Shown: positions 1 through 64,000 of the stretch, one piece after another
Position numbering within the stretch: position 1 is the stretch's first letter
Layout of the letters: each line of letters opens with the position of its first letter
Source of the DNA: Medicago truncatula
Taxonomy: Eukaryota > Streptophyta > Magnoliopsida > Fabales > Fabaceae
DNA length: 64,000 nt
Direction of reading: 5' to 3'
NCBI RefSeq assembly: GCF_003473485.1
Contig: NC_053043.1
Span: 134,001 to 198,000 of the forward strand
Made by a program: the position numbers and the translations under genes
Notes under the pieces: model-generated
Told to the model about the DNA's origin: nothing
The model's database searches: none
Seen by the model: only the letters and a program-made list of their open reading frames with translations

Positions 1-120
1 TGTTGTCACAACACAATTAAGCCACACCAGTATTATTTCAGAAAAGAATCGTAGGGGCCACAACACAATTTGAATCAAAAACCAAATGATATAGACGCTA
101 ATAAGTTATTGATTAACTAC

Positions 121-1164
121 CTTTATGGCCCAGGAAAATGACCGGACAGTTTCATCTCGCAGTAGCACACAGCCAAAGAAGCAGGGCATTCCATAATTAT
201 TTATCCCAACCCATAACCCCAGCGGCATGTCAAATGCAGTGAGACGATGTGTTGTATCAAACACCACAGCATCACCGAAGATATCATACAATTGGATGGA
301 TGAGGCATAGGACCAGGCAATATTTTCTAAACGGTTGTTTGCATCAAGTGTGTACTCAAATTTAAAATTAGGATCTTTGTCCTTAATATTTCTGCACATT
401 CTTAACAAATCTAGGGTTTCTTCTTCTGGATCTAATTTTCTAAATGACTGGAGTAAATTCCTTACGTCCTTTTCAGTAAAAGGCAAATATCCAGGTTCGA
501 CGCACTTCTCAAGCTCCATAAGTCTCATCATTTGATGAACAGAAATCCCTGTTTTGGCAAACATAAGGATTCGATTTTTGTCAGCATCTGATATAGTTCT
601 GTATGCAGGAAGGAATCGAACTTGGTTTGGTTCCAAAAGTTCATGATTATGGTGGTTGGCAAAACCAGTGACGCGCCATTCTGGAGGCCCAAATTCAGTG
701 GTTTTGCTTATGCGCATATAAGCCTGACAACCACATCTGGAAGATTTTCTATTTCGTTGAGGTTTAGTTTGGGTTGATGATTTGGCAGGAGTGTTGCCAG
801 CACGGTGACAAACAAAGTAGCGTCTAGTAAGTCCTTTGCCAACACCGTCTTTTCCTTCAGTACGATGACGTCTAATAGAGAAGCCGCAGGTCTTGGCAAA
901 ATGAGTATAGAAGTCATAAGCAGCATCGTGCGTGGGAAACATTTGACCGATGTATGGAATGTGATGATGAGTTGTTGTTGTTGGGTCCACCAAATGGAGT
1001 GTGGTTTGATGAGAAGGGGAGTCTTCTGTGCTGCTTGTATCGCATCCTCCTCCTCCTCCTCCTCCTCCCAAATGTTGGTCAGAAGGATCATCGTCAACAT
1101 CAACATCAACGTCATCGTCATCATAAACTACCAACATGGATCCACCCGCCGCCTCTTCAGACAT
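121..1164 (-). CDS. FRS11-like: FAR1-related sequence protein (FRS11-like), first coding exon, partial
   Basis: Start ATG at 1164 (minus). 348 codons are open down to AAG at 121-123, followed by a GT donor (GTAGTT), so the rest of the gene lies left of the window. The N-terminus is Asp- and Gly-rich. About residues 70-175 form the FAR1 DNA-binding zinc finger (WRKY-GCM1 type), with an RRHRTEGKDGVGKGLTRRYF stretch, Cys residues in FVCHRAG and RCGC, and the HNH histidines. From about residue 255 the MULE-transposase-derived domain begins (DAVVFDTTHRL, then WVGINNYGMPCFFG). FRS proteins are domesticated Mutator transposases acting as nuclear transcription regulators, with FHY3 and FAR1 in phytochrome A signalling. 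The resemblance to Arabidopsis FRS11 is strong from memory; the exact orthologue is inference. Confidence 0.9.
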
Positions 1165-1838
1165 TATCTTACTCTACACTTTTACAACACAAAACAAGTA
1201 TTATGAATTGAATCAATCTATCAAAACAAGTATAATTCTACTACATACGGTGCTAGTAGAATTTAATTAACAAATTAATTAATCAATCAATCAAAGTAAA
1301 TTCACGAGTGTAGTGTGGTAATTAAGCAGCAATAATGAATGAATTGGAAAAAGAAAAAGAAAAAGAAGAAGAAGAAGAAAGCGTACCGAAAATGTATGTA
1401 TGTAGAGAGGAAAGTGACTGGAAACCCTAACAATCAATTCGCTTCACATTCATTTGAAATTGAAATTGGAACTTTTACTCTTCCATGCTTCCTCTCTCTA
1501 AAGTCTAAAACGCACCGTTTTCTTTTCTTTTTTTCCAACCTCTTCCTCTTTTGCCAAAAACGTTTTGGAAGGGCATTTTGATTTATTAGATTAGTTTTCA
1601 TTTATCTATACTTTTCTTATGATTAATACTTTATTTAATTAAATAATCCCAAATTGTTTTTTTAATCGATACAAAATTTTGGTAATCAGAAATCCAAAAT
1701 CAAAGAATTTTCTAGTGTTTTTTTTTTTTAAGGGGAGAATCTGTAAAAAAAAATTAAAAATAATGATAAGGTAAATTTCACACAAATAACCAATTGATTG
1801 AAACCTTATTAATCTATTTTTTTTATACCATAATCCTA
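1165..1838. promoter_or_regulatory. Upstream region of the FRS11-like gene
   Basis: No supported coding sequence. It is a purine-rich GAA-type stretch near 1345-1385 followed by AT-rich DNA, and presumably holds the 5' UTR and promoter of the minus-strand FRS gene. No individual motif is called. Confidence 0.35.
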
Positions 1839-1847
1839 TAATTTAAT

Positions 1848-2598
1848 GGTGGATTCTAGGGTGAGGGTTCAACTAAGTCCCTCATCAGTGGACCACAAAA
1901 AAAAAATACCATTTGATTAAATCAATGGTCCAAATTATTTGAAAATAAAAATAAGAACATTTAGTTCTTTCCACACACAATCCTACCTCTATCTCTTTCT
2001 CATTTGGATCCTTCTTAGTTCACCACAAATATGCAGAAAAGTTTACTAGAACTTGTTGTGATGATAATCAACCTCAATAAAAATTGGCAACACCATGGTG
2101 AAATTTATGGTTGTTTATATGTTTTTTTTACTGGGTTTAATGGCAAAGGTAGAATAGAGGTTTAAATTTCACCAACCACTTAATTAAATTTCCATTTCTA
2201 TAACTACTATGAACAGAGAAGTTGCAATCTATTTGATTGAATGAACGTTAAAGGACTTTCGACTTGGATTGGTTTGGTACCACCATCCAAAATTCGATTA
2301 TAATCATGTGTTATTGTTTGTTAAATGATGGAAATTGATTTGCTGAAACATAAGGGTTACTTATTTTGTCAACCCGAAAACAAAACCACACACTAGTTCT
2401 GCATCTACTCAAGTTGGAGATGATATGCGTGGAAAAATAGTTGGAGAGGATAGAGATATGGACATAATTGTGTGTGGAAAAAGATGGATGTTCTCATATT
2501 TATTTTCAAATAATGTGGACCATTGATTCAATCAAATGGTGTTTTATTTGTGCTTCACCGGTGAAGGACTTAATTGAACCCTCACCCTAGAATCCACC
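1848..2598. mobile_element. Mutator-type TIR element (MITE), 751 bp, 9-bp TSD
   Basis: The ends are perfect inverted repeats starting GGTGGATTCTAGGGTGAGGG (1848) and ending with its complement (2598). Similarity of the two arms extends inward for well over 100 bp. The element is flanked by the exact 9-bp direct repeat TAATTTAAT at 1839-1847 and 2599-2607. A 9-bp target duplication is the hallmark of Mutator-like transposons. No transposase ORF is seen, so it is non-autonomous. Confidence 0.88.
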
Positions 2599-2607
2599 TA
2601 ATTTAAT

Positions 2608-3485
2608 ATTATTGTTTTTATTTATGTATATTCTTCTTTCGACCGTGTCGTTCGTATATAATGATGAGTTAGGATTCGTTGACCTCATAATTGTTTGTTA
2701 ATTTTATTCATATGGTCTTTTCTCCTTTGATCCCCACCCATTTTCCGCTGATCTTCTTTAACCTAACCAAGAACTAAAGTATTCTCCTTCTCACTATTCA
2801 CAATCAACAAACACAACATAATTCTTGAATTTATTTCCCTCTCTAAGAATTGGCAGCAATCCAATTTAAATGTTTTCACCTTTACGATTCATAATAAAAA
2901 TTGATTTTATCCAATTCATATTTCACGAAACTACGTGGATATTTTCATTGACTATTCAATCATGATTAAACACCTAAAATTCCATCAATAGAAGCAAACT
3001 CATCCAAAATACTCATATATTCACCACCGTCCTATTCAATTGGGATCCTTATCACAAATTTTGCAAAAATTATCTTAATATATTGGGATTCACAGAATAA
3101 ATTTATACCAAGAGGGAAAGAGATGCAAACATATCAACGGTGTTTACGTGTGGCAGAGCATAACAAATTTTCCCGAAGAAAATGAGGAGTATCACAAGCT
3201 GCCATGGTTTTCAATTTGACTTAAGATTAAAATAAGTTGTTTTTATAGTATAAAATATTGTTTCTCTAAAGACAACTTTTTTTGGTCAAATCTTATAGAC
3301 AAATTTATTTAAGGTATAATAGAAAGTGAAAAAAACACTTAGTAAAAGCTATCCCTTTTATTTATATTAGTGAAAAGACAGCACTCACGTGTCGATCTTT
3401 CCGTTTTTTTATTACATTAAGTTTGTAGATATCAACGATATTTTATATAAATTTTGTTAGTAAATTCCAAACGATATTTTATATA
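2608..3485. other. Intergenic, no feature recognised
   Basis: AT-rich DNA without long ORFs, RNA genes or clear repeats on either strand. Confidence 0.4.
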
Positions 3486-3494
3486 AAAATTATA

Positions 3495-3747
3495 GGATTA
3501 ATTAAGTTTTTAGTCCTATAAATATTCACAGTTTTGTTTTTAGTCCTTACAAAATAAAATCATACTTTTTAGTCCCTATAAATTTTTTCATCGGCACTTT
3601 TAGTCCCTGTAAAAAAATTTCATCAACAGTTTTAGTCCCTAAAATGCTTAAGGAAAATGTCACAAGGACTAAAAAGTGTGATCTTATTTTGTAGGGACTA
3701 AAAACAAAACTATGAATATTTATAGGGACTAAAAACTTAATTAACCC
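3495..3747. mobile_element. Palindromic MITE, 253 bp, 9-bp TSD (TTTTTAGTCC family)
   Basis: The left end GGATTAATTAAGTTTTTAGTCC and the right end are inverted repeats with one mismatch in the first 12 bases; the internal sequence is full of inverted TTTTTAGTCC units. The exact 9-bp direct repeat AAAATTATA flanks it at 3486-3494 and 3748-3756. No coding capacity. The 9-bp duplication fits a Mutator-type origin. Confidence 0.82.
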
Positions 3748-3794
3748 AAAATTATATAAAAATAAAATAAAAATTGAAAAGGCTAAAATAAAAT

Positions 3795-4480
3795 TTATAT
3801 TACCCAATCAAAGTGTTCTCCCTAGTACAAGGTGTACCAGAAAAGAAACAGAGTCATAAACATATGTGCAGAGAAAAACAGAAAAACAGAAAAACCGAAA
3901 CACAAGGAAAACAAAGAAAACAACTTTAACCAATGTCCAACATAGTGAACGGACTAAGCCACCAAGCATGGAAATTGAAGGAGAGATTTGCACGTCAACC
4001 ACACAAAAGAAATTGACTTAATCTTATCAACTAACTGATGTGTCGAACAAACTTTGCCATTGAATATCATGTTGTCTCTTTCTTTCCATATTTCCCACAC
4101 CGTAGCATACCAAATCAAGTGCATAATGGAATGCCTCACCTTAGAACAGATACCACCAACATAATCAATTGATTGAGATAATTTGCGGGTACACTAGGGA
4201 GGCCTGAGCAGACACCTAACCAACAGTGAATAAAATGTCAGACTTCCCAAAAAAAAATCATAGTGTAAAAATAAATGGGGGGAAGTTTCCACCAAACCAC
4301 AGCCACCAACACACAAACGAGCATCAGAAACTATAACTCCACGACGAAACAAGTTGTCCTTAGTTGGCAACCTGTCACGGAACAAACGCCAAGCTAAGAG
4401 AACAACCTTAAGAGGAACATCCTTATGCCAAAGAAACTTCGAGGAAACCGTAGTGACTGGATGATGCTGATGAACAAGGA
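3795..4480 (-). pseudogene. LINE reverse transcriptase 3' fragment (zf-RVT), decayed
   Basis: Minus-strand frames give pieces of the zinc-binding region at the C-terminus of plant L1-type reverse transcriptases. One has FRDRLPTKDNLFRRGV, then a GGCGLVETSPHLFLHYDFF-like Cys/His motif (4194-4385). Another has a WYATVWEIWKERDNMIFNGK motif (3954-4139). Frames are broken by shifts and stops, with no catalytic RT domain or ORF1. It is a dead 3' end; the 5' limit is uncertain. Confidence 0.75.
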
Positions 4481-5480
4481 CTAATAAGCACTCCGAATAG
4501 TGAAATCCTTACTCGATTCATGAGTATATATATTTGTGACTTTCAAATGTATTAAACTCAACAAACCATATTTATCATTTTCAATAACAACAATAATATA
4601 ACAAAATTTCTTATCTTTTTAATAACACTAAGAATATAACATTATTATAGAAAAAATTTGTTTAAAAGCATAATTGGATAAAAAAAAAAACCAAAAATCT
4701 CTCCATTTTCGTTTTACATGGTATAGATATAATAATCAAATTTTAAATTTAAATTAATTTAGATTATTTTTTGGACAAAAAAATTAATTAGATTTGTTTC
4801 GTTAAGGATTGATAATTATTTTTTGAGAGGTTCGTTATGATTGACTTAAAGAATTAAGAGTATATTAGAATTTATTTAAAATTATCAAACACTAATTAAA
4901 ATAAAAAATTGATTTAAAATTTAAATTAACATAACAAAAAAAGAAATTAGTGGTCCTTAAAAAAAATAGTGGAGAAGTATTGAATGTTTGTTTGGTTTGT
5001 AAAACAGGAGATAACACTATGAGACAAAACAACACAACACAACACAAGGCAGAATAGCATAAGATAAATTTTTTATTATATTGAATAATTTTATGTATTA
5101 TATAATTTTTGTAGGATGAAATGATATTTTGGTATTTTAGATAATTTGTACGTAAGATAAAAATATTAATTGTGTTGTGGTTTGGTGAGGGACAAAAATT
5201 TAAGTTTTGTTCTGTCCCTAACCTCTAGTTTGTGTCATGTTTTTGAAGCAGTATTACAAATTATCAAATTCTGAAGTGCTGAACTTCTTATGTCATCTCC
5301 TTATTTTTTATCAAATCAAAGGCACCCAAATTCTTTACAAGTTAAACCGTTTATTATATGTTTTTGGCATGTTGCGGTTACACGAGTACGATGATGTTCC
5401 TCTGGAGCATTGACTATCACGATCTTTGTTTGTTTAAAGTGTTAATAATTTGAAATAAATACAAAAAAATAAAAATAAGA
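4481..5480. other. Intergenic and 5' flank of the DUF707 gene
   Basis: AT-rich with short homopolymer runs. A pyrimidine-rich TTCTTCTTC tract lies at 5595-5620, in the probable 5' leader of the next gene. Nothing else is supported. Confidence 0.35.
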
Positions 5481-5662
5481 ATGATTGTTATTCTTTCTCC
5501 AATATACTCCTACCTTTCTTCGCTCGGTCGGTCTGTAACTTTCTTCAATCAACTTTCTCTTCCTTATTCTTATTCTTTTGTTCTTTTCCCTTTCCAATCA
5601 TTCTTCTTCTTCTTCTTCTATCAACCTTGTCTTGTCTTCTTCCCTCAGGAGATACAATACAA

Positions 5663-6088
5663 ATGAAGCTTTTTAGTTCTGTAACGGTAAGTTCTTCTCA
5701 GATCATCATTTTTATGAACTATATATTATTTGGTTGACTAGACTAGACTGGACCAAACCATTCTATTGCATGTCTTGTCTTGCTCCTTAATTATATTCTA
5801 CTATGAATGAATCACAATTTTTGCTTGCTGCTGTTTTTTCAATTAATTATTAATTTTGGGGCAATTTGATTCATTTATCAACTAATTCATTTGTTGTCAT
5901 GTCAGGGTGTTGTCTTTCCGGATCCAAAAAATAGGCTGTTCCTTTGGACACTCCTCATTCTTCTTTCCTTGATTTGCGGCGCTTATTTCCTTGGCAATGC
6001 ATTCTCTGCAAAGGAGTACAAACAAGTATGTTACGTACTAACATAACACACTTTCTTTATCATAGTCATAATCACAACATTCATTCAC

Positions 6089-6123
<35 letters not shown>

Positions 6124-9100
6124 AGAGACTGGCACGATGGGGACTAATTTATTCAATGCCCGATACAACAACATCCAATTCCAATGCATGCAAGGTTTGT
6201 TATTTTTTGGGGTAGGATATCCATTTTATTTCTAATTACCTGCCATTACCTCTAATTCTCTTCCTCTTCTTATTTCCCTAGAAACAATGCCGCCCTTCTG
6301 GAACTCAGGCATTGCCTCAAGGAATTGTTGCTAGGACCTCTAACTTGGAAACACGGCCCTTATGGGACGACTCTGCTGTAAATAATGTATGCTAAATTCT
6401 AACCAACTTCACTTCATGCTCTAATACTGTTAGCGTTATCTTACATAATATGTTACTTTCAACAGCTTTTTGTCTATAGATTAGGGACTACTATATTTGT
6501 GCAATGTGCATTAATTTCCTCTTTTTTCAATTGATGACATCTACCTGGTTCAGAGAATTTCGAACCACCCATTGAATTTGTTGGCTATCTCAGTAGGAGT
6601 TAAGCAAAAAGAAGTTGTTGATAAAATCGTCAAAAAGGTGACGGTTGCTTCACTTATATAATTTGACTTTGATCTACAGTTTAAACTCATATCTGCTGAC
6701 TTGTACCGCTGGTGGCAGTTCCCGTCAAGTGATTTTGTTGTGATGCTTTTTCATTATGATGGCTTTGTGGATGGATGGAAGAATTTAGCTTGGAGTAATC
6801 GTGCCATACATGTGTCTGCTATAAATCAAACGAAATGGTATAATAAGCTCATATGTTAATTTGTTTTCCCTCTGCGGTCATCTACTCCTATATCTGTAAA
6901 TATTAAACAAATAAATTCTCTCTATCATGACATAGGTGGTTTGCAAAACGATTTTTGCATCCAGACATAGTTGCTGACTACAATTATATATTTCTCTGGG
7001 ATGAGGACCTTCTTGTCGATAATTTTGACCCGAAAAGGTAAGGCACTTGTGCATGTCTTGTTAAATTTAGAATTTTCATTTTTGTAGATATACCTTTGCA
7101 ACACTCAATTGTTACTTTTTTATGTGAATTGTGTACATATAACATGAACTAATGCGGATCTTTTTGGTTAAAGAATTCCATGTTTTTTCACCAACACCAT
7201 TGATGGATAAATTGAATTTCTTTGTTAAGCTCACTGGCTTACAGTTGGTTGCAGACCTTGCACATAACATAACTATAAACCCTGTGGGATGTCTTTTTCT
7301 AATTGGTAACATTTTGGCCGACATTGTAATTTTCACTTGCAAAACCAGGTGTGGCAAGGAGAGTCGGATCATAATACTAAATTAAAGTTTTTAGTTGAAT
7401 ATATTTGATATGTTGTTACTAATTCTTTGTTTCAGATTGTTGGAATGGAGATTGAGATTTTTCTGTTTTATTAATTATTTTTTGCTGCTTATTTCTGTAA
7501 AAATTAGATTGTTGCTTGTTTTTAAGTAAGTGTCATAATTAGGTAGCTGCTTATTTATTAAGTAAAGTAGTCACTAAGTAATGATGGCTAGTGTTTAGAG
7601 TAGATTTATTGCAGATTTGATTTTCAGTCTTACAGGCAGACTTATGGCTTGCCTCTATATATTTGTAGTGTATGCTTCAGTTTGATGTATTAAAGTTTGT
7701 TTGTATTTTTACTTTGTTCTCGAAAATTTTATTGTCTTTTCTATTTTTCTGGTTTTTCTTCTTTCTTCTCCACCATTTTCACCTTTAGGTCCTTTTTTCT
7801 ACACAGATGATGATTATTTTATGCCCCATGTTTTGATTTGTTGATTTTCTGGTTAGGTATTTATCTATTGTTAAAGAAGAAGGGCTAGAGATATCACAGC
7901 CTGCACTGGATCCTGGTAAATCAGAAATACATCATCCATTGACAGTTCATAAAGCAGGATCAAAAGTACACAGGTTAACCTCGTTTCCTCCCACCTCTAG
8001 CTGTTTAGCAACAGCGCTCATTTGGTAGATCTACATCCTTGTTATGACCCAACCAATGCAGTACTCTATTAATGAACTAGATTATTAGATTGTTCCTTGT
8101 TAGTTTTCAAGTTATATTTTAGAATATATGTACACACTCTAACGGACATAAGAAGCATCTGTGTAAAATGTGCAAGTGTTGAAGAACATGTTGCACAAAA
8201 TCTTACTCTAACTATTTATTTTGTCAAACTTTTCATGTTTATTTAAGTGTACTTCTGCAACGAGCTTTTCTATCATTCATTCAAATAATTTACAGCTCCC
8301 TTAAATAATCTATCTCTCGACTCCTGGGAATGTATATTCATGCATTCATGTTGCATTGAATTTTTTGAGTAGTTACTTTTTTTTTGTGCAAACAGTGCTA
8401 AAATTTCTTGTTTGTATTATGCTGTCTCTGTACAGAAGGTATTATAAGTTTAAAGGTAGCGGAAGGTGTGATGACAATAGCACCGCTCCTCCTTGCTTAG
8501 GGTAAACAGTTGTACTATCTTGTGTGATTTTCTTTTAACTCCATTATATCATTTGTGATGTTAAATTGAATAGTTAATTTAATACGTAAGGAACTTTTAT
8601 ACAGATGGGTGGAAATGATGGCACCAGTGTTTTCTAAAAAATCTTGGCAATGTGTATGGCATATGATCCAGGTATGGATAAGAAAAGCAAAGTCAACTTA
8701 GTACTAAACCAGTGAAAATTAAGATAAATTATTTCTGTTTGAGAACGTTATATGACATGGAATGACAGTTTATGTATGTGTGTGTCTCTCATACTAGAAA
8801 TTTTTGGACATTTTTTGGTTATTCAAGTAAGGTTGTTAACAATTAACATTATGTACATTGGAAGAAACCATTGTTTGTTACTAAATATAAAGCTCATTTT
8901 GGGGAAAAATGTGTCCTTAGTCATATAGTCCCATCTCAAATTACAAAAGATCCAAAAAAATATTTTTTTCAAAATATATTTTTTTTCTTCTTACAAGTGA
9001 AAACAAAAGGCTTGTCCAATATTTCGATTCTGCATGGCTTCTTTACTCATGTTGGTCTACTCATCTTTTTATCTACAGAATGACTTAATCCATGCCTGGG

Positions 9101-9814
9101 GACTGGACAGACAACTTGGTTATTGTGCACAGGTAACTTGCTTGTGTTATAACACCATGTTTGTGGCATATCTAAATCCTTCCAGTATGGTTGTTCATCT
9201 CTCAGCAATATTTCAGGGTGATCGAATGAAAAATGTAGGTGTGGTGGATTCTGAGTACATAGTTCATCTTGGCCTGCCCACTCTCGGGGGATCTAATGGA
9301 AATGAGGCAAGTGATTTCATTTTCTATGTCAAACGACAGTATATACCTTGTCTCTAAAAACACCATACACGGTACATAAAATGGAAGATATTGAATTCAC
9401 ACACATTATGGGACTTCACCTTGTTGGAGATTTATCATCCTAATGGTAGTAATCACTTTTTTAGTTAAATTTGGCAACATATCTGTGTGCTTATGCAGAT
9501 AAATTTACTTGTGTTTTAAGTGGCAGTCTAAACTATTAACAAAGCGTTCGTATATTGGTTTGCAGGGGTCGTCAAATTCCCATAGAGATGATAGTGATAG
9601 ACCTAAAGTAAGTATGCTTATAATGTATAATGTATATTTAAACACTTGTCGTAGCCCTTTAATAAACAAAGAATCTACTACATGGTTGCAGGTGAGGATG
9701 CAGTCGTATATTGAAATGCAGGTTTTTGGGAAAAGATGGAAAGATGCAGCAAAAAAGGACCAATGTTGGATTGATCCATATGAACAACAACAGGCAAATC
9801 AGACTAGTCATTAG
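5663..9814 (+). CDS. DUF707 family membrane-anchored protein, 14 exons, 393 aa
   Basis: Exons: 5663-5686, 5906-6025, 6126-6194, 6282-6386, 6554-6637, 6719-6837, 6936-7037, 7857-7973, 8436-8501, 8605-8671, 9079-9132, 9217-9306, 9566-9607, 9692-9814. All phases join to 394 codons including TAG. Residues about 19-37 form a membrane anchor (WTLLILLSLICGAYFLG) after a short cytosolic tail, a type II layout. The body has DUF707 signatures: FVVMLFHYDGFVDGW, DYNYIFLWDEDL, GWVEMMAPVFS, DLIHAWGLD and CWIDPY. The FLWDEDL acidic cluster suggests a glycosyltransferase-like fold, but the biochemical role is unknown; some databases call relatives lysine-ketoglutarate reductase trans-splicing related. Intron 12 starts with GC instead of GT. 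The 8-codon first exon is the least certain part. Confidence 0.9.
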
Positions 9815-10410
9815 TCTGTTTTGTGAGGTTTTATCATATCAAAATCCAAGTTCATTTCATGGTCAACATTTCTAACTGACCGAAGTCGCACACACCATAT
9901 CATATTTTGATGAATGAAAGCCGTGATTGGTTTCCAGTCGATTTTTTTATTTGATGTTTCAATGATTTTACAGGAACTATTATACTTCCCTTTTGTGATT
10001 TCAGTCATTCATTCCCTTAAATATTGGTGTACATAAAGGTGGTATAGATGTGTTAATAGGAGGAATGACAGAAAAAGTGTTTGATCATAGTTTTTTTCGC
10101 CCCTCTAAAGGTCAATGTAAATAGGTCACATGGCCGAAATATTATCAAATGTTATTATTCGGATTCAGATGATTTATATTTTCATCTAGTTAATTGTTGT
10201 TGGTGTTATTTCTCGTTACTTCCGGTTGAAACCATTCAGTGGAAATGTTTTGTTTGATGTGCGTTAAAATGGAGAATCCTGTAGTATCTTTTAAAGTAGG
10301 CATAGGAGGCAGTGAAATATAGCGTGTAGTAGTCTTCTAAAATAGAAAATGTTAAATTACATAAACCAGGCATCCTTTTCTTTTCTAACCAAATTAAGTA
10401 CACATCCTCC
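9815..10410. other. 3' flank of the DUF707 gene
   Basis: Presumed 3' UTR and intergenic DNA. AT-rich with no second gene; no clean polyadenylation signal can be singled out. Confidence 0.35.
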
Positions 10411-10412
10411 TC

Positions 10413-10433
10413 ATGTGTGTGTGTCTATGTGTG

Positions 10434-10506
<73 letters not shown>
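10413..10506. repeat. Compound microsatellite (TG)n-(TA)n
   Basis: TG repeats at 10413-10441, interrupted by CTA, followed by about 31 uninterrupted TA dinucleotides to 10506. Likely length-polymorphic. Confidence 0.95.
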
Positions 10507-10508
<2 letters not shown>

Positions 10509-10927
10509 TTTAATAATATTTTTGGCAAATTAACACTCAAAATACGGTGCACCAAATATTCAAAAAATAAGGATAAATTACATCTTCTTTTGAAGAAGTC
10601 AAACTAATCTATCTAAATTAACACTAAAGAGAATCAAAACTGCGACTTTGAGACGAGCACTCTATTGATGAATAAATTGCATGACACGTCAGACACGTGA
10701 CAGTCAAATGCCATGTCATGTTGTCTAACAGAGGAATTTGATGCAGTGGTAAATTGATTAACGTTATGCAATTTCGAGTAATTGAAATTTTGTTAATGTT
10801 ATAGGGTAATTGACGAAAGTTACAATTTCGGGGGTAATTGCCTATTTACTCTAATTTTTTTGTAAAATTTTAGTTGTCTCAAAAGTCATATAAATGGATG
10901 TTCAAATAACACAACTCTAATATTAGT
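10507..10927. other. Intergenic, no feature recognised
   Basis: AT-rich. A GACACGTCAGACACGTGACA stretch near 10684 contains two ACGTG/ACGTC cores, but it lies in no evident promoter. Confidence 0.3.
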
Positions 10928-11350
10928 GTGCCCAGACAGATTTTTCACCCAATGATGTCCAATTGTAAGCCTTTTTTAGCGGATATTATGAACTACATTA
11001 ACATCATCTACAATTTGTGTGAGAATGGGATGTTGTCTGATGCTGAGACTCTATGTCAAGAGCTGTTTTCCCATGTTTTTGGTCCCCGGATGTCCCCACC
11101 CACAGGATTTCAATAGATACATGCATATTTGAAAATGGATAGGATCGAGGATGCTTTAAAGATGTTGTGATCAAGGGTCTGTGTGCTGAAGGTTTGTTGC
11201 ACAAAAGCGGAGAGGTACTGTACGAGGTTATAATGCATGGTGTTGGGGACACTACTGCCTTGCGGGAATGTGTGACTGAGATTTGTAAGAATGACGGGAG
11301 GGGTGAGGAGATTGAGACTGCTATACATGAACCAAGTTGGATACAAACCT
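10928..11350 (+). pseudogene. Pentatricopeptide repeat (PPR) gene fragment, broken
   Basis: Consecutive plus-strand frames read as PPR helices. They are NYINIIYNLCENGMLSDAETL (from about 10990), then IHAYLKMDRIEDALKML (about 11117-11170) after a TAG stop, then MIKGLCAEGLLHKSGEVLYE (11167 on) in another frame. The order and spacing match a run of 35-residue PPR motifs, which bind organellar RNA in intact proteins. Stops, a frameshift and the lack of the rest of the array make this a non-functional fragment. Confidence 0.72.
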
Positions 11351-12386
11351 CGTCCAAGACCTGCATAAACGTGTTCATATGCACGTTAGTAAAAACTATA
11401 ACAATAGCATATTCTTATTTGGTTGTAACACGATCCCGTTCAAATTATATATTTGACAAGTTGCAAGAAACGGAAGGTTTTGTCTTAGGGGTCGTGATGG
11501 AACAGTTAACAAAAAGGGAGGGTGTCAATAGGTTTGCCGGTTTCAATCTTCCTATCCTTATTCTTAGAGTCCCACTGATGTTGATCTAGGTTATTGGGGG
11601 TGGTGTGTAATGTGGGTAACCGTTACACATTGCCTTGCTAGTCTTCCAACAATAGTCATGAATGGAATTCTCTTACCTGTTTTTTCAATCACGGAATGAA
11701 TTTTGGTGCTTCAATAATCCATAGGTAAAAATGTTAAAACAGAAGCAAGAAGTGGTTTGCTAAGACTTAATACTGCTCAAGTTTCACGCTTTCAATATAC
11801 AAGTACTAGAAAGTGTCCCTATGATCATTCAAAATACTAATTTAGCTATATTCTATTGCTTAGGACTCACAATAGTATAACCCTCATTAATTAATGACAA
11901 ATTTTCAGCAACAATACATATAAATTTTGCATATTACACATTAAAAGAGTTGCAAAACTCAACAAATTTATGAACAAAATCATGAATGTTTGGTAACAAA
12001 ATGTCACTCTTTCTGTTGTTTAGCCTTATAGGCTGAAGTTAATTTATCAGAGGGCATGTAACTGTGTACTGCCAGTATCGGAAACTGAAGATATAACCCC
12101 AAAAAATGCACAAGGAAGTAAGGAATTGAGACTTGGTGAAAAGATAAAATTTCTGTATTGATAGATTCCTTAATGGAAGGAACAAAATGCAGTTAGTTTC
12201 TGCAACAATATGATATTCTGTGGCAGAGAACCCAAATTCTCTAACAATACCTGTACAGACAGATCTACCAATGCGAAATGATTTCTTACTTACTGAAGTT
12301 GTGAAATCCTCTACCAAAATCTAGGGACTAAGACTAAAAGAATGAGTTAAACATCTGACCTCTTGTACATACATGAATAGAAAAAA
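11351..12386. other. Intergenic and 3' flank of the GT14 gene
   Basis: No convincing coding sequence. The part next to 12387 is presumably the 3' UTR of the minus-strand glycosyltransferase. The ORF at 12039-12317 has no recognised similarity. Confidence 0.35.
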
Positions 12387-13907
12387 TTAAAAGTTCATGA
12401 CTTCGGAAGAGAGGTCAAGCAAGGGCTCCAATGCACTGGGATCAAACTTGCGAGCAAAGAGGTAACAAATGGAAGTCATATCTGAATTATATGGACAAAG
12501 GGATCCATTGTTCCTTATAGCCTGTATAAAACCGACAGTTATATTGTCCCTCCCGTAGGTTGCTGGATGAGGACCGAGCATTGACCAGTCGACCCATGTG
12601 ACTGTTCTGTTTGAATTAAGGGAACCATGGAACATATTCAGGAAGGTTGGAAGGTAGTGTTCATCTGGGTAGCAAGCAGGCTTACAGTATTTACGGAAGA
12701 GAGAAAAGTATTGGGTGTCAGAGACTATATAAACAGCAAGTGCACGGTTGAGTTCGAACCATTGAGAGCCTTTGCGCCAGTGTTTAAGCTGAATATCAGG
12801 AAGCATATTGCGACTGTAGCGGCCTCGGCCATAACGGGAAGGATCGTCATATGATTCAACAAAGCTGTGTGCAGAATCAATGAGATATCTGTAAACAGTA
12901 GGGAAGTTGTAGACTGGGATGCAACTCTCTGAGAGTAGAACAAAGCGCTCATTTGAAAAGTCGAGCAGTGCATTGGCTAGTAGCCGCCTCTCTGCATCGG
13001 CCAGCGTAACTGTTCCCCAAGAAACAGCCTGTCAATAAGACAAAACTCATAAGAATAGAATACTCTCTACAAATAACATAAATTAGTTTATGATTTAGTG
13101 GGAGTGAAAATATGAGTAAAGACATGGACATGATAAGAATGTTGTGGTTTATGATTCATTCATTTAAAGTAATTCTTCTACCCAACCCAAATAAAAAGCA
13201 AAGGAAATGCATACCTGACTTGGGATGTTGCGTCGATAAAAGGGAGAAGAATCTGAAACGTTGAGAATATAACCAGGAGGAGCGTGGATATAAATGTTGA
13301 AGAGATGGGAGTGGCCTTGAAAGAATCTCTCCCAGAGTGGCAACAAGGGTAAAGGTCCCCTAGTGAGGTACATGAAAGCGAGTTTAGGTACACGAGCATA
13401 GGGATAGTGGTATTTCTTAGGAACAAGGGAAGCCCTCCAGAAAAGTTGATGGTCGGAGAAGGTGTGGGTGATGTTGGAAGGATGAAGAAAGGACTCCAAC
13501 AAATCCTCCTCTTCGGAGGGTGGTGGTGGTGGTGGAGGAGGAGGAGGAGGAGGAGGAGAAGGAGGTTCAATGATTGTACAATTACAGTTACAGTTGTTGT
13601 TGTTATTGTTGGGTTGTTGTTGTTGGAGGGTGTGGATAGTATCGAGATTGAAGACATCAGAAGAAGAAGCAGAAGGTTGTTGGGAAATGAAATGAAGATA
13701 GTTATTATTATTGTTGTGAGTATTGAAGTAGTGAATGTGAGAAGTTGTGGTTAAACCAATGACGACACCAGCAGCAAAAACAAGCAACAATGTAACAAGT
13801 TGTTGTACCAATCTAACCAAACCAGAGTGCTGTTGCTGCTTCGTCGGATCTCTGTCTCCTTCTTCTCCTCCTCCACGCATCCTTGCCATCCAATCCAATC
13901 CAACCAA
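12387..13907 (-). CDS. GT14 (core-2/I-branching, DUF266) glycosyltransferase, BC10-like, 444 aa
   Basis: Exon 1 is complement(13215-13907) and exon 2 complement(12387-13028), joined in phase at PSQ|AVSWGTV. The first ATG (13907) was chosen; MARMRGGG six codons later is an alternative start. Residues about 32-52 form a signal-anchor helix (QLVTLLLVFAAGVVIG), giving a type II Golgi topology. A low-complexity stem follows, with Asn runs and about 13 prolines. The catalytic region holds KLAFMYLTRGPLPLLPLWE, FNIYIHAPPGY, AERRLLANALLD, FVLLSESCIPVY, RYGRGRYS, HWRKGSQWFELNRALA, ACYPDEHYLPT and TVTWVDWS. Family members build cell-wall or arabinogalactan-protein glycans; rice BC10 affects wall strength. 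Donor and acceptor cannot be read from the sequence. Confidence 0.92.
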
Positions 13908-14820
13908 ATCAAATCAAATCACCACAACACAATGCCGCTGCTGTCACCGATCATCAATCAATTGAATCCAAGGGATCCAATTATTATTATTATGATTATT
14001 AGGGTACCGTACGCATGTACGTAGAGATTATTAACTAACTAACTAACCAACAGAGACAGATCCGGTACTCCTACCATAACTACCAAGAATCGAAGATATT
14101 GAAAATGGAAGAAGAAGAAGACAAACACGAACGAATGTTGTTGTTGTCGCTTCTCTCTCTCTCTCTTCGTTTGTTTGTTTGTTTTTTTGCTGTTTTGGGG
14201 ATGTTTGTCCCTCTATCTGGTCTGTTCAGGCAAAGACAAATCCAAAGGGAAAGGGAATACAATAATAATAGAGACGCCTTATCCCACTCCCACGCTCTCG
14301 CTTATTTTTCACTAAATTATCTTTCGTGTATCAATATATTCAATCAATACTCTTGTCATCATTTTTATAAAATATTTGTTGACTCGGATGTTTTTTTATA
14401 AAAATGATTAGAGGGAGTATTAATTTTTGATATTCCAAAATAAATTAGTAGTATTTTTTGACAAAGACAAACTAATAGTATTAACGAGAGATATATTTGG
14501 AAAAAAAAAAATTAGTAAATGTATCTAAAAATTTGTAAAGGGTTTTATATGTACGAACAAAAGTTTCTCTTTAAATGGTCTTAAAATTAAGGATAGAGAG
14601 AGTACATCTTTTTGCCTTACATTTATTTTCTTTCGCTTGTACTCATCATTTAAACTATTTTATCACAACATATAAGCAAACTTGTTTGTTCCCCTTAGAG
14701 ACAAACAACAGGGATACATCAAAATAATAGGCAAATTTGAAAGTGTACTCCCAAAAAGGAGCATAAAGAAAGATATATCAAAATAACAGGGATGCAAACG
14801 ACTACCATGTCTTTTGGGTC
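13908..14820. promoter_or_regulatory. Upstream region of the GT14 gene
   Basis: Holds the probable 5' leader and promoter of the minus-strand GT14 gene. A CTCTCT/TTGTTTG tract sits at 14150-14185. Further out, 14690-14800 contains two related copies of an ATATCAAAATAAYAGG-like segment. No gene is supported. Confidence 0.35.
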
Positions 14821-14879
14821 GCAAGTGACCATGGCCACTTCAAACAAAAATATCTTTCTTTATCGGGTTAAAGATTGTT

Positions 14880-15592
14880 TCTTCTAAGCATGGGGTGGGT
14901 AGAGGTGTGGTTGTGGGTAAGGGTGTCCGTAAGTGGTTGGCATGGTGGAAGGACGTGCAAGCGGGCGAGGAGATGGTTGGTGGGTAGAGGTGTGGTTGTG
15001 GGTAGGGGTGTTTGCAAGTGGTTGGCATGGTAGAAAAACGTGTAAGCGGGTAATTAGATGGTTTAATGATCATTTGTCTCGTTCTATTGGTAATGGAGTT
15101 GATACTTCGTGTTGGTTTGACCATTGGTTGGAGGGAGAACCTCTTTTTGAAAGGTTTAGTAGACCTTTTGGGTTAATGACTAATCAAAATATTATTGTAG
15201 TTGAATATGTCTAGGTTGGAATGAGGCATTGATGGGCGTGGTTGGAGGAAGAGCTGAAGTCATTTTTGCATGAAAAGAGGAGTTGCTTGGATAATGTGTT
15301 TTTTTTGTTGGATAACACTATTTTTGCAAGTCGGGATTCATGATAATTAGTTATGGTGTCTTGAACAAAACAATCAATACTCTATAAAAGCAATGTATCA
15401 ATTTTTGACTCAGGTAGAAGTTTAATGTGATCTAATACTTCAAACCATCATTTGGAGCAAGAAAATTCCTCTCATATTCTCTCTTTATCTATGGAGAATT
15501 TTACGAATAAACTACCCATAAAGGACAATTTGATGCAGTGAATAATTTTAAACGATGAGTGTGTGAATTGTGTGGACACGTGTAGTGAAAAT
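14880..15592 (+). pseudogene. LINE reverse transcriptase fragment, left copy
   Basis: The frame at 14933-15214 reads RWFNDHLSRSIGNGVDTSCW, then FDHWLEGEPLFERFSR, a motif order of plant L1-type RT upstream of the zf-RVT. Stops follow, and the reading continues as a CVNCVDTCSE piece that ends where the TGTTCTGG element begins at 15593. An 85-bp partial tandem repeat (14896 and 14981) lies at its start. Nearly the same 530 bp recurs at 17408-17943. Confidence 0.72.
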
Positions 15593-17407
15593 TGTTCTGG
15601 ACCGACCAAAAGTCCAATCTTATAATGACACGTGGATCAAAAGTCCACCAGACCAGGGCGTATCAAATGAGGGAGCACGTTAGTATCGATGCATGCCACT
15701 TTGTCGAAGTGAACCTTGTGCCTCTTACGTCGTACATGTGGCCTTCAACGCCCTCCTCATGAGGCGCCACATTTCACGGAAGCGGTTAGCACCTCCTTCC
15801 TTTATATAAGGGAGACTATGTGTCACCTTATAGGTATGATTCATTATCCCACACTTTTTACACATTCAACCTCGTTTCTTATACTGACTTGAGTGTTGGA
15901 GTGTTAACGTGACTGCAAGCACCCTCCGTTTCACCATAAAAGCCTCGTCGCCACCGCATCGAAAATTCAACCGTCACTTGTTGGGATGGCGCCATCTTCA
16001 AGTGATGCAAGTCCCCCCAGCTCAAAGTCGTTGAAGGGGACACATACATCAAGCTCCCTCGTTAAAATGTCATACATTGGTGAAACAATACCCCTTGTAT
16101 TGGCGTTGCTCACCCTCCTCTTTCATCTAGTCCCTTCAAGTTACCACTTGTTAGGCACCGCTCCCACCACGTAATTTCATCAAGTTTTTCGTCCGTCTGG
16201 TAGTAAGTTATGGCACTCAGAACATCGTCATGAATCCAACTATAATCAACCTCAAGGTGAGGAGGCTCTAGATTTTCCACCATCTGCACGGTGTTGTTCC
16301 TGAAAAGATAGTGGAAACCATGAGTGCGAGATCTGGAATTCTCCTCCAACAACCAAATAATCTCTCTATGACTATATGAGAAGGATCACACTCTAAATAT
16401 TTGCTAAGAGATTTCCTCATCTCTCGGTATGATGCATCCCCTTCAAAGTCAGTGATCACCACTGGATTCTCCAAAGCTATTAGGGGAAACTCAAAGTCGG
16501 TCCTCACCCTAAGGCGGTGGCGCTCCCTACACTTTCTCTGATAACCACGAGAAGGAGAGTGACCACTTGATTATGAATCCATCAATTCCCATAATTGACA
16601 GAAAAAACACTCATCTTTTCCTCTCAACCCAAAAAAGAATAAAGGAAAAAAAGAAAGAATAAGATGAACAAAATGTGAAGGAAAAATGAGAAGAAAAATA
16701 CCTGAAGGAGCATATGATTTTCGAAAGAAAACGTTAGAAAACCTCGTAAAACTGCAAAACCCTGAAGCTTTAGCCTAAGAAAAGGAGATTTCCATTTGAA
16801 AGGATTAGAGGAAATCAAGGACTTAAAATGTGTTTATGTGAAGATTATCTCAAGAGACAATACGAATAAAGCGGAAATGCAGAAATTTTGGAAGTGTAAA
16901 AGAAAGTAAATAGTGTAAATGGGGAGTTTTCCTCCTTTTATGGGCTCTGGAAATTCAAATCAACGACCCATATCGAGAAGACTCAAAAGATCACGTGGAT
17001 GGGAAACTGTCTCGAGCGATGCAATGTACTCAAGTATCGCGTGCATGAAGCGTTTACCCCCAATACGTGTGCACCCCATGACGTTGACCCGTGGAAAGCA
17101 TAATTGAACAGACATCACATCGTAAACGTCTCACATCCAGCATTTATTGTCAACTACTCCCACTCGACAACGAGGGAACTTTTTCCTAAGCACTTGACGA
17201 CGCCAAATAATGTGGTCGCCCTATAACAAACGCCACAAGTCTAAAGTCATTACGCCAGAAAGGAAACAACGGCTTGGAGGCAATTGTTCTGGACCGGCCA
17301 GAAGGTCAATCATATGATGACATGTGGAACAAAAGTCCACTAGGCCAAAGCACTTCTCTTGAGGGGCACGCTAGTATCGATGCAAACCACCTTACTAAAG
17401 TGCGCCC
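15593..17407. mobile_element. Unclassified composite element with LTR-like direct repeats, copy A
   Basis: Two direct repeats start TGTTCTGGACCGRCCARAAG, at 15593 and at 17285; the second is cut after about 120 bp. The left repeat carries a TATATAAGG box near 15803. A TGGCGCC at 15985, just after it, resembles a Ty3/gypsy primer-binding site. Inside, the coding-like sequence runs on the opposite (minus) strand in two frames: MRTDFEFPLIALENPVVITD (16268-16507) and SYSWIHDDVLSAITYYQ-like (16110-16352). Its leader begins near 16935. I do not recognise the protein. No gag, protease, RT or integrase is present. Confidence 0.6.
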
Positions 17408-19520
17408 CGTAGTGGTTAGCATGGTAGAAGAACGTGCAAGCGGGTGATGAGATGGTTTAATGATCATTTGTCTTGTTCTATTGGTAATGGAGTAGATACT
17501 TCGACTTCGTGTTGGTTTGACCATTGGTTGGAGGGAGAACCTCTTTTTAAAAGGTTTAGTAGACCTTTTGGGTTAATGACTAATCAAAATATTATTGTAG
17601 TTGAAGATGTCTAGGTTGGAATGGGGCATTGATGAGCGTGGTTGGAGGTAGAGCTGAAGTCATTTTTGCATGAAAATTGGAGTTACTTGGATAATGTATT
17701 TTTTTTGTTGGATAACACTATTTTTGCAAGTCGGGATTCATGATAATTAGTTATGGTGTCTTGAACAAAACAATCAATACTCTATAAAAGGAATGTATCA
17801 ATTTTTGACTCAGGTAGAAGTTTAATGTGATCTAATACTTCAAAGCATCATTTAGAGCAAAAAGTTCCTCTCATATTCTCTCTTTATCTATGGAGAATTT
17901 TACGAATAAACTACCTATAAAGGACAATTTGATGTGGTGAATAGTTCAATAACTCAACTGGTTTGAGTCAAGAGTTAAGGTGTTGGAGGTCTTGTACCCA
18001 CAATTTACACAAATTAATAATCAATAAAAATATTATTGGAAAACAGTAATAATAATCGTTTTTTGTATATAAAGATAATGATAATCTTTTTTTTAGGGTA
18101 AATAGAAATGTGATTTGTGAGATATAAACAAATAAAATCTGCATCGGGTGTGACACAAACAGTTGACGGATTTTTGCATATAATCGAAAAAATATTTAAT
18201 ACATTAATGTTAATAATTGTTTTTAAGGAATAGTTAATTTTGATGATTTTCATTTAAAATCTTTTAAACTTTCAGGATATTTGACTAAAATTCTTGAAAA
18301 AAATTGGCTGAAATTTTAAGGTTCAAGCCCTACATTTAATCTGGTTTGGTGGTCCGAGGCATATGAACTAGCCCATCTTGACGACTCTACCTTTATGTGG
18401 AGGAATTCCCCCTCGATATAAATGTATTTATTGTGTTTTCTTATAGAAAATAGTATAAGTGACTTGAGATCGAACTCTCATTAGAGTCACAATAGGCTAA
18501 AGCTCAGTAAACATTTATAGATCATTCACTAAAGAACTATATGTTAACAATGAAATTTTAAATGTTTATTAAAACAAATGAAGATTTAATGTCTTTACAA
18601 CTGAGCCAATCGTGGCTACCTTTACTTTACACTTATTGCATTAAAAATCTTGGATAATGTCTAAACGGTGCATTGATTAAGCGGTCAAAAGAAGTAAGAT
18701 TTTATTAAAAATTGGTATAATAATTACTTGATTAAAAGTAACAATTTATATTTGGAAGACAAATTTTTCTACTTTTAGATTCTTTAACCAGTGCTCCAGA
18801 AAAAGATTATCACTAAAAAAAAGATTATCACTATCTTTATATACAAAAACGATTATTATTACCTTTTTTCAATAATTTCTTTTATTGATTATTAATTTGT
18901 GTAAACCGTGGGTACAAGACCTCCAATACCTTAACTCTTGACTCAAACCAGTTGAGTTATCGAACTATCTCGTAAATAAACAATTGTTTGTTCTAATGTA
19001 GATTAAAAAGTGCGGTATGGAAGAGACTACATCTCATCTTTTTATTCATTGCACCACTTTTGGTTCTTTGTGGCATCTTATCAGGTCTTGGATCGGAATG
19101 TCAGGTGCTGACCCTTTTACTATTAATGACCATTTCATTCAGTTTACTCACTCTACAAGTCACTCAAAGGCTCGTCAGTCATTTCTTCAACTTATTTGGT
19201 TACTTTGTGTTTGGGTGGTTTGGAACGAACGTAATAATAGGCTTTTTAATAATATCCAAACCACAGTTGACAATCTAGCAGATAAAGTTCGATTCCATTC
19301 TTTATGGTGGCTTCAAGCTAACAACGCAAATTTCATGTATGGTACCCAACGATGGTGGTCGGACCCTTTATTTTGTTTGGGTTTAGATCGACCATTGTTT
19401 TGACTCTATTTTGTATGTTTGACTGTTTTTAGGGGTGACACTTTTAGTACATCTTGTACTTAGATGTTCACTGCCGTTGTTAATATATTCCATTTTTATG
19501 TCTTCAAAAAAAAAAAAGAT
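17408..19520 (+). pseudogene. LINE 3' end with poly(A) tail, split by an inverted-repeat insertion
   Basis: 17408-17943 repeats the LINE segment of 15.0-15.5 kb. The reading resumes at about 18970 and gives the zf-RVT end: KKCGMEETTSHLFIHCTTFG, later LCVWVVWNERNNRLFNN, ending at a TGA by 19403. An A-rich tail at 19504-19518 marks the LINE 3' end. The 1-kb element at 17944-18969 interrupts it. Not functional. Confidence 0.72.
17944..18969. repeat. Inverted-repeat insertion inside the LINE fragment
   Basis: The left arm (about 17944-18094) begins TTCAATAACTCAACTGGTTT. The right arm (about 18820-18969) is its reverse complement with scattered changes, over about 150 bp. The arms also contain a GAGGTCTTGTACCCAC stretch, so they could be two inverted tRNA-type SINE copies rather than the TIRs of one transposon. 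No ORF or clear TSD is seen. Confidence 0.65.
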
Positions 19521-19791
19521 TAAAAAATTGTGTATTCTAAACATTGAAACATTAAAAAACAATTTTCACTTGTAAAACGTCAATATTTTTCTTTTCTAAA
19601 TTCTTATGAAAAACTCTAATCGTCGGTTAACACAACTCTAAATTAAGAGGAGTGACATTCTCTTTTTGGCTGTCTCTCTAACACTCACCCTTTCATCAAA
19701 TAAAACATTTTAAATATGAATCTCACATAAGTTCATGTTGATTTCACTCACCAATAAAGTAAATGTCGGAGAGTATAAAAAAGAAAGAGTT

Positions 19792-19900
19792 TTTTTTTTT
19801 TTTTTTTTTTGTGGTGATCGGGTTTAAACCCTGAACCTTACATATATTATGCATTGTCCATACCAACTGAGTTAAAGAGGATAAAAAAAAAAAAAAAAAA
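19792..19900 (-). mobile_element. Short tRNA-derived SINE
   Basis: Read on the minus strand, the body contains TTAACTCAGTTGGTA (box A-like) and, about 35 bp on, GGTTCAGGGTTTAAACCC (box B-like), the internal pol III promoter of tRNA-derived SINEs. It ends in a long A tail (the T run at 19791-19810 on plus). AAAGAGTT at 19784-19791 and 19901-19908 looks like the target duplication. The body is only about 70 bp. Confidence 0.7.
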
Positions 19901-20110
19901 AAAGAGTTGATATCATTATTTCTTATTTAATATACTCATTCACCATTCCACGTGAGACATAATTGTTGGCTCTATTATTATTAAACGATAACTTATTTTC
20001 CGGCGCATGTTCCACCCCAGCCTCTAGCAAAACCCTGTCGACGCTGAACTTAATTAGGGGCTCTATTATTATTATCATTATTTTTTTTTGTTTTTTCTAA
20101 ATTACCTTTG

Positions 20111-20240
20111 AAGAATGGTGGGTAATTTATCCACCAACCAATGAAAATGAGCAATTTATTTGTGGGGTCAAGATAGTTCATGAATACGTGCTTATGTGGC
20201 TAATGTGTATTGGTTGGGATAAATTACCCATCATTCTTTC
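20111..20240. mobile_element. Small MITE with GAATGRTGGGTAATTTATCC inverted ends
   Basis: The left end near 20111 and the right end near 20240 are inverted repeats of about 25 bp; the arms continue with CACCAACCAATG and CATTGGTTGGG. No ORF. The TSD is not clear. Confidence 0.6.
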
Positions 20241-21125
20241 ATGGGTAGCCTAGTTGTCAACTTTTTTTTTCTACTATTATTGAGAAAAACCTAAAAAAAT
20301 ATTGTTAGAATTTTGTTGAAGATATCAAAAGAGGTAAATTTATCCCCTAATGAAACAAGAGGTAAATTTTTAGATAAAAAAACGTGCTGACAAAAAAAAA
20401 CAGTAATGTGTAATTTTCTTTAAAATGTATTTGAATTTTATTTATAGAATATAATTTTCTTCTAAACTTTTTTAAATTGAATATTTAAAACACTTGTTAA
20501 CACAACTATTATTCTTTTTTTACTAGAGGAAAGACGGATACGGTAACTTTTATTATATTTGTTTGTATAATTTTGATTACGATTTTTAAATGTTAATGGA
20601 AGTTATTCGTATATCGATTTATCTGCAAATTATTGTTAAAACATATAACGAAATTAATATTTTATGTCAAAAATGTTAAAATACTTAATATTATTATTTC
20701 CAAGCCACCACAAAAAATGAAAAAGGGGTAAATGTAAATAGATTTACAAGCGTTCTTTAAATTTGAGTATCTTCTCTTATTTTAAGCTGAGACATTATTC
20801 TCTCATCTTAATTTGTAGTAGAAAATGAAAAAGAGTCACTGTTCCATTTAATTTTACTTAGATTTTTTATATGGGTTAAAAATTTACTTTGGTGATGTTG
20901 TCTCTTTACAAAAAGTGATGATGATAACGTGAGCACCGGCCAGTAGGGAACTTCACGCATTTCTCACTTCCTTAAACTGAAACTGAAATGTTGTTTAATG
21001 TTAGATGGATAGATGTTGTTGGTCATTGCTATAGTCACGTGTAGCAGCAACTCACAAGGAAGGAATTGTTAAGCATAATTTTTTCTTTTTCTTTTTCAAA
21101 TAAGCCAAGATTATATTAAAAGGAG
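20241..21125. other. Intergenic, no feature recognised
   Basis: AT-rich, no ORF with recognisable similarity and no RNA gene seen. Confidence 0.35.
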
Positions 21126-21134
21126 ATTATATTA

Positions 21135-21499
21135 GACTAAAATATGGTTTTGGTCCCTGCAAATATGCCTCGTTTTGGTTTTAGTCCCTGCAAAAATTTT
21201 TTGTTGTTTTTGGTCCCTGCAAATATGTCTCATTTTGGTTTTGGTCCCTGGCTCCACTTTTGTGATAATTTGCACACGTGTCACATGATGACTGAACCAT
21301 TTATTAGAGAAATAGTCCCTGCAAAATCTTTTGATTTTGAAAAAGGTCCCTGCAAAATATTTTGTTTTTGGAAATAGTCCCTGCAGGGACTATTTCCAAA
21401 AACAAAATATTTTGCAGGGACCAAAAACAACAATTTTTTTTTACAGGGACTAAAACCAAAACGAAACATATTTGCAGGGACCAAAACCATATTTTAGCC
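21135..21499. mobile_element. Palindromic MITE, 365 bp, 9-bp TSD (GGTCCCTGCAAATATG family)
   Basis: The ends are GACTAAAATATGGTTTTGG and the complement of GGCTAAAATATGGTTTTGG. Inside are multiple inverted GGTCCCTGCAAA units and a near-perfect central palindrome at about 21360-21400. The exact 9-bp direct repeat ATTATATTA flanks it at 21126-21134 and 21500-21508. Non-coding; Mutator-type by TSD length. The short ORFs across it are artefacts of the repeats. Confidence 0.85.
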
Positions 21500-21508
21500 A
21501 TTATATTA

Positions 21509-22015
21509 TATTGAGAACATATAGGAGATACAAAAACAGGCATAATGGAAAACTCACCAAAAAAGACGTTGGATATCAACAACAATGCTAGCCCAACACA
21601 CCACTAATCAAAAGCAACAGAAATACCCCAAAACTAAACACAACAAATTCAAAAACAAAAACAAAAACAAAAAACAACTCTAATCTAGTGGATTCAACTG
21701 CCAATGACTTAGATCAAAACATGTGGATTTTGTCACCAAACATGAATTTTCATCTTCTCCAAAGTATAAGTCATATGTGATTCAGTTTGGTTGAACAATC
21801 TATTGCTATGTTCTTTCTATATTACTTAAACACAAGTCAACTAAATAATATGAAGTCTTTCTTTATTCAAAAAAATAAAATAAAATAAAATCTTTCTCTC
21901 GATGTCTTGAGATGCATAATGAGACCATAAAATTAGATAACATGTTCGATATAGCACTTGAAATGCCTAGCTTATTCAAAATTTCTTTGCAAATGCTTTC
22001 AACGCTCAAATTACT
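21509..22015. other. Intergenic, A-rich
   Basis: Contains short AAAAC and AAAAT repeats (21655-21675, 21865-21890) and no supported feature. Confidence 0.35.
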
Positions 22016-23788
22016 GTAGGAAGTGAGGTTGAATGTGTAAAATATGTGGGAAAATGAAACGTACCTTGAGGGTGACGCAAGGTCACCCTTATATAGAGGA
22101 AGGAGGCGCTAACCACTTTCGTGAAATGTGGTGCCTCGTCAGGAGGCCCGTGAAGGACACATGTATGACGTAAGATGCACGGGGCGCGCTTCGGGAAGGT
22201 GGTTTGCATCGATACTAGCGTGCCCTCTCAAGTGATGCGCCTTGGTCCACATAGGATTTGCCTTCTGGCCGGTCCAGAACAGTTGCCTCCAAGTTGTTGT
22301 TTCCTTTGTGTTGCAATGGCTTTCAGACTCGTGGTGTTTGTTATAGGGTAGCTACATTATTTGGCGTCCTCAAGTGCTTATGAAAAAGTTCCCCAGTTGT
22401 CGAGTGGGGGCAGTTGACAATAAATGTTGGATGTGAGACGTTTACGATGTGATGTTTGTTAAATTAAGCTTTCCACGCGTCAACGTCGTGGGGTGCACTC
22501 GTATTGGGGAAAACACTTCATGCACGCGATACTTGAGTACATTGCGTCACTCAAGACTGTTTCCCATCCATGTGACCTTCTGATTCTTCTCGATATGGGT
22601 CGTTGATTTGAATTTCCAAAGCCTATAAAAGGAGGGAAACTCCTCATTTACACTATTTACTTTCTTTTACGCTTCCAAAATTTCTACAATTATTTGCATT
22701 TCCTTTTTATTCATATTGTCTCTTGAGATAATCTTCACATAAATACATTTTAAGTCCTTAATTTCCTCTAATCCTTTCAAGTGGAAATCTCCTTTTCTTA
22801 GGCTAAAGCTTTGGGATTCTGCAATTTTACGGGGTTTTATAACGTTTTCTTCTGAAAATCATCTGCTCCTTCAGGTATTTGTCTTCTCATTTTTCCTTCA
22901 CATTTTGTTCATCTTATTCTTTCTCTTTTTTCTTTATTCTTTTTTAGGTTGAGAGGAAAAGATGGGTGTTTGTTCTGTCAACTATGGGAATCTGATGGAG
23001 AATCCAGTGGTGATCACTGACTTTGAAGGGGATGCATCGTACCGAAAGATGACGAAATCTCTTAGCAAATATTTAGAGTGTGATCCTTCTCATAGAGTCA
23101 TAGAGAGATTATTTGGTGGTTGGAGGAGTGTTCCAGATCTCGCACTCACGATTTCCACTATCTTTTCAAGAACAGCATCGTGCGGATAATGGAAAATCTA
23201 GAGCCTCCTCACCCTGAGGTTGATTATAGTTGGATCCATGATGATGTTTTGAGTGCCATCACTTACTACCAGACGAATGAAAAACTTGATGAAATTACGT
23301 GGTGGGAGCGGTGCCTGACAAGTGGTAACTTGAAGGGACAAGATGAAAGAGGAGGTCGAGCAGACAATACAAGGGGTATTGTTTCACCATGTATGACATT
23401 TTAACGAGGGAGCTTGATGTCTTTGTCCCCTTTAACGACTTCGAGCTAGGGTTCTTGCATCACTTGAAGATGGCGCCCTCTCAGCTAGTGACAGTTGAAT
23501 TTTCGGTGCGGTGGCGACGAGGTTTTTGTGGTGGAACGTAAGGTTCTTGTAGGCACGTTAGCACTCCAACACTCAAGTTAGTAAAGAGGTGCTAACCGCT
23601 TCCGTGAAATGCGGCGCCTCATCAGGAGGGCGTTGAAGGCCACATGTACGGCGTAAGAGGCACATGGTGCACTTCGACAAAGTGGCGTGCATTGATACTA
23701 ACGTGCTCCGTCATGTGATGCGCCCAGGTCTGGTGGACTTTTGATCCACGTGTCATTATAAGATTGGACTTTTGGTCGGTCCAGAACA
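22016..23788. mobile_element. Unclassified composite element, inverted copy B
   Basis: This is the reverse-oriented relative of 15593-17407. Both LTR-like repeats are present in minus orientation, with their TGTTCTGG starts at 22281 and 23788; the right repeat lacks the TATA-containing part. The internal coding-like strand is plus: a TATAAAAGG box at 22625, a leader with a possible intron (about 22875-22947), then ATG 22962 reading NPVVITDFEGDASYR and, one frame over, WIHDDVLSAITYYQ (23120-23404). It ends near an AGATGGCGCC. No known retroelement domain is visible. Confidence 0.6.
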
Positions 23789-23950
23789 GTTTGCACTACA
23801 CATGTCCACACAATTCACACACTCATCGTTTAGAATTATTCACCGCATCAAACTGTCCTTTATGGGTAGTTTATTCGTAAAATTCTCCATAGATAAAGAG
23901 AGGATATGAGAGGAACTTTCTTGATCCAAATGATGGTTTGAAGTATTACT
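23789..23950 (-). pseudogene. LINE fragment attached to copy B
   Basis: The reverse complement matches 15430-15592, including the GGAGAATTTTACGAATAAAC stretch and the junction into TGTTCTGG. Copies A and B therefore share the same LINE-element boundary, which indicates duplication of the whole block rather than two independent insertions. Confidence 0.7.
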
Positions 23951-23953
23951 GGT

Positions 23954-24044
23954 GTAGAAATATATTTCTTATTTGGTCTAGAAATATATATATTATAGAA
24001 ATATATTTGTTATAGAGATATATTTGTTATTTGTTATAGAAATA

Positions 24045-24100
<56 letters not shown>

Positions 24101-24778
24101 TAGAATATTGAGACTTTGGGGGCAGATTTGGAAATAAGATAAAATAAGTAGGTTAAAGATTTATATAAAAGGGGAGAGTTAGAATTATAAAAAAAAGGAT
24201 TACGTGAAACTGCTTTTGGGAGAAAAGGGAGAAAGTGAGAAGTCGAGAGAAAAGAAGAGTCAGAGAAGAGAAAGCGGTAGAATCTTGTAGAGTCCGATCA
24301 TCTAATCTAAGGTAAGGGTGGAACTAGCTTTCTCTAATAATGAGTTGTATAATTCTAAAAAAAAGGGGTTTAACATGTTGTCGTTTTGTTAGTTTTGATG
24401 TTATAGAAATTAGGGTTTGAAATTAAAATTGATTGTTGAAAGAGTAGGTAATCCGATGAATTAAGGTAATAATTGGTGTTCAGATTGTTGAATAATCATA
24501 GGTTAAGTTTCCTATCAAATTTGGGATTTGGGTAGATGAAATTTGGGTTTTTTGGGTGAAAAATGTGCGGAAATCGTAACAGCAGGGGAGAAACTCGCTA
24601 GAAGTTCGCTATTAGCGAAACCCTCTGTAGCAATTTCGCTATTAGCTAACTTTTCGCCATTAGCGAAATTGCACAGTGACAGCATACCCTGTTTTATGTT
24701 CTTGCGTCTTTTTCACACGTTTCTGTTTTGAATTGGCATTTAGTGTAAACATGAAAGTTGTAGATATGCTAGCTTTCT
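23954..24778 (+). other. Possible LTR or promoter-like repeat fragment
   Basis: A (TA)n tract at 24055-24095 is followed by a TATAAAAGG box at 24166, a purine-rich leader and an AAG|GTAAGG-like donor at about 24311. This resembles the transcribed start of a plant retrotransposon or long non-coding transcript. No ORF of note. The classification is a guess. Confidence 0.3.
24603..24672. repeat. Cluster of TTCGCTATTAGCGAA palindromes
   Basis: TTCGCTATTAGCGAA at 24604-24618 is itself palindromic. CAATTTCGCT at 24631-24640 pairs perfectly with AGCGAAATTG at about 24662-24671, forming a 10-bp stem with the related TTAGCTAA/TTCGCC sequence in its loop. Confidence 0.7.
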
Positions 24779-25260
24779 CAATTTAATATGCTAGCTTTCT
24801 CTTGTAACAAACAATTGTTAGTTATTATCTTTTACTCCAACAAATTCATATATTTTTGGCGCACTCTCTCCGTCTCTCATAACAAACAATTGTCAATTTT
24901 CTTCCTTTTGAACTTTCATTAAGTCTTTTATATTTCTTCTCTCAAATCCGTTCTTTTACAACTGCTATTCATTTTATTTATAGAATTTTAACTCTTCTTG
25001 AAACCATTGTTTGTAACAATTTTTTGTTTAAATTGAAGATAACAAGAAATAAACTTTGTTTAAAAAAAACAAACAAAATTTGTTTAAAAAAAATCAAACT
25101 TTAGTTTTTCAAATATATAACATTAATTAGTTTTATTGAAAAATAAGAGTAATTGACAAAGGGTATAATTGACGAATCGTACCCTTAAAATACCAAAAAG
25201 ACAGTTAAATAGGAACGAAAAATTCACCCTAAAAAGACACTTAAAAAGGAACGGATGGAG
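24779..25260. mobile_element. Truncated Stowaway-like element, same family as 32400-33072
   Basis: Shares long collinear stretches with 32540-33072, for example the ACAAACTTTG repeats and AGAGTAATTGACAAAGGGTA. It ends in TTAAAAAGGAACGGATGGAG followed by TA. The left terminus is missing. Confidence 0.65.
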
Positions 25261-25720
25261 TATATTATTGTTGTCATTGAAAAAATAAATATGGTTTGTT
25301 GAGTTTGTTACATTTAAAAGTCACAAATATCTATATATATATATATATATAATCATTTATAATTTACACGTAAATTTCTATAAAATACAGTTGATTAATC
25401 TGCACGCGTTAACACAGTAAAAAGAGCCGAAAGACCATCTTTTTGCTGATATACAGAGTATAAATTCATTTTTTTTAGAGAATATATTATAAATTCATTT
25501 GTTCCAGTTTTTGTCTATTTATGAAAAGAAAATAAAATAGTTGTTCCACTTTTGACTATGATTTAATTGTTTTAGTTTATCATTAATACTATCCAATTGT
25601 TACCCTTTTTGCGCAACGAAAACATATGTTCCTCTTTCTACTATAATAATATTTTTAATGATTATCTATATCTAACGTAAGTGATTAAAAACAAGGATTA
25701 GAAGTGACAGGACGGAGGGA
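25261..25720. other. Upstream flank of the CLC gene
   Basis: AT-rich, with a short (TA)n run at 25331-25351 and a CGGAGGGAGTG end typical of Stowaway MITEs at about 25712. No gene is seen. The probable 5' leader (25721-25870) carries a (GATC)4 microsatellite near 25815. Confidence 0.35.
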
Positions 25721-25870
25721 GTGTTATTACATGCAGAGGAAGCAGCAGACAAAGAGAGAGACGAGAGTTTGTTTGTTTGCATACCGTACTATATAATATA
25801 TATTGGTGTGTGTGATCGATCGATCGATCATCCATTATTATACGTTCATCGTTCAAAGAGGGATTCATTA

Positions 25871-28800
25871 ATGGAGTCATTAACAGAGGAAAGGATTGAG
25901 ATAAGAGATGATCACAAACAGCCGTTACTCATCAGAAGCAGAATTAATAACTCTTCTCAACTCGCCATCGTTGGAGCCAATATTTGCCCTATTCAGAGTC
26001 TTGATTACGAGTCAGTATTTCTTCTTCTTCTTCTTCTTTTTTTCTTCATATATTCACTCCTTTTCTTTCAATGTATTTAGTCTAAAATTTGTAACAAATA
26101 CATTTCATTTTTCTATTTCTTTTTGCTTAAATTTTTGGCAAACCTTTGTGTTAATCTATTTTGATTTTGTCTTTTATAATCATTTATCAGAAAATCAAAA
26201 TCTTTGTGAGTTCATAAAACCCAAAATCAAATTTTAACGTGGGTGACATGATTTTGTGAAAGAAACAAACATGTATTTGCTTGTTTCAATTTAAATTGCT
26301 GGTTTTTATTCTTAAAAGCACAACCTGATTGTCCCTTAAGCAAAGTTGTTAACTTTACAAGTTAATTTGTGAAATTGTATGATTTTCCGAGCTAAGTAAC
26401 TCGTAGACTCGAAATTCTTTTTTTAAGAACGTAAACTCAAACTTTAAAGGCAAAATACCACTTTTGTTCATTTTAGTTTGACATAATTCCTAGTTGGTCA
26501 TTTAAGTTTCGAAAGTTTCAATTAAATCCTAATTCTGTCGTTAAATTTTCGAAACTTGACTAACTTGAAAATTTTGTCAAAGGAAAAAAAAATGATATTT
26601 GGCCAAATTTAAATAAAACTTAGTTTACTCGATTGGACTTTGCGGTAAACTTGCTCACAATTTTTATCTCATTGTTCACATTCAGTTTATTTTCTTTTTT
26701 ATTAGTTTGATTTTGTTCATGTTATAACTGGGTTGAAAATTTATTGTATTATATAAGTATATACACCACCAAAAAAAGACGTACCACCACCAAAAAATAT
26801 ATAACGATATACGTCATGTATATTATTTGAGATAAACTTGTACGAGTCTATGAACTCACAAATACATGTTTGTTTCTTTCACAAATTGCTTGTTTAAATT
26901 GAAAAAACAGCAATTTAAATTTGCACAAACATGTAACGCGGATTCAATTTAAATTTGATTTGATATGCTATAGTGCAAATTTGAATCCGCTTTACATCTT
27001 TTCTATACACTTAGTGTGTGTTCTTGGCTACTAGGCTTTTTGTGAAGGGAATAACCTTTGATTAATGTATAATTATTATTATTTTGACAAAAAATATAAT
27101 TGATTTTCAAAATCAATTTTATTTTAAAAGATGAGTTTTTTATTTTAATACTCATTTAATCAATATAATAAAATTAAAGCAGTCTTAAATAATTTTTTTA
27201 ATTCATTTAATCAATATAATAAAATTAAAGTTGTATAAAAGTGTATTAAAAGATTGAATCAATATTTTTTTCCTTAGAAAATGTTAATTACAACTCCAAA
27301 AAGTTAAGATAGTAAAGAAGTTCTTTTTTTTTTTTTTTCAAAAGGAAAGAAGTTTTTAATATTAAAAGATTGAATCAATATTTTTTCATGGTCTTAGGTT
27401 CGATTCTACCCTGTGTCAATTTTTGTGGACTAGTTTGGTTTTTTCAAAAATAAAAAAATAAAAAAATTCTTAGAAGATATTTATAAGAATTCAATCTCAG
27501 ACAATATTTTAATGTAATATGATCCGAAATTGATTCATTTAAGAGTAGAACATTAATGTGATATGGAGAAAGATAAAGTTTTTAGGTAGAATTGATTAGT
27601 ATTCGAAGGGAAGAATAATTTGATTGTAAAAGCAAATAATAATATGAGATCCCTACATACTATACTCTCAGACAAGTGATGGGCTTTGATTTGCAACCTA
27701 AACACCCTAGTAGAGATTAGTCTAATGATTAAAACTTGTGTATATTCTCTATGAAGTCGCATGGGGGGCAAATTCTCTAACTATCACGTTTTATAACAAA
27801 AAATGGGAGGGTTTTGTAAATTAAAAATAGTGTAACAATGGAAGATGTTTTATTTTGTGCATAGCTTCATGGCTTACAGCTTTCAAAGTGTTTATTGAAT
27901 TGCGATTGTCGGTTTTGATACGACTTTTGCAGAATTGTGTTAATATTTTAATAAACTTTTGTTGTGTTTGTGTTGAATATAAGTATAATTGAGATATATG
28001 TTAATTTTGGTGGCATGTACTATGCAGGTTAATTGAGAATGATCTATTGAAACAGGACTGGAGGTCAAGAACAAAGGTTGAGATATACCAATATGTTGTT
28101 CTGAAGTGGACCCTTGCACTTCTTATTGGTTTAATTACAGGACTTGTTGGGTTCTTTAATAACCTTGGAGTTGAGAATATTGCTGGTTTCAAACTTCTAC
28201 TCACCAACAATCTCATGCTCAAGCAAAAGTACCATGAGGCATTTGCAGTGTACGTTGGTTGTAACATGATTTTAGGGGTTGGTGCGGCAGCCCTGTGTGC
28301 TTACATTGCTCCTGCAGCTGCTGGCTCTGGCATACCAGAGGTGAAGGCATACCTCAACGGCATTGATGCACATTCTATATTGGCCCCATCTACCCTCTTT
28401 GTCAAGGTATGTAATTACTTTACTTTTAAGTTCAAACTGGTTTTGATTTGCATACATGGATACAACAACAAATAGTAGTTAGCTAATGGCTTGAAGTGGT
28501 GGACAGATATTTGGTTCGATTTTAGGAGTTGCTGCTGGTTTCATTGTGGGGAAAGAAGGACCCATGGTTCATACAGGTGCTTGCATTGCTAATTTACTCG
28601 GACAAGGTGGTTCGCGTAAATATCGACTCACCTGGAAATGGCTCAGATACTTCAAAAATGATAGAGATAGGAGGGATTTGATCACGTGCGGTGCAGCTGC
28701 TGGTGTTGCCGCTGCCTTCCGTGCCCCCGTTGGTGGTGTTCTGTTCGCACTCGAAGAGGCAGCTTCATGGTGGAGGAGTGCTCTTCTGTGGCGCACATTC

Positions 28801-30643
28801 TTTACCACTGCAGTAGTAGCAGTTGTTTTGAGGAGTCTTATGCAGTTCTGTCATCAGGGAGGAGGCAGATGTGGTCTGTTTGGAGAAGGGGGACTCATCA
28901 TGTTTGATGTTAATTCTGCAAAGCCTGCCTACACCACACCTGACCTCCTCGCAGTTATATTTCTTGGAGTCATTGGAGGTCTCATGGGAAGCTTTTACAA
29001 TTATCTTGTCGATAAAGTCCTTCGCACTTACGGCGCTATAAATGAGTATGTCCTTATATATATATATATATTCTCTTTTACAATTACTAATCTGGTAATT
29101 AAGAGCTATAGCGTAGCGGAGTTTAAACAAATACCTACCGTTCTATTTTTAGTACACAATGCTATAAATAGTGGATATAGTTGCGCTATAATACTGTAGC
29201 TGCATAGTGAAATTGGATCAAGCTGTTGTATTTTTCGATTCGCAGTTGACAACACTGATTTTGGTGCATGCATTTTGACTAATAACAACTTAATTGAATT
29301 GCAGGAGAGGTCCAATATTCAAGATTCTGCTGGTGATGATTATCTCGTTTGTAACCTCCTGTATTCGATTTGGGCTTCCATTGCTATCAAAGTGTGTGCC
29401 ATGTCCAGGGGAGTGTCCCAGCTCCCCAACCGGAGGCTTCTCAATACACTACGACAATTTTCAGTGTCCACCAAACCACTACAATGATCTCAGCTCTCTA
29501 TTTTTCACTACCAACGACGATGCCATCCGCAGCCTATTCAATGATGGCTCCGCCTCTGCTAACACCGGATTTCAGCTATCAAGTCTCATAATTTTCTTCG
29601 TGGCGATATACTTGCTTGGAATTGTGACATACGGTGTTGCCATTCCCTCTGGACTCTTCATTCCCGTCATACTTGCTGGAGCTTCTTACGGGCGTCTTAT
29701 AGGGACTGTGATGGCTCCATTCACAGCTCTTGATACGGGTTTGTTTGCTCTCCTTGGAGCCGCATCTTTCCTTGGTGGCACGATGAGAATGACAGTTTCT
29801 CTATGTGTCATACTTCTTGAACTCACTAATAACTTGTTGATGCTACCATTGGTCATGTTGGTTCTCCTCATTTCTAAGACAGTGGCTGATTGTTTTAACA
29901 AAGGTGTTTATGATCAGATTGTGGCGTTGAAGGGACTACCTTATATGGAAGCACATGCAGAGCCATACATGAGGAATTTAGTTGCAGGGGATGTTGTTTC
30001 TGGTCCACTGTTTTCTTTTTGTGGGATCGAAAAAGTGGGGAATATATTGCACGCTTTGAAAGTGACAGAACATCACGGATTTCCAGTAGTTGATGAGCCT
30101 CCTTTGACGGATGCTCCCGAGTTGTGTGGGTTGGTGTTGAGGTCTCATCTTTTGGTGCTTCTCAAGCACAAGACATTGTTCACTAGGGAGAGGGTGATGA
30201 CAGGGTCTACTATTGTGAACAAGGTTAAGGCAAGGGATTTTGCAAAACCAGGTTTGGGAAGAGGGATAAGGGTGGAGGATTTGGACATTTCACAAGAGGA
30301 GATGGAAATGTATGTTGATCTTCATCCAATCACAAATACTTCTCCATATACTGTTGTTGAAACAATGTCTCTTGCAAAAGCTGCTCTTCTGTTTCGGGAG
30401 CTTGGACTCAGGCATTTGCTAGTTGTGCCTAAGAAACCAGGAGTAAGTAAAATACTCTTACTTTTATTTATTTGTGTTGTTGTTAATTAGAGTTGAATGA
30501 TGAATTACCTTTATTATTATAACTAATATTTGTAAATGTTAAACAATGTGCAGAGGCCTCCAATTGTTGGGATACTGACAAGGCATGATTTCATGCACGA
30601 CTATATCTTGGGCCTATTCCCAAACTTGAATCCCCACAAGTAG
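25871..30643 (+). CDS. CLC-c: CLC-c-type chloride channel/transporter, 5 exons, 761 aa
   Basis: Exons: 25871-26010, 28028-28406, 28507-29045, 29305-30442, 30554-30643; phases join to 762 codons. Family landmarks are clear. The selectivity motif GSGIPE lies at residues 146-151, the gating glutamate at E190 in GKEGPMVH, and the conserved FALEEAASWWR, GIPSGLF-like AIPSGLFIPV and GTMRMTVSLCVILLE helices follow. Two C-terminal CBS modules end in PPIVGILTRHDF. Arabidopsis CLC-a and CLC-b have Pro in the selectivity motif (nitrate); Ser here marks the chloride-preferring CLC-c/g type, usually on the tonoplast. The N-terminus (QPLLIRSRINNSSQLAIVGA) also matches CLC-c. The small first exon and 2-kb first intron are supported by phase and by SLDYE continuity. 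Confidence 0.96.
26011..28027 (+). other. Large intron 1 of the CLC-c gene
   Basis: 2,017 bp, AT-rich, with GTCAGT donor and TATGCAG acceptor. Contains a repeated AAAAGATTGAATCAATATTTTT segment (about 27248 and 27363), poly-T runs and a GGTTCGATTC box B-like piece at about 27398 that may come from a SINE. No coding sequence. Confidence 0.6.
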
Positions 30644-30869
30644 CCACATGAATCAAGACTATATATTTTGAACTTTCATCAAATCCTATAGCTTCGTGGA
30701 AACAGTAAATTATACAAGAGACCAATCTAGATCTTTACCGAGAAAGTAATAGGAATATATATTCACATCATATTAATTATTATCATTAATGCTTTTTTAA
30801 TTTTCTTCTTCTCTTTTTAACAAAATGAGGTTTCAATTTTTTATTTTTATTTTTATATCGATGAGGGCC

Positions 30870-31625
30870 TAAGCCCAAAAAGAAAGAGATTACAACGATA
30901 TCACACGTGAGGTAGAATTCCCCATCAAATCAGAAAGCAATAGAAGACTAATATTGCTATGACATACATCAAAGAATCAGATCCCCGAATCCATCGAACA
31001 ATCATAGTTAGCTAAAAGCGTATGCACATTGGTTTTTTTCACGGTAAGAGTGGTGGAACAACAACTTCCGAATCAAGTGCAAGCAAGCGATGAATCTTGT
31101 CAACTAGCGATCTCCCTCTCAAACTACCATGCCCACGTTGAAGTGATAACTTTGACATGACAACAACTAAGGAGTCAACATGCACCTCAATAAATCGAAA
31201 TTGCAACCTTCTGGCATACATGTGCCCTTCCAACACTCCCCACAATTCTGCCAAATAAGCACCTTCTATTCCAATATACTTCAATATACTTGGAGAAACC
31301 TCACAACCACTCACCATTGCTTCCTCTAATGATGCCACCACAACCAATATGACCACCATCTCTACAGGATCCATCTGTGTTCAATCTCACCCAGCCCACC
31401 GGTGGAGGACTCCACCAAAGTAACACCACATGAGACTGATTCTCTCTCTAAGTTGTTATTGCATTAACGGCCAAATGGTAATTACGTAAACTTCTCCTTA
31501 CAACACGAGCTGGGTTTATAAGGCCTGCTATAATTATCATTATGTTTCTCCTTATTTTTCCAATTCCAAATAGAGTGACAAGCCACGGCTCAATAATTCC
31601 TCCAATCTTCAAATGAGGTTTCAAT
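30870..31625 (-). pseudogene. LINE RNase H domain fragment
   Basis: The minus strand reads GWVRLNTDGSCRDGG then GCGGIIRGSNGEW (about 31330-31400), the start of a plant LINE RNase H domain. After a frame change come EGAYLAELWGVLEGHMYARR, EVHVDSLVVV and GRSLVDKIHRLLALD (31039-31374). The frames are broken and the RT is missing. The low-coordinate end near 30860 is the presumed 3' end. Confidence 0.75.
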
Positions 31626-32397
31626 GTTAGTATATTTGTCTTTTGTAATTTTGGTTTGGATTTACATCACAATCTTTTACATGATTGATTGAACATGAAA
31701 ACCTACAATTTACATTGTTAAATCAATCTTCATCTTTCATCCTTTTTTACTATTGATATATGGAGTTCGGTATGCTCGCTAAGCTCCATTTACTCCATTT
31801 AGGATTTGGATGTAAGACATTGGCAGAAAAATATCTAACGGTTGAGATTTGAAATTAAAAAACAAATATTTGTTTAATAAAAATACATAATAATAACAAA
31901 CAAATCATGTTCTCTTCTCTCATGTCGCAGCAACATTTTATTGTGTAAAAATCATTTTGAATAAATATAGTATATTGTATTTGAGTTGTGAAGCTTGTTT
32001 TGATCATATTACAGTGTGTGTTTGGTTGCACGGTACAACTCAAAATTGAGCGCCCCAAGGCAAAGAAAACGTGAAAATAAGGAAGTCAAGATTTGTAGAG
32101 TTGGTCAAAACGCCGGTTGGTGGGTATCCCACTGTGTAAACAAACACAGGCTTAAACGAGTTAAGATCCTCCCCCTTTATGTCTTTCTCCATTTGTTCTA
32201 TTTGGAGAGAAAAAGAACATAAAAAAAATTAATGATAATGAGACCCTCTCAATAGTATGACCCATAACATTTTTTTCTGTATAATGGAGAGGATCTTTAC
32301 TCATATTAAATAGTCTTAAAAAAAATTCAATTCAATTAACTCTTTGAGACGTAACTTATCTAAAAAAAAAAAATGTGAAAATCATTTTGAATAAATA
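31626..32397. other. Intergenic, no feature recognised
   Basis: AT-rich and without supported ORFs. The phrase TGTGAAAATCATTTTGAATAAATA occurs twice in related form (about 31945 and 32375), a minor repeat. Confidence 0.3.
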
Positions 32398-32399
32398 TA

Positions 32400-33072
32400 C
32401 TCTCTCTGTTCCTTTTTTAAGTCTCGCTTTAGAATATTAACGTTAAATTAGCAAAGTATATTTTTACACATTTTCTTCCTATTATATCCTCATTTTAATC
32501 CATCAGCAATTTTTTATTTTTTGCACACACTTTCCATTTCTAATAAATTTAATATGTTATCTTTCTTTTGTAACAAACATTACAATTGTAAGTTACTATC
32601 TAATTGTCAGTTACTATCTATTTCGCCTACAAATTTCTATCTTTTTTTGCACACTCTCTCTCAACAAATAATTGTTAATTTTTTTAAAATATTTCTTCCT
32701 TTTGAATATTCATGGAGTCTTTTATTTATTTTTCTCATATATGTTCTTTTACTTTGCACTTTTTAACAATTACTACTCGTCTTATTTATAAAATTTTAAC
32801 TCTTCATTGAACCATTATTATAGATAACAAAATTTTGTTTAAATTTGAAGGTAACAAGAAACAAACTTTGTTTTAAAAAAAACAAACAAACTTTGTTTAA
32901 AAAAACAAATTTTAGTTTTCCAAATATATAAAATTAATTAGTTTTATTGAAAAAGATAAGAGTAATTTGCAAAGGGTATAATTGACAAATCGTATCCTTA
33001 AAATACTAACACAACAACAGTTAAATATAAACGTTAAATCCGCAGTTAAACCACACTTAAAAAGGAACGGAG
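32400..33072. mobile_element. Stowaway-like TIR element, about 673 bp
   Basis: The left end CTCTCTCTGTTCCTTTTTTAAG and the right end (complement of CTCCGTTCCTTTTTAAGTG) are inverted repeats, flanked by TA at 32398-32399 and 33073-33074. This fits Tc1/mariner-type Stowaway elements (CTCCCTCCGT ends, TA target). No transposase. A truncated relative lies at 24779-25260. Confidence 0.68.
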
Positions 33073-33074
33073 TA

Positions 33075-33500
33075 AGAATTATATTATTCTCTAAACAAAG
33101 AAAAGATAGTATGTTATTAAAATGAAGTTGTATAAAGAATTATTTTTTTTTAAGGAAAAATGAAGTATAAAGAAATATGAGTTGGTTTTGTTTTTATCAC
33201 AAGACAAAAGACTTCACACTCCAAAACAAAACAGCTTCACAATTTATAATTTTAAAAGTAATCCTTATTCTACTCAAGACAAAGTAATCACCACTGCTCT
33301 AAAAAACAGAGAGATATTGCTACAGTTTGGAAAATAATAAATTTAGATAAGCACCTTTAAAAAAAAAAATTAGATTTCTTAAAAAAAATAAAATTAGATA
33401 AGCATTGATATTTTTACCTTAAATTATTTTAGTAAAAAATATAACTCACTTAATGCATTTTTTTAAAGTTAAAAAATAAAAAACATATTAACCGTATCTT
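33075..33500. other. Intergenic, no feature recognised
   Basis: A-rich runs and short repeats only. Confidence 0.3.
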
Positions 33501-33519
33501 AATTTTCTAAGACAACCAA

Positions 33520-33860
33520 AGTTATGTGATGTCAAGGTTATGGTAGCGATAAGCAAATGTGGTCGGGTTCTACTAATGGAAAATTCACAATTGCTTCAAT
33601 TTATAATGTGATGTCAAACTTTGATAATGTTGTTCAAGATGCGATTTGGTTGAAGTTCTGGAAGAGTAGAGCTCCTCAACGTATTAAACGGAAAATTCAC
33701 AATTGCTTCAACTTATAATGTGATGTCAAACTTTGATAATGTTCTTCAAGATGTGATTTGGTTGAAGCTCTGGAAGAGTAGAGCTCCTCAACGTATTAAA
33801 CATTTCATGGGGATGTTCTATTATGAAAGATTGTTAACAAATTCGAGGAAGCATATGACC
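33520..33860 (+). pseudogene. LINE zf-RVT fragment with a 112-bp tandem duplication
   Basis: The frame from 33549 reads DKQMWSGSTNGKFTIASIYN then AIWLKFWKSRAPQRIK, typical of the zf-RVT entry of plant LINEs. The 112-bp segment at 33578-33689 is repeated at 33690-33801 with a few substitutions. The reading then continues as HFMGMFYYERLLTNSRKHM. The duplication shifts the frame. Confidence 0.75.
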
Positions 33861-34754
33861 TGGTAATCCGTAATTGTAGCAATTGAATGTAGAACCGAGT
33901 CAATCTTTGGTGATTGCTGATTCTGGATCCTTTGGGATTCCCAATCTTATTCTGATTGGAATTCTTATTCGCAGGACGACTCTGATTCTTAAATTTTAGA
34001 ACAGCACCTACGAATTTCCTTTTAGTGTTGTTGTTCGAGACAGTAAACACCTCTTCTTTTAGATCTTATTTTCCTCACCTCTTCTTCAATATGAAGGCGA
34101 GTAATCAGACTTTCAAGAGAGAGCTCCTTAGTTTTATGCCTAAGAAGATTCTTGAAGTCCTTCCAATTAGGTGGCAGATTTTCAATAACAACAACAATTA
34201 TAAATTGTTCGGGTAATTGCATACCTTCAGCAACGATTTCGTGAGTTATCTTCTACAGTTCATGAGATTGTGCCTCCACAAGTTTGTCATCATTCATCTT
34301 GAAGTTGAGGTAGCGGCTCACAACACACATTTTGGCTCCAGCTTCTTTTGTATCATAGTGCTTCTCATACCTGTTTAGCAGTATCACAGAGTCTGAAATA
34401 GTCATACAGATCATCTCCAGGTCCATTCAAAATATAGTTTTTGCATAGATAATCATTATATTTCCAGAGGGTAATAACCGCAATGGCTTGTTTCACCTTC
34501 TCAGCATGTTTCTCCTTCTCATTAGGATGAGACATATTTGAATTCATATGAGCGTTACCGTTAATATTCGATCTGGTTGGAATCAAACTCTCCGGCATTA
34601 CATGCAAGTCTTCCTTCTAGACGTTGGCAACTTTTTTCGTGGTTAAGAAAAATAGCATCTTTTGTTGCCAAAGTTTGAAGAGACTGCCAAGAAATCGAAA
34701 CGGCTTATTGAAGTCAACATATGTTCCAGACACAATAATTTCTTCAGTAGTCAT
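33860..34754 (-). pseudogene. Ty1/copia gag (UBN2) remnant
   Basis: Starts at ATG 34754 (minus), MTTEEIIVSGTYVDFNKPF, then LFKLWQQKMLFFLTT and an in-frame TAG near 34620. The gag core follows: KHAEKVKQAIAVITLWK (34365-34607), then ENLPPNWKDFKNLLRHK and ELSLESLITRLHIEEE (34022-34222), the classic copia UBN2 signatures. A basic tail follows in another frame. Stops and frameshifts kill it, and no protease, integrase or RT follows because the sequence meets a LINE fragment at about 33860. Confidence 0.82.
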
Positions 34755-35433
34755 GCTGTTTTTAGAAATGTCTTAAAATTGTTGTTTTTGAAATTAGAAA
34801 AAGTACCTTAAATAGAAAAATTCATCAGCGAAGAGATTACTAGGTTGAGACACGACCAGGTCGCTCTCTTTAATACGTTTCACGACACTACCCAAAATTG
34901 TGCAAGGTAGGCTATCAACCGCGTCGCCTCCGAGATAAAACAGTTCAATTCACCTATTTAATTATGTATTGCACCGTAAGTAATCGTTTGAGAAATAACA
35001 TCATTAATATGGCATAAAATTACTCGAACCCGAAGGGACATAATGAGTAAAAGAAAAGAAGAAAGACTCGTCAACACAAGTCGAAAAGGGAGAGAGAGAA
35101 GAAAAATATTAGATGCAACAAAAATACTTTTTGGTGTGCGTAATAAGTGATGTGAGCTCTCCTTTTATAGGTAGAGTTCATAACAAATCTGGAACGACTT
35201 GCAGATTAAACAAACTTCATTATTAAGCAATCCGCGAATCTGTTTTCACGCGAGCGGATGTATCCAGAATTTTCCGCATATTATGTTACATCGGATTATA
35301 ACAAAACTTATTTGTTAAGAAAGCGCTTTCAGATAATGATTAAATTAATAAAAAAATAATTTAACATTTTTAGGTGATAAAAAAATATATTTCTATTTGA
35401 CCCAAACCCCAGACCGACACCGACGTCATCGCG

Positions 35434-35437
<4 letters not shown>
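34755..35437. other. Upstream flank of the copia gag remnant
   Basis: Should contain the leader and perhaps LTR of the minus-strand copia element. I cannot define LTR ends because no second LTR is present in the neighbourhood. Confidence 0.3.

Positions 35438-35471
<34 letters not shown>
35438..35471. repeat. (TA)n microsatellite
   Basis: About 17 uninterrupted TA units. Confidence 0.95.
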
Positions 35472-35473
<2 letters not shown>

Positions 35474-35815
35474 GTAAGCGCTCACTCGTTTGCAAAAGTG
35501 GATTCCCCAAGGGTACATCCTTGGAGATTACCCCCACTTATATAAACACTACTAGTGGGTATGTCCTTTTGAACGTGAGACATTTTTTCAATTCATACCA
35601 ACACTAGTTCTTTTCAATGGAACTTGTGTTTACTCTTCCAACTTCCACTCAAATTCAACTAGTGTTCCAAAAAAAACAAGGAAACTCATAATGATAATTT
35701 TCAAAGACCTTTACATGCTAAAATATTATTTTGAGTTGTGTTGGTGATTATCACATTGCAACAACAAGGTCTGCTATAACTACATCTCAGCCGACACGTT
35801 TAGAGAAGGTGGGAT

Positions 35816-35992
35816 TGAAGGGACTGCCGATGGGTGGGTCAAGATTAATACTGACGATGTTTATAAGGATGATAGTATCGCGGGGTGTGGAGGACTTATT
35901 AATGGTATGGAAGGCGAGCGATTGGTTATCCCATTGCTTGTGTAGTGTTCTTGTACTTGTAGTGCAATGACTGAATTACGACTTACTGGTAT
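35816..35992 (+). pseudogene. LINE RNase H domain fragment
   Basis: Plus-strand reading GWVKINTDDVYKDDSIAGCG followed by GLINGMEGERLVIP is the beginning of a plant LINE RNase H domain; it then breaks. Only about 60 codons survive. Confidence 0.6.
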
Positions 35993-37050
35993 AATCAAGG
36001 ATCAAATTGTGTCTCTTTACTTTTTTACTTTGTTATGCACATATATGCACCAAGGATCACGTTGACATCTGTTTAAATAATTCAAGGACTTATTTGATGG
36101 TATTTTTATATAACGTAGGGATCAATTTGATACTTAGGCAAATAATTTAAGGACTAATTTGATGGAAATATTTCGACAGAAAGGTTGCATTCGTTCATCT
36201 TGAATCCCTTTTCATTACAGCAATACACATACCTAGTACAATAGAGTAGCATGTTAAACAACTCAAACAAGCAAATTATGACTATCAAATACTTAATCAA
36301 CCAAACCTCACTTTCTACATAGTCAACTTTGTCCATCAACCTTGCCCTCTAAACCTCTTCATTGCCACTTTCCATATGGCTTAACTATGGACTGAAAATT
36401 CTCCATCAATCTCGCCTTTCTTCCATGACCAGCACCAATTCCATTGTTTTTAAAGTAACAAAGTTCTTCCGCTTCACCAACATTCAAGTACTTTCACATC
36501 ACCATTCAAGTAATTCCTCAAAAAAAATTAGGTTTTTAAGTTTTTTGAATTGGGGAAGAACTTTGTCATCAATCTTTGGAAATTTTTTGGGGATTTTGAA
36601 CACCAGGCGACAAATTATAAAATTAGGGTTCCAAATTTTTATATTTGGGGAAGAAAGAGACGTCGAGAAGAAAGAGATGTTGGGAAAAAGAGATGTTGGG
36701 GAATTTGCAATTTTCTGTAAATCAATCAATTTGGTCCGTGGTAATTTCATCATTTTCGCCTAAATTAGTCTCTGCTTGCGTGACATCTGACGTGGTAAGT
36801 CTTGTAAGCGGTTAACGGTACATGTCACCTCCGTTAATAGACCAACTTAACGGATGGATCGATTTGATTGACGTTTTGAAAATTCAAGAACTAAATAGAT
36901 ATTTTGTAAAATTTGGGGTCGAATTTGACTGATTTTTGAAAATTCAAGACGAAATTGAAGTATTACTCAATAAAATATGGATACCCCTTTCTTTTTTAAA
37001 AAAAAAAAAAATTAAAATACGGGTGAAAAGTGAAAGGGTTAGGGAAAGTG
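35993..37050. other. Intergenic with repeat debris; upstream of the ZRSR2-like gene
   Basis: Several AAGGACTAATTTGATGG and TCAATTTGGTCC-type phrases (36000-36180 and 36725-36960) look like remnants of the ggact-type MITEs seen elsewhere. The ORF at 36362-36763 has no recognised similarity. The last part is the presumed promoter of the gene at 37076. Confidence 0.35.
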
Positions 37051-37075
37051 GCATGAATCGAAAGAGAGATTGGAG

Positions 37076-40000
37076 ATGTGGTCGAATCGAAAGGAGAAGA
37101 GGAAGGCATTGAAGAAATTGAAGAGAAAGGAGAGAAGGAAAGAGATTGCTGAGAAGGAACGTTTGGAGGAAGAAGCTCGATTGAATGATCCTGAAGAGGA
37201 GAGAAAGAGGATACTCTTGGAGCAGCAAGAGGCGGAGAGAATCGAAAGGGATAGAATCGCTTTCGAAGAGAGGGAGAAAGCTTGGATTATCAAACAACAA
37301 CAACAACGAGACCTAGAAGAAGAACAACAACAACTATCTCAACGAGACCTAGAACAACATGAATCAGAATTAGAAGAAGAAGAAGAAGAAGACGTTGATG
37401 ATGACGACGATGGTCGTCCGGAGATTATTTGGCTAGGAAATGAAATTATCATACAAAAGAAGAACCCCAATCCCCTCCTTCTCCTCCACAACCACAACCA
37501 CCACCACCACCACCACCACCACCAGGTATATGTTATATTAGTTATTCGAATTTCGATTCATTCATCATTCAATTCAATTCAATCCAATCCAATCAATTAT
37601 TGTTTCTTCGCAGGAGCAGCATGAGCATCATGATAATAGACCTACATCCAATCCCTTTCCCCCGGAATCTCCCTCTCAACCTCTGCACAATGTTGCTCAA
37701 CAACCACCTAATTTCGGAACTGAACTGGTTAGTCAGTAACTTTATTACTACTTTTATTATTAGAACAACTCACTCACTGTGCTTCTTTGTTGGTTGTGGC
37801 AGGATAAAGCTCACTGTCCCTTTCATCTTAAAACTGCAGCATGTCGATTTGGTGACCGATGTAGCAGGGTCCATTTCTACCCCGATAAGTCCTGCACCCT
37901 TCTCATCAAAAACATGTACAATGGTCCTGGACTTGCTTGGGAACAAGATGAAGGCCTTGAGGTCTGTTCGTTTGCCTCCGTATCCTATTCCTATTTCGGA
38001 GACGGAATCTATTCTATTTATACATATTTCTTCTGTTCCTTTGACTCTATAATTATCAGAGATATACATTTTCGTGGAGGCTCCCCATTTTGGCTTTGCT
38101 TGCTTCAACGTAAACATATTACCTGCTGTATCCTACTTCACAACCTTAGGATTACTCATTTCCATCCCTTAGTCAATCTATTTTCTTCATTTTTCATTTT
38201 TCCTTTCTAACATTTTATGCATTGTTTTCATGTGAGTGTCAACACAATATTTTAAAGTAGATTCATTCAATATATTGTACATTCAATGTCATTTGTAGAA
38301 GAACAAAATTCTTTCTAACAAAAATTACATGTCCTTGTTCCTTAACCATAAGTAGTTGTCAGGCAGTAGCCCAATCATGGCTTGAGGAGCTATGATGCAG
38401 ACTAATGGTCGATCCCTTCAAAGGGTTTGAGATTGCGGCAGCAAAGCCTAAAAAACGTGGATGCAGTTAGTGATTCTTAAAATACATTGCTATTGTAAAT
38501 TTTTTAGTGTACTGTGGGAGGGAGGGTTTTACACATGACTTTGCCAACATTTGTCTGTCTTGTTTGAGTTTACTGTGCCAAGATTGGTTAGTTAATAGAA
38601 TCTCTTAGTCTGTTTTACAAATCATGCCGTGCATTCTGTTTTCATTTTTTGTTGGTTCTTGTATGATTGTATGGAAGCATCCTACATTCTGTTATATAAA
38701 ATCTCCTGTTACATTTCACATCAGATGTCACTGTTTGAGGGTTAATATATAATATTCACCATTTTATTTCAATCTAAAGATATATATCTTGAACCATAAA
38801 ATTCCAGAATTTTAGTAGACCCAACACTTAGTCATTAAATCTTCTAGTTGTATTAAGAGTAATACTCTTGCTGTCTAGTGGCCATCGATATTAGTTTTTG
38901 TCATATGGTAGTAATATTTTCAAAACGTATTAGATATAATAAGAAGAAAAAAAAAGTTAAAAATTTCGACACAATATAACCTACTTTTTTTTAATAGTTA
39001 TTTACTACTTTTAAAAAAATAACACAAGTCAATATAAAAATGCACTATCAATAGAACCCTTATCATTAATTAAGTAGTTCCAGGGAAGGTTGGCAAGTCC
39101 TTCTCTAAGTAGTGTGAAATAGTTGCATGAACATCAAGCCGGATCAACATCTACATATACAAAAAGTTTTTATATGATGCAAGTGTCAAAATGCTTACCC
39201 TTTCTGCACTATTATTTTGTATGTGTTGTTGTATTATAATTAAATATTTAAGATCCAGTTTGACTTGTTAACCCCCCTTTCAGTATACAGATGAGGAGGT
39301 TGAACGCTGTTTTGAAGAGTTTTATGAAGATGTTCACACAGAGTTCCTGAAGTTTGGTGAAATTGTGAACTTCAAGGTTCTTTTTTACTACCATATATTT
39401 TTCTATTTATATACATTTACATGTTTCTCAAAGAATTTTTGTCCCTTTCTCTGATTTTTGTCCCTTTCTCCTTTTTGTGAAACCTACTATCCATGTATCC
39501 ATGTCAGGTGTGTAAAAATGGTTCATTTCATTTGCGAGGAAATGTCTACGTACAGTATAAGTTGTTGGATTCTGCTCTGCTTGCTTATAACTCAGTTAAT
39601 GGTCGCTACTTCGCTGGTAAACAGGTATTGTGTTCCTTTCTCTTGTTTGTGCCAGATGAATATCTTGAATGTTGCCAGTACAATTGGATGAATTTCAATA
39701 AACCATAGTTGTCAATTTCTTGCTTATGGAGTGGCCTTTGGTTGCTGCAAACTTCAATAGGCAATGTCATGATTTTCAGTAGCAGTAGTTACAGCCAGTA
39801 GCATACTAGTATTGCAGAACAAATTGGTCATTGAAGCCACTATCTTTCACATGGGAAAAAGCCCAATTTACTTTCTTGCTGTGTTGTTTCTGTCTGAGAA
39901 AAAACAAACATGGAATTTCAATTAACACAAACCCTTGCCTATTTCTTTTCCACCAATGCCTGCTCGTATTTTCCCTGCCAACTCTGGTGGTTTTCTACAA

Positions 40001-42598
40001 TCCACTGCTCTCCAACTTCATGCATCAAAGCATTGCTTGATCTCTGTTCTTTTCTCTCCAACTGTGCTGATGTCAAGCCCAGTCTGTTTTTTAGTCTTCG
40101 TTTTGTTGGGGTCTGTTGCTCTGTGTTGTGGTCTGGGGTTGATCACTATGTATGAGAGCTCTAAGTGGAAAGATGATTCTCGTTTGGAAATTTGCTTGGG
40201 ACTTTGTCCCTGCCGTTTTAGCTTACTTACTAATTTCTTGATTTTCTACTTATGTCCTGTGACTTATGATATATCTAAGGAAAGCATGAAGAAGTATTTG
40301 ATTTTTAAGTTGGCAGATAGAATATTTTGGGATTTTATGTTCAGTGTACAGAATACATGAAATTTAGTGACATTGTTCAAATTTTTATCTGGCTGTGGTT
40401 TATGGCAGGTGAGCTGTAAATTTGTTAATTTAACAAGATGGAAGGTTGCCATTTGTGGCGAGTATATGAAATCAGGTTACAAGGTAAAGATTAATATAAT
40501 GACTATTTTATTTTGTCTTTTGGGTCCAGCCAAGTGCTCCCGGTTCATTTGTGCAAATCATATGACCTTTGCTCTTGGTGGGCTTCAAGTTAAGCTTTAC
40601 AATAAATAAAATGATGTAAAATGTTTTCAGTCAACAAATCTTACCCATAGATTGATGTTGTTCTTTTCTTTTATATCTTAACAGACTTGTTCCCATGGAA
40701 CAGCTTGCAATTTTATCCACTGTTTCCGTAATCCTGGCGGAGACTATGAATGGGCAGATTCTGACAAACCACCCCCGAAATTTTGGGTAAAGGAGATGGT
40801 TGCTTTATTTGGTCATTCTGATAATTGTGAGATGTCAAGGGTCCATGGAAATTTTAGTGCGCTGAAGCACTCCAGCAATATCCTAGAAACAGATTCTGAC
40901 AGGTGTGCTTTTAATTGATTAGAAGAATTGAGAACCTATATAAACGATTGTAAATTTAGAGAAACTGTTGTTATTTTTGGCATGATGAAGGAAAATCGGT
41001 GTTTACGATTTGTGTTTTAAAGGCAAAAAATTTAATAGAAAACATGATGCAACTTATATTGGTGAAGTAATATTTTTTGACAATTCAAAGGATCAAGGTG
41101 AAGAATCTGCCAGGCAGAATGTTGCGATGTGATTGCGGCAAGCAGCCACGATTTTGACAAGATCCTCACAGTACTGACTTGGTTTATAGTCTTCCATGAA
41201 GGAAATAAAACTCCACTTGAAAATCATCTTAAGATTTCAGTCAAATAAAAAATTTGAAGTCTACACTACACAGCTTTGCTTTTTCACTTGTGCTGCATTA
41301 AAGAAAAAATCTAGTTTTACTGGTTATAAAATTTGTGGGTGTAGAGAAAATAAAACTTGAAATAGCTTTCTTCTGATTGAAATTTAAGTTATTCAATCTG
41401 TCTTGATTTAAGCTGTCATAGTTTGTTTAAAGATGTTTTTTCTACTAAAGTTTTGTTTAATGATGTTAGTCTTTTGTATTTGCATTTCTAAATTGTATTT
41501 GTTCTTATAGTATCATAATCCTTTCATAGGTATCACTCAAGAAGATCAAGATCTAGGGAGATGGGTCAATTATATGGTGGTCGTTCTAGTAGAAGAAGAC
41601 AGGAAGATGAAAGAAAGCAGAGAACTCTTGATGAGGAATGGAATACCAACTATAAAGACAATCATAAAAGAAAATACAGGAACAAAACTTCTGATTCTGA
41701 TTCTGACAAGGAAGGGTTAGAAGAGGTAGATAGGAAAAAGTATCATGAACACACTAGGAAAAGCTCATTTAATTGGAACAAGGATGACAATAGCAGAAGG
41801 CATGAAGAGTATTCTGATGTGGATAGGGTTACTATAAACAGGGACAATGAAAAGCCACATGATAGAAAAGGAAGGAACTCGCAAAAGTCGAACCGGGATA
41901 GTAGGGACTGGATTTATGAGGCTGGATGTGATGAGGATAGAGATGGAGATGGAAGAAAACACCATATTAGCCGAAGGAAAGGATCAAGACATCAGAGCAG
42001 GGACAACAGTAATGTAACTGATGAATCTGAATCTGACAAAGATAGAGGCCATGAAGAGTATTCTGATGTGGATTGGGATACTATGAGTAGAGAGAATGAA
42101 AAGCAGCATGGCAGTAATGGAAGGAACTCACAAAAGTGGAACAGGGATAGTAGGTACCGGATTTATGAGGCTGGATCAGATGAGGATAGACATAGAAAAA
42201 GGCACCATAGTAGCCAAAGGAAAGGATCGAGACATCGGAGCAGGGACAACAGTAATGTAGCCGATGAGTCTGAATCTGACAAAGATAGAGGACATGAAAA
42301 GTATTCTGATGTGGATTGGGATACTATGAGTAGGGACAATGAAAAGCAGCATGACAGCAAAGGAAAGAACTCACAAAAGAGGAATGGAGATAGTAAGTAC
42401 CAGATTGATGAGGCTGGATCAGATGAGGATAGACATAGAAAAAAGCACCTTAGTAGCCAAATGAAAGAATCTAGACATCAGAGTAGTGACAGCGGTTATG
42501 GAATTGATGAATCTGACAAAGATAAAGGAGAGATGGAAGCACAACATGGTTACTCTAGGAAAAGCTCGAGACACAAAAGATCTGGTCTTCAATACTAA
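37076..42598 (+). CDS. ZRSR2/U2AF35-related splicing factor (CCCH zinc finger, RGH3-like), 8 exons, 764 aa
   Basis: Exons: 37076-37525, 37614-37727, 37803-37961, 39284-39376, 39508-39624, 40409-40483, 40685-40902, 41530-42598. ATG 37076 ([14 protein letters not shown]) is the first in frame. The N-terminal 125 residues are a charged coiled-coil-like helix. Then come a [14 protein letters not shown] motif, CCCH finger 1 (C193, C202, C208, H212), a U2AF-homology RRM (about 218-320), CCCH finger 2 (C327, C338, C344, H348) and a long Arg/Asp/Ser tail with three repeats of about 81 residues. The family recognises 3' splice sites, mainly of U12 introns; maize Rgh3 is the plant example. The reading frame stays open for 76 more codons past the TAA at 42596-42598. 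Confidence 0.93.
41798..42527 (+). repeat. Three tandem coding repeats of about 81 codons in the ZRSR2-like tail
   Basis: Units at about 41798-42047, 42048-42290 and 42291-42527 each run from [18 protein letters not shown]-like to SDKDRGHE-like sequence. The second and third are closest. All stay in frame. Confidence 0.85.
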
Positions 42599-42829
42599 TG
42601 TGAAGACTATGAGAACGAAAATGACAAAGTTGATGGGGGTTGGTCTCATAGAGACAATGACCGACGAGCACATCATCACAAAAAGAAGAGATTGAAATAC
42701 CAGAAGAAATTGGATTCCACCAATGGAGACAGTAAGAATGTAAGTCACAAGAATAGTGGAGAGTTGTCTAGCAAGAACCCAAGCGAAGACAGACATGAAC
42801 AAGGCAAAGGAAGTGACAGTCACTTATAA

Positions 42830-43472
42830 TGTACTGAAGATGACAATGTACTGAAGATTCTGAATCTCATTATACTGAAAATATTCGTCTTGATCTTAAT
42901 AGTCATTGTCCATGAGATGTCTGTTTAGTGTTGAGACTTGAGTCTCTCCTTGTAATCTCAATGGATAGAGTTTAAATCTTTTCGGGAATGTCATTGTTTT
43001 CAATTGAATTAATAATAATAACTTTATCTTGAAATAGTAATATACGGATGAATTTAGTGTCTATGTTAATTGGTGTTGGGCATAATGTTTCTTAATGCGA
43101 TGGTTCTAAAAAAAATCAACATGATATCATCGTATAATCTTGTCCGAGAACAATTACTAACGTACACGAGTTGGGATTCCCTCCATTTACCTCTCGGATT
43201 CAAGGTACTCATGTATAACACTACTTCTCTATCACATTATTTGTTTTTTTAAGGACATTATTTGTCATGTGGTTTTGTGGCTAAAAATTCACTTTTTAAG
43301 GTGAATAAATTAAAAATTCGAGGTTTGAAAATCAGTCCTCTATAACACATTTTTCTTTTTCTTTTTTGAGAGCTCCTCTATCACATCACATTCTTATAAT
43401 TCCCATAATTACATAAAGCGTAAATTACACTCTCATCCTTTAAAAAATGCTTTAATTACACATACCTCATCT
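42830..43472. other. 3' flank and intergenic
   Basis: Presumed 3' UTR of the ZRSR2-like gene followed by AT-rich DNA. No gene seen. Confidence 0.35.
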
Positions 43473-43481
43473 TATGTTAAA

Positions 43482-43613
43482 GGAAATGTTAACCATTGCC
43501 CTTGGGGCATTGGTTAAAGTGTTAAGAAAAAAGTAAAGATTTGTATTTCTAAGATAAAATTTCTATTAATGGAATCCTTAACATTGCCCTTAGGGCACTT
43601 GTTAGCAAGACCC
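43482..43613. mobile_element. Short MITE, 132 bp, near-perfect 9-bp TSD
   Basis: The left end reads GGAAATGTTAACCATTGCCC and the right-end complement GGGTCTTGCTAACAAGTGCCC, so the ends are imperfect inverted repeats with GCCCTNNGGGCA cores. Flanks TATGTTAAA (43473-43481) and TATATTAAA (43614-43622) match at 8 of 9 positions. Non-coding. Confidence 0.65.
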
Positions 43614-43875
43614 TATATTAAAATATACACTTCATTTCCATCTTGTGCAAAACTTATTAGAAAACATTTCACTCATCTTCCGTGAGAGAAGCTTGAATTA
43701 CATCCCCTCTCATCTTATGTTAAAATCTACACTTTTCTCCCTTAATATATTTTTTTTTTTTATGATGAAGTTAATGTTTGTTGATGAATTTTGAGTTTTC
43801 TATGAAGTTTGATGAGGATGTGTTGAAGATCATGAAGAAGAGAAAAGGAAGGAAAAAGATGAAGTTTTCCATGAA

Positions 43876-44055
43876 TTTTTGGGTTTGGTCCCTCTGCAAT
43901 TTTTTTATTTATTTTGGTCCCTCTAACTTTGTGACTTAGCATATGAAACGGCACAACATTGCCATCTGCCACGTCGCCATGTCATCCTTCGTTTGCCACA
44001 TAGACGTTTTTGTAACAGATGATGACGGCACGGCAGAGACCAAAACCAAAACGTT
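43876..44055. mobile_element. Probable MITE of the GGTCCCT type
   Basis: Inverted GGGTTTGGTCCCTCTGC and GGCAGAGACCAAAACCAAAA ends enclose about 150 bp. Related in style to the 21135-21499 element. Ends and TSD are not certain. Confidence 0.45.
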
Positions 44056-44287
44056 TATAACTTACAAGAGTTGTTTTAGAAAGGAAAAAAGATTGTACAA
44101 CGAAGAAAGATTGTACTGTATGTTGTTGCTTCTTAATAGTAAGGCCAACTATAAATATACTCTGTTCTTCTTTGTTCTCTAACCCGCATTCTGTCTTGGT
44201 CTGGATCCATCCATCCATCCGATTCAACATTCATTTGCTGATCTCATTCCCCCATTGCATTATTAATCAATTGATTAGATTAATGCA

Positions 44288-47200
44288 ATGGGTTGTATAT
44301 GCTCCAAACCCAAATCCTCTACTTCAAACACTTCCTCCGATCAAGAAAAGAGGATTATCATTACAACTGTTAGTTAGTAATGGTGAAAGGGGTTCCCTTG
44401 TTGTTGCTGGCTGGCCTTCTTGGCTCACTGCTGTCGCCGCAGAAGCCGTTGCTGGCTGGATACCTCGCACAGCTGACTCTTTTCACAAATTGGACAAGGC
44501 AGGCTTACAGCACTGTTTACACTGTTGCTTTGAAAAAAGTTAAATTCGCTAATATGGATCTTCAAAGTGTCCTTTTTATGGCTAGAGAAATTATTCTCCT
44601 CAGAAGGAGGCTTCATCATCCAAATGTCATCAAACTTGAAGGGAGCATACCTTGTACCTCATTTTTGAATATATGGTAACTTGGCGGGCATTGTTGCAAG
44701 GCCAGTAAAATGAAATGTATTATTTGCTGAATGTGATTGATTACAAGGGTTTCCCCTCTAACCCCCAGAGCAAGCTGAGAAGAATTCCCCTTCTACCTAC
44801 CCATCATCTCATTCCACCCTATATTCCTCTTGGCCCATAACTAACTCTTCCCCCACTCTCTTATGCAATCCCCCATTCTAGAATATATATCTTCCATATT
44901 TTGGTTCCCCTGCTAAGAGTGTAAATTGGACCCATACCCTCTTTGGGTCGAACAGTATGTGGGACACTACGGCTTATCTAACATACTCAAGCCTTTCAAT
45001 ATGTTATCTTCAGCATTCCAGATTATGATGAAATACTAATAGGTCCTTTTTATCAACTTCTTGTATTTGTAATGGAAGATAAATTTACAGATTCACTTGG
45101 TATAAAACTATTAGAAACGTAAATCATCATTGCATATCTATTATGTTAGTTTTGTAACCACTTAAATTATCTGCAACCATGTTGCCGATGAGAAAAAGGA
45201 GCTTACAAGCAAAGAAGGGTCTTATACGAAAGAGAGAAGCTAGTATGCTTTATAGTCATCTTTGTAATACTTAATTTTTTCAATATTTACTTTCATTCAA
45301 TTATCTTGTTGGCATAGATATATTTCTGTTTTAAGTGGGCGGTGGGCACTAAGATCTGGTGATCTACCATTATAGTTGGAGCAACTGCATAAAATCTTCA
45401 AGCTCTGTGGATCTCCTTCTGAAGAATACTGGAAGAAGTCAAAGCTACCACATGCGACAATTTTTAAACCTCAACAACCTTACAAACGTGTTGTTTCTGA
45501 GACATTCAAGAATTTTCCTTCATCGGCGCTGAGCCTCTTGGAAGTCTTACTTGCTATTGAACCAAAAGACCGAGGAACTGCATCTTCAGCACTTCAGAAT
45601 GAGGTAGCTATAAGTTGTATTCTCAGTGAATTGACTCAACAATTTGTTTACCAACTGTTTTTCTCAGTCAATGACATTTTGTGTCTAGTTCTTCACATCA
45701 AAGCCACTTCCTTGTGATCCATCAACTTTGCCAAAGTACCCACCAAGTAAGGAGTTTGATCCAAACTTCGAGAAGAGGAAGCGAGAAGGTATTCCTTCTT
45801 TGATTCTTGTTATCATCATAGATTCCCATGCGATTTTGTCATATCTGATGCTTGCATTATCTGCAGAAATAGCAAAACGTTGTGCTGCTAGTGTAGTAGG
45901 GTATGCTTTGGTGATAATTTGTCTTTTATATTGATATGGGAAACTAAAATCTCAAGGGGAATGGAATTATTTATTTTCAAAATTTGATGTGCAATCAATG
46001 ACTAGAATGATAGAAAGGTTCTCATTTCTTCCTTTGGCATTCTCTTGGAGATATTGCTTTTCTGAACCTATAACTCACGTAACAAGCATCTTAATGTTTT
46101 TCCCCTCTATTTTTTGGCCGCCTTTATTTTGAGATAGCACCTTTATTCTGTTTTGTTTCTATAATCTTTTTCTTTAACAATACTTGTTATTTGTCTGTGT
46201 CGCTTCTGTTTTTACTATTTATTTTAAAACAGACGACGAGCAGCAAATAAAGGACATGTAAGACAGGAATCAGTTGGATGGAATTTTAAAGAGTCTAAAG
46301 TTGTGCCAGCACCTGATGCTAATGTTGAGATTCAGTCATCAATAGAGGTACTTTAAATCATAAAGATAGTGTTAATGAAACTTCTTTGCTAGAATTGTTT
46401 GGATTTGCCTGATTCATCATTTTCCATGTGATTTTTTTTTTCCTGCAGAAGAGACAAGGGCAGTGTAATTCAAAATGCATTAGTGAGAAGTACAATCCTG
46501 AAGAGGAAGGAGGTTATGGCTTCCCTCTTGAACCTGCAAAGTTAAGATCACGTAATATCTTCTCTCATTCGGGCCAGTCAATGCATCCAAGTGCATATGG
46601 ATCGTCGCGCGATATGAATTTGAAAGAGGAAGCTGCTCTTCCTGGCCCTGATCGTGTTTTCACATCAAGAAAAATTGAATTGAGAAAACAAAATTCTTAT
46701 TGGCACGGTAGTACTGCACAATTGTCAAGATTTTCTAATTCAGTTGCAATTCGAGGTGATTCACAACTTGATATGAGTGGAGACTGTAGTTTGAACTCAC
46801 AGTGGTTAGAGGATCAGTTTGATATGAGATATAGTCATTTGGATGATGGTGAGTCCAATCAATTACTGGATGGAACCAAACATTCACGCAAGAAAGACTT
46901 CCATCTGTTCAGAAAGGATCGTGCCATGGTAAAGAAATTACTTACAAACACTAATTTGTGCAATTGTTCTATTATTTTGGAGTCAGAACTACATGCAACT
47001 CTCTGATATTATGGAAGAGGATGAACTTGATAGAAGTTGAGACTATGGTCTGATTGTGACTATGGAACTCTCTAATAATGACTTGCTTTTATTTGTTGTT
47101 TGTTGCAGGGTTGTGCTCCCAAAAATGGCCACATTCTCAACTATTCTGGACCACTTCTGCCTCGAGAGGATAACCTTGAAGAGATCCTTAAGGAGCATGA

Positions 47201-47321
47201 AAGACAAATCCAACAAGCTGTGCGCAAAGCTCGTCTGGTTAAGGAAAATAAAAAGGCCGACAGTGAGAATGGCCAAACTGAGTCACTATTTCACTTTTAC
47301 CAAGTGAGAAGTGGCAGGTGA
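44288..47321 (+). pseudogene. IBS1/At1g54610-like CDK-related protein kinase, catalytic core lost
   Basis: The start MGCICSKPKSSTSNTSSDQE has an N-myristoylation-type Gly2, but a stop follows. One frame over come SNGERGSLVVAGWPSWL and GWIPRTADSFHKLDK, the characteristic leader of this kinase subfamily. The Gly loop is deleted: KLDK runs almost directly into VALKKVKFANMD (Lys of subdomain II), then REIILLRRRLHHPNVIKLEG. From about 44680 to 45370 the HRD, DFG and APE regions are absent. The C-terminal exons are well preserved: 45376-45603 (EQLHKIFKLCGSPSEEYWKK), 45689-45788, 45867-45900, 46233-46347, 46449-46928 and 47109-47321, all in phase with GT-AG borders. It cannot encode an active kinase. 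Confidence 0.85.
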
Positions 47322-47400
47322 CATTTCAAAGGGTTTTGATGCATTTAATTTGGGATGAGGGCATTTGAACACATGATTGTGGCTATCACAATGGCGATAT

Positions 47401-47913
47401 TGTCAAAATCTTGATGCTAAGAAATAGTGACTAAAACTGGTGAGGCTTCAATGTACTTATACACATAGGATATTCACAACTACCATAGAAGGTATTGTAC
47501 AGTACAAAGATATAACCAACAAACTTGCATGTTTCAGGAAGGTCTGTAGTCTATAGAGCAGATGAAATACATGTCAAAATCTTGATGCTAAGAAATAGTG
47601 ACTAAAACTGGTGAGGCTTCAATGTACTTATACACATAGGATATTCACAACTACCATAGAAGGTATTGTACAGTACAAAGATATAACCAACAAACTTGCA
47701 TGTTTCAGGAAGGTCTGTAGTCTATAGAGCAGATGAAATACATGTCAAAATCTTGATGCTAAGAAATAGTGACTAAAACTGGTGAGGCTTCAATGTACTT
47801 ATACACATAGGATATTCACAACTACCATAGAAGGTATTGTACAGTACAAAGATATAACCAACAAACTTGCATGTTTCAGGAAGGTCTGTAGTCTATAGAG
47901 CAGATGAAATACA
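47401..47913. repeat. Three identical 171-bp tandem repeats
   Basis: Units start at 47401, 47572 and 47743 (TGTCAAAATCTTGATGCTAA) and appear identical base for base. They lie just downstream of the kinase pseudogene stop, in its presumed 3' UTR. No ORF. Confidence 0.95.
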
Positions 47914-48403
47914 TGGCGATTGATTGATTGTATAAAAGTTCAATGGTTTATTAAATTAACACACTAGTGGGTTGTTTCATTCGAGATTGTGAGGTCATTT
48001 CCATGGAATTATAGCATTACCTTGTACATTTGCTCAATTACTTTCTCTTTTTCATTTAATGTATAGGATAATTGGATATTTAAATTAAATGCGTACGTTC
48101 AGAGGTATTAGGATGTGACTTTCAGTAAATATTTATACTGAAATTCTTTTGCTAATATAGTGAAATTTTTATAATTGGTTATTCAAATTCTTATGCTAAT
48201 TGGTTAGACAAACCCTATGAGTAAAACAAGACTTATTGTGATTAATTAAATCTAGTGTAAACCATCTTCTTCTCTCAAACATTGTAGGACTATCAATCTC
48301 AAATAAGATCATGACATTATGAAAAATTCAAAAAGATATTTGGTTCTTTCAAGTTCCGTCAAATTTGATTTATATTAGTTCTTCTAACAATATGTTAGGA
48401 TTC
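47914..48403. other. Intergenic, up to the LINE insertion site
   Basis: AT-rich, no feature recognised. Confidence 0.35.
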
Positions 48404-48558
48404 AATTGATATAATACTGGTGAAAGTTTTTCCTTCTTGATAGGTTTGGTTTTGCCCTCTCTATTGGTAGACTTATCATTTTGTGAGTTATTTGTTCTTG
48501 CTGCCTAATTTCACTACACTAAATAAGTACACAACCAACTTTTGTAATAATAAACGAG

Positions 48559-50073
48559 ATGAATTCTGACTTTGTGTTCTCTGCCCATGACCCAACCAAC
48601 TTGCACCAATCAAAAAAGCCACCTGATACTATCAAGCAATCATCCCAAAAGCCATCCTTCCGTGACAAATTGCTAGAATCCAACCAAGATATTCCAATCC
48701 GCGAGAAAGAAAACATGATCGAAAAGAAACTTGTTCGAATCGAATTGGAAGAAGGTAACCGCCTTCTCCCTAAAATCTACATTGAGCCGCAAACTTTCCA
48801 AGAGTTGTGCACACCTTGGAAGGACGCTTTGGTCGTGAAATTGCTAGGGAAAAGTCTCGGTTACAACACAATGAAGGATCGTCTCCAAAAGATTTGGAAA
48901 CTCCAAGGAGGATTCGACATCATGGACAATGATAACGGGTTCTTTATGGTAAAATTTGATCAAGCCGCAGATAAGGAGAAAGTTATCACTGGGGGACCTT
49001 GGCTAATCTTTGACCACTGTTTAGCTGTTACTCATTGGACTCCGGAATTTGCTTCTCCAAATGCAAAGGTTGACCGCACAGTAGTTTGGGTACGTTTTCC
49101 TGGTTTAAATCTCGTTTACTATGATGAAAGCTTTTTGCTCGCAATGGCTTCGGCTCTAGGTAGGCCTATCAAGGTTGACACCAATACCCTGAAAGTTGAA
49201 AGGGGAAAATTCGCGAGAGTCTGTGTTGAAATTGATCTCACTGTCCCGGTGGTGGGGAAAATATGGGTGAACGGTCACTGGTACAAGGTTCAGTACGAAG
49301 GCTTGCATCTAATCTGCACAAACTGTGGTTGTTACGGTCATCTTGGGAGAAATTGCATGGAAAAACCTTCAACTTTTGATCCGAGGTCCCCTAACCACCA
49401 CACAGCCGGCGGCAACAACCCACCATCCAACCCTGAACCGTCGCAGCCAAGACAAAACCCGACCCAAACCTGTCCAGATGCCATTAACTCGCAATTAATG
49501 GCTTGCAACCAAAACGGTAACTCAATCATTGACCACAATAAAGATGTAACTGCTAACAAAAGAAATGCAATTAACAGAATTGATGACAATCAAGTGCTGC
49601 ACGGCGACTGGCTGGTAGTTACTAGGAGAAAGAAAACACCAATTCAACACTCCTTGAATGCCTCAAAATCAGTTACTCATAAGACTAACAGATTCCAAGC
49701 CCTATCCACTATGACTCACCATGACAAATCGGCCCCCATCAACAACAAATTCCCCTCATGGTCTAAATCCCAAGAAATACCACGTGCCAACAACAGATCA
49801 ACTGAAACAAAGAGACGTAGACAGGAAGATTTTTATGAGCCAATAGCCAAAAATTTATCAACCAATGACTCTAGGCATATTACTATTCTTGAGCCGGTCC
49901 TTAGCCTTAAAACTAAAGACACGTCAACCTCCAAAATTGACATAACCCAACCCCACTCAACTGAACACGTGACCAACCCTTCTCAGAACAACCATGAACC
50001 TGTTACCACTTACACTGAGGACGATACCATTCCTGACCCTTCTTCTTCCATGCCCCAAGATACTCCTATGTAG
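48559..50073 (+). CDS. LINE ORF1: DUF4283 nucleic-acid-binding protein, 504 aa, intact
   Basis: Starts MNSDFVFSAHDPTN. Residues about 75-220 form the DUF4283 domain (LVVKLLGKSLGYNTMKDRLQ, GGPWLIFDHCLAV, VDRTVVWVRFPGLN). A CCHC zinc knuckle CTNCGCYGHLGRNC follows near residue 254. The remaining half is a Pro/Asn/Ser-rich linker. Plant L1 ORF1 proteins bind the element RNA to form the retrotransposition particle. No stop or shift is seen, in contrast to ORF2. Weak reading in the Pro-rich half limits function calls there. Confidence 0.9.
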   Translation: MNSDFVFSAHDPTNLHQSKKPPDTIKQSSQKPSFRDKLLESNQDIPIREKENMIEKKLVRIELEEGNRLLPKIYIEPQTFQELCTPWKDALVVKLLGKSLGYNTMKDRLQKIWKLQGGFDIMDNDNGFFMVKFDQAADKEKVITGGPWLIFDHCLAVTHWTPEFASPNAKVDRTVVWVRFPGLNLVYYDESFLLAMASALGRPIKVDTNTLKVERGKFARVCVEIDLTVPVVGKIWVNGHWYKVQYEGLHLICTNCGCYGHLGRNCMEKPSTFDPRSPNHHTAGGNNPPSNPEPSQPRQNPTQTCPDAINSQLMACNQNGNSIIDHNKDVTANKRNAINRIDDNQVLHGDWLVVTRRKKTPIQHSLNASKSVTHKTNRFQALSTMTHHDKSAPINNKFPSWSKSQEIPRANNRSTETKRRRQEDFYEPIAKNLSTNDSRHITILEPVLSLKTKDTSTSKIDITQPHSTEHVTNPSQNNHEPVTTYTEDDTIPDPSSSMPQDTPM

Positions 50074-50239
50074 GTCAACGACAAAGCAATACTGGCCCAT
50101 AACTCTCATGCATTAATGCAGAATGATCATGTAGAATCTGTCACTTACAGTGATACGGCGCAAGCAAGAGCTCAGACTCTAGGGACGAGGATATGGTCTC
50201 CTAGCCCTATTCTCTATCTCTTTTTCCCTTGGTTTTTTA

Positions 50240-53200
50240 ATGGAAGCCCTCCTTGACACCACTATCCTCTCTTGGAACATTAGAGGGGCAAATAATAGTA
50301 AAGCCAAAAGACAATTAAGGGAAATGATCAGAAAATACAGACCTTCATTCCTTGCTATCCTTGAAACCCATGTTCCATTTGCTAGACTTTCCACGTTCTG
50401 GAATTATAACGGTTACACCCATGTGCACATCATTGAAGCCAACGACCACTCTGGAGGAATCTGGCTGCTCAAAAAAATTACCGAAAATACAACTTCCTTC
50501 ATTCCTTTCAGATTTTAACAACTATTCCATAACTTTTACAGTTAAGGGAAATGATCAGAAAATACAGACCTTCATTCCTTGCTATCCTTGAAACCCATGT
50601 TCCATTTGCTAGACTTTCCACGTTCTGGAATTATAACGGTTACACCCATGTGCACATCATTGAAGCCAACGACCACTCTGGAGGAATCTGGCTGCTCAAA
50701 AAAATTACCGAAAATACAACTTCCTTCATTCCTTTCAGATTTTAACAACTATTCCATAACTTTTACAGTCAGCCTTGGTGACGCCATAACGACCTGTACT
50801 TGTGTGTATGCCAGTCCCAATGCCACTATGAGAACCCCCTTTTGGACCTATCTTTCCGACCTTAACCGATCCATAGCTGGCCCCTGGATGTTGATTGGAG
50901 ATTTTAATGAAACTATTCTTCATAGTGACCAAAGAGGAGGAATCTTCAATCATTCTAGAGCTGCTATTTTCTCCAACTTCATGGCTGATTGTAATCTCTT
51001 GGACCTCACTGCTATTGGCGGTCGTTTCACTTGGCACCGCAATCATAATGGTCATCGCATTCTCTCTAAGAAACTTGATCGTGCCATTGCTAATGTTGAT
51101 TGGAGGCTTTCTTTCCCAGAAGCCTTTATAGATGTACTCTGCAGAACCCACTCTGATCATAATCTTATCCTCCTCCGGTTTGGTGGCCTCCCTCAATCCA
51201 GGGGACATAGACCCTTCAGGTTCGAAGCGGCTTGGATTGGTCATGTAGACTATGCTAATTTAGTTTCTAACGCCTGGAATTCCTCAAATCACAGCACCTC
51301 TGTAGCGCTTAACAAGGTCAGAGAAAACTCAATCATTTTCAATAAGGATGTTTTTGGTAATATTTTCAAGCGTAAAAGGCATATTGAAAACCGTCTTAAA
51401 GGTATTCAAAGGCATCTGGAAACAGTTGATTCTTTTAGGCACTCCCTTATGGAAAAGGAGCTCTAAAAAGAATACAATCACATACTTTTCCAAGAAGAAA
51501 TGTTTTGGTATCAAAAATCAAGGGAAAAGTGGGTCAAATTTGGTGACAAGAATAGCTCCTTTTTCATGCTCAAGCTATTATTAGAAGGAAAAGGAACATA
51601 ATCCATAGGCTTCAGCTTCCTAATGGCAACTGGTCCACTGATAACTCTACCCTTCAAGAAGAAGCTCAAAGATTTTTCAAAAATCTTTTCTGCGGTAACC
51701 ATCATAACCTTGACCACCACTTTAATGTGGGCCCCCACCCTACCATCAACGAAAATGATAGGTTTTCTCTAACTAAACCCATCACAAAAGAAGAAGTCTC
51801 AGCAGCCCTTAACTCTATGAAACCATATAAGTCTCCTGGCCCAGATGGTTTTCAATGCATCTTTTTCAAACAATATTGGCACATTGTTAGAGAAGATATC
51901 TTCCAGCTTGTCTCTACAGCCTTCCACACGGGCTTCTTCGACCCCACCATTTCAGAAACCCTCATTGCCCTTATCCCTAAAATCGACCCCCCCCCCCCCA
52001 AACCTACAAAGATTTTCGGCCTATCAGCCTTTACAACATAACCTACAAAATCATTACCAAAGTCATTGTGCATCGTCTCCGGCCGATTCTTAATGATATT
52101 ATTGGTCCCTACCAAAGCAGTTTCCTGCAAGGTAGGGGCACTTCTGACAACTCTATTGTTTTGCAGGAAATTGTTCATTTTATGCGGAGATCAAAAAGGA
52201 AAAAAGGTTACGTTGCTTTCAAACTTGATCTTGAGAAAGCTTTTGACAATGTGAATTGGGAGTTTCTTAGATCGTGTCTCCAAGATTTTGGTTTCCCGGA
52301 TGATACAATCAAACTCATCATGCATTGTGTCACTTCTTCAACATTCTCTGTTCTTTGGAATGGAAACAAATGGCCTCCTATCAAGCCTACTCATGGTCTA
52401 AGACAAGGTGACCCTTTGTCTCCTTACCTATTCATCATCTGCATGGAAAAGCTCTCCCTTGCCATTAACAAAGCGGTCCACGAAGGGGAATGGGAACCTA
52501 TCCGGATGTCCGCCTCCAGCCCCCCTCTCTCACACCTTCTCTTTGCGGATGACGTCCTCCTTTTTACTAAAGCTAAGAACTCTCAACTTCGGTTCATCAA
52601 GGATCTTTTTGATCGCTTCAGCAAAGCCTTGGGACTCAAGATAAACCTCTCCAAATCTAGAGCTTTCTACTCCGGTGTCCCACATCAAAAGATCATCAAT
52701 CTTACATCCATATCCGGTATTCGTAGCACAACTTCTCTTGGTAAGTATTTGGGTTTTCCTATCCTTAAAGGGAGACCGAAGAGGAGTGATTTTCTTTTTA
52801 TTATAGAGAAGATGCGGAATAGGCTTGCTACTTGGAAGAATAAACTCCTCAACAAAGCAGGTAGATTGGCTCTTGCTTCCTCGGTTCTTGCTTCTATCCC
52901 TACCTATTATATGCAGATTAACTGGCTCCCTCAAAGCATTTGTGTTAATATTGATTAGACAACACGCAATTTTATTTGGAAAGGCACTAATAGAAGAGGT
53001 GTTCACCTGGTAGGGTGGAAGAAAATTGCGATGCCTAGACATCTTGGAGGGTTGGGTATCAAATCAGCTCGAGAGGCGAATACTTGTCTATTAGGGAAAC
53101 TAGTTTGGGAACTTTTTCATAATAAGCACAAACTTTGGGTGTCTCTTTTAGCTGCTAAGTACACAGCAGGGCCAAATTTACTAAATGCTTCCATCACGAG

Positions 53201-54548
53201 CAGCAGCTCCCCTATTTGGTCCTCCATCATCCGTGCCAAAAATGTTCTCATCAGTGGATACTCGTGGCGTCCGGGATCAGGCTCTTCTTCATTTTGGTTT
53301 ACTCATTGGAGCGAGTTCGGTCCTCTATGCTCTCTTGTCCCCATCATTGACATCCATGACCTCCACCTAACGGTTAAGGATGTTATTTCTAACAATCAAA
53401 GGTCCCTTATGTTGTACACTCCTCTTCCTCAAGCTGTGACCGACTGCATTAATACTATTAATTTCAGATTCAACGATGCCATTGAGGACGTCTTCATTTG
53501 GCCTCATAACAAAAATGGTACTTATTCCGCAAAAAGTGGTTACCAGTGGCTGCTCTCCCTCTCCGGCAATGACAACAACACACATTCCTGGTCTTGGATT
53601 TTGAAGAAAAAAATCTCGGAAAAATACAAATTCTTAATTTGGCTGGCTTGCCATGACTCCCTCCCTACCGCAGCGCTGCTTCATCACAGACAGATTATTG
53701 CTTCTGCGACTTGTGCTCGGTGTGGTGTTTCTGATGAATCTGTTTTTCATTGCATCCGTGACTGTCCTTTCTCCAAGATTATATGGCACCACATTGGTTT
53801 TTCGGAACCCTATTTCTTTGCTGTAACAGATATTGAAATTTGGTGCAAGAGTGGATTAATAGGCAGCAAAGCTATTTTGTTTGCAGCAGGGTTATGGTGG
53901 ATTTGGCGGAGTCGCAACGCGCGCTGCATGAGCGAGGAATCCATGCTGCTTCAGAGGTTGGCCGCGAATATTACATATTTCGTCGACGACATTAATTCAT
54001 GCTTCTTTCAGCCCTTGCCGGTGATGGTTTCGGATAGATATGTCAAATGGAATAACAGCAATTTTAACTGTACAATTCTGAACGTTGATGGGAGTTGTAT
54101 TGGTTCTCCGATCCGGGCAGGTTTCGGTGGTTTAATTCGAAACAGTGTTGGCTTCTATCTGTCAGGTTTTTTAGGATTCCTTCCTTCTTCCTCTGACATT
54201 TTATTAGCAGAACTGACTGCTATATATGATGGTATCAACACCGCAATTGACATGGGCATCACAGATATGGCGGTTTATTCAGATTCTCTCCTTTCAATTA
54301 ATCTCATCACTACCACCAGTTCAAAGTTCCATATTCATGCGGCCCTAATCCAAGATATCAGAGACAAGCTTTCTCTAAGGAATTTTTCGCTCAACCACAC
54401 CCTCCGGGAAGGAAATCAAAGTGCTGACTATTTGGCTAAACTAGGTGCAATGTCAGATGTCAACGTTCTAATACACCAGTCGCCTCCGGATGAACTCTGC
54501 CCTTTGTTGAAGAATGATGCAGCAGGAACCTTGTTCCTGAGATCTTAG
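50240..54548 (+). pseudogene. LINE ORF2: endonuclease, reverse transcriptase, RNase H; multiply broken
   Basis: Endonuclease: ILSWNIRGANNSKAKRQLRE near 50260, GPWMLIGDFNE near 50880, then RTHSDHNLILL. Reverse transcriptase: KPYKSPGPDGF, LQGRGTSDNSIV, FKLDLEKAFDNVNWEFL, GLRQGDPLSPYLF and the catalytic FADD at 52542-52553. The zf-RVT follows (CARCGVSDESVFHCIRDC, about 53715), then RNase H (LNVDGSCIGSPIRAGFGG from about 54080). Breaks: a 227-bp tandem duplication (50315-50768), TAA at 51464-51466, a shift near 51570, a shift at a run of 12 C (51987-51998) and TAG at about 52956. From 53031 to 54548 the frame is uninterrupted. Confidence 0.92.
50315..50768. repeat. 227-bp perfect tandem duplication within LINE ORF2
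   Basis: Copy 1 at 50315-50541 and copy 2 at 50542-50768 appear identical. 227 is not a multiple of 3, so the endonuclease frame is broken. Confidence 0.95.
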
Positions 54549-54627
54549 TTTCCTTTCTGTTTTATTTGTTTCCTGTTTTTTTCGTTTTCTTTTCTTCTGT
54601 AACCAAAAAAAAAAAATTGATATAATA

Positions 54628-54932
54628 AATAGTTTAAAAATAAGTATGAAATTGATAGTAAATGATTAAATACATGATTAACTTGACAATTTAATATAGT
54701 AAAAAAATTTCATGAAACATTTATAATCTGATAGATTTAGTTGAGAACGCTTTACAAAGTTAGAAATTAATTTAATGACTTACTTACTCTTTAAATCTTT
54801 TTGTTCTTTCAGAAAAATAACTATTTGTTTTGTGATAGTGTAAATCAATCGGTAGCTTTCAAGAAACATCATCGTTTATCAAATGAACTTATATGTAGAA
54901 TGCATATTTTTAAATAAAATTTTGAACAAAAA
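54628..54932. other. Spacer between LINE and Helitron
   Basis: 305 bp of AT-rich DNA with no feature; presumably the original genomic sequence. Confidence 0.4.
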
Positions 54933-55244
54933 TCTATAATCTCTTATCTCTTATTCCTAAACAAAGCTTGGTTGCCCTAATTTTAACCTAATATTTTAAC
55001 CTAATATTTTAGCAACTTTTCCCTCCTTCAAAACCTAACCATATTTCCTAATTCCCCTCCTCGAAACCCTAACCATGATTTCCTAACTTCACTCCCCCTA
55101 AAACCTATCTAATTGATTTCCATAAACCATATCTCCTAACTCCCCTCCTCCAAACCCTCACCAATATATTTAAATCCTTTCTCCTAAACCGAAATCTATT
55201 TCTAAAACCATACCTTTCTCTTAAACCGAAATTTCTTAATCAAC

Positions 55245-55690
55245 ATGGCTTCCAGAAACATTCAAACTTTGTTGTCATACCACTACCTCACTGGTAACCA
55301 TATCTTCATTCCACTCTGGTTTAAACTAAATATATAGATTTTTGCTCTTATTCCTCGCTGTTTGAAAGTATAAATCATTCTTTCAATCCCTTTCAATCTT
55401 TTGTAGGTCCGTTGGTGAAAAACTCTTTTTCCGATCTTGACAAAGCAATCAACAAGCTCAGACTGAAATACAGATCATATATCGTTGAATATGACATTGA
55501 TGTTGTATGTGTTTTTTGCGAAATATACCTATTCTTAATTATTTGCATTCTATTTTATCAATGTTTGTGATGTTTTTGTTTGTTATTTTTTTAGGGTGCA
55601 GTATGCTTGCCAAACATGTTTGGCGGTGATTTCGGAGATCAAATTGGGCGCTATGCAATATTGACTGATCCTAAGTCCAACAAGGTGTGA
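55245..55690 (+). CDS. Small unrecognised protein or gene fragment in the Helitron, 80 aa
   Basis: Exons 55245-55293, 55407-55504 and 55595-55690 join in phase: MASRNIQTLLSYHYLTG, LVKNSFSDLDKAINKLRL, GGDFGDQIGRYAILTDPKSN, then a TGA. A further in-frame-looking KIRGDAPMVGSHDTIYLDV stretch ends at 55758, so an internal part has probably been deleted. It faintly resembles legume B3-like DNA-binding proteins, but I cannot name the family with confidence. Its position next to an RPA1-like gene inside Helitron ends suggests capture or an accessory gene. Confidence 0.45.
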
Positions 55691-56091
55691 AGATCAGAGG
55701 GGATGCTCCGATGGTTGGGTCACATGATACCATCTACCTTGATGTTATTTACAATTAGTCCATGTTTAGATAAATTGTGCAAGACCTTTTCAATTTGAAT
55801 TTTAAGTTTTAGTTTCTTAAAGTTTTGGAAGCATCTATTTTTTTTGTCTTTGAATTTAGCAAATGTCCCTTGAATTTCATAAATAATTTAGCCTTGCTTG
55901 CTTTGCTTTTTGATTTATATATTTGTGTTTGTTTTTGTGTTGCTGAATCAATTTAGTAGCATGGTTGTGTTACTGAAGCATTTTAGTAACATGGCTTTTA
56001 GTAACATTATTAGTAACAATTACTAGAATCAATTTAGTAGCATAGTTGTGTAACGTCTCCTCTTAACATTATTACTAACAATTACTAATCC

Positions 56092-57175
56092 AAATCTATA
56101 AAATATGTTTTGGGTGGAAACAAACTAAAATCCTAATCCTAATTTCTCTCAATCAAGTAACTAAGAGATTTCATCCACATCTCTAAACTAACTTTTTGGT
56201 GGAAAGAAACTAAAATCCTTATTTCTCTCATTCAAATAATTAGGGAATTTCATCCACATCTCTAAAATATGTTTTGGGTGGAAACAAACTAAAATCCTAA
56301 TCCTAATTTCTCTCATTCAAGTAACTAAGAGATTTCATCCACATCTCTAAACTAACTTTTTGGTGGAAAGAAACTAAAATCCTTATTTCTCTCATTCAAA
56401 TAATTAGGGAATTTCATCCACATCTCTAAAATATGTTTTGGGTGGAAACAAACTAAAATCCTAATCCTAATTTCTCTCATTCAAGTAACTAAGAGATTTC
56501 ATCCACATCTCTAAACTAAGTTTTTGGTAGAAACAAACTAAAATCCTTATTTCTCTCATTTAAATAATTAGGGGATTTCATCCACATCTTTAAAATATGT
56601 TTTGGGTGGAAACAAACTAAAAATCATAATTCCTCTCATTCAAGTAACTACTAAAGATTTCATCCACATCTCTAAAATATGTTTTGGATGGAAACAAACT
56701 AAAAATCCTAATTCCTCTCATTCAAGTAACTACTAAAGATTTCATCCACATCTCTAAAATATGTTTTGGGTGGAAACAAACTTAAATCCTAATCCTAATT
56801 TCTCTCATTCAAGTAACTAAGAGATTTCATCTACATCTCTAATCTAACTTTTTGGTGGAAACAAACTAAAATCCTTATTTCTCTCATTCAAATAAGTAGG
56901 GGATTTCATCCACATCTCTAAAATATGTTTTCGGTGGAAACAAACTAAAAATCCTAATTCTTCTCATTCAAGTAACTAAGAGATTTCATCCACATCTCTA
57001 AAGTAACTTTTTGGTGGAAACAAACGAAAATCCTTATTTCTCTCATTCAAATAAGTAGGGGATTTCATCCACATATCTAAAATATGTTTTGGGTGGAAAC
57101 AAACTAAAAATCATAATTCATCTCATTCAAGTAACTATTACACATTTCATCCACATCTCTAAAATATGTTTTGGC
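56092..57175. repeat. Minisatellite, about 13 units of 78-87 bp
   Basis: Units share GGTGGAAACAAACTAAAATC, TCTCTCATTCAA and GATTTCATCCACATCTCTAA. Two types alternate for much of the array, one with AAATATGTTTTGGGTGG and one with ACTAACTTTTTGGTGG, giving a dimeric period of about 165 bp. Non-coding and inside the Helitron. Confidence 0.92.
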
Positions 57176-57476
57176 GAATCAACTATGGTAATTCTTAAGT
57201 AAAAAAAAATGTAAATTCTTAATTAAAACAAAGTGCCCCATCAACAATATTAATTTCATTTTATTCATATTAATCTTTATCCTAAAATGTTGGCCACTTC
57301 CTAATTTTGTTCCACTATTTTGTGCTTATCCTGATAACTAATACTCTTTATTGCTCAACCGACATATCCTACTCACACATATTCCACCTTTTTCCTATAA
57401 ATATATCATAACCTATTAGCCAAACCATCTCAATCTAAATAAGCATCCTCTTTCTTGGAAAGGAAAAAACAAGCCA

Positions 57477-59035
57477 ATGATGTCTGCCAAATACACTCCA
57501 ATCTCAGCTGTTTCTGGAGGAAGAAAGAATCTCAAGATGTGTGTGCGAGTTGCTCACATTTGGTTGATTCGAGAGAAGAAGGTCCCCACTAGCATCATTT
57601 TCATGAACATGTTACTGGTCGATGAAAAGGTTTCTGCATGTTTGCACTCTTAACTTTAAAATTAAAGTAATGTCATTTTTGTTTTTTAGTTATGTAATTT
57701 AACCAGCTGTTTAATGTTGTTGTTGTCGTCAACAGGGTGGACGTATTCACGCCACAGCTAGAAAAGATTTGGTGGCAAAGTTCAGGTCCATGGTTCAAGA
57801 AGGGGGTACATATCAGCTTGAAAATGCAATTGTAGATTTTAATGAAAGTCCTTATAAGGTAACTTCACACAAACATAAGCTTAGTATGATGCACAATTCA
57901 ACTTTTACCAAAGTACACTTGCCTGCTATCCCTATGAACGTTTTTGAGTTCAAGCCATTCAATGAAATTCTCTCTTCAACTGTCGAGGAAGTATCTACGG
58001 GTAGGACTTGAATTCTGAATGTGTGTTGTACATTATTTCTACCTATAAGCATTCGTTTAGGAATTTCATACATTTGGTTTTGCTTTTGTATACGTAATTT
58101 CAGATGTTATTGGTCATGTAATTGAAAGAGGTGATATAAGGGAAACTGAAAAGGACAGAAGGAAAAGCAGGGTTATTGATCTCACTTTAGAAGATCTTGA
58201 GTAAGATTTGTCTCTTTCTTTGTACCTGGTTGTAATATAATTTTAATATACCTTATGTTTCTGAATTGATATTTTGGTAATATTTTATTACAGAAACAAC
58301 CGCTTGCATTGCTCTCTTTGGGGTGAACATGGCGACAAAATTGTGACCTTTTTTGGCAACCATGACAACGACACACCTACTATATTGATATTGCAGTTTT
58401 GCAAGACACGCGTGTATTTAGGTATGTCGTGTTTTAAGTTTTTGCTTTCTGCTGATATCAACAATGAAATGGGAAATTATGTTCACTTGCTGTTGATTTT
58501 TAAAAAAATTAGGTGCTATGGGAGTTGTTAATGCCTTTAATGGGACTAAGCTGATACTTAATGGCGATTTGCCTGATGTCGCTGCGTACATGACACGGTA
58601 ACCATTTATATTTTCATATGCTTTAGAATAAAGACAAGTTTTTTTGGTCATAATTAAGTTGTCTGGAGGTCTCACCACTCTTCTATTAACATTGGTGCCA
58701 TTTTATTAGAATGAAAAATGCATCAATACAGTTCACCCGAAGTGTCAGCCAAATTTCAACGAACAGCTCCGCGTCTTTATCAGATGACTTGCTCAACACT
58801 AACCGAATGACAATTGAAAGCATGATTGAGTCAACTGAGGTAGCTATCTATTTATTGAAATTTTTAGATGTCGTTTTGGATTCATCTTTGTTATTTTTCA
58901 CATGGACAGTTGTACATTGCAATATCACAGGTTACTTCGAGGGGTGGTTTAAAGATATTGATTAATGACGACGACGGCGATGATACCGATGTTGCATCAA
59001 GTGTGGTCTACAGAGAAGTTTTCCGTAATGTGTAG
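57477..59035 (+). CDS. RPA1-like single-strand DNA-binding protein (OB folds), 7 exons, 320 aa
   Basis: Exons 57477-57629, 57736-58000, 58104-58200, 58294-58421, 58513-58597, 58710-58839 and 58931-59035 give 321 codons, all with GT-AG borders. Residues about 1-135 match the first DNA-binding OB fold of plant RPA70 relatives (LKMCVRVAHIWLIREKK, GGRIHATARKDLV, YKVTSHKHKLSMMHNSTFTK). About 140-240 match the second (DVIGHVIERGD, NNRLHCSLWGEH, TPTILILQFCKTRVY, GTKLILNGDLP). The C-terminal zinc-binding OB fold of true RPA70 is missing. Such short RPA1-like genes are typical plant Helitron cargo and were proposed to help single-stranded replication intermediates. No disabling mutation is seen. Two consecutive ATGs open the ORF. 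Confidence 0.88.
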
Positions 59036-59364
59036 GACTTTTTTGGGTACTATTCATTTTCTTACTTATTGAAAGTATTTGCATGTCAACGAACTTCAGT
59101 TATAGGAACTACGTACTAGAATTATGGAACAATAACAAAGTCTATGGTAATTGTCATTTTGCTTTGATTCACGACAATTTTTACATTCAAGCGAACTACA
59201 GTGTCTTATTTTTTCAGTGAGTATTAATTTTTTTAAATGACACGTGCGTTAGCACGGGTCAATGGTCTAGTATTACAAAAATCTCTCCAATAACATATTC
59301 AACCCTAATAAAACAATGTATTTATAAAGTAACATCAAACGTGTGATGATTTAAAAAAAATAAA

Positions 59365-59365
<1 letters not shown>

Positions 59366-59402
<37 letters not shown>
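59366..59402. repeat. (AAT)n microsatellite
   Basis: About 12 AAT units in the RABD1 upstream region, followed by the putative promoter and leader to 59549. Confidence 0.93.
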
Positions 59403-59403
<1 letters not shown>

Positions 59404-59549
59404 GGAAAAGAAAGTAAGCAATGTTGAGTTAAAGTTAGATTTACGGAAAGAAAAGTATTAAGCGGCGAGTTGAGTGGAGAATTGGGAAAGAATAGAGTTT
59501 GAATTGAATTGAAGACAACGAAAGGCATTCATTCATTCATTACTTCACT

Positions 59550-60591
59550 ATGAGCAGCAACGAATAGTAAGTTTTGTTGGTTCAATCAACTGAGTGACTC
59601 TATGATTCATTGTTTGATTTTGATTTTGATTTTGATTTTGATTTTGATTTCAGCGATTACCTGTTTAAACTTTTGATAATCGGAGATTCCTCCGTTGGAA
59701 AATCTTGCTTGCTTCTCAGATTTGCTGTCAGTTCTCTCTCTCTCTCTCTCTCTCTCTCAGATAGATTAGATCTTCTTTCTTTTTTCATTCATTCACCAAA
59801 CAAAACCCTTTTCTTCTTTCTTTTTCAGGATGACTCATATGATGACACCTACATTAGTACCATCGGCGTTGATTTCGTAATTAACTAACTAATTCACACT
59901 CTATTCTTTTCTATATGTTTCGTACGCTATGCTATTTTGATTTTGACTTTGATGGCAGAAAATCAGAACTGTTGAACTTGAAGGCAAAACCGCCAAGCTG
60001 CAGATTGTTAGTTCTCTTTTCTCATTACTTTTTTAATCATAATCATAAGTAATTACTTAATTACTACTTTGTTTAGTGGGATACTGCTGGACAGGAGCGA
60101 TTCAGGACTATTACTAGCAGTTACTATAGAGGAGCACATGGAATCATTATTGTTTATGATGTCACTGATATTGAAAGTTTCAACAATGTCAAACAGTGGT
60201 TACATGAAATTGATAGATATGCTAATCACTCTGTCTCCAAGCTTCTTGTTGGGAATAAATGTGATCTCACCGACAACAAGCTTGTTCATACCCACACTGC
60301 CAAGGCATTTGCGGATGAGCTTGGTATCCCTTTCCTTGAGACAAGTGCTAAAGACTCCATCAATGTCGAGCAGGCTTTCTTAACTATGGCAGCTGAGATT
60401 AAGAACAAGTAACTACCTTCCTTCCCATGGCTATTCTCCATTTATGTTTCTTTCATTACTCTCAACCTTATTGGACCTTCTTGATTTCAATATACAGGAT
60501 GGGAAGTCAACCAACTGGTAGTAAGTCAGCAGCAGAATCTGTTCAGATGAAGGGGCAGCCAATCCAACAGAACACCAACTGTTGTGGTTAG
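59550..60591 (+). CDS. RABD1: RABD1-type Rab1 GTPase, 6 exons, 203 aa
   Basis: Exons 59550-59566, 59654-59726, 59829-59876, 59959-60006, 60077-60408 and 60498-60591; 204 codons, the usual Rab1 length. G boxes: GDSSVGKSC (P-loop), effector [24 protein letters not shown] (switch II), GNKCDLT and ETSAKD. The C-terminus [11 protein letters not shown] plus Cys-Cys-Gly gives the geranylgeranylated pair. [14 protein letters not shown] and the [10 protein letters not shown] tail favour the RABD1 over the RABD2 subgroup. Rab1 proteins act in ER-to-Golgi transport. Intron 1 ends in a (GATTTT)n run immediately before the acceptor, and intron 2 starts with a (CT)n run. Confidence 0.96.
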
Positions 60592-61484
60592 GTTCAACTT
60601 GTAAATTTCCATCTCTTTCTTAGAGTTATAGTAAAATAGAGTGACCATGTTTCTTTAATCTGTTATAACATAGATGGTTCAGTCACTGCCAAAATACCAT
60701 CTATAATATACTTCTTACTCTTATGGTGACTTATCAAATTTAGAATGAAACGGTAGCAATTTCACATTCGCATCATTTTTATCTTGGTACAATCGCATAC
60801 GCATCATTTATTACTTATAAGGCTTTGACCATAATATTTTGAAGACATATTTCATAAGCACAAACAACAACTGAAGTCATTCCTAATCAATGTCATGCAT
60901 GCAATATATACAATAGATTGACTGATGAACAGATACAACAACCAAGCTTTATCCCACTAAGTGAGGTCGGCCACATGAATCAAATTATGACATGATGTTC
61001 TATCTTAAACTTTATTTGGATCCAACTCATACAATGGAGCATATTAAAATTATTTTGCACTATGAGGCCTGACGTAGACAGCCAACAAATGAAAGGTAAC
61101 AAGTCAGGCAAAAAGATAAGGAATGTTCTCAAATCGTCTAGCACATGCTATATTATTATTGTTGTTGTTTTTTCAATCTTTTCGATCGACAACTTTCAAT
61201 GCTAAACCCTTTCATCCCTCAAAAAAAACTTTCAACGCTAAACCCTTTCAAAAAAAACTTTCAACACTTAACAGTGAAAGGATTATTTCGAGGAACTACA
61301 ATCATGTGACATAACATGATAACGAAAAATACTGGTAGCTTTAGGGTCTATGAGGACGCTGGAGGCAGATTTTGTGTTAGACATATATAAAATTATTGTT
61401 AGTCAAACAGTAGCCACAAATTATTCTTATAAGTGGTACAAAATATGACCACATTTGAAAACATAAGGACTTGAGTTTTTCACT
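60592..61484. other. 3' flank of RABD1 and intergenic
   Basis: AT-rich; holds the SINE-like piece at 60938-61010 and a short repeated AACTTTCAAYGCTAAACCC phrase (61190-61270). No gene. Confidence 0.35.
60938..61010. mobile_element. Au-SINE-like fragment
   Basis: Contains TATCCCACTAAGTGAGGTCGG followed by CCACATGAATCAA, the widely conserved block of plant Au SINEs (CCACTAAGTGGGGTCGGCTA type). Only this part is recognisable; orientation and ends are not determined. Confidence 0.5.
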
Positions 61485-61492
61485 CGTAGTTT

Positions 61493-62171
61493 GATTTCTG
61501 CTCTCCATCCAGCACAAAATACTTGCGCCCAAAATACCCATACGATACTTAATTAATGCTGCGTGAGTTAACTCACGCTAGTTTTGTTTTCACCTATATT
61601 GAGCAATGAGCACCAAAATTGAGAGAGGTGAGCACCAAAATTTTATTTTATGAATTAGTACAATTTAGACATAAATTTTATTTTATGAATTAGTACAATT
61701 TAGACGTAAGTGACTTCTGCTCTTAACGTGGCAACATGCATGTTGTGCTCTACCTTTGTCCACCATCATGCATCTTGACCTGCTATTATAATAATCCTAG
61801 TGATTTTAAGAATCATAATAAGTTCTAAATTTTAATGCAAAGTCATATTTCTTACTATAAAACTTATAGTGACTTCTACCGTTAACGTGGCAGCATGCAT
61901 GTTGTGCTCAGCCTTTGTCCACCATCATGCATTCTGTAGCTATTAATTTCAAGAATGAAAATGAGAAAGAAAACTAGCGTGAGTTAACTCATGCATGTGC
62001 TAATGGCTGCATGAGTTAACTCATGCAGTGTTTTACACATGCATTACTTAAGTAACGTAGCGTTTGTTAACTAACGCATAGTTTTACACTTGCGTTAGTT
62101 AACTAACGCATGGGCATTTTCGATAACACTGCAGGACGCGGGTGTTTTGTGTTGGGTGGAGAGCAGAAATC
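61493..62171. mobile_element. TIR element, 679 bp, 8-bp TSD, with nested TTAAC palindromes
   Basis: The ends are perfect 14-bp inverted repeats GATTTCTGCTCTCC, with similarity continuing inward (CCAGCACAAAATAC against CCAACACAAAACAC). The 8-bp direct repeat CGTAGTTT flanks it (61485-61492, 62172-62179). Inside are at least four palindromes of the type GCGTGAGTTAACTCACGC (61560, 61978, 62010, 62070-62110). No ORF. An 8-bp TSD fits hAT or Mutator types. Confidence 0.78.
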
Positions 62172-62179
62172 CGTAGTTT

Positions 62180-62639
62180 TTACGATATGAATTATGAGCC
62201 CAACTAAAAACCTCTAGACTTTCAAACCTCTAGACTTTAACTTGACAATAGCAAACGCCAGAGAAATCACAAACATGTGACTAAAAAATGAATTGATAAT
62301 TTGTTCTGCGAAATCAGTCCATCAATTTTTTACACAAATGGATTTCATATTTTTGATTAATCGGGCATCATGAATTGCAGGCGAACCCGGTAAAGAGGAA
62401 CAACAATCATAGCAGTGTTTTAGAAACTTGGTAGGAATTGAAAGTGGGGCTAATTACTCAGCACGCATAACTCAAGCATAAGAAAGGAAAAACAAAGTTT
62501 AAAAAGAATGATAAAAAACATAAACAGTGAGCAATGCTGATCCTGATTACTGATCGTTAAATATAATAAGAAAATGGAATATACTATAAATAATATATCT
62601 CCTTCCAGCTGTACTCCATCGAGGTTGAAGAAGTTAAGT
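62180..62639. other. Intergenic and 3' flank of RABA2
   Basis: AT-rich; the part next to 62640 is the presumed 3' UTR of the minus-strand Rab gene. The ORFs here are shadows. Confidence 0.35.

Positions 62640-64000
<1,361 letters not shown>

Follow-up and report, generated by a model that had tools for sequence, protein, structure and literature searches.

The described system closest to the element analyzed here is the Mothra mother element of rice, which codes for RPA but has no RepHel, as portrayed in PMC4683698. In that account, the putative mother element of DHH_Mothra is 6544 bp long and codes for an RPA of 472 amino acids in eight exons; the RPA-coding element has the only complete gene among 323 fragments, and the many copies are without RPA (PMC4683698). 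The Medicago truncatula element resembles rice DHH_Mothra, as described there, in having Helitron ends and an RPA homologue without RepHel.

We analyzed a 64,000-nucleotide stretch of M. truncatula DNA, referred to as the window, which contains a complete Helitron copy of 4324 bp (54947..59270; all features below lie on the forward strand) between host A 54946 and host T 59271, with both ends common to copies with other flanks. The evidence supports its classification as a Rep/Hel-less plant Helitron. Very probably, it arose by internal deletion from a RepHel-carrying plant Helitron, is nonautonomous and multiplied recently, and its RPA is likely to be a passenger.

The 3′ terminus, CTAG (59267..59270), was identified by pattern search and copy comparison, and the DNA fold placed a subterminal hairpin, TGACACGTGC-GTTA-GCACGGGTCA, just before it (59238..59261), in keeping with the G+C-rich hairpin of canonical plant Helitrons. 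The 50-nt DNA fold gave -10.5 kcal/mol with a z score of -5.9, and none of 200 shuffles was as good. Since a 5-bp stem before CTRRT, which is a loose rule, was satisfied at 6 places in the window, with 5.9 expected by chance, a hairpin plus CTRR alone is little proof. The stricter CTAGT form has a chance expectation of 0.25 in the window, and GCACGGGTC..CTAGT occurred once in the window and in none of 100 shuffles. The first-pass annotation, which had reported a hairpin followed by CTAG|T (59267-59271), was thus right about the 3′ end. It had placed the 5′ end at an A|TC at 54933. The region 54628-55244 contains 15 A|TC sites, and 3 of these fall within the composition change-point interval 54918-55022, so that the 5′ end is ambiguous from the window alone. 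The sequence common to all 15 young copies starts with TCTCTTATTCC at 54947; the TC at 54933 is therefore flanking DNA, the true start lies 14 bp inside, and the earlier position was rejected. The 5′ terminus reads TCTCTTATTCCTAAACAA (54947..54964), and that of the older subfamilies reads TCTTCTTATTCC.... The TC...CTAG ends, which follow the canonical 5′ TC and 3′ CTRR of plant Helitrons, were found in every one of the 15 young copies. Scanning the 64-kb window with Rfam (gathering threshold) and for tRNAs returned nothing.

We found at least 17 near-identical copies (RPA exon 2 at 96-97%), and the mean difference of 12 aligned copies from their consensus was 0.11%, which indicates that the movement was very recent. 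The 3′ terminus (last 31 bases plus host T) had 183 genomic matches and the 32-base core of the 5′ end was found at 160 genome places, both with at most 3 mismatches, while the reversed controls gave 0 in each case. All 29 copies with both ends found have the host T on the right, and the host A is on the left in 14 of the 15 young and 12 of the 14 older ones, L025 and L033 being left out of these flank-base counts. Among the exceptions on the left, L010 has a duplicated 5′ part whose inner start does have A, and L029 and L031 have a start that is ambiguous through short TCT repeats, with A|TC just upstream. A putative head-to-tail pair lies at C5:25224401-25230461. Paralogous sites spanning the junction were found for 8 of 28 joined flanks; the empty-site junction was clean in 6 (L006, L011, L016, L023, L026 and L030) and had a gap in 2 (L013 and L029). 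Insertion was between A and T without target duplication, as in canonical plant Helitrons. The first-pass annotation had suggested looking for other loci with both ends and for plain A-T empty sites. The former were found, both ends being common to copies with different flanks, and the latter were seen as paralogous sites, but none was seen for the window's own insertion. The near-identical copies, their low divergence and the paralogous empty sites bear out the recent activity that it had proposed. Some copies have flanking repeats in common (L002/L029, L011/L030/L026 and L013/L018), which might point to segmental duplication or an assembly artefact rather than transposition. However, the flanks in common are repeats hit by separate insertions of different copies, and the same ends are found on copies spread over eight chromosome-size contigs (31 copies in all), the 15 young ones occupying six, so we give duplication or artefact almost no credence.

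The element contains an RPA1-like gene of six exons (57477..58839; 57477-57629, 57736-58000, 58104-58200, 58294-58421, 58513-58597 and 58710-58839), which covers DBD-A, DBD-B and the linker towards DBD-C according to profile matches. The first-pass annotation had described an intact, fully open gene of seven exons. A seven-block frame of 963 nt (57477-59035) is indeed open, with GT..AG at all six junctions and a stop 235 bp short of 59270, and none of 2000 Markov sequences with the same composition was free of stops; the seventh block, however, is a piece of RepHel. The gene does not look intact either: TIGR00617 (7.3e-15; 54.5 bits, below the cut-off of 334.2) matched over model positions 178-444 of 608, and the RPA part ends after DBD-A and DBD-B. 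The predicted protein also matched DUF223 in Pfam (3.2e-13), REPA_OB_2 below the cut-off (0.008), and RPA chains in a PDB search.

Homology to the RPA of L034 runs up to 58896, and homology to the helicase of L036 begins at 58894. These alignments place a deletion junction with a TTT overlap at 58894..58896, where RPA intron 6 meets the RepHel helicase frame. The block read as exon 7 (58894..59035) is, by helicase homology, a remnant of the RepHel C terminus, and Pfam gave no match for this tail alone. The RPA/helicase junction was present in 31 of 31 copies examined, and the AG acceptor at 58929-58930 in all 15 young copies and none of the 16 older ones. Autonomous canonical plant Helitrons encode RepHel. 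Since this element has only the last ~45 RepHel codons, and no stop-to-stop frame of at least 100 amino acids was found in it, it is a nonautonomous member, and the order includes such members. The earlier description as Rep/Hel-less holds, with Rep gone and only the end of Hel left. An RPA homologue without RepHel is what marks Mothra-type semi-autonomous elements, and here that homologue is truncated.

Relatives that carry RepHel were found elsewhere in the genome. The relative at C3 has a B3-like gene, then RPA with DBD-C (PF08646, 1.3e-10), then RepHel, and in the relatives at C3, C1 and C9 RPA and RepHel share a strand, with about 6 kb between them. At six loci, paired by eye, the helicase tail comes after a RepHel N-domain at a distance of no more than 5 kb. 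The C1 relative has an open helicase frame of 562 amino acids, with a PIF1 match of 2e-84 for the 462 of them that were analyzed, and an RPA 73% identical in exon 2; it ends in GTGCGTTAGCACGGGTCAATGGTCTAG, like the window element, with the last 27 bases identical (3′ terminus read in L036). Counting against derivation from such a parent, the element's 5′ end had no match in the RepHel-bearing relatives L037 and L038, and among 100 of the 183 termini none lay downstream within 40 kb of 88 RepHel places drawn from 126 matches. The RPA of L034 has a stop within DBD-C, so this copy is itself damaged.

Helitrons are known to capture gene pieces, and the clear RPA1 homology, together with the term cargo used in the first-pass annotation, would fit a host RPA1 gene captured by a Helitron. 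However, the RPA DNA is 79% identical over 939 bp to the RPA of a relative in which this gene precedes RepHel on the same strand, which speaks against the term cargo. RPA relatives outside the family, a comparison set without chromosomal host RPA1, are 72-77% identical, some of them lying in front of RepHel in the same orientation, and here the frame has become fused with RepHel itself. We therefore regard host capture as extremely improbable. From its sequence, the gene looks like the RPA of RepHel-carrying Helitrons cut after DBD-A/DBD-B, neither captured nor intact. A pattern search for RPA relatives gave no match in viral contigs and 25 matches in prokaryote genomes, none of which was confirmed.

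Upstream of RPA, the first-pass annotation had noted an unknown small gene and a minisatellite. The minisatellite was confirmed at 56088..57174, with units of 79 and 164 bp. A small ORF of 80 amino acids does exist at 55245..55690 (exons 55245-55293, 55407-55504 and 55595-55690), but it can be identified: its exons 1-3 match the C3 relative (L038 and L037), whose exon 3 matched Pfam B3 at 7.7e-6 (26.2 bits, under the curated cut-off of 30.1). The last exon of the B3-like gene (55682..55758) is out of frame after an internal deletion with AAG on both sides (55682-55684), and 376 bp of copy L023 are absent from the B3-like region of the window element. By this comparison, the small gene is what deletion left of a B3-like gene, and the loss of the 376 bp explains its change of frame. 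A frameshift by TG duplication was rejected, as all 21 copies carrying the stretch read alike, the 10 other copies having no match over 400 bp. The small ORF protein had no meaningful match in PDB or Pfam.

The first-pass annotation had also suggested selection on the RPA frame. If there were no selection, nonsynonymous and synonymous changes would be expected at 2.97:1; internal branches had 41:10, about 1.4 times that neutral figure, and terminal branches 79:18, and over the whole tree coding and noncoding rates were alike. Purifying selection on RPA as a whole was rejected on these ratios, and the suggestion was not supported. Nevertheless, the shortened RPA (DBD-A/B plus helicase tail) could be a semi-autonomous helper that is expressed, binds single-stranded DNA, promotes transposition of the family and is selected. 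The frame is unbroken in 13 of 15 young copies, and the acceptor for the chimeric frame occurs in every young copy and in no older one. Between the older and young consensus, coding changes (8/960) were fewer than noncoding changes (23/907; Fisher p 0.0057), a hint that this branch was under some constraint; 7 of the 8 coding changes were nonsynonymous. However, the internal-branch ratio and 2 stops on internal branches argue against a helper, DBD-C is gone, and 13 of 15 open frames is the neutral expectation, simple arithmetic from random-hit rates at 0.11% divergence predicting about 82-90% intact frames. On the other side, and against the passenger view, 6 of 16 older copies still have an unbroken coding frame, none of the 6 with the intron-6 acceptor. 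We consider the helper role unlikely. Still less likely, and in our judgment very doubtful, is that a CGG to CAG change in the helicase remnant created the splice acceptor, made a chimeric protein of DBD-A/DBD-B and the helicase C-terminal tail from what had been a dead fusion, and helped trigger the burst; if true, a transposon would have re-invented a helper out of its own wreckage. With no purifying selection seen in the amino-acid sequence, the open frame is explained by youth, and no selection is needed at such an age; the truncated RPA is probably carried along as a passenger. The case is a caution against taking an unbroken frame in a young transposon as evidence of selection.

We propose that the parent was a larger, probably self-sufficient Helitron which, judged from the C3 relative, carried a B3-like gene, then RPA (DBD-A, -B and -C), then RepHel. 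Alignment to relatives shows that one deletion brought RPA intron 6 up against the final ~45 codons of RepHel at the TTT overlap and took out DBD-C and nearly all of RepHel; a second, the deletion described above, gutted the B3-like gene. The copies show that the founder, its Helitron ends retained, went through older amplification bursts and that one lineage burst anew very recently. Movement was most likely driven by RepHel acting in trans from relatives with a matching 3′ terminus, with nicking at TC...CTAG, the 3′ hairpin as terminator and single-strand transfer into an A-T dinucleotide.

A search of titles and abstracts on Helitrons, RPA and legumes found nothing on the window element. 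Among known systems, the elements ZmhelB1/B2, described in PMC3288121 as plant autonomous Helitrons whose RPA has DBD-A, -B and -C, represent the parent type, with RPA and Rep/Hel together, a CTAG end and an A|T target. Compared with them, the Medicago element is without Rep and has only the end of Hel, and RPA follows the helicase in ZmhelB (PMC3288121), whereas it precedes RepHel in the Medicago relatives. The mite Helentron RPA of 358 amino acids, as described in PMC4067079, has DBD-A and DBD-B homology, as in the Medicago element. Helentrons differ, in that description, in their AP-endonuclease, subterminal repeats, palindromes and T-rich insertion sites (PMC4067079). The element does not belong with Helentron/Helitron2, its target being A|T and the AP-endonuclease domain being absent from the RPA and small-ORF proteins.

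The comparison with rice DHH_Mothra, as far as PMC4683698 describes it, goes further. A related RepHel-bearing family with similar ends is described for rice (PMC4683698), and the RepHel-bearing relatives here, with the 3′ terminus matching at C1, may be its counterpart; we also count as likenesses the tandem repeats in the nonautonomous members of the rice family and the model of a semi-autonomous level (PMC4683698). Unlike in rice as described in PMC4683698, the RPA-bearing Medicago element is itself the recent multiplier, and its RPA is without DBD-C and fused to a RepHel tail at a located deletion junction. Because parent-type relatives and derivative coexist, whether Helitron transposition needs RPA, and which of its domains, can be tested on natural variants. 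The element offers another clear instance of the step proposed on the basis of rice, in which loss of RepHel leaves an RPA-only Helitron, and it adds to the rice case that the junction was found, RepHel-bearing relatives were identified and the derivative itself multiplied.

The first-pass annotation was right that a Helitron is present but placed its 5' end at window position 54933; the sequence common to all 15 young copies (near-identical recent copies, the window's own included) moved that end to 54947, giving an element at 54947..59270 (+). The shared sequence starts with TCTCTTATTCC and ends with TGGTCTAG. Among the copies with both ends found, L025 and L033 being left out for missing one or both ends, the right-hand flanking base was T in 29 of 29, and 26 of the 29 had A as the left-hand base. 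Those without it were L010, in which the 5' part is duplicated and the inner start does have the A, and L029 and L031, in which the start is ambiguous owing to short TCT repeats. In L009, L010, L014, L016, L021 and L022 the 5' end is repeated or there are tandem duplications close to it.

The genome searched comprised 430 Mb in 42 contigs, eight of them large. The terminal 31 bases taken together with the host T gave 183 matches at ≤3 mismatches and the 5' core gave 160, against none for either reversed control (100 places were listed for each). When 31 of 283 candidates were scored, the window's copy and 14 more were 100% identical (rounded) and the others about 90 to 96%; the 30 loci retrieved around other copies held 14 young and 16 older, more diverged copies. 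RPA exon 2 indicated at least 17 young copies at 96 to 97% identity (125 of 1220 candidates scored). Two young copies at G000:C5:25224401-25230461, with 3' ends 4266 bp apart, are probably arranged head to tail. In the 12 single-unit young copies (L014, L016 and L017, which carry duplications, were omitted), mean divergence from the consensus was 0.11%, with 0 to 9 substitutions per copy. At about 7e-9 substitutions per site per year, this divergence corresponds to roughly 0.16 million years.

Empty sites had been proposed as a check on the borders. For 28 insertions, 80 bases of each flank were joined and searched against the other fetched flanks. A match crossed the junction in eight cases, of which six (L006, L011, L016, L023, L026 and L030) were clean at the junction in at least one printed match, that of L023 being gap-free with 97.5% identity over 160 bp; L013 and L029 showed a gap there. 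These spanning sites are paralogous, within repeats, rather than orthologous, and this search found no spanning match for the remaining 20 joined flanks, the window's own insertion included. The flanks of L009, L011, L013, L016, L023, L026, L029 and L030 indicated several insertions into tandem or dispersed repeats, and some flank arrays resembled reiterated 5' ends from a different Helitron family (ATCTTCTTATATATTAAAGTTAAC...; assigned by eye).

A LINE (DUF4283 ORF1, reverse transcriptase, RNase H-like domain and poly-A) at 48404-54627 precedes the Helitron by 320 bp. This LINE holds a 227-bp tandem duplication (50311-50769), and 13 bases that recur at 48404 and 54615, AATTGATATAATA, look like its target-site duplication. 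Downstream, by-eye inspection of 59271-59550 placed a start codon, opening a Rab GTPase-like coding sequence, 279 bp past the Helitron end; the Helitron is probably in the promoter region of this gene. A FAR1/MULE-transposase-like gene occupies 106-1164 (-).

The RPA1-like frame had been described as an intact seven-exon gene. Its first six exons (to 58839) matched DUF223 and RPA structures, with a REPA_OB_2 match below cut-off; TIGR00617 covered them at model positions 178 to 444 of 608, far below its cut-off. Since DUF223 also matched human RPA70 (3.1e-8) and, below cut-off, a 4gnx stretch, the name alone is no marker of a Helitron RPA. A relative at C3:22469642 has RPA DNA 79% identical to the element over 939 bp, with the N-domain of RepHel, the Helitron Rep/helicase protein, following 6 kb downstream in the same orientation; such pairing also occurs on C1 and C9. 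The RPA protein of the C3 relative, with exons joined by hand and X at one stop, contains DBD-C (PF08646, 1.3e-10, above cut-off).

The element's match to this RPA ends at 58896, inside intron 6, and from 58894 it matches the end of an open C1 helicase frame (86.6% over 142 bp), which is 562 aa in the genome search and matches PIF1 at 2e-84 on the 462 aa read. The tail containing exon 7 (to 59035) gave no Pfam match alone and two weak PDB matches (PIF1 helicase and AAA ATPase; E 0.76 and 1.5) on the same stretch, which we take to be helicase motif VI. Tails lie within 5 kb after RepHel N-domains at six loci (C1 twice, C4, C6 twice and C7; paired by eye). The helicase homology from 58894 and this placement identify exon 7 as RepHel, and the description of the gene, which lacks DBD-C, as intact is not supported. 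In the founder, then, DBD-C and almost the whole of RepHel were lost. The junction is carried by 31 of 31 copies examined; the acceptor AG required by the seven-exon model is present in 15/15 young and 0/16 older copies, which read CGG.

The small gene was also investigated. Each of its three exons has a match in a gene that precedes RPA in the C3 relative; the third exon of that gene resembles a B3 domain (7.7e-6; 26.2 bits, below the cut-off of 30.1). L023 carries 376 bp extra here, and the longer stretch is retained in 6 of 31 copies (L021, L022, L023, L025, L029 and L031). The element's loss of the 376 bp occurred at an AAG found on both sides, after which the small-gene frame ends early.

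Selection on the RPA cargo had also been suggested, with dN/dS as the check, and the substitution counts did not bear it out. Changes were assigned by parsimony to the branches of a tree of 31 copies rooted at its midpoint. Internal branches carried 41 nonsynonymous, 10 synonymous and 2 stop changes, and terminal branches 79, 18 and 8, against a neutral expectation of 72%, 24% and 3%. Coding and noncoding rates per site were alike (0.055 and 0.063 internal, 0.109 and 0.105 terminal). However, the older and young consensus sequences differed at 8/960 coding and 23/907 noncoding sites (p 0.0057), 7 of the 8 coding differences being nonsynonymous; repeating these comparisons with a second subgroup yielded p 0.38 and 0.08. 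Of the 15 young copies, 13 have an open frame, about as predicted by disabling rates at 0.11% divergence (82 to 90%, by our own arithmetic).

RepHel is probably supplied in trans by a relative. The C1 relative ends with GTGCGTTAGCACGGGTCAATGGTCTAG, identical to the element across 27 bases, and none of the three RepHel frames listed at that locus contains a stop; a search at the C3 relative's locus did not find its 5' end. The exact 3' terminus also occurs with a 561-aa open helicase frame at G000:C2:4960146-4964174 (-) and C8:26058371 (-), the C2 locus having the 5' core 4 kb away as well. None of the listed PF14214 matches lay near either locus, and both are possibly helicase-only derivatives.

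A RepHel-less, RPA-coding Helitron is already known from rice, and the element is one more of that kind. Rice Mothra (PMC4683698) codes for RPA without RepHel and has a sister family with RepHel, and its nonautonomous members contain tandem repeats. Compared with Mothra as portrayed there, the element is alike in coding for RPA without RepHel and differs in that its deletion has been traced and the RPA-bearing form itself multiplies.
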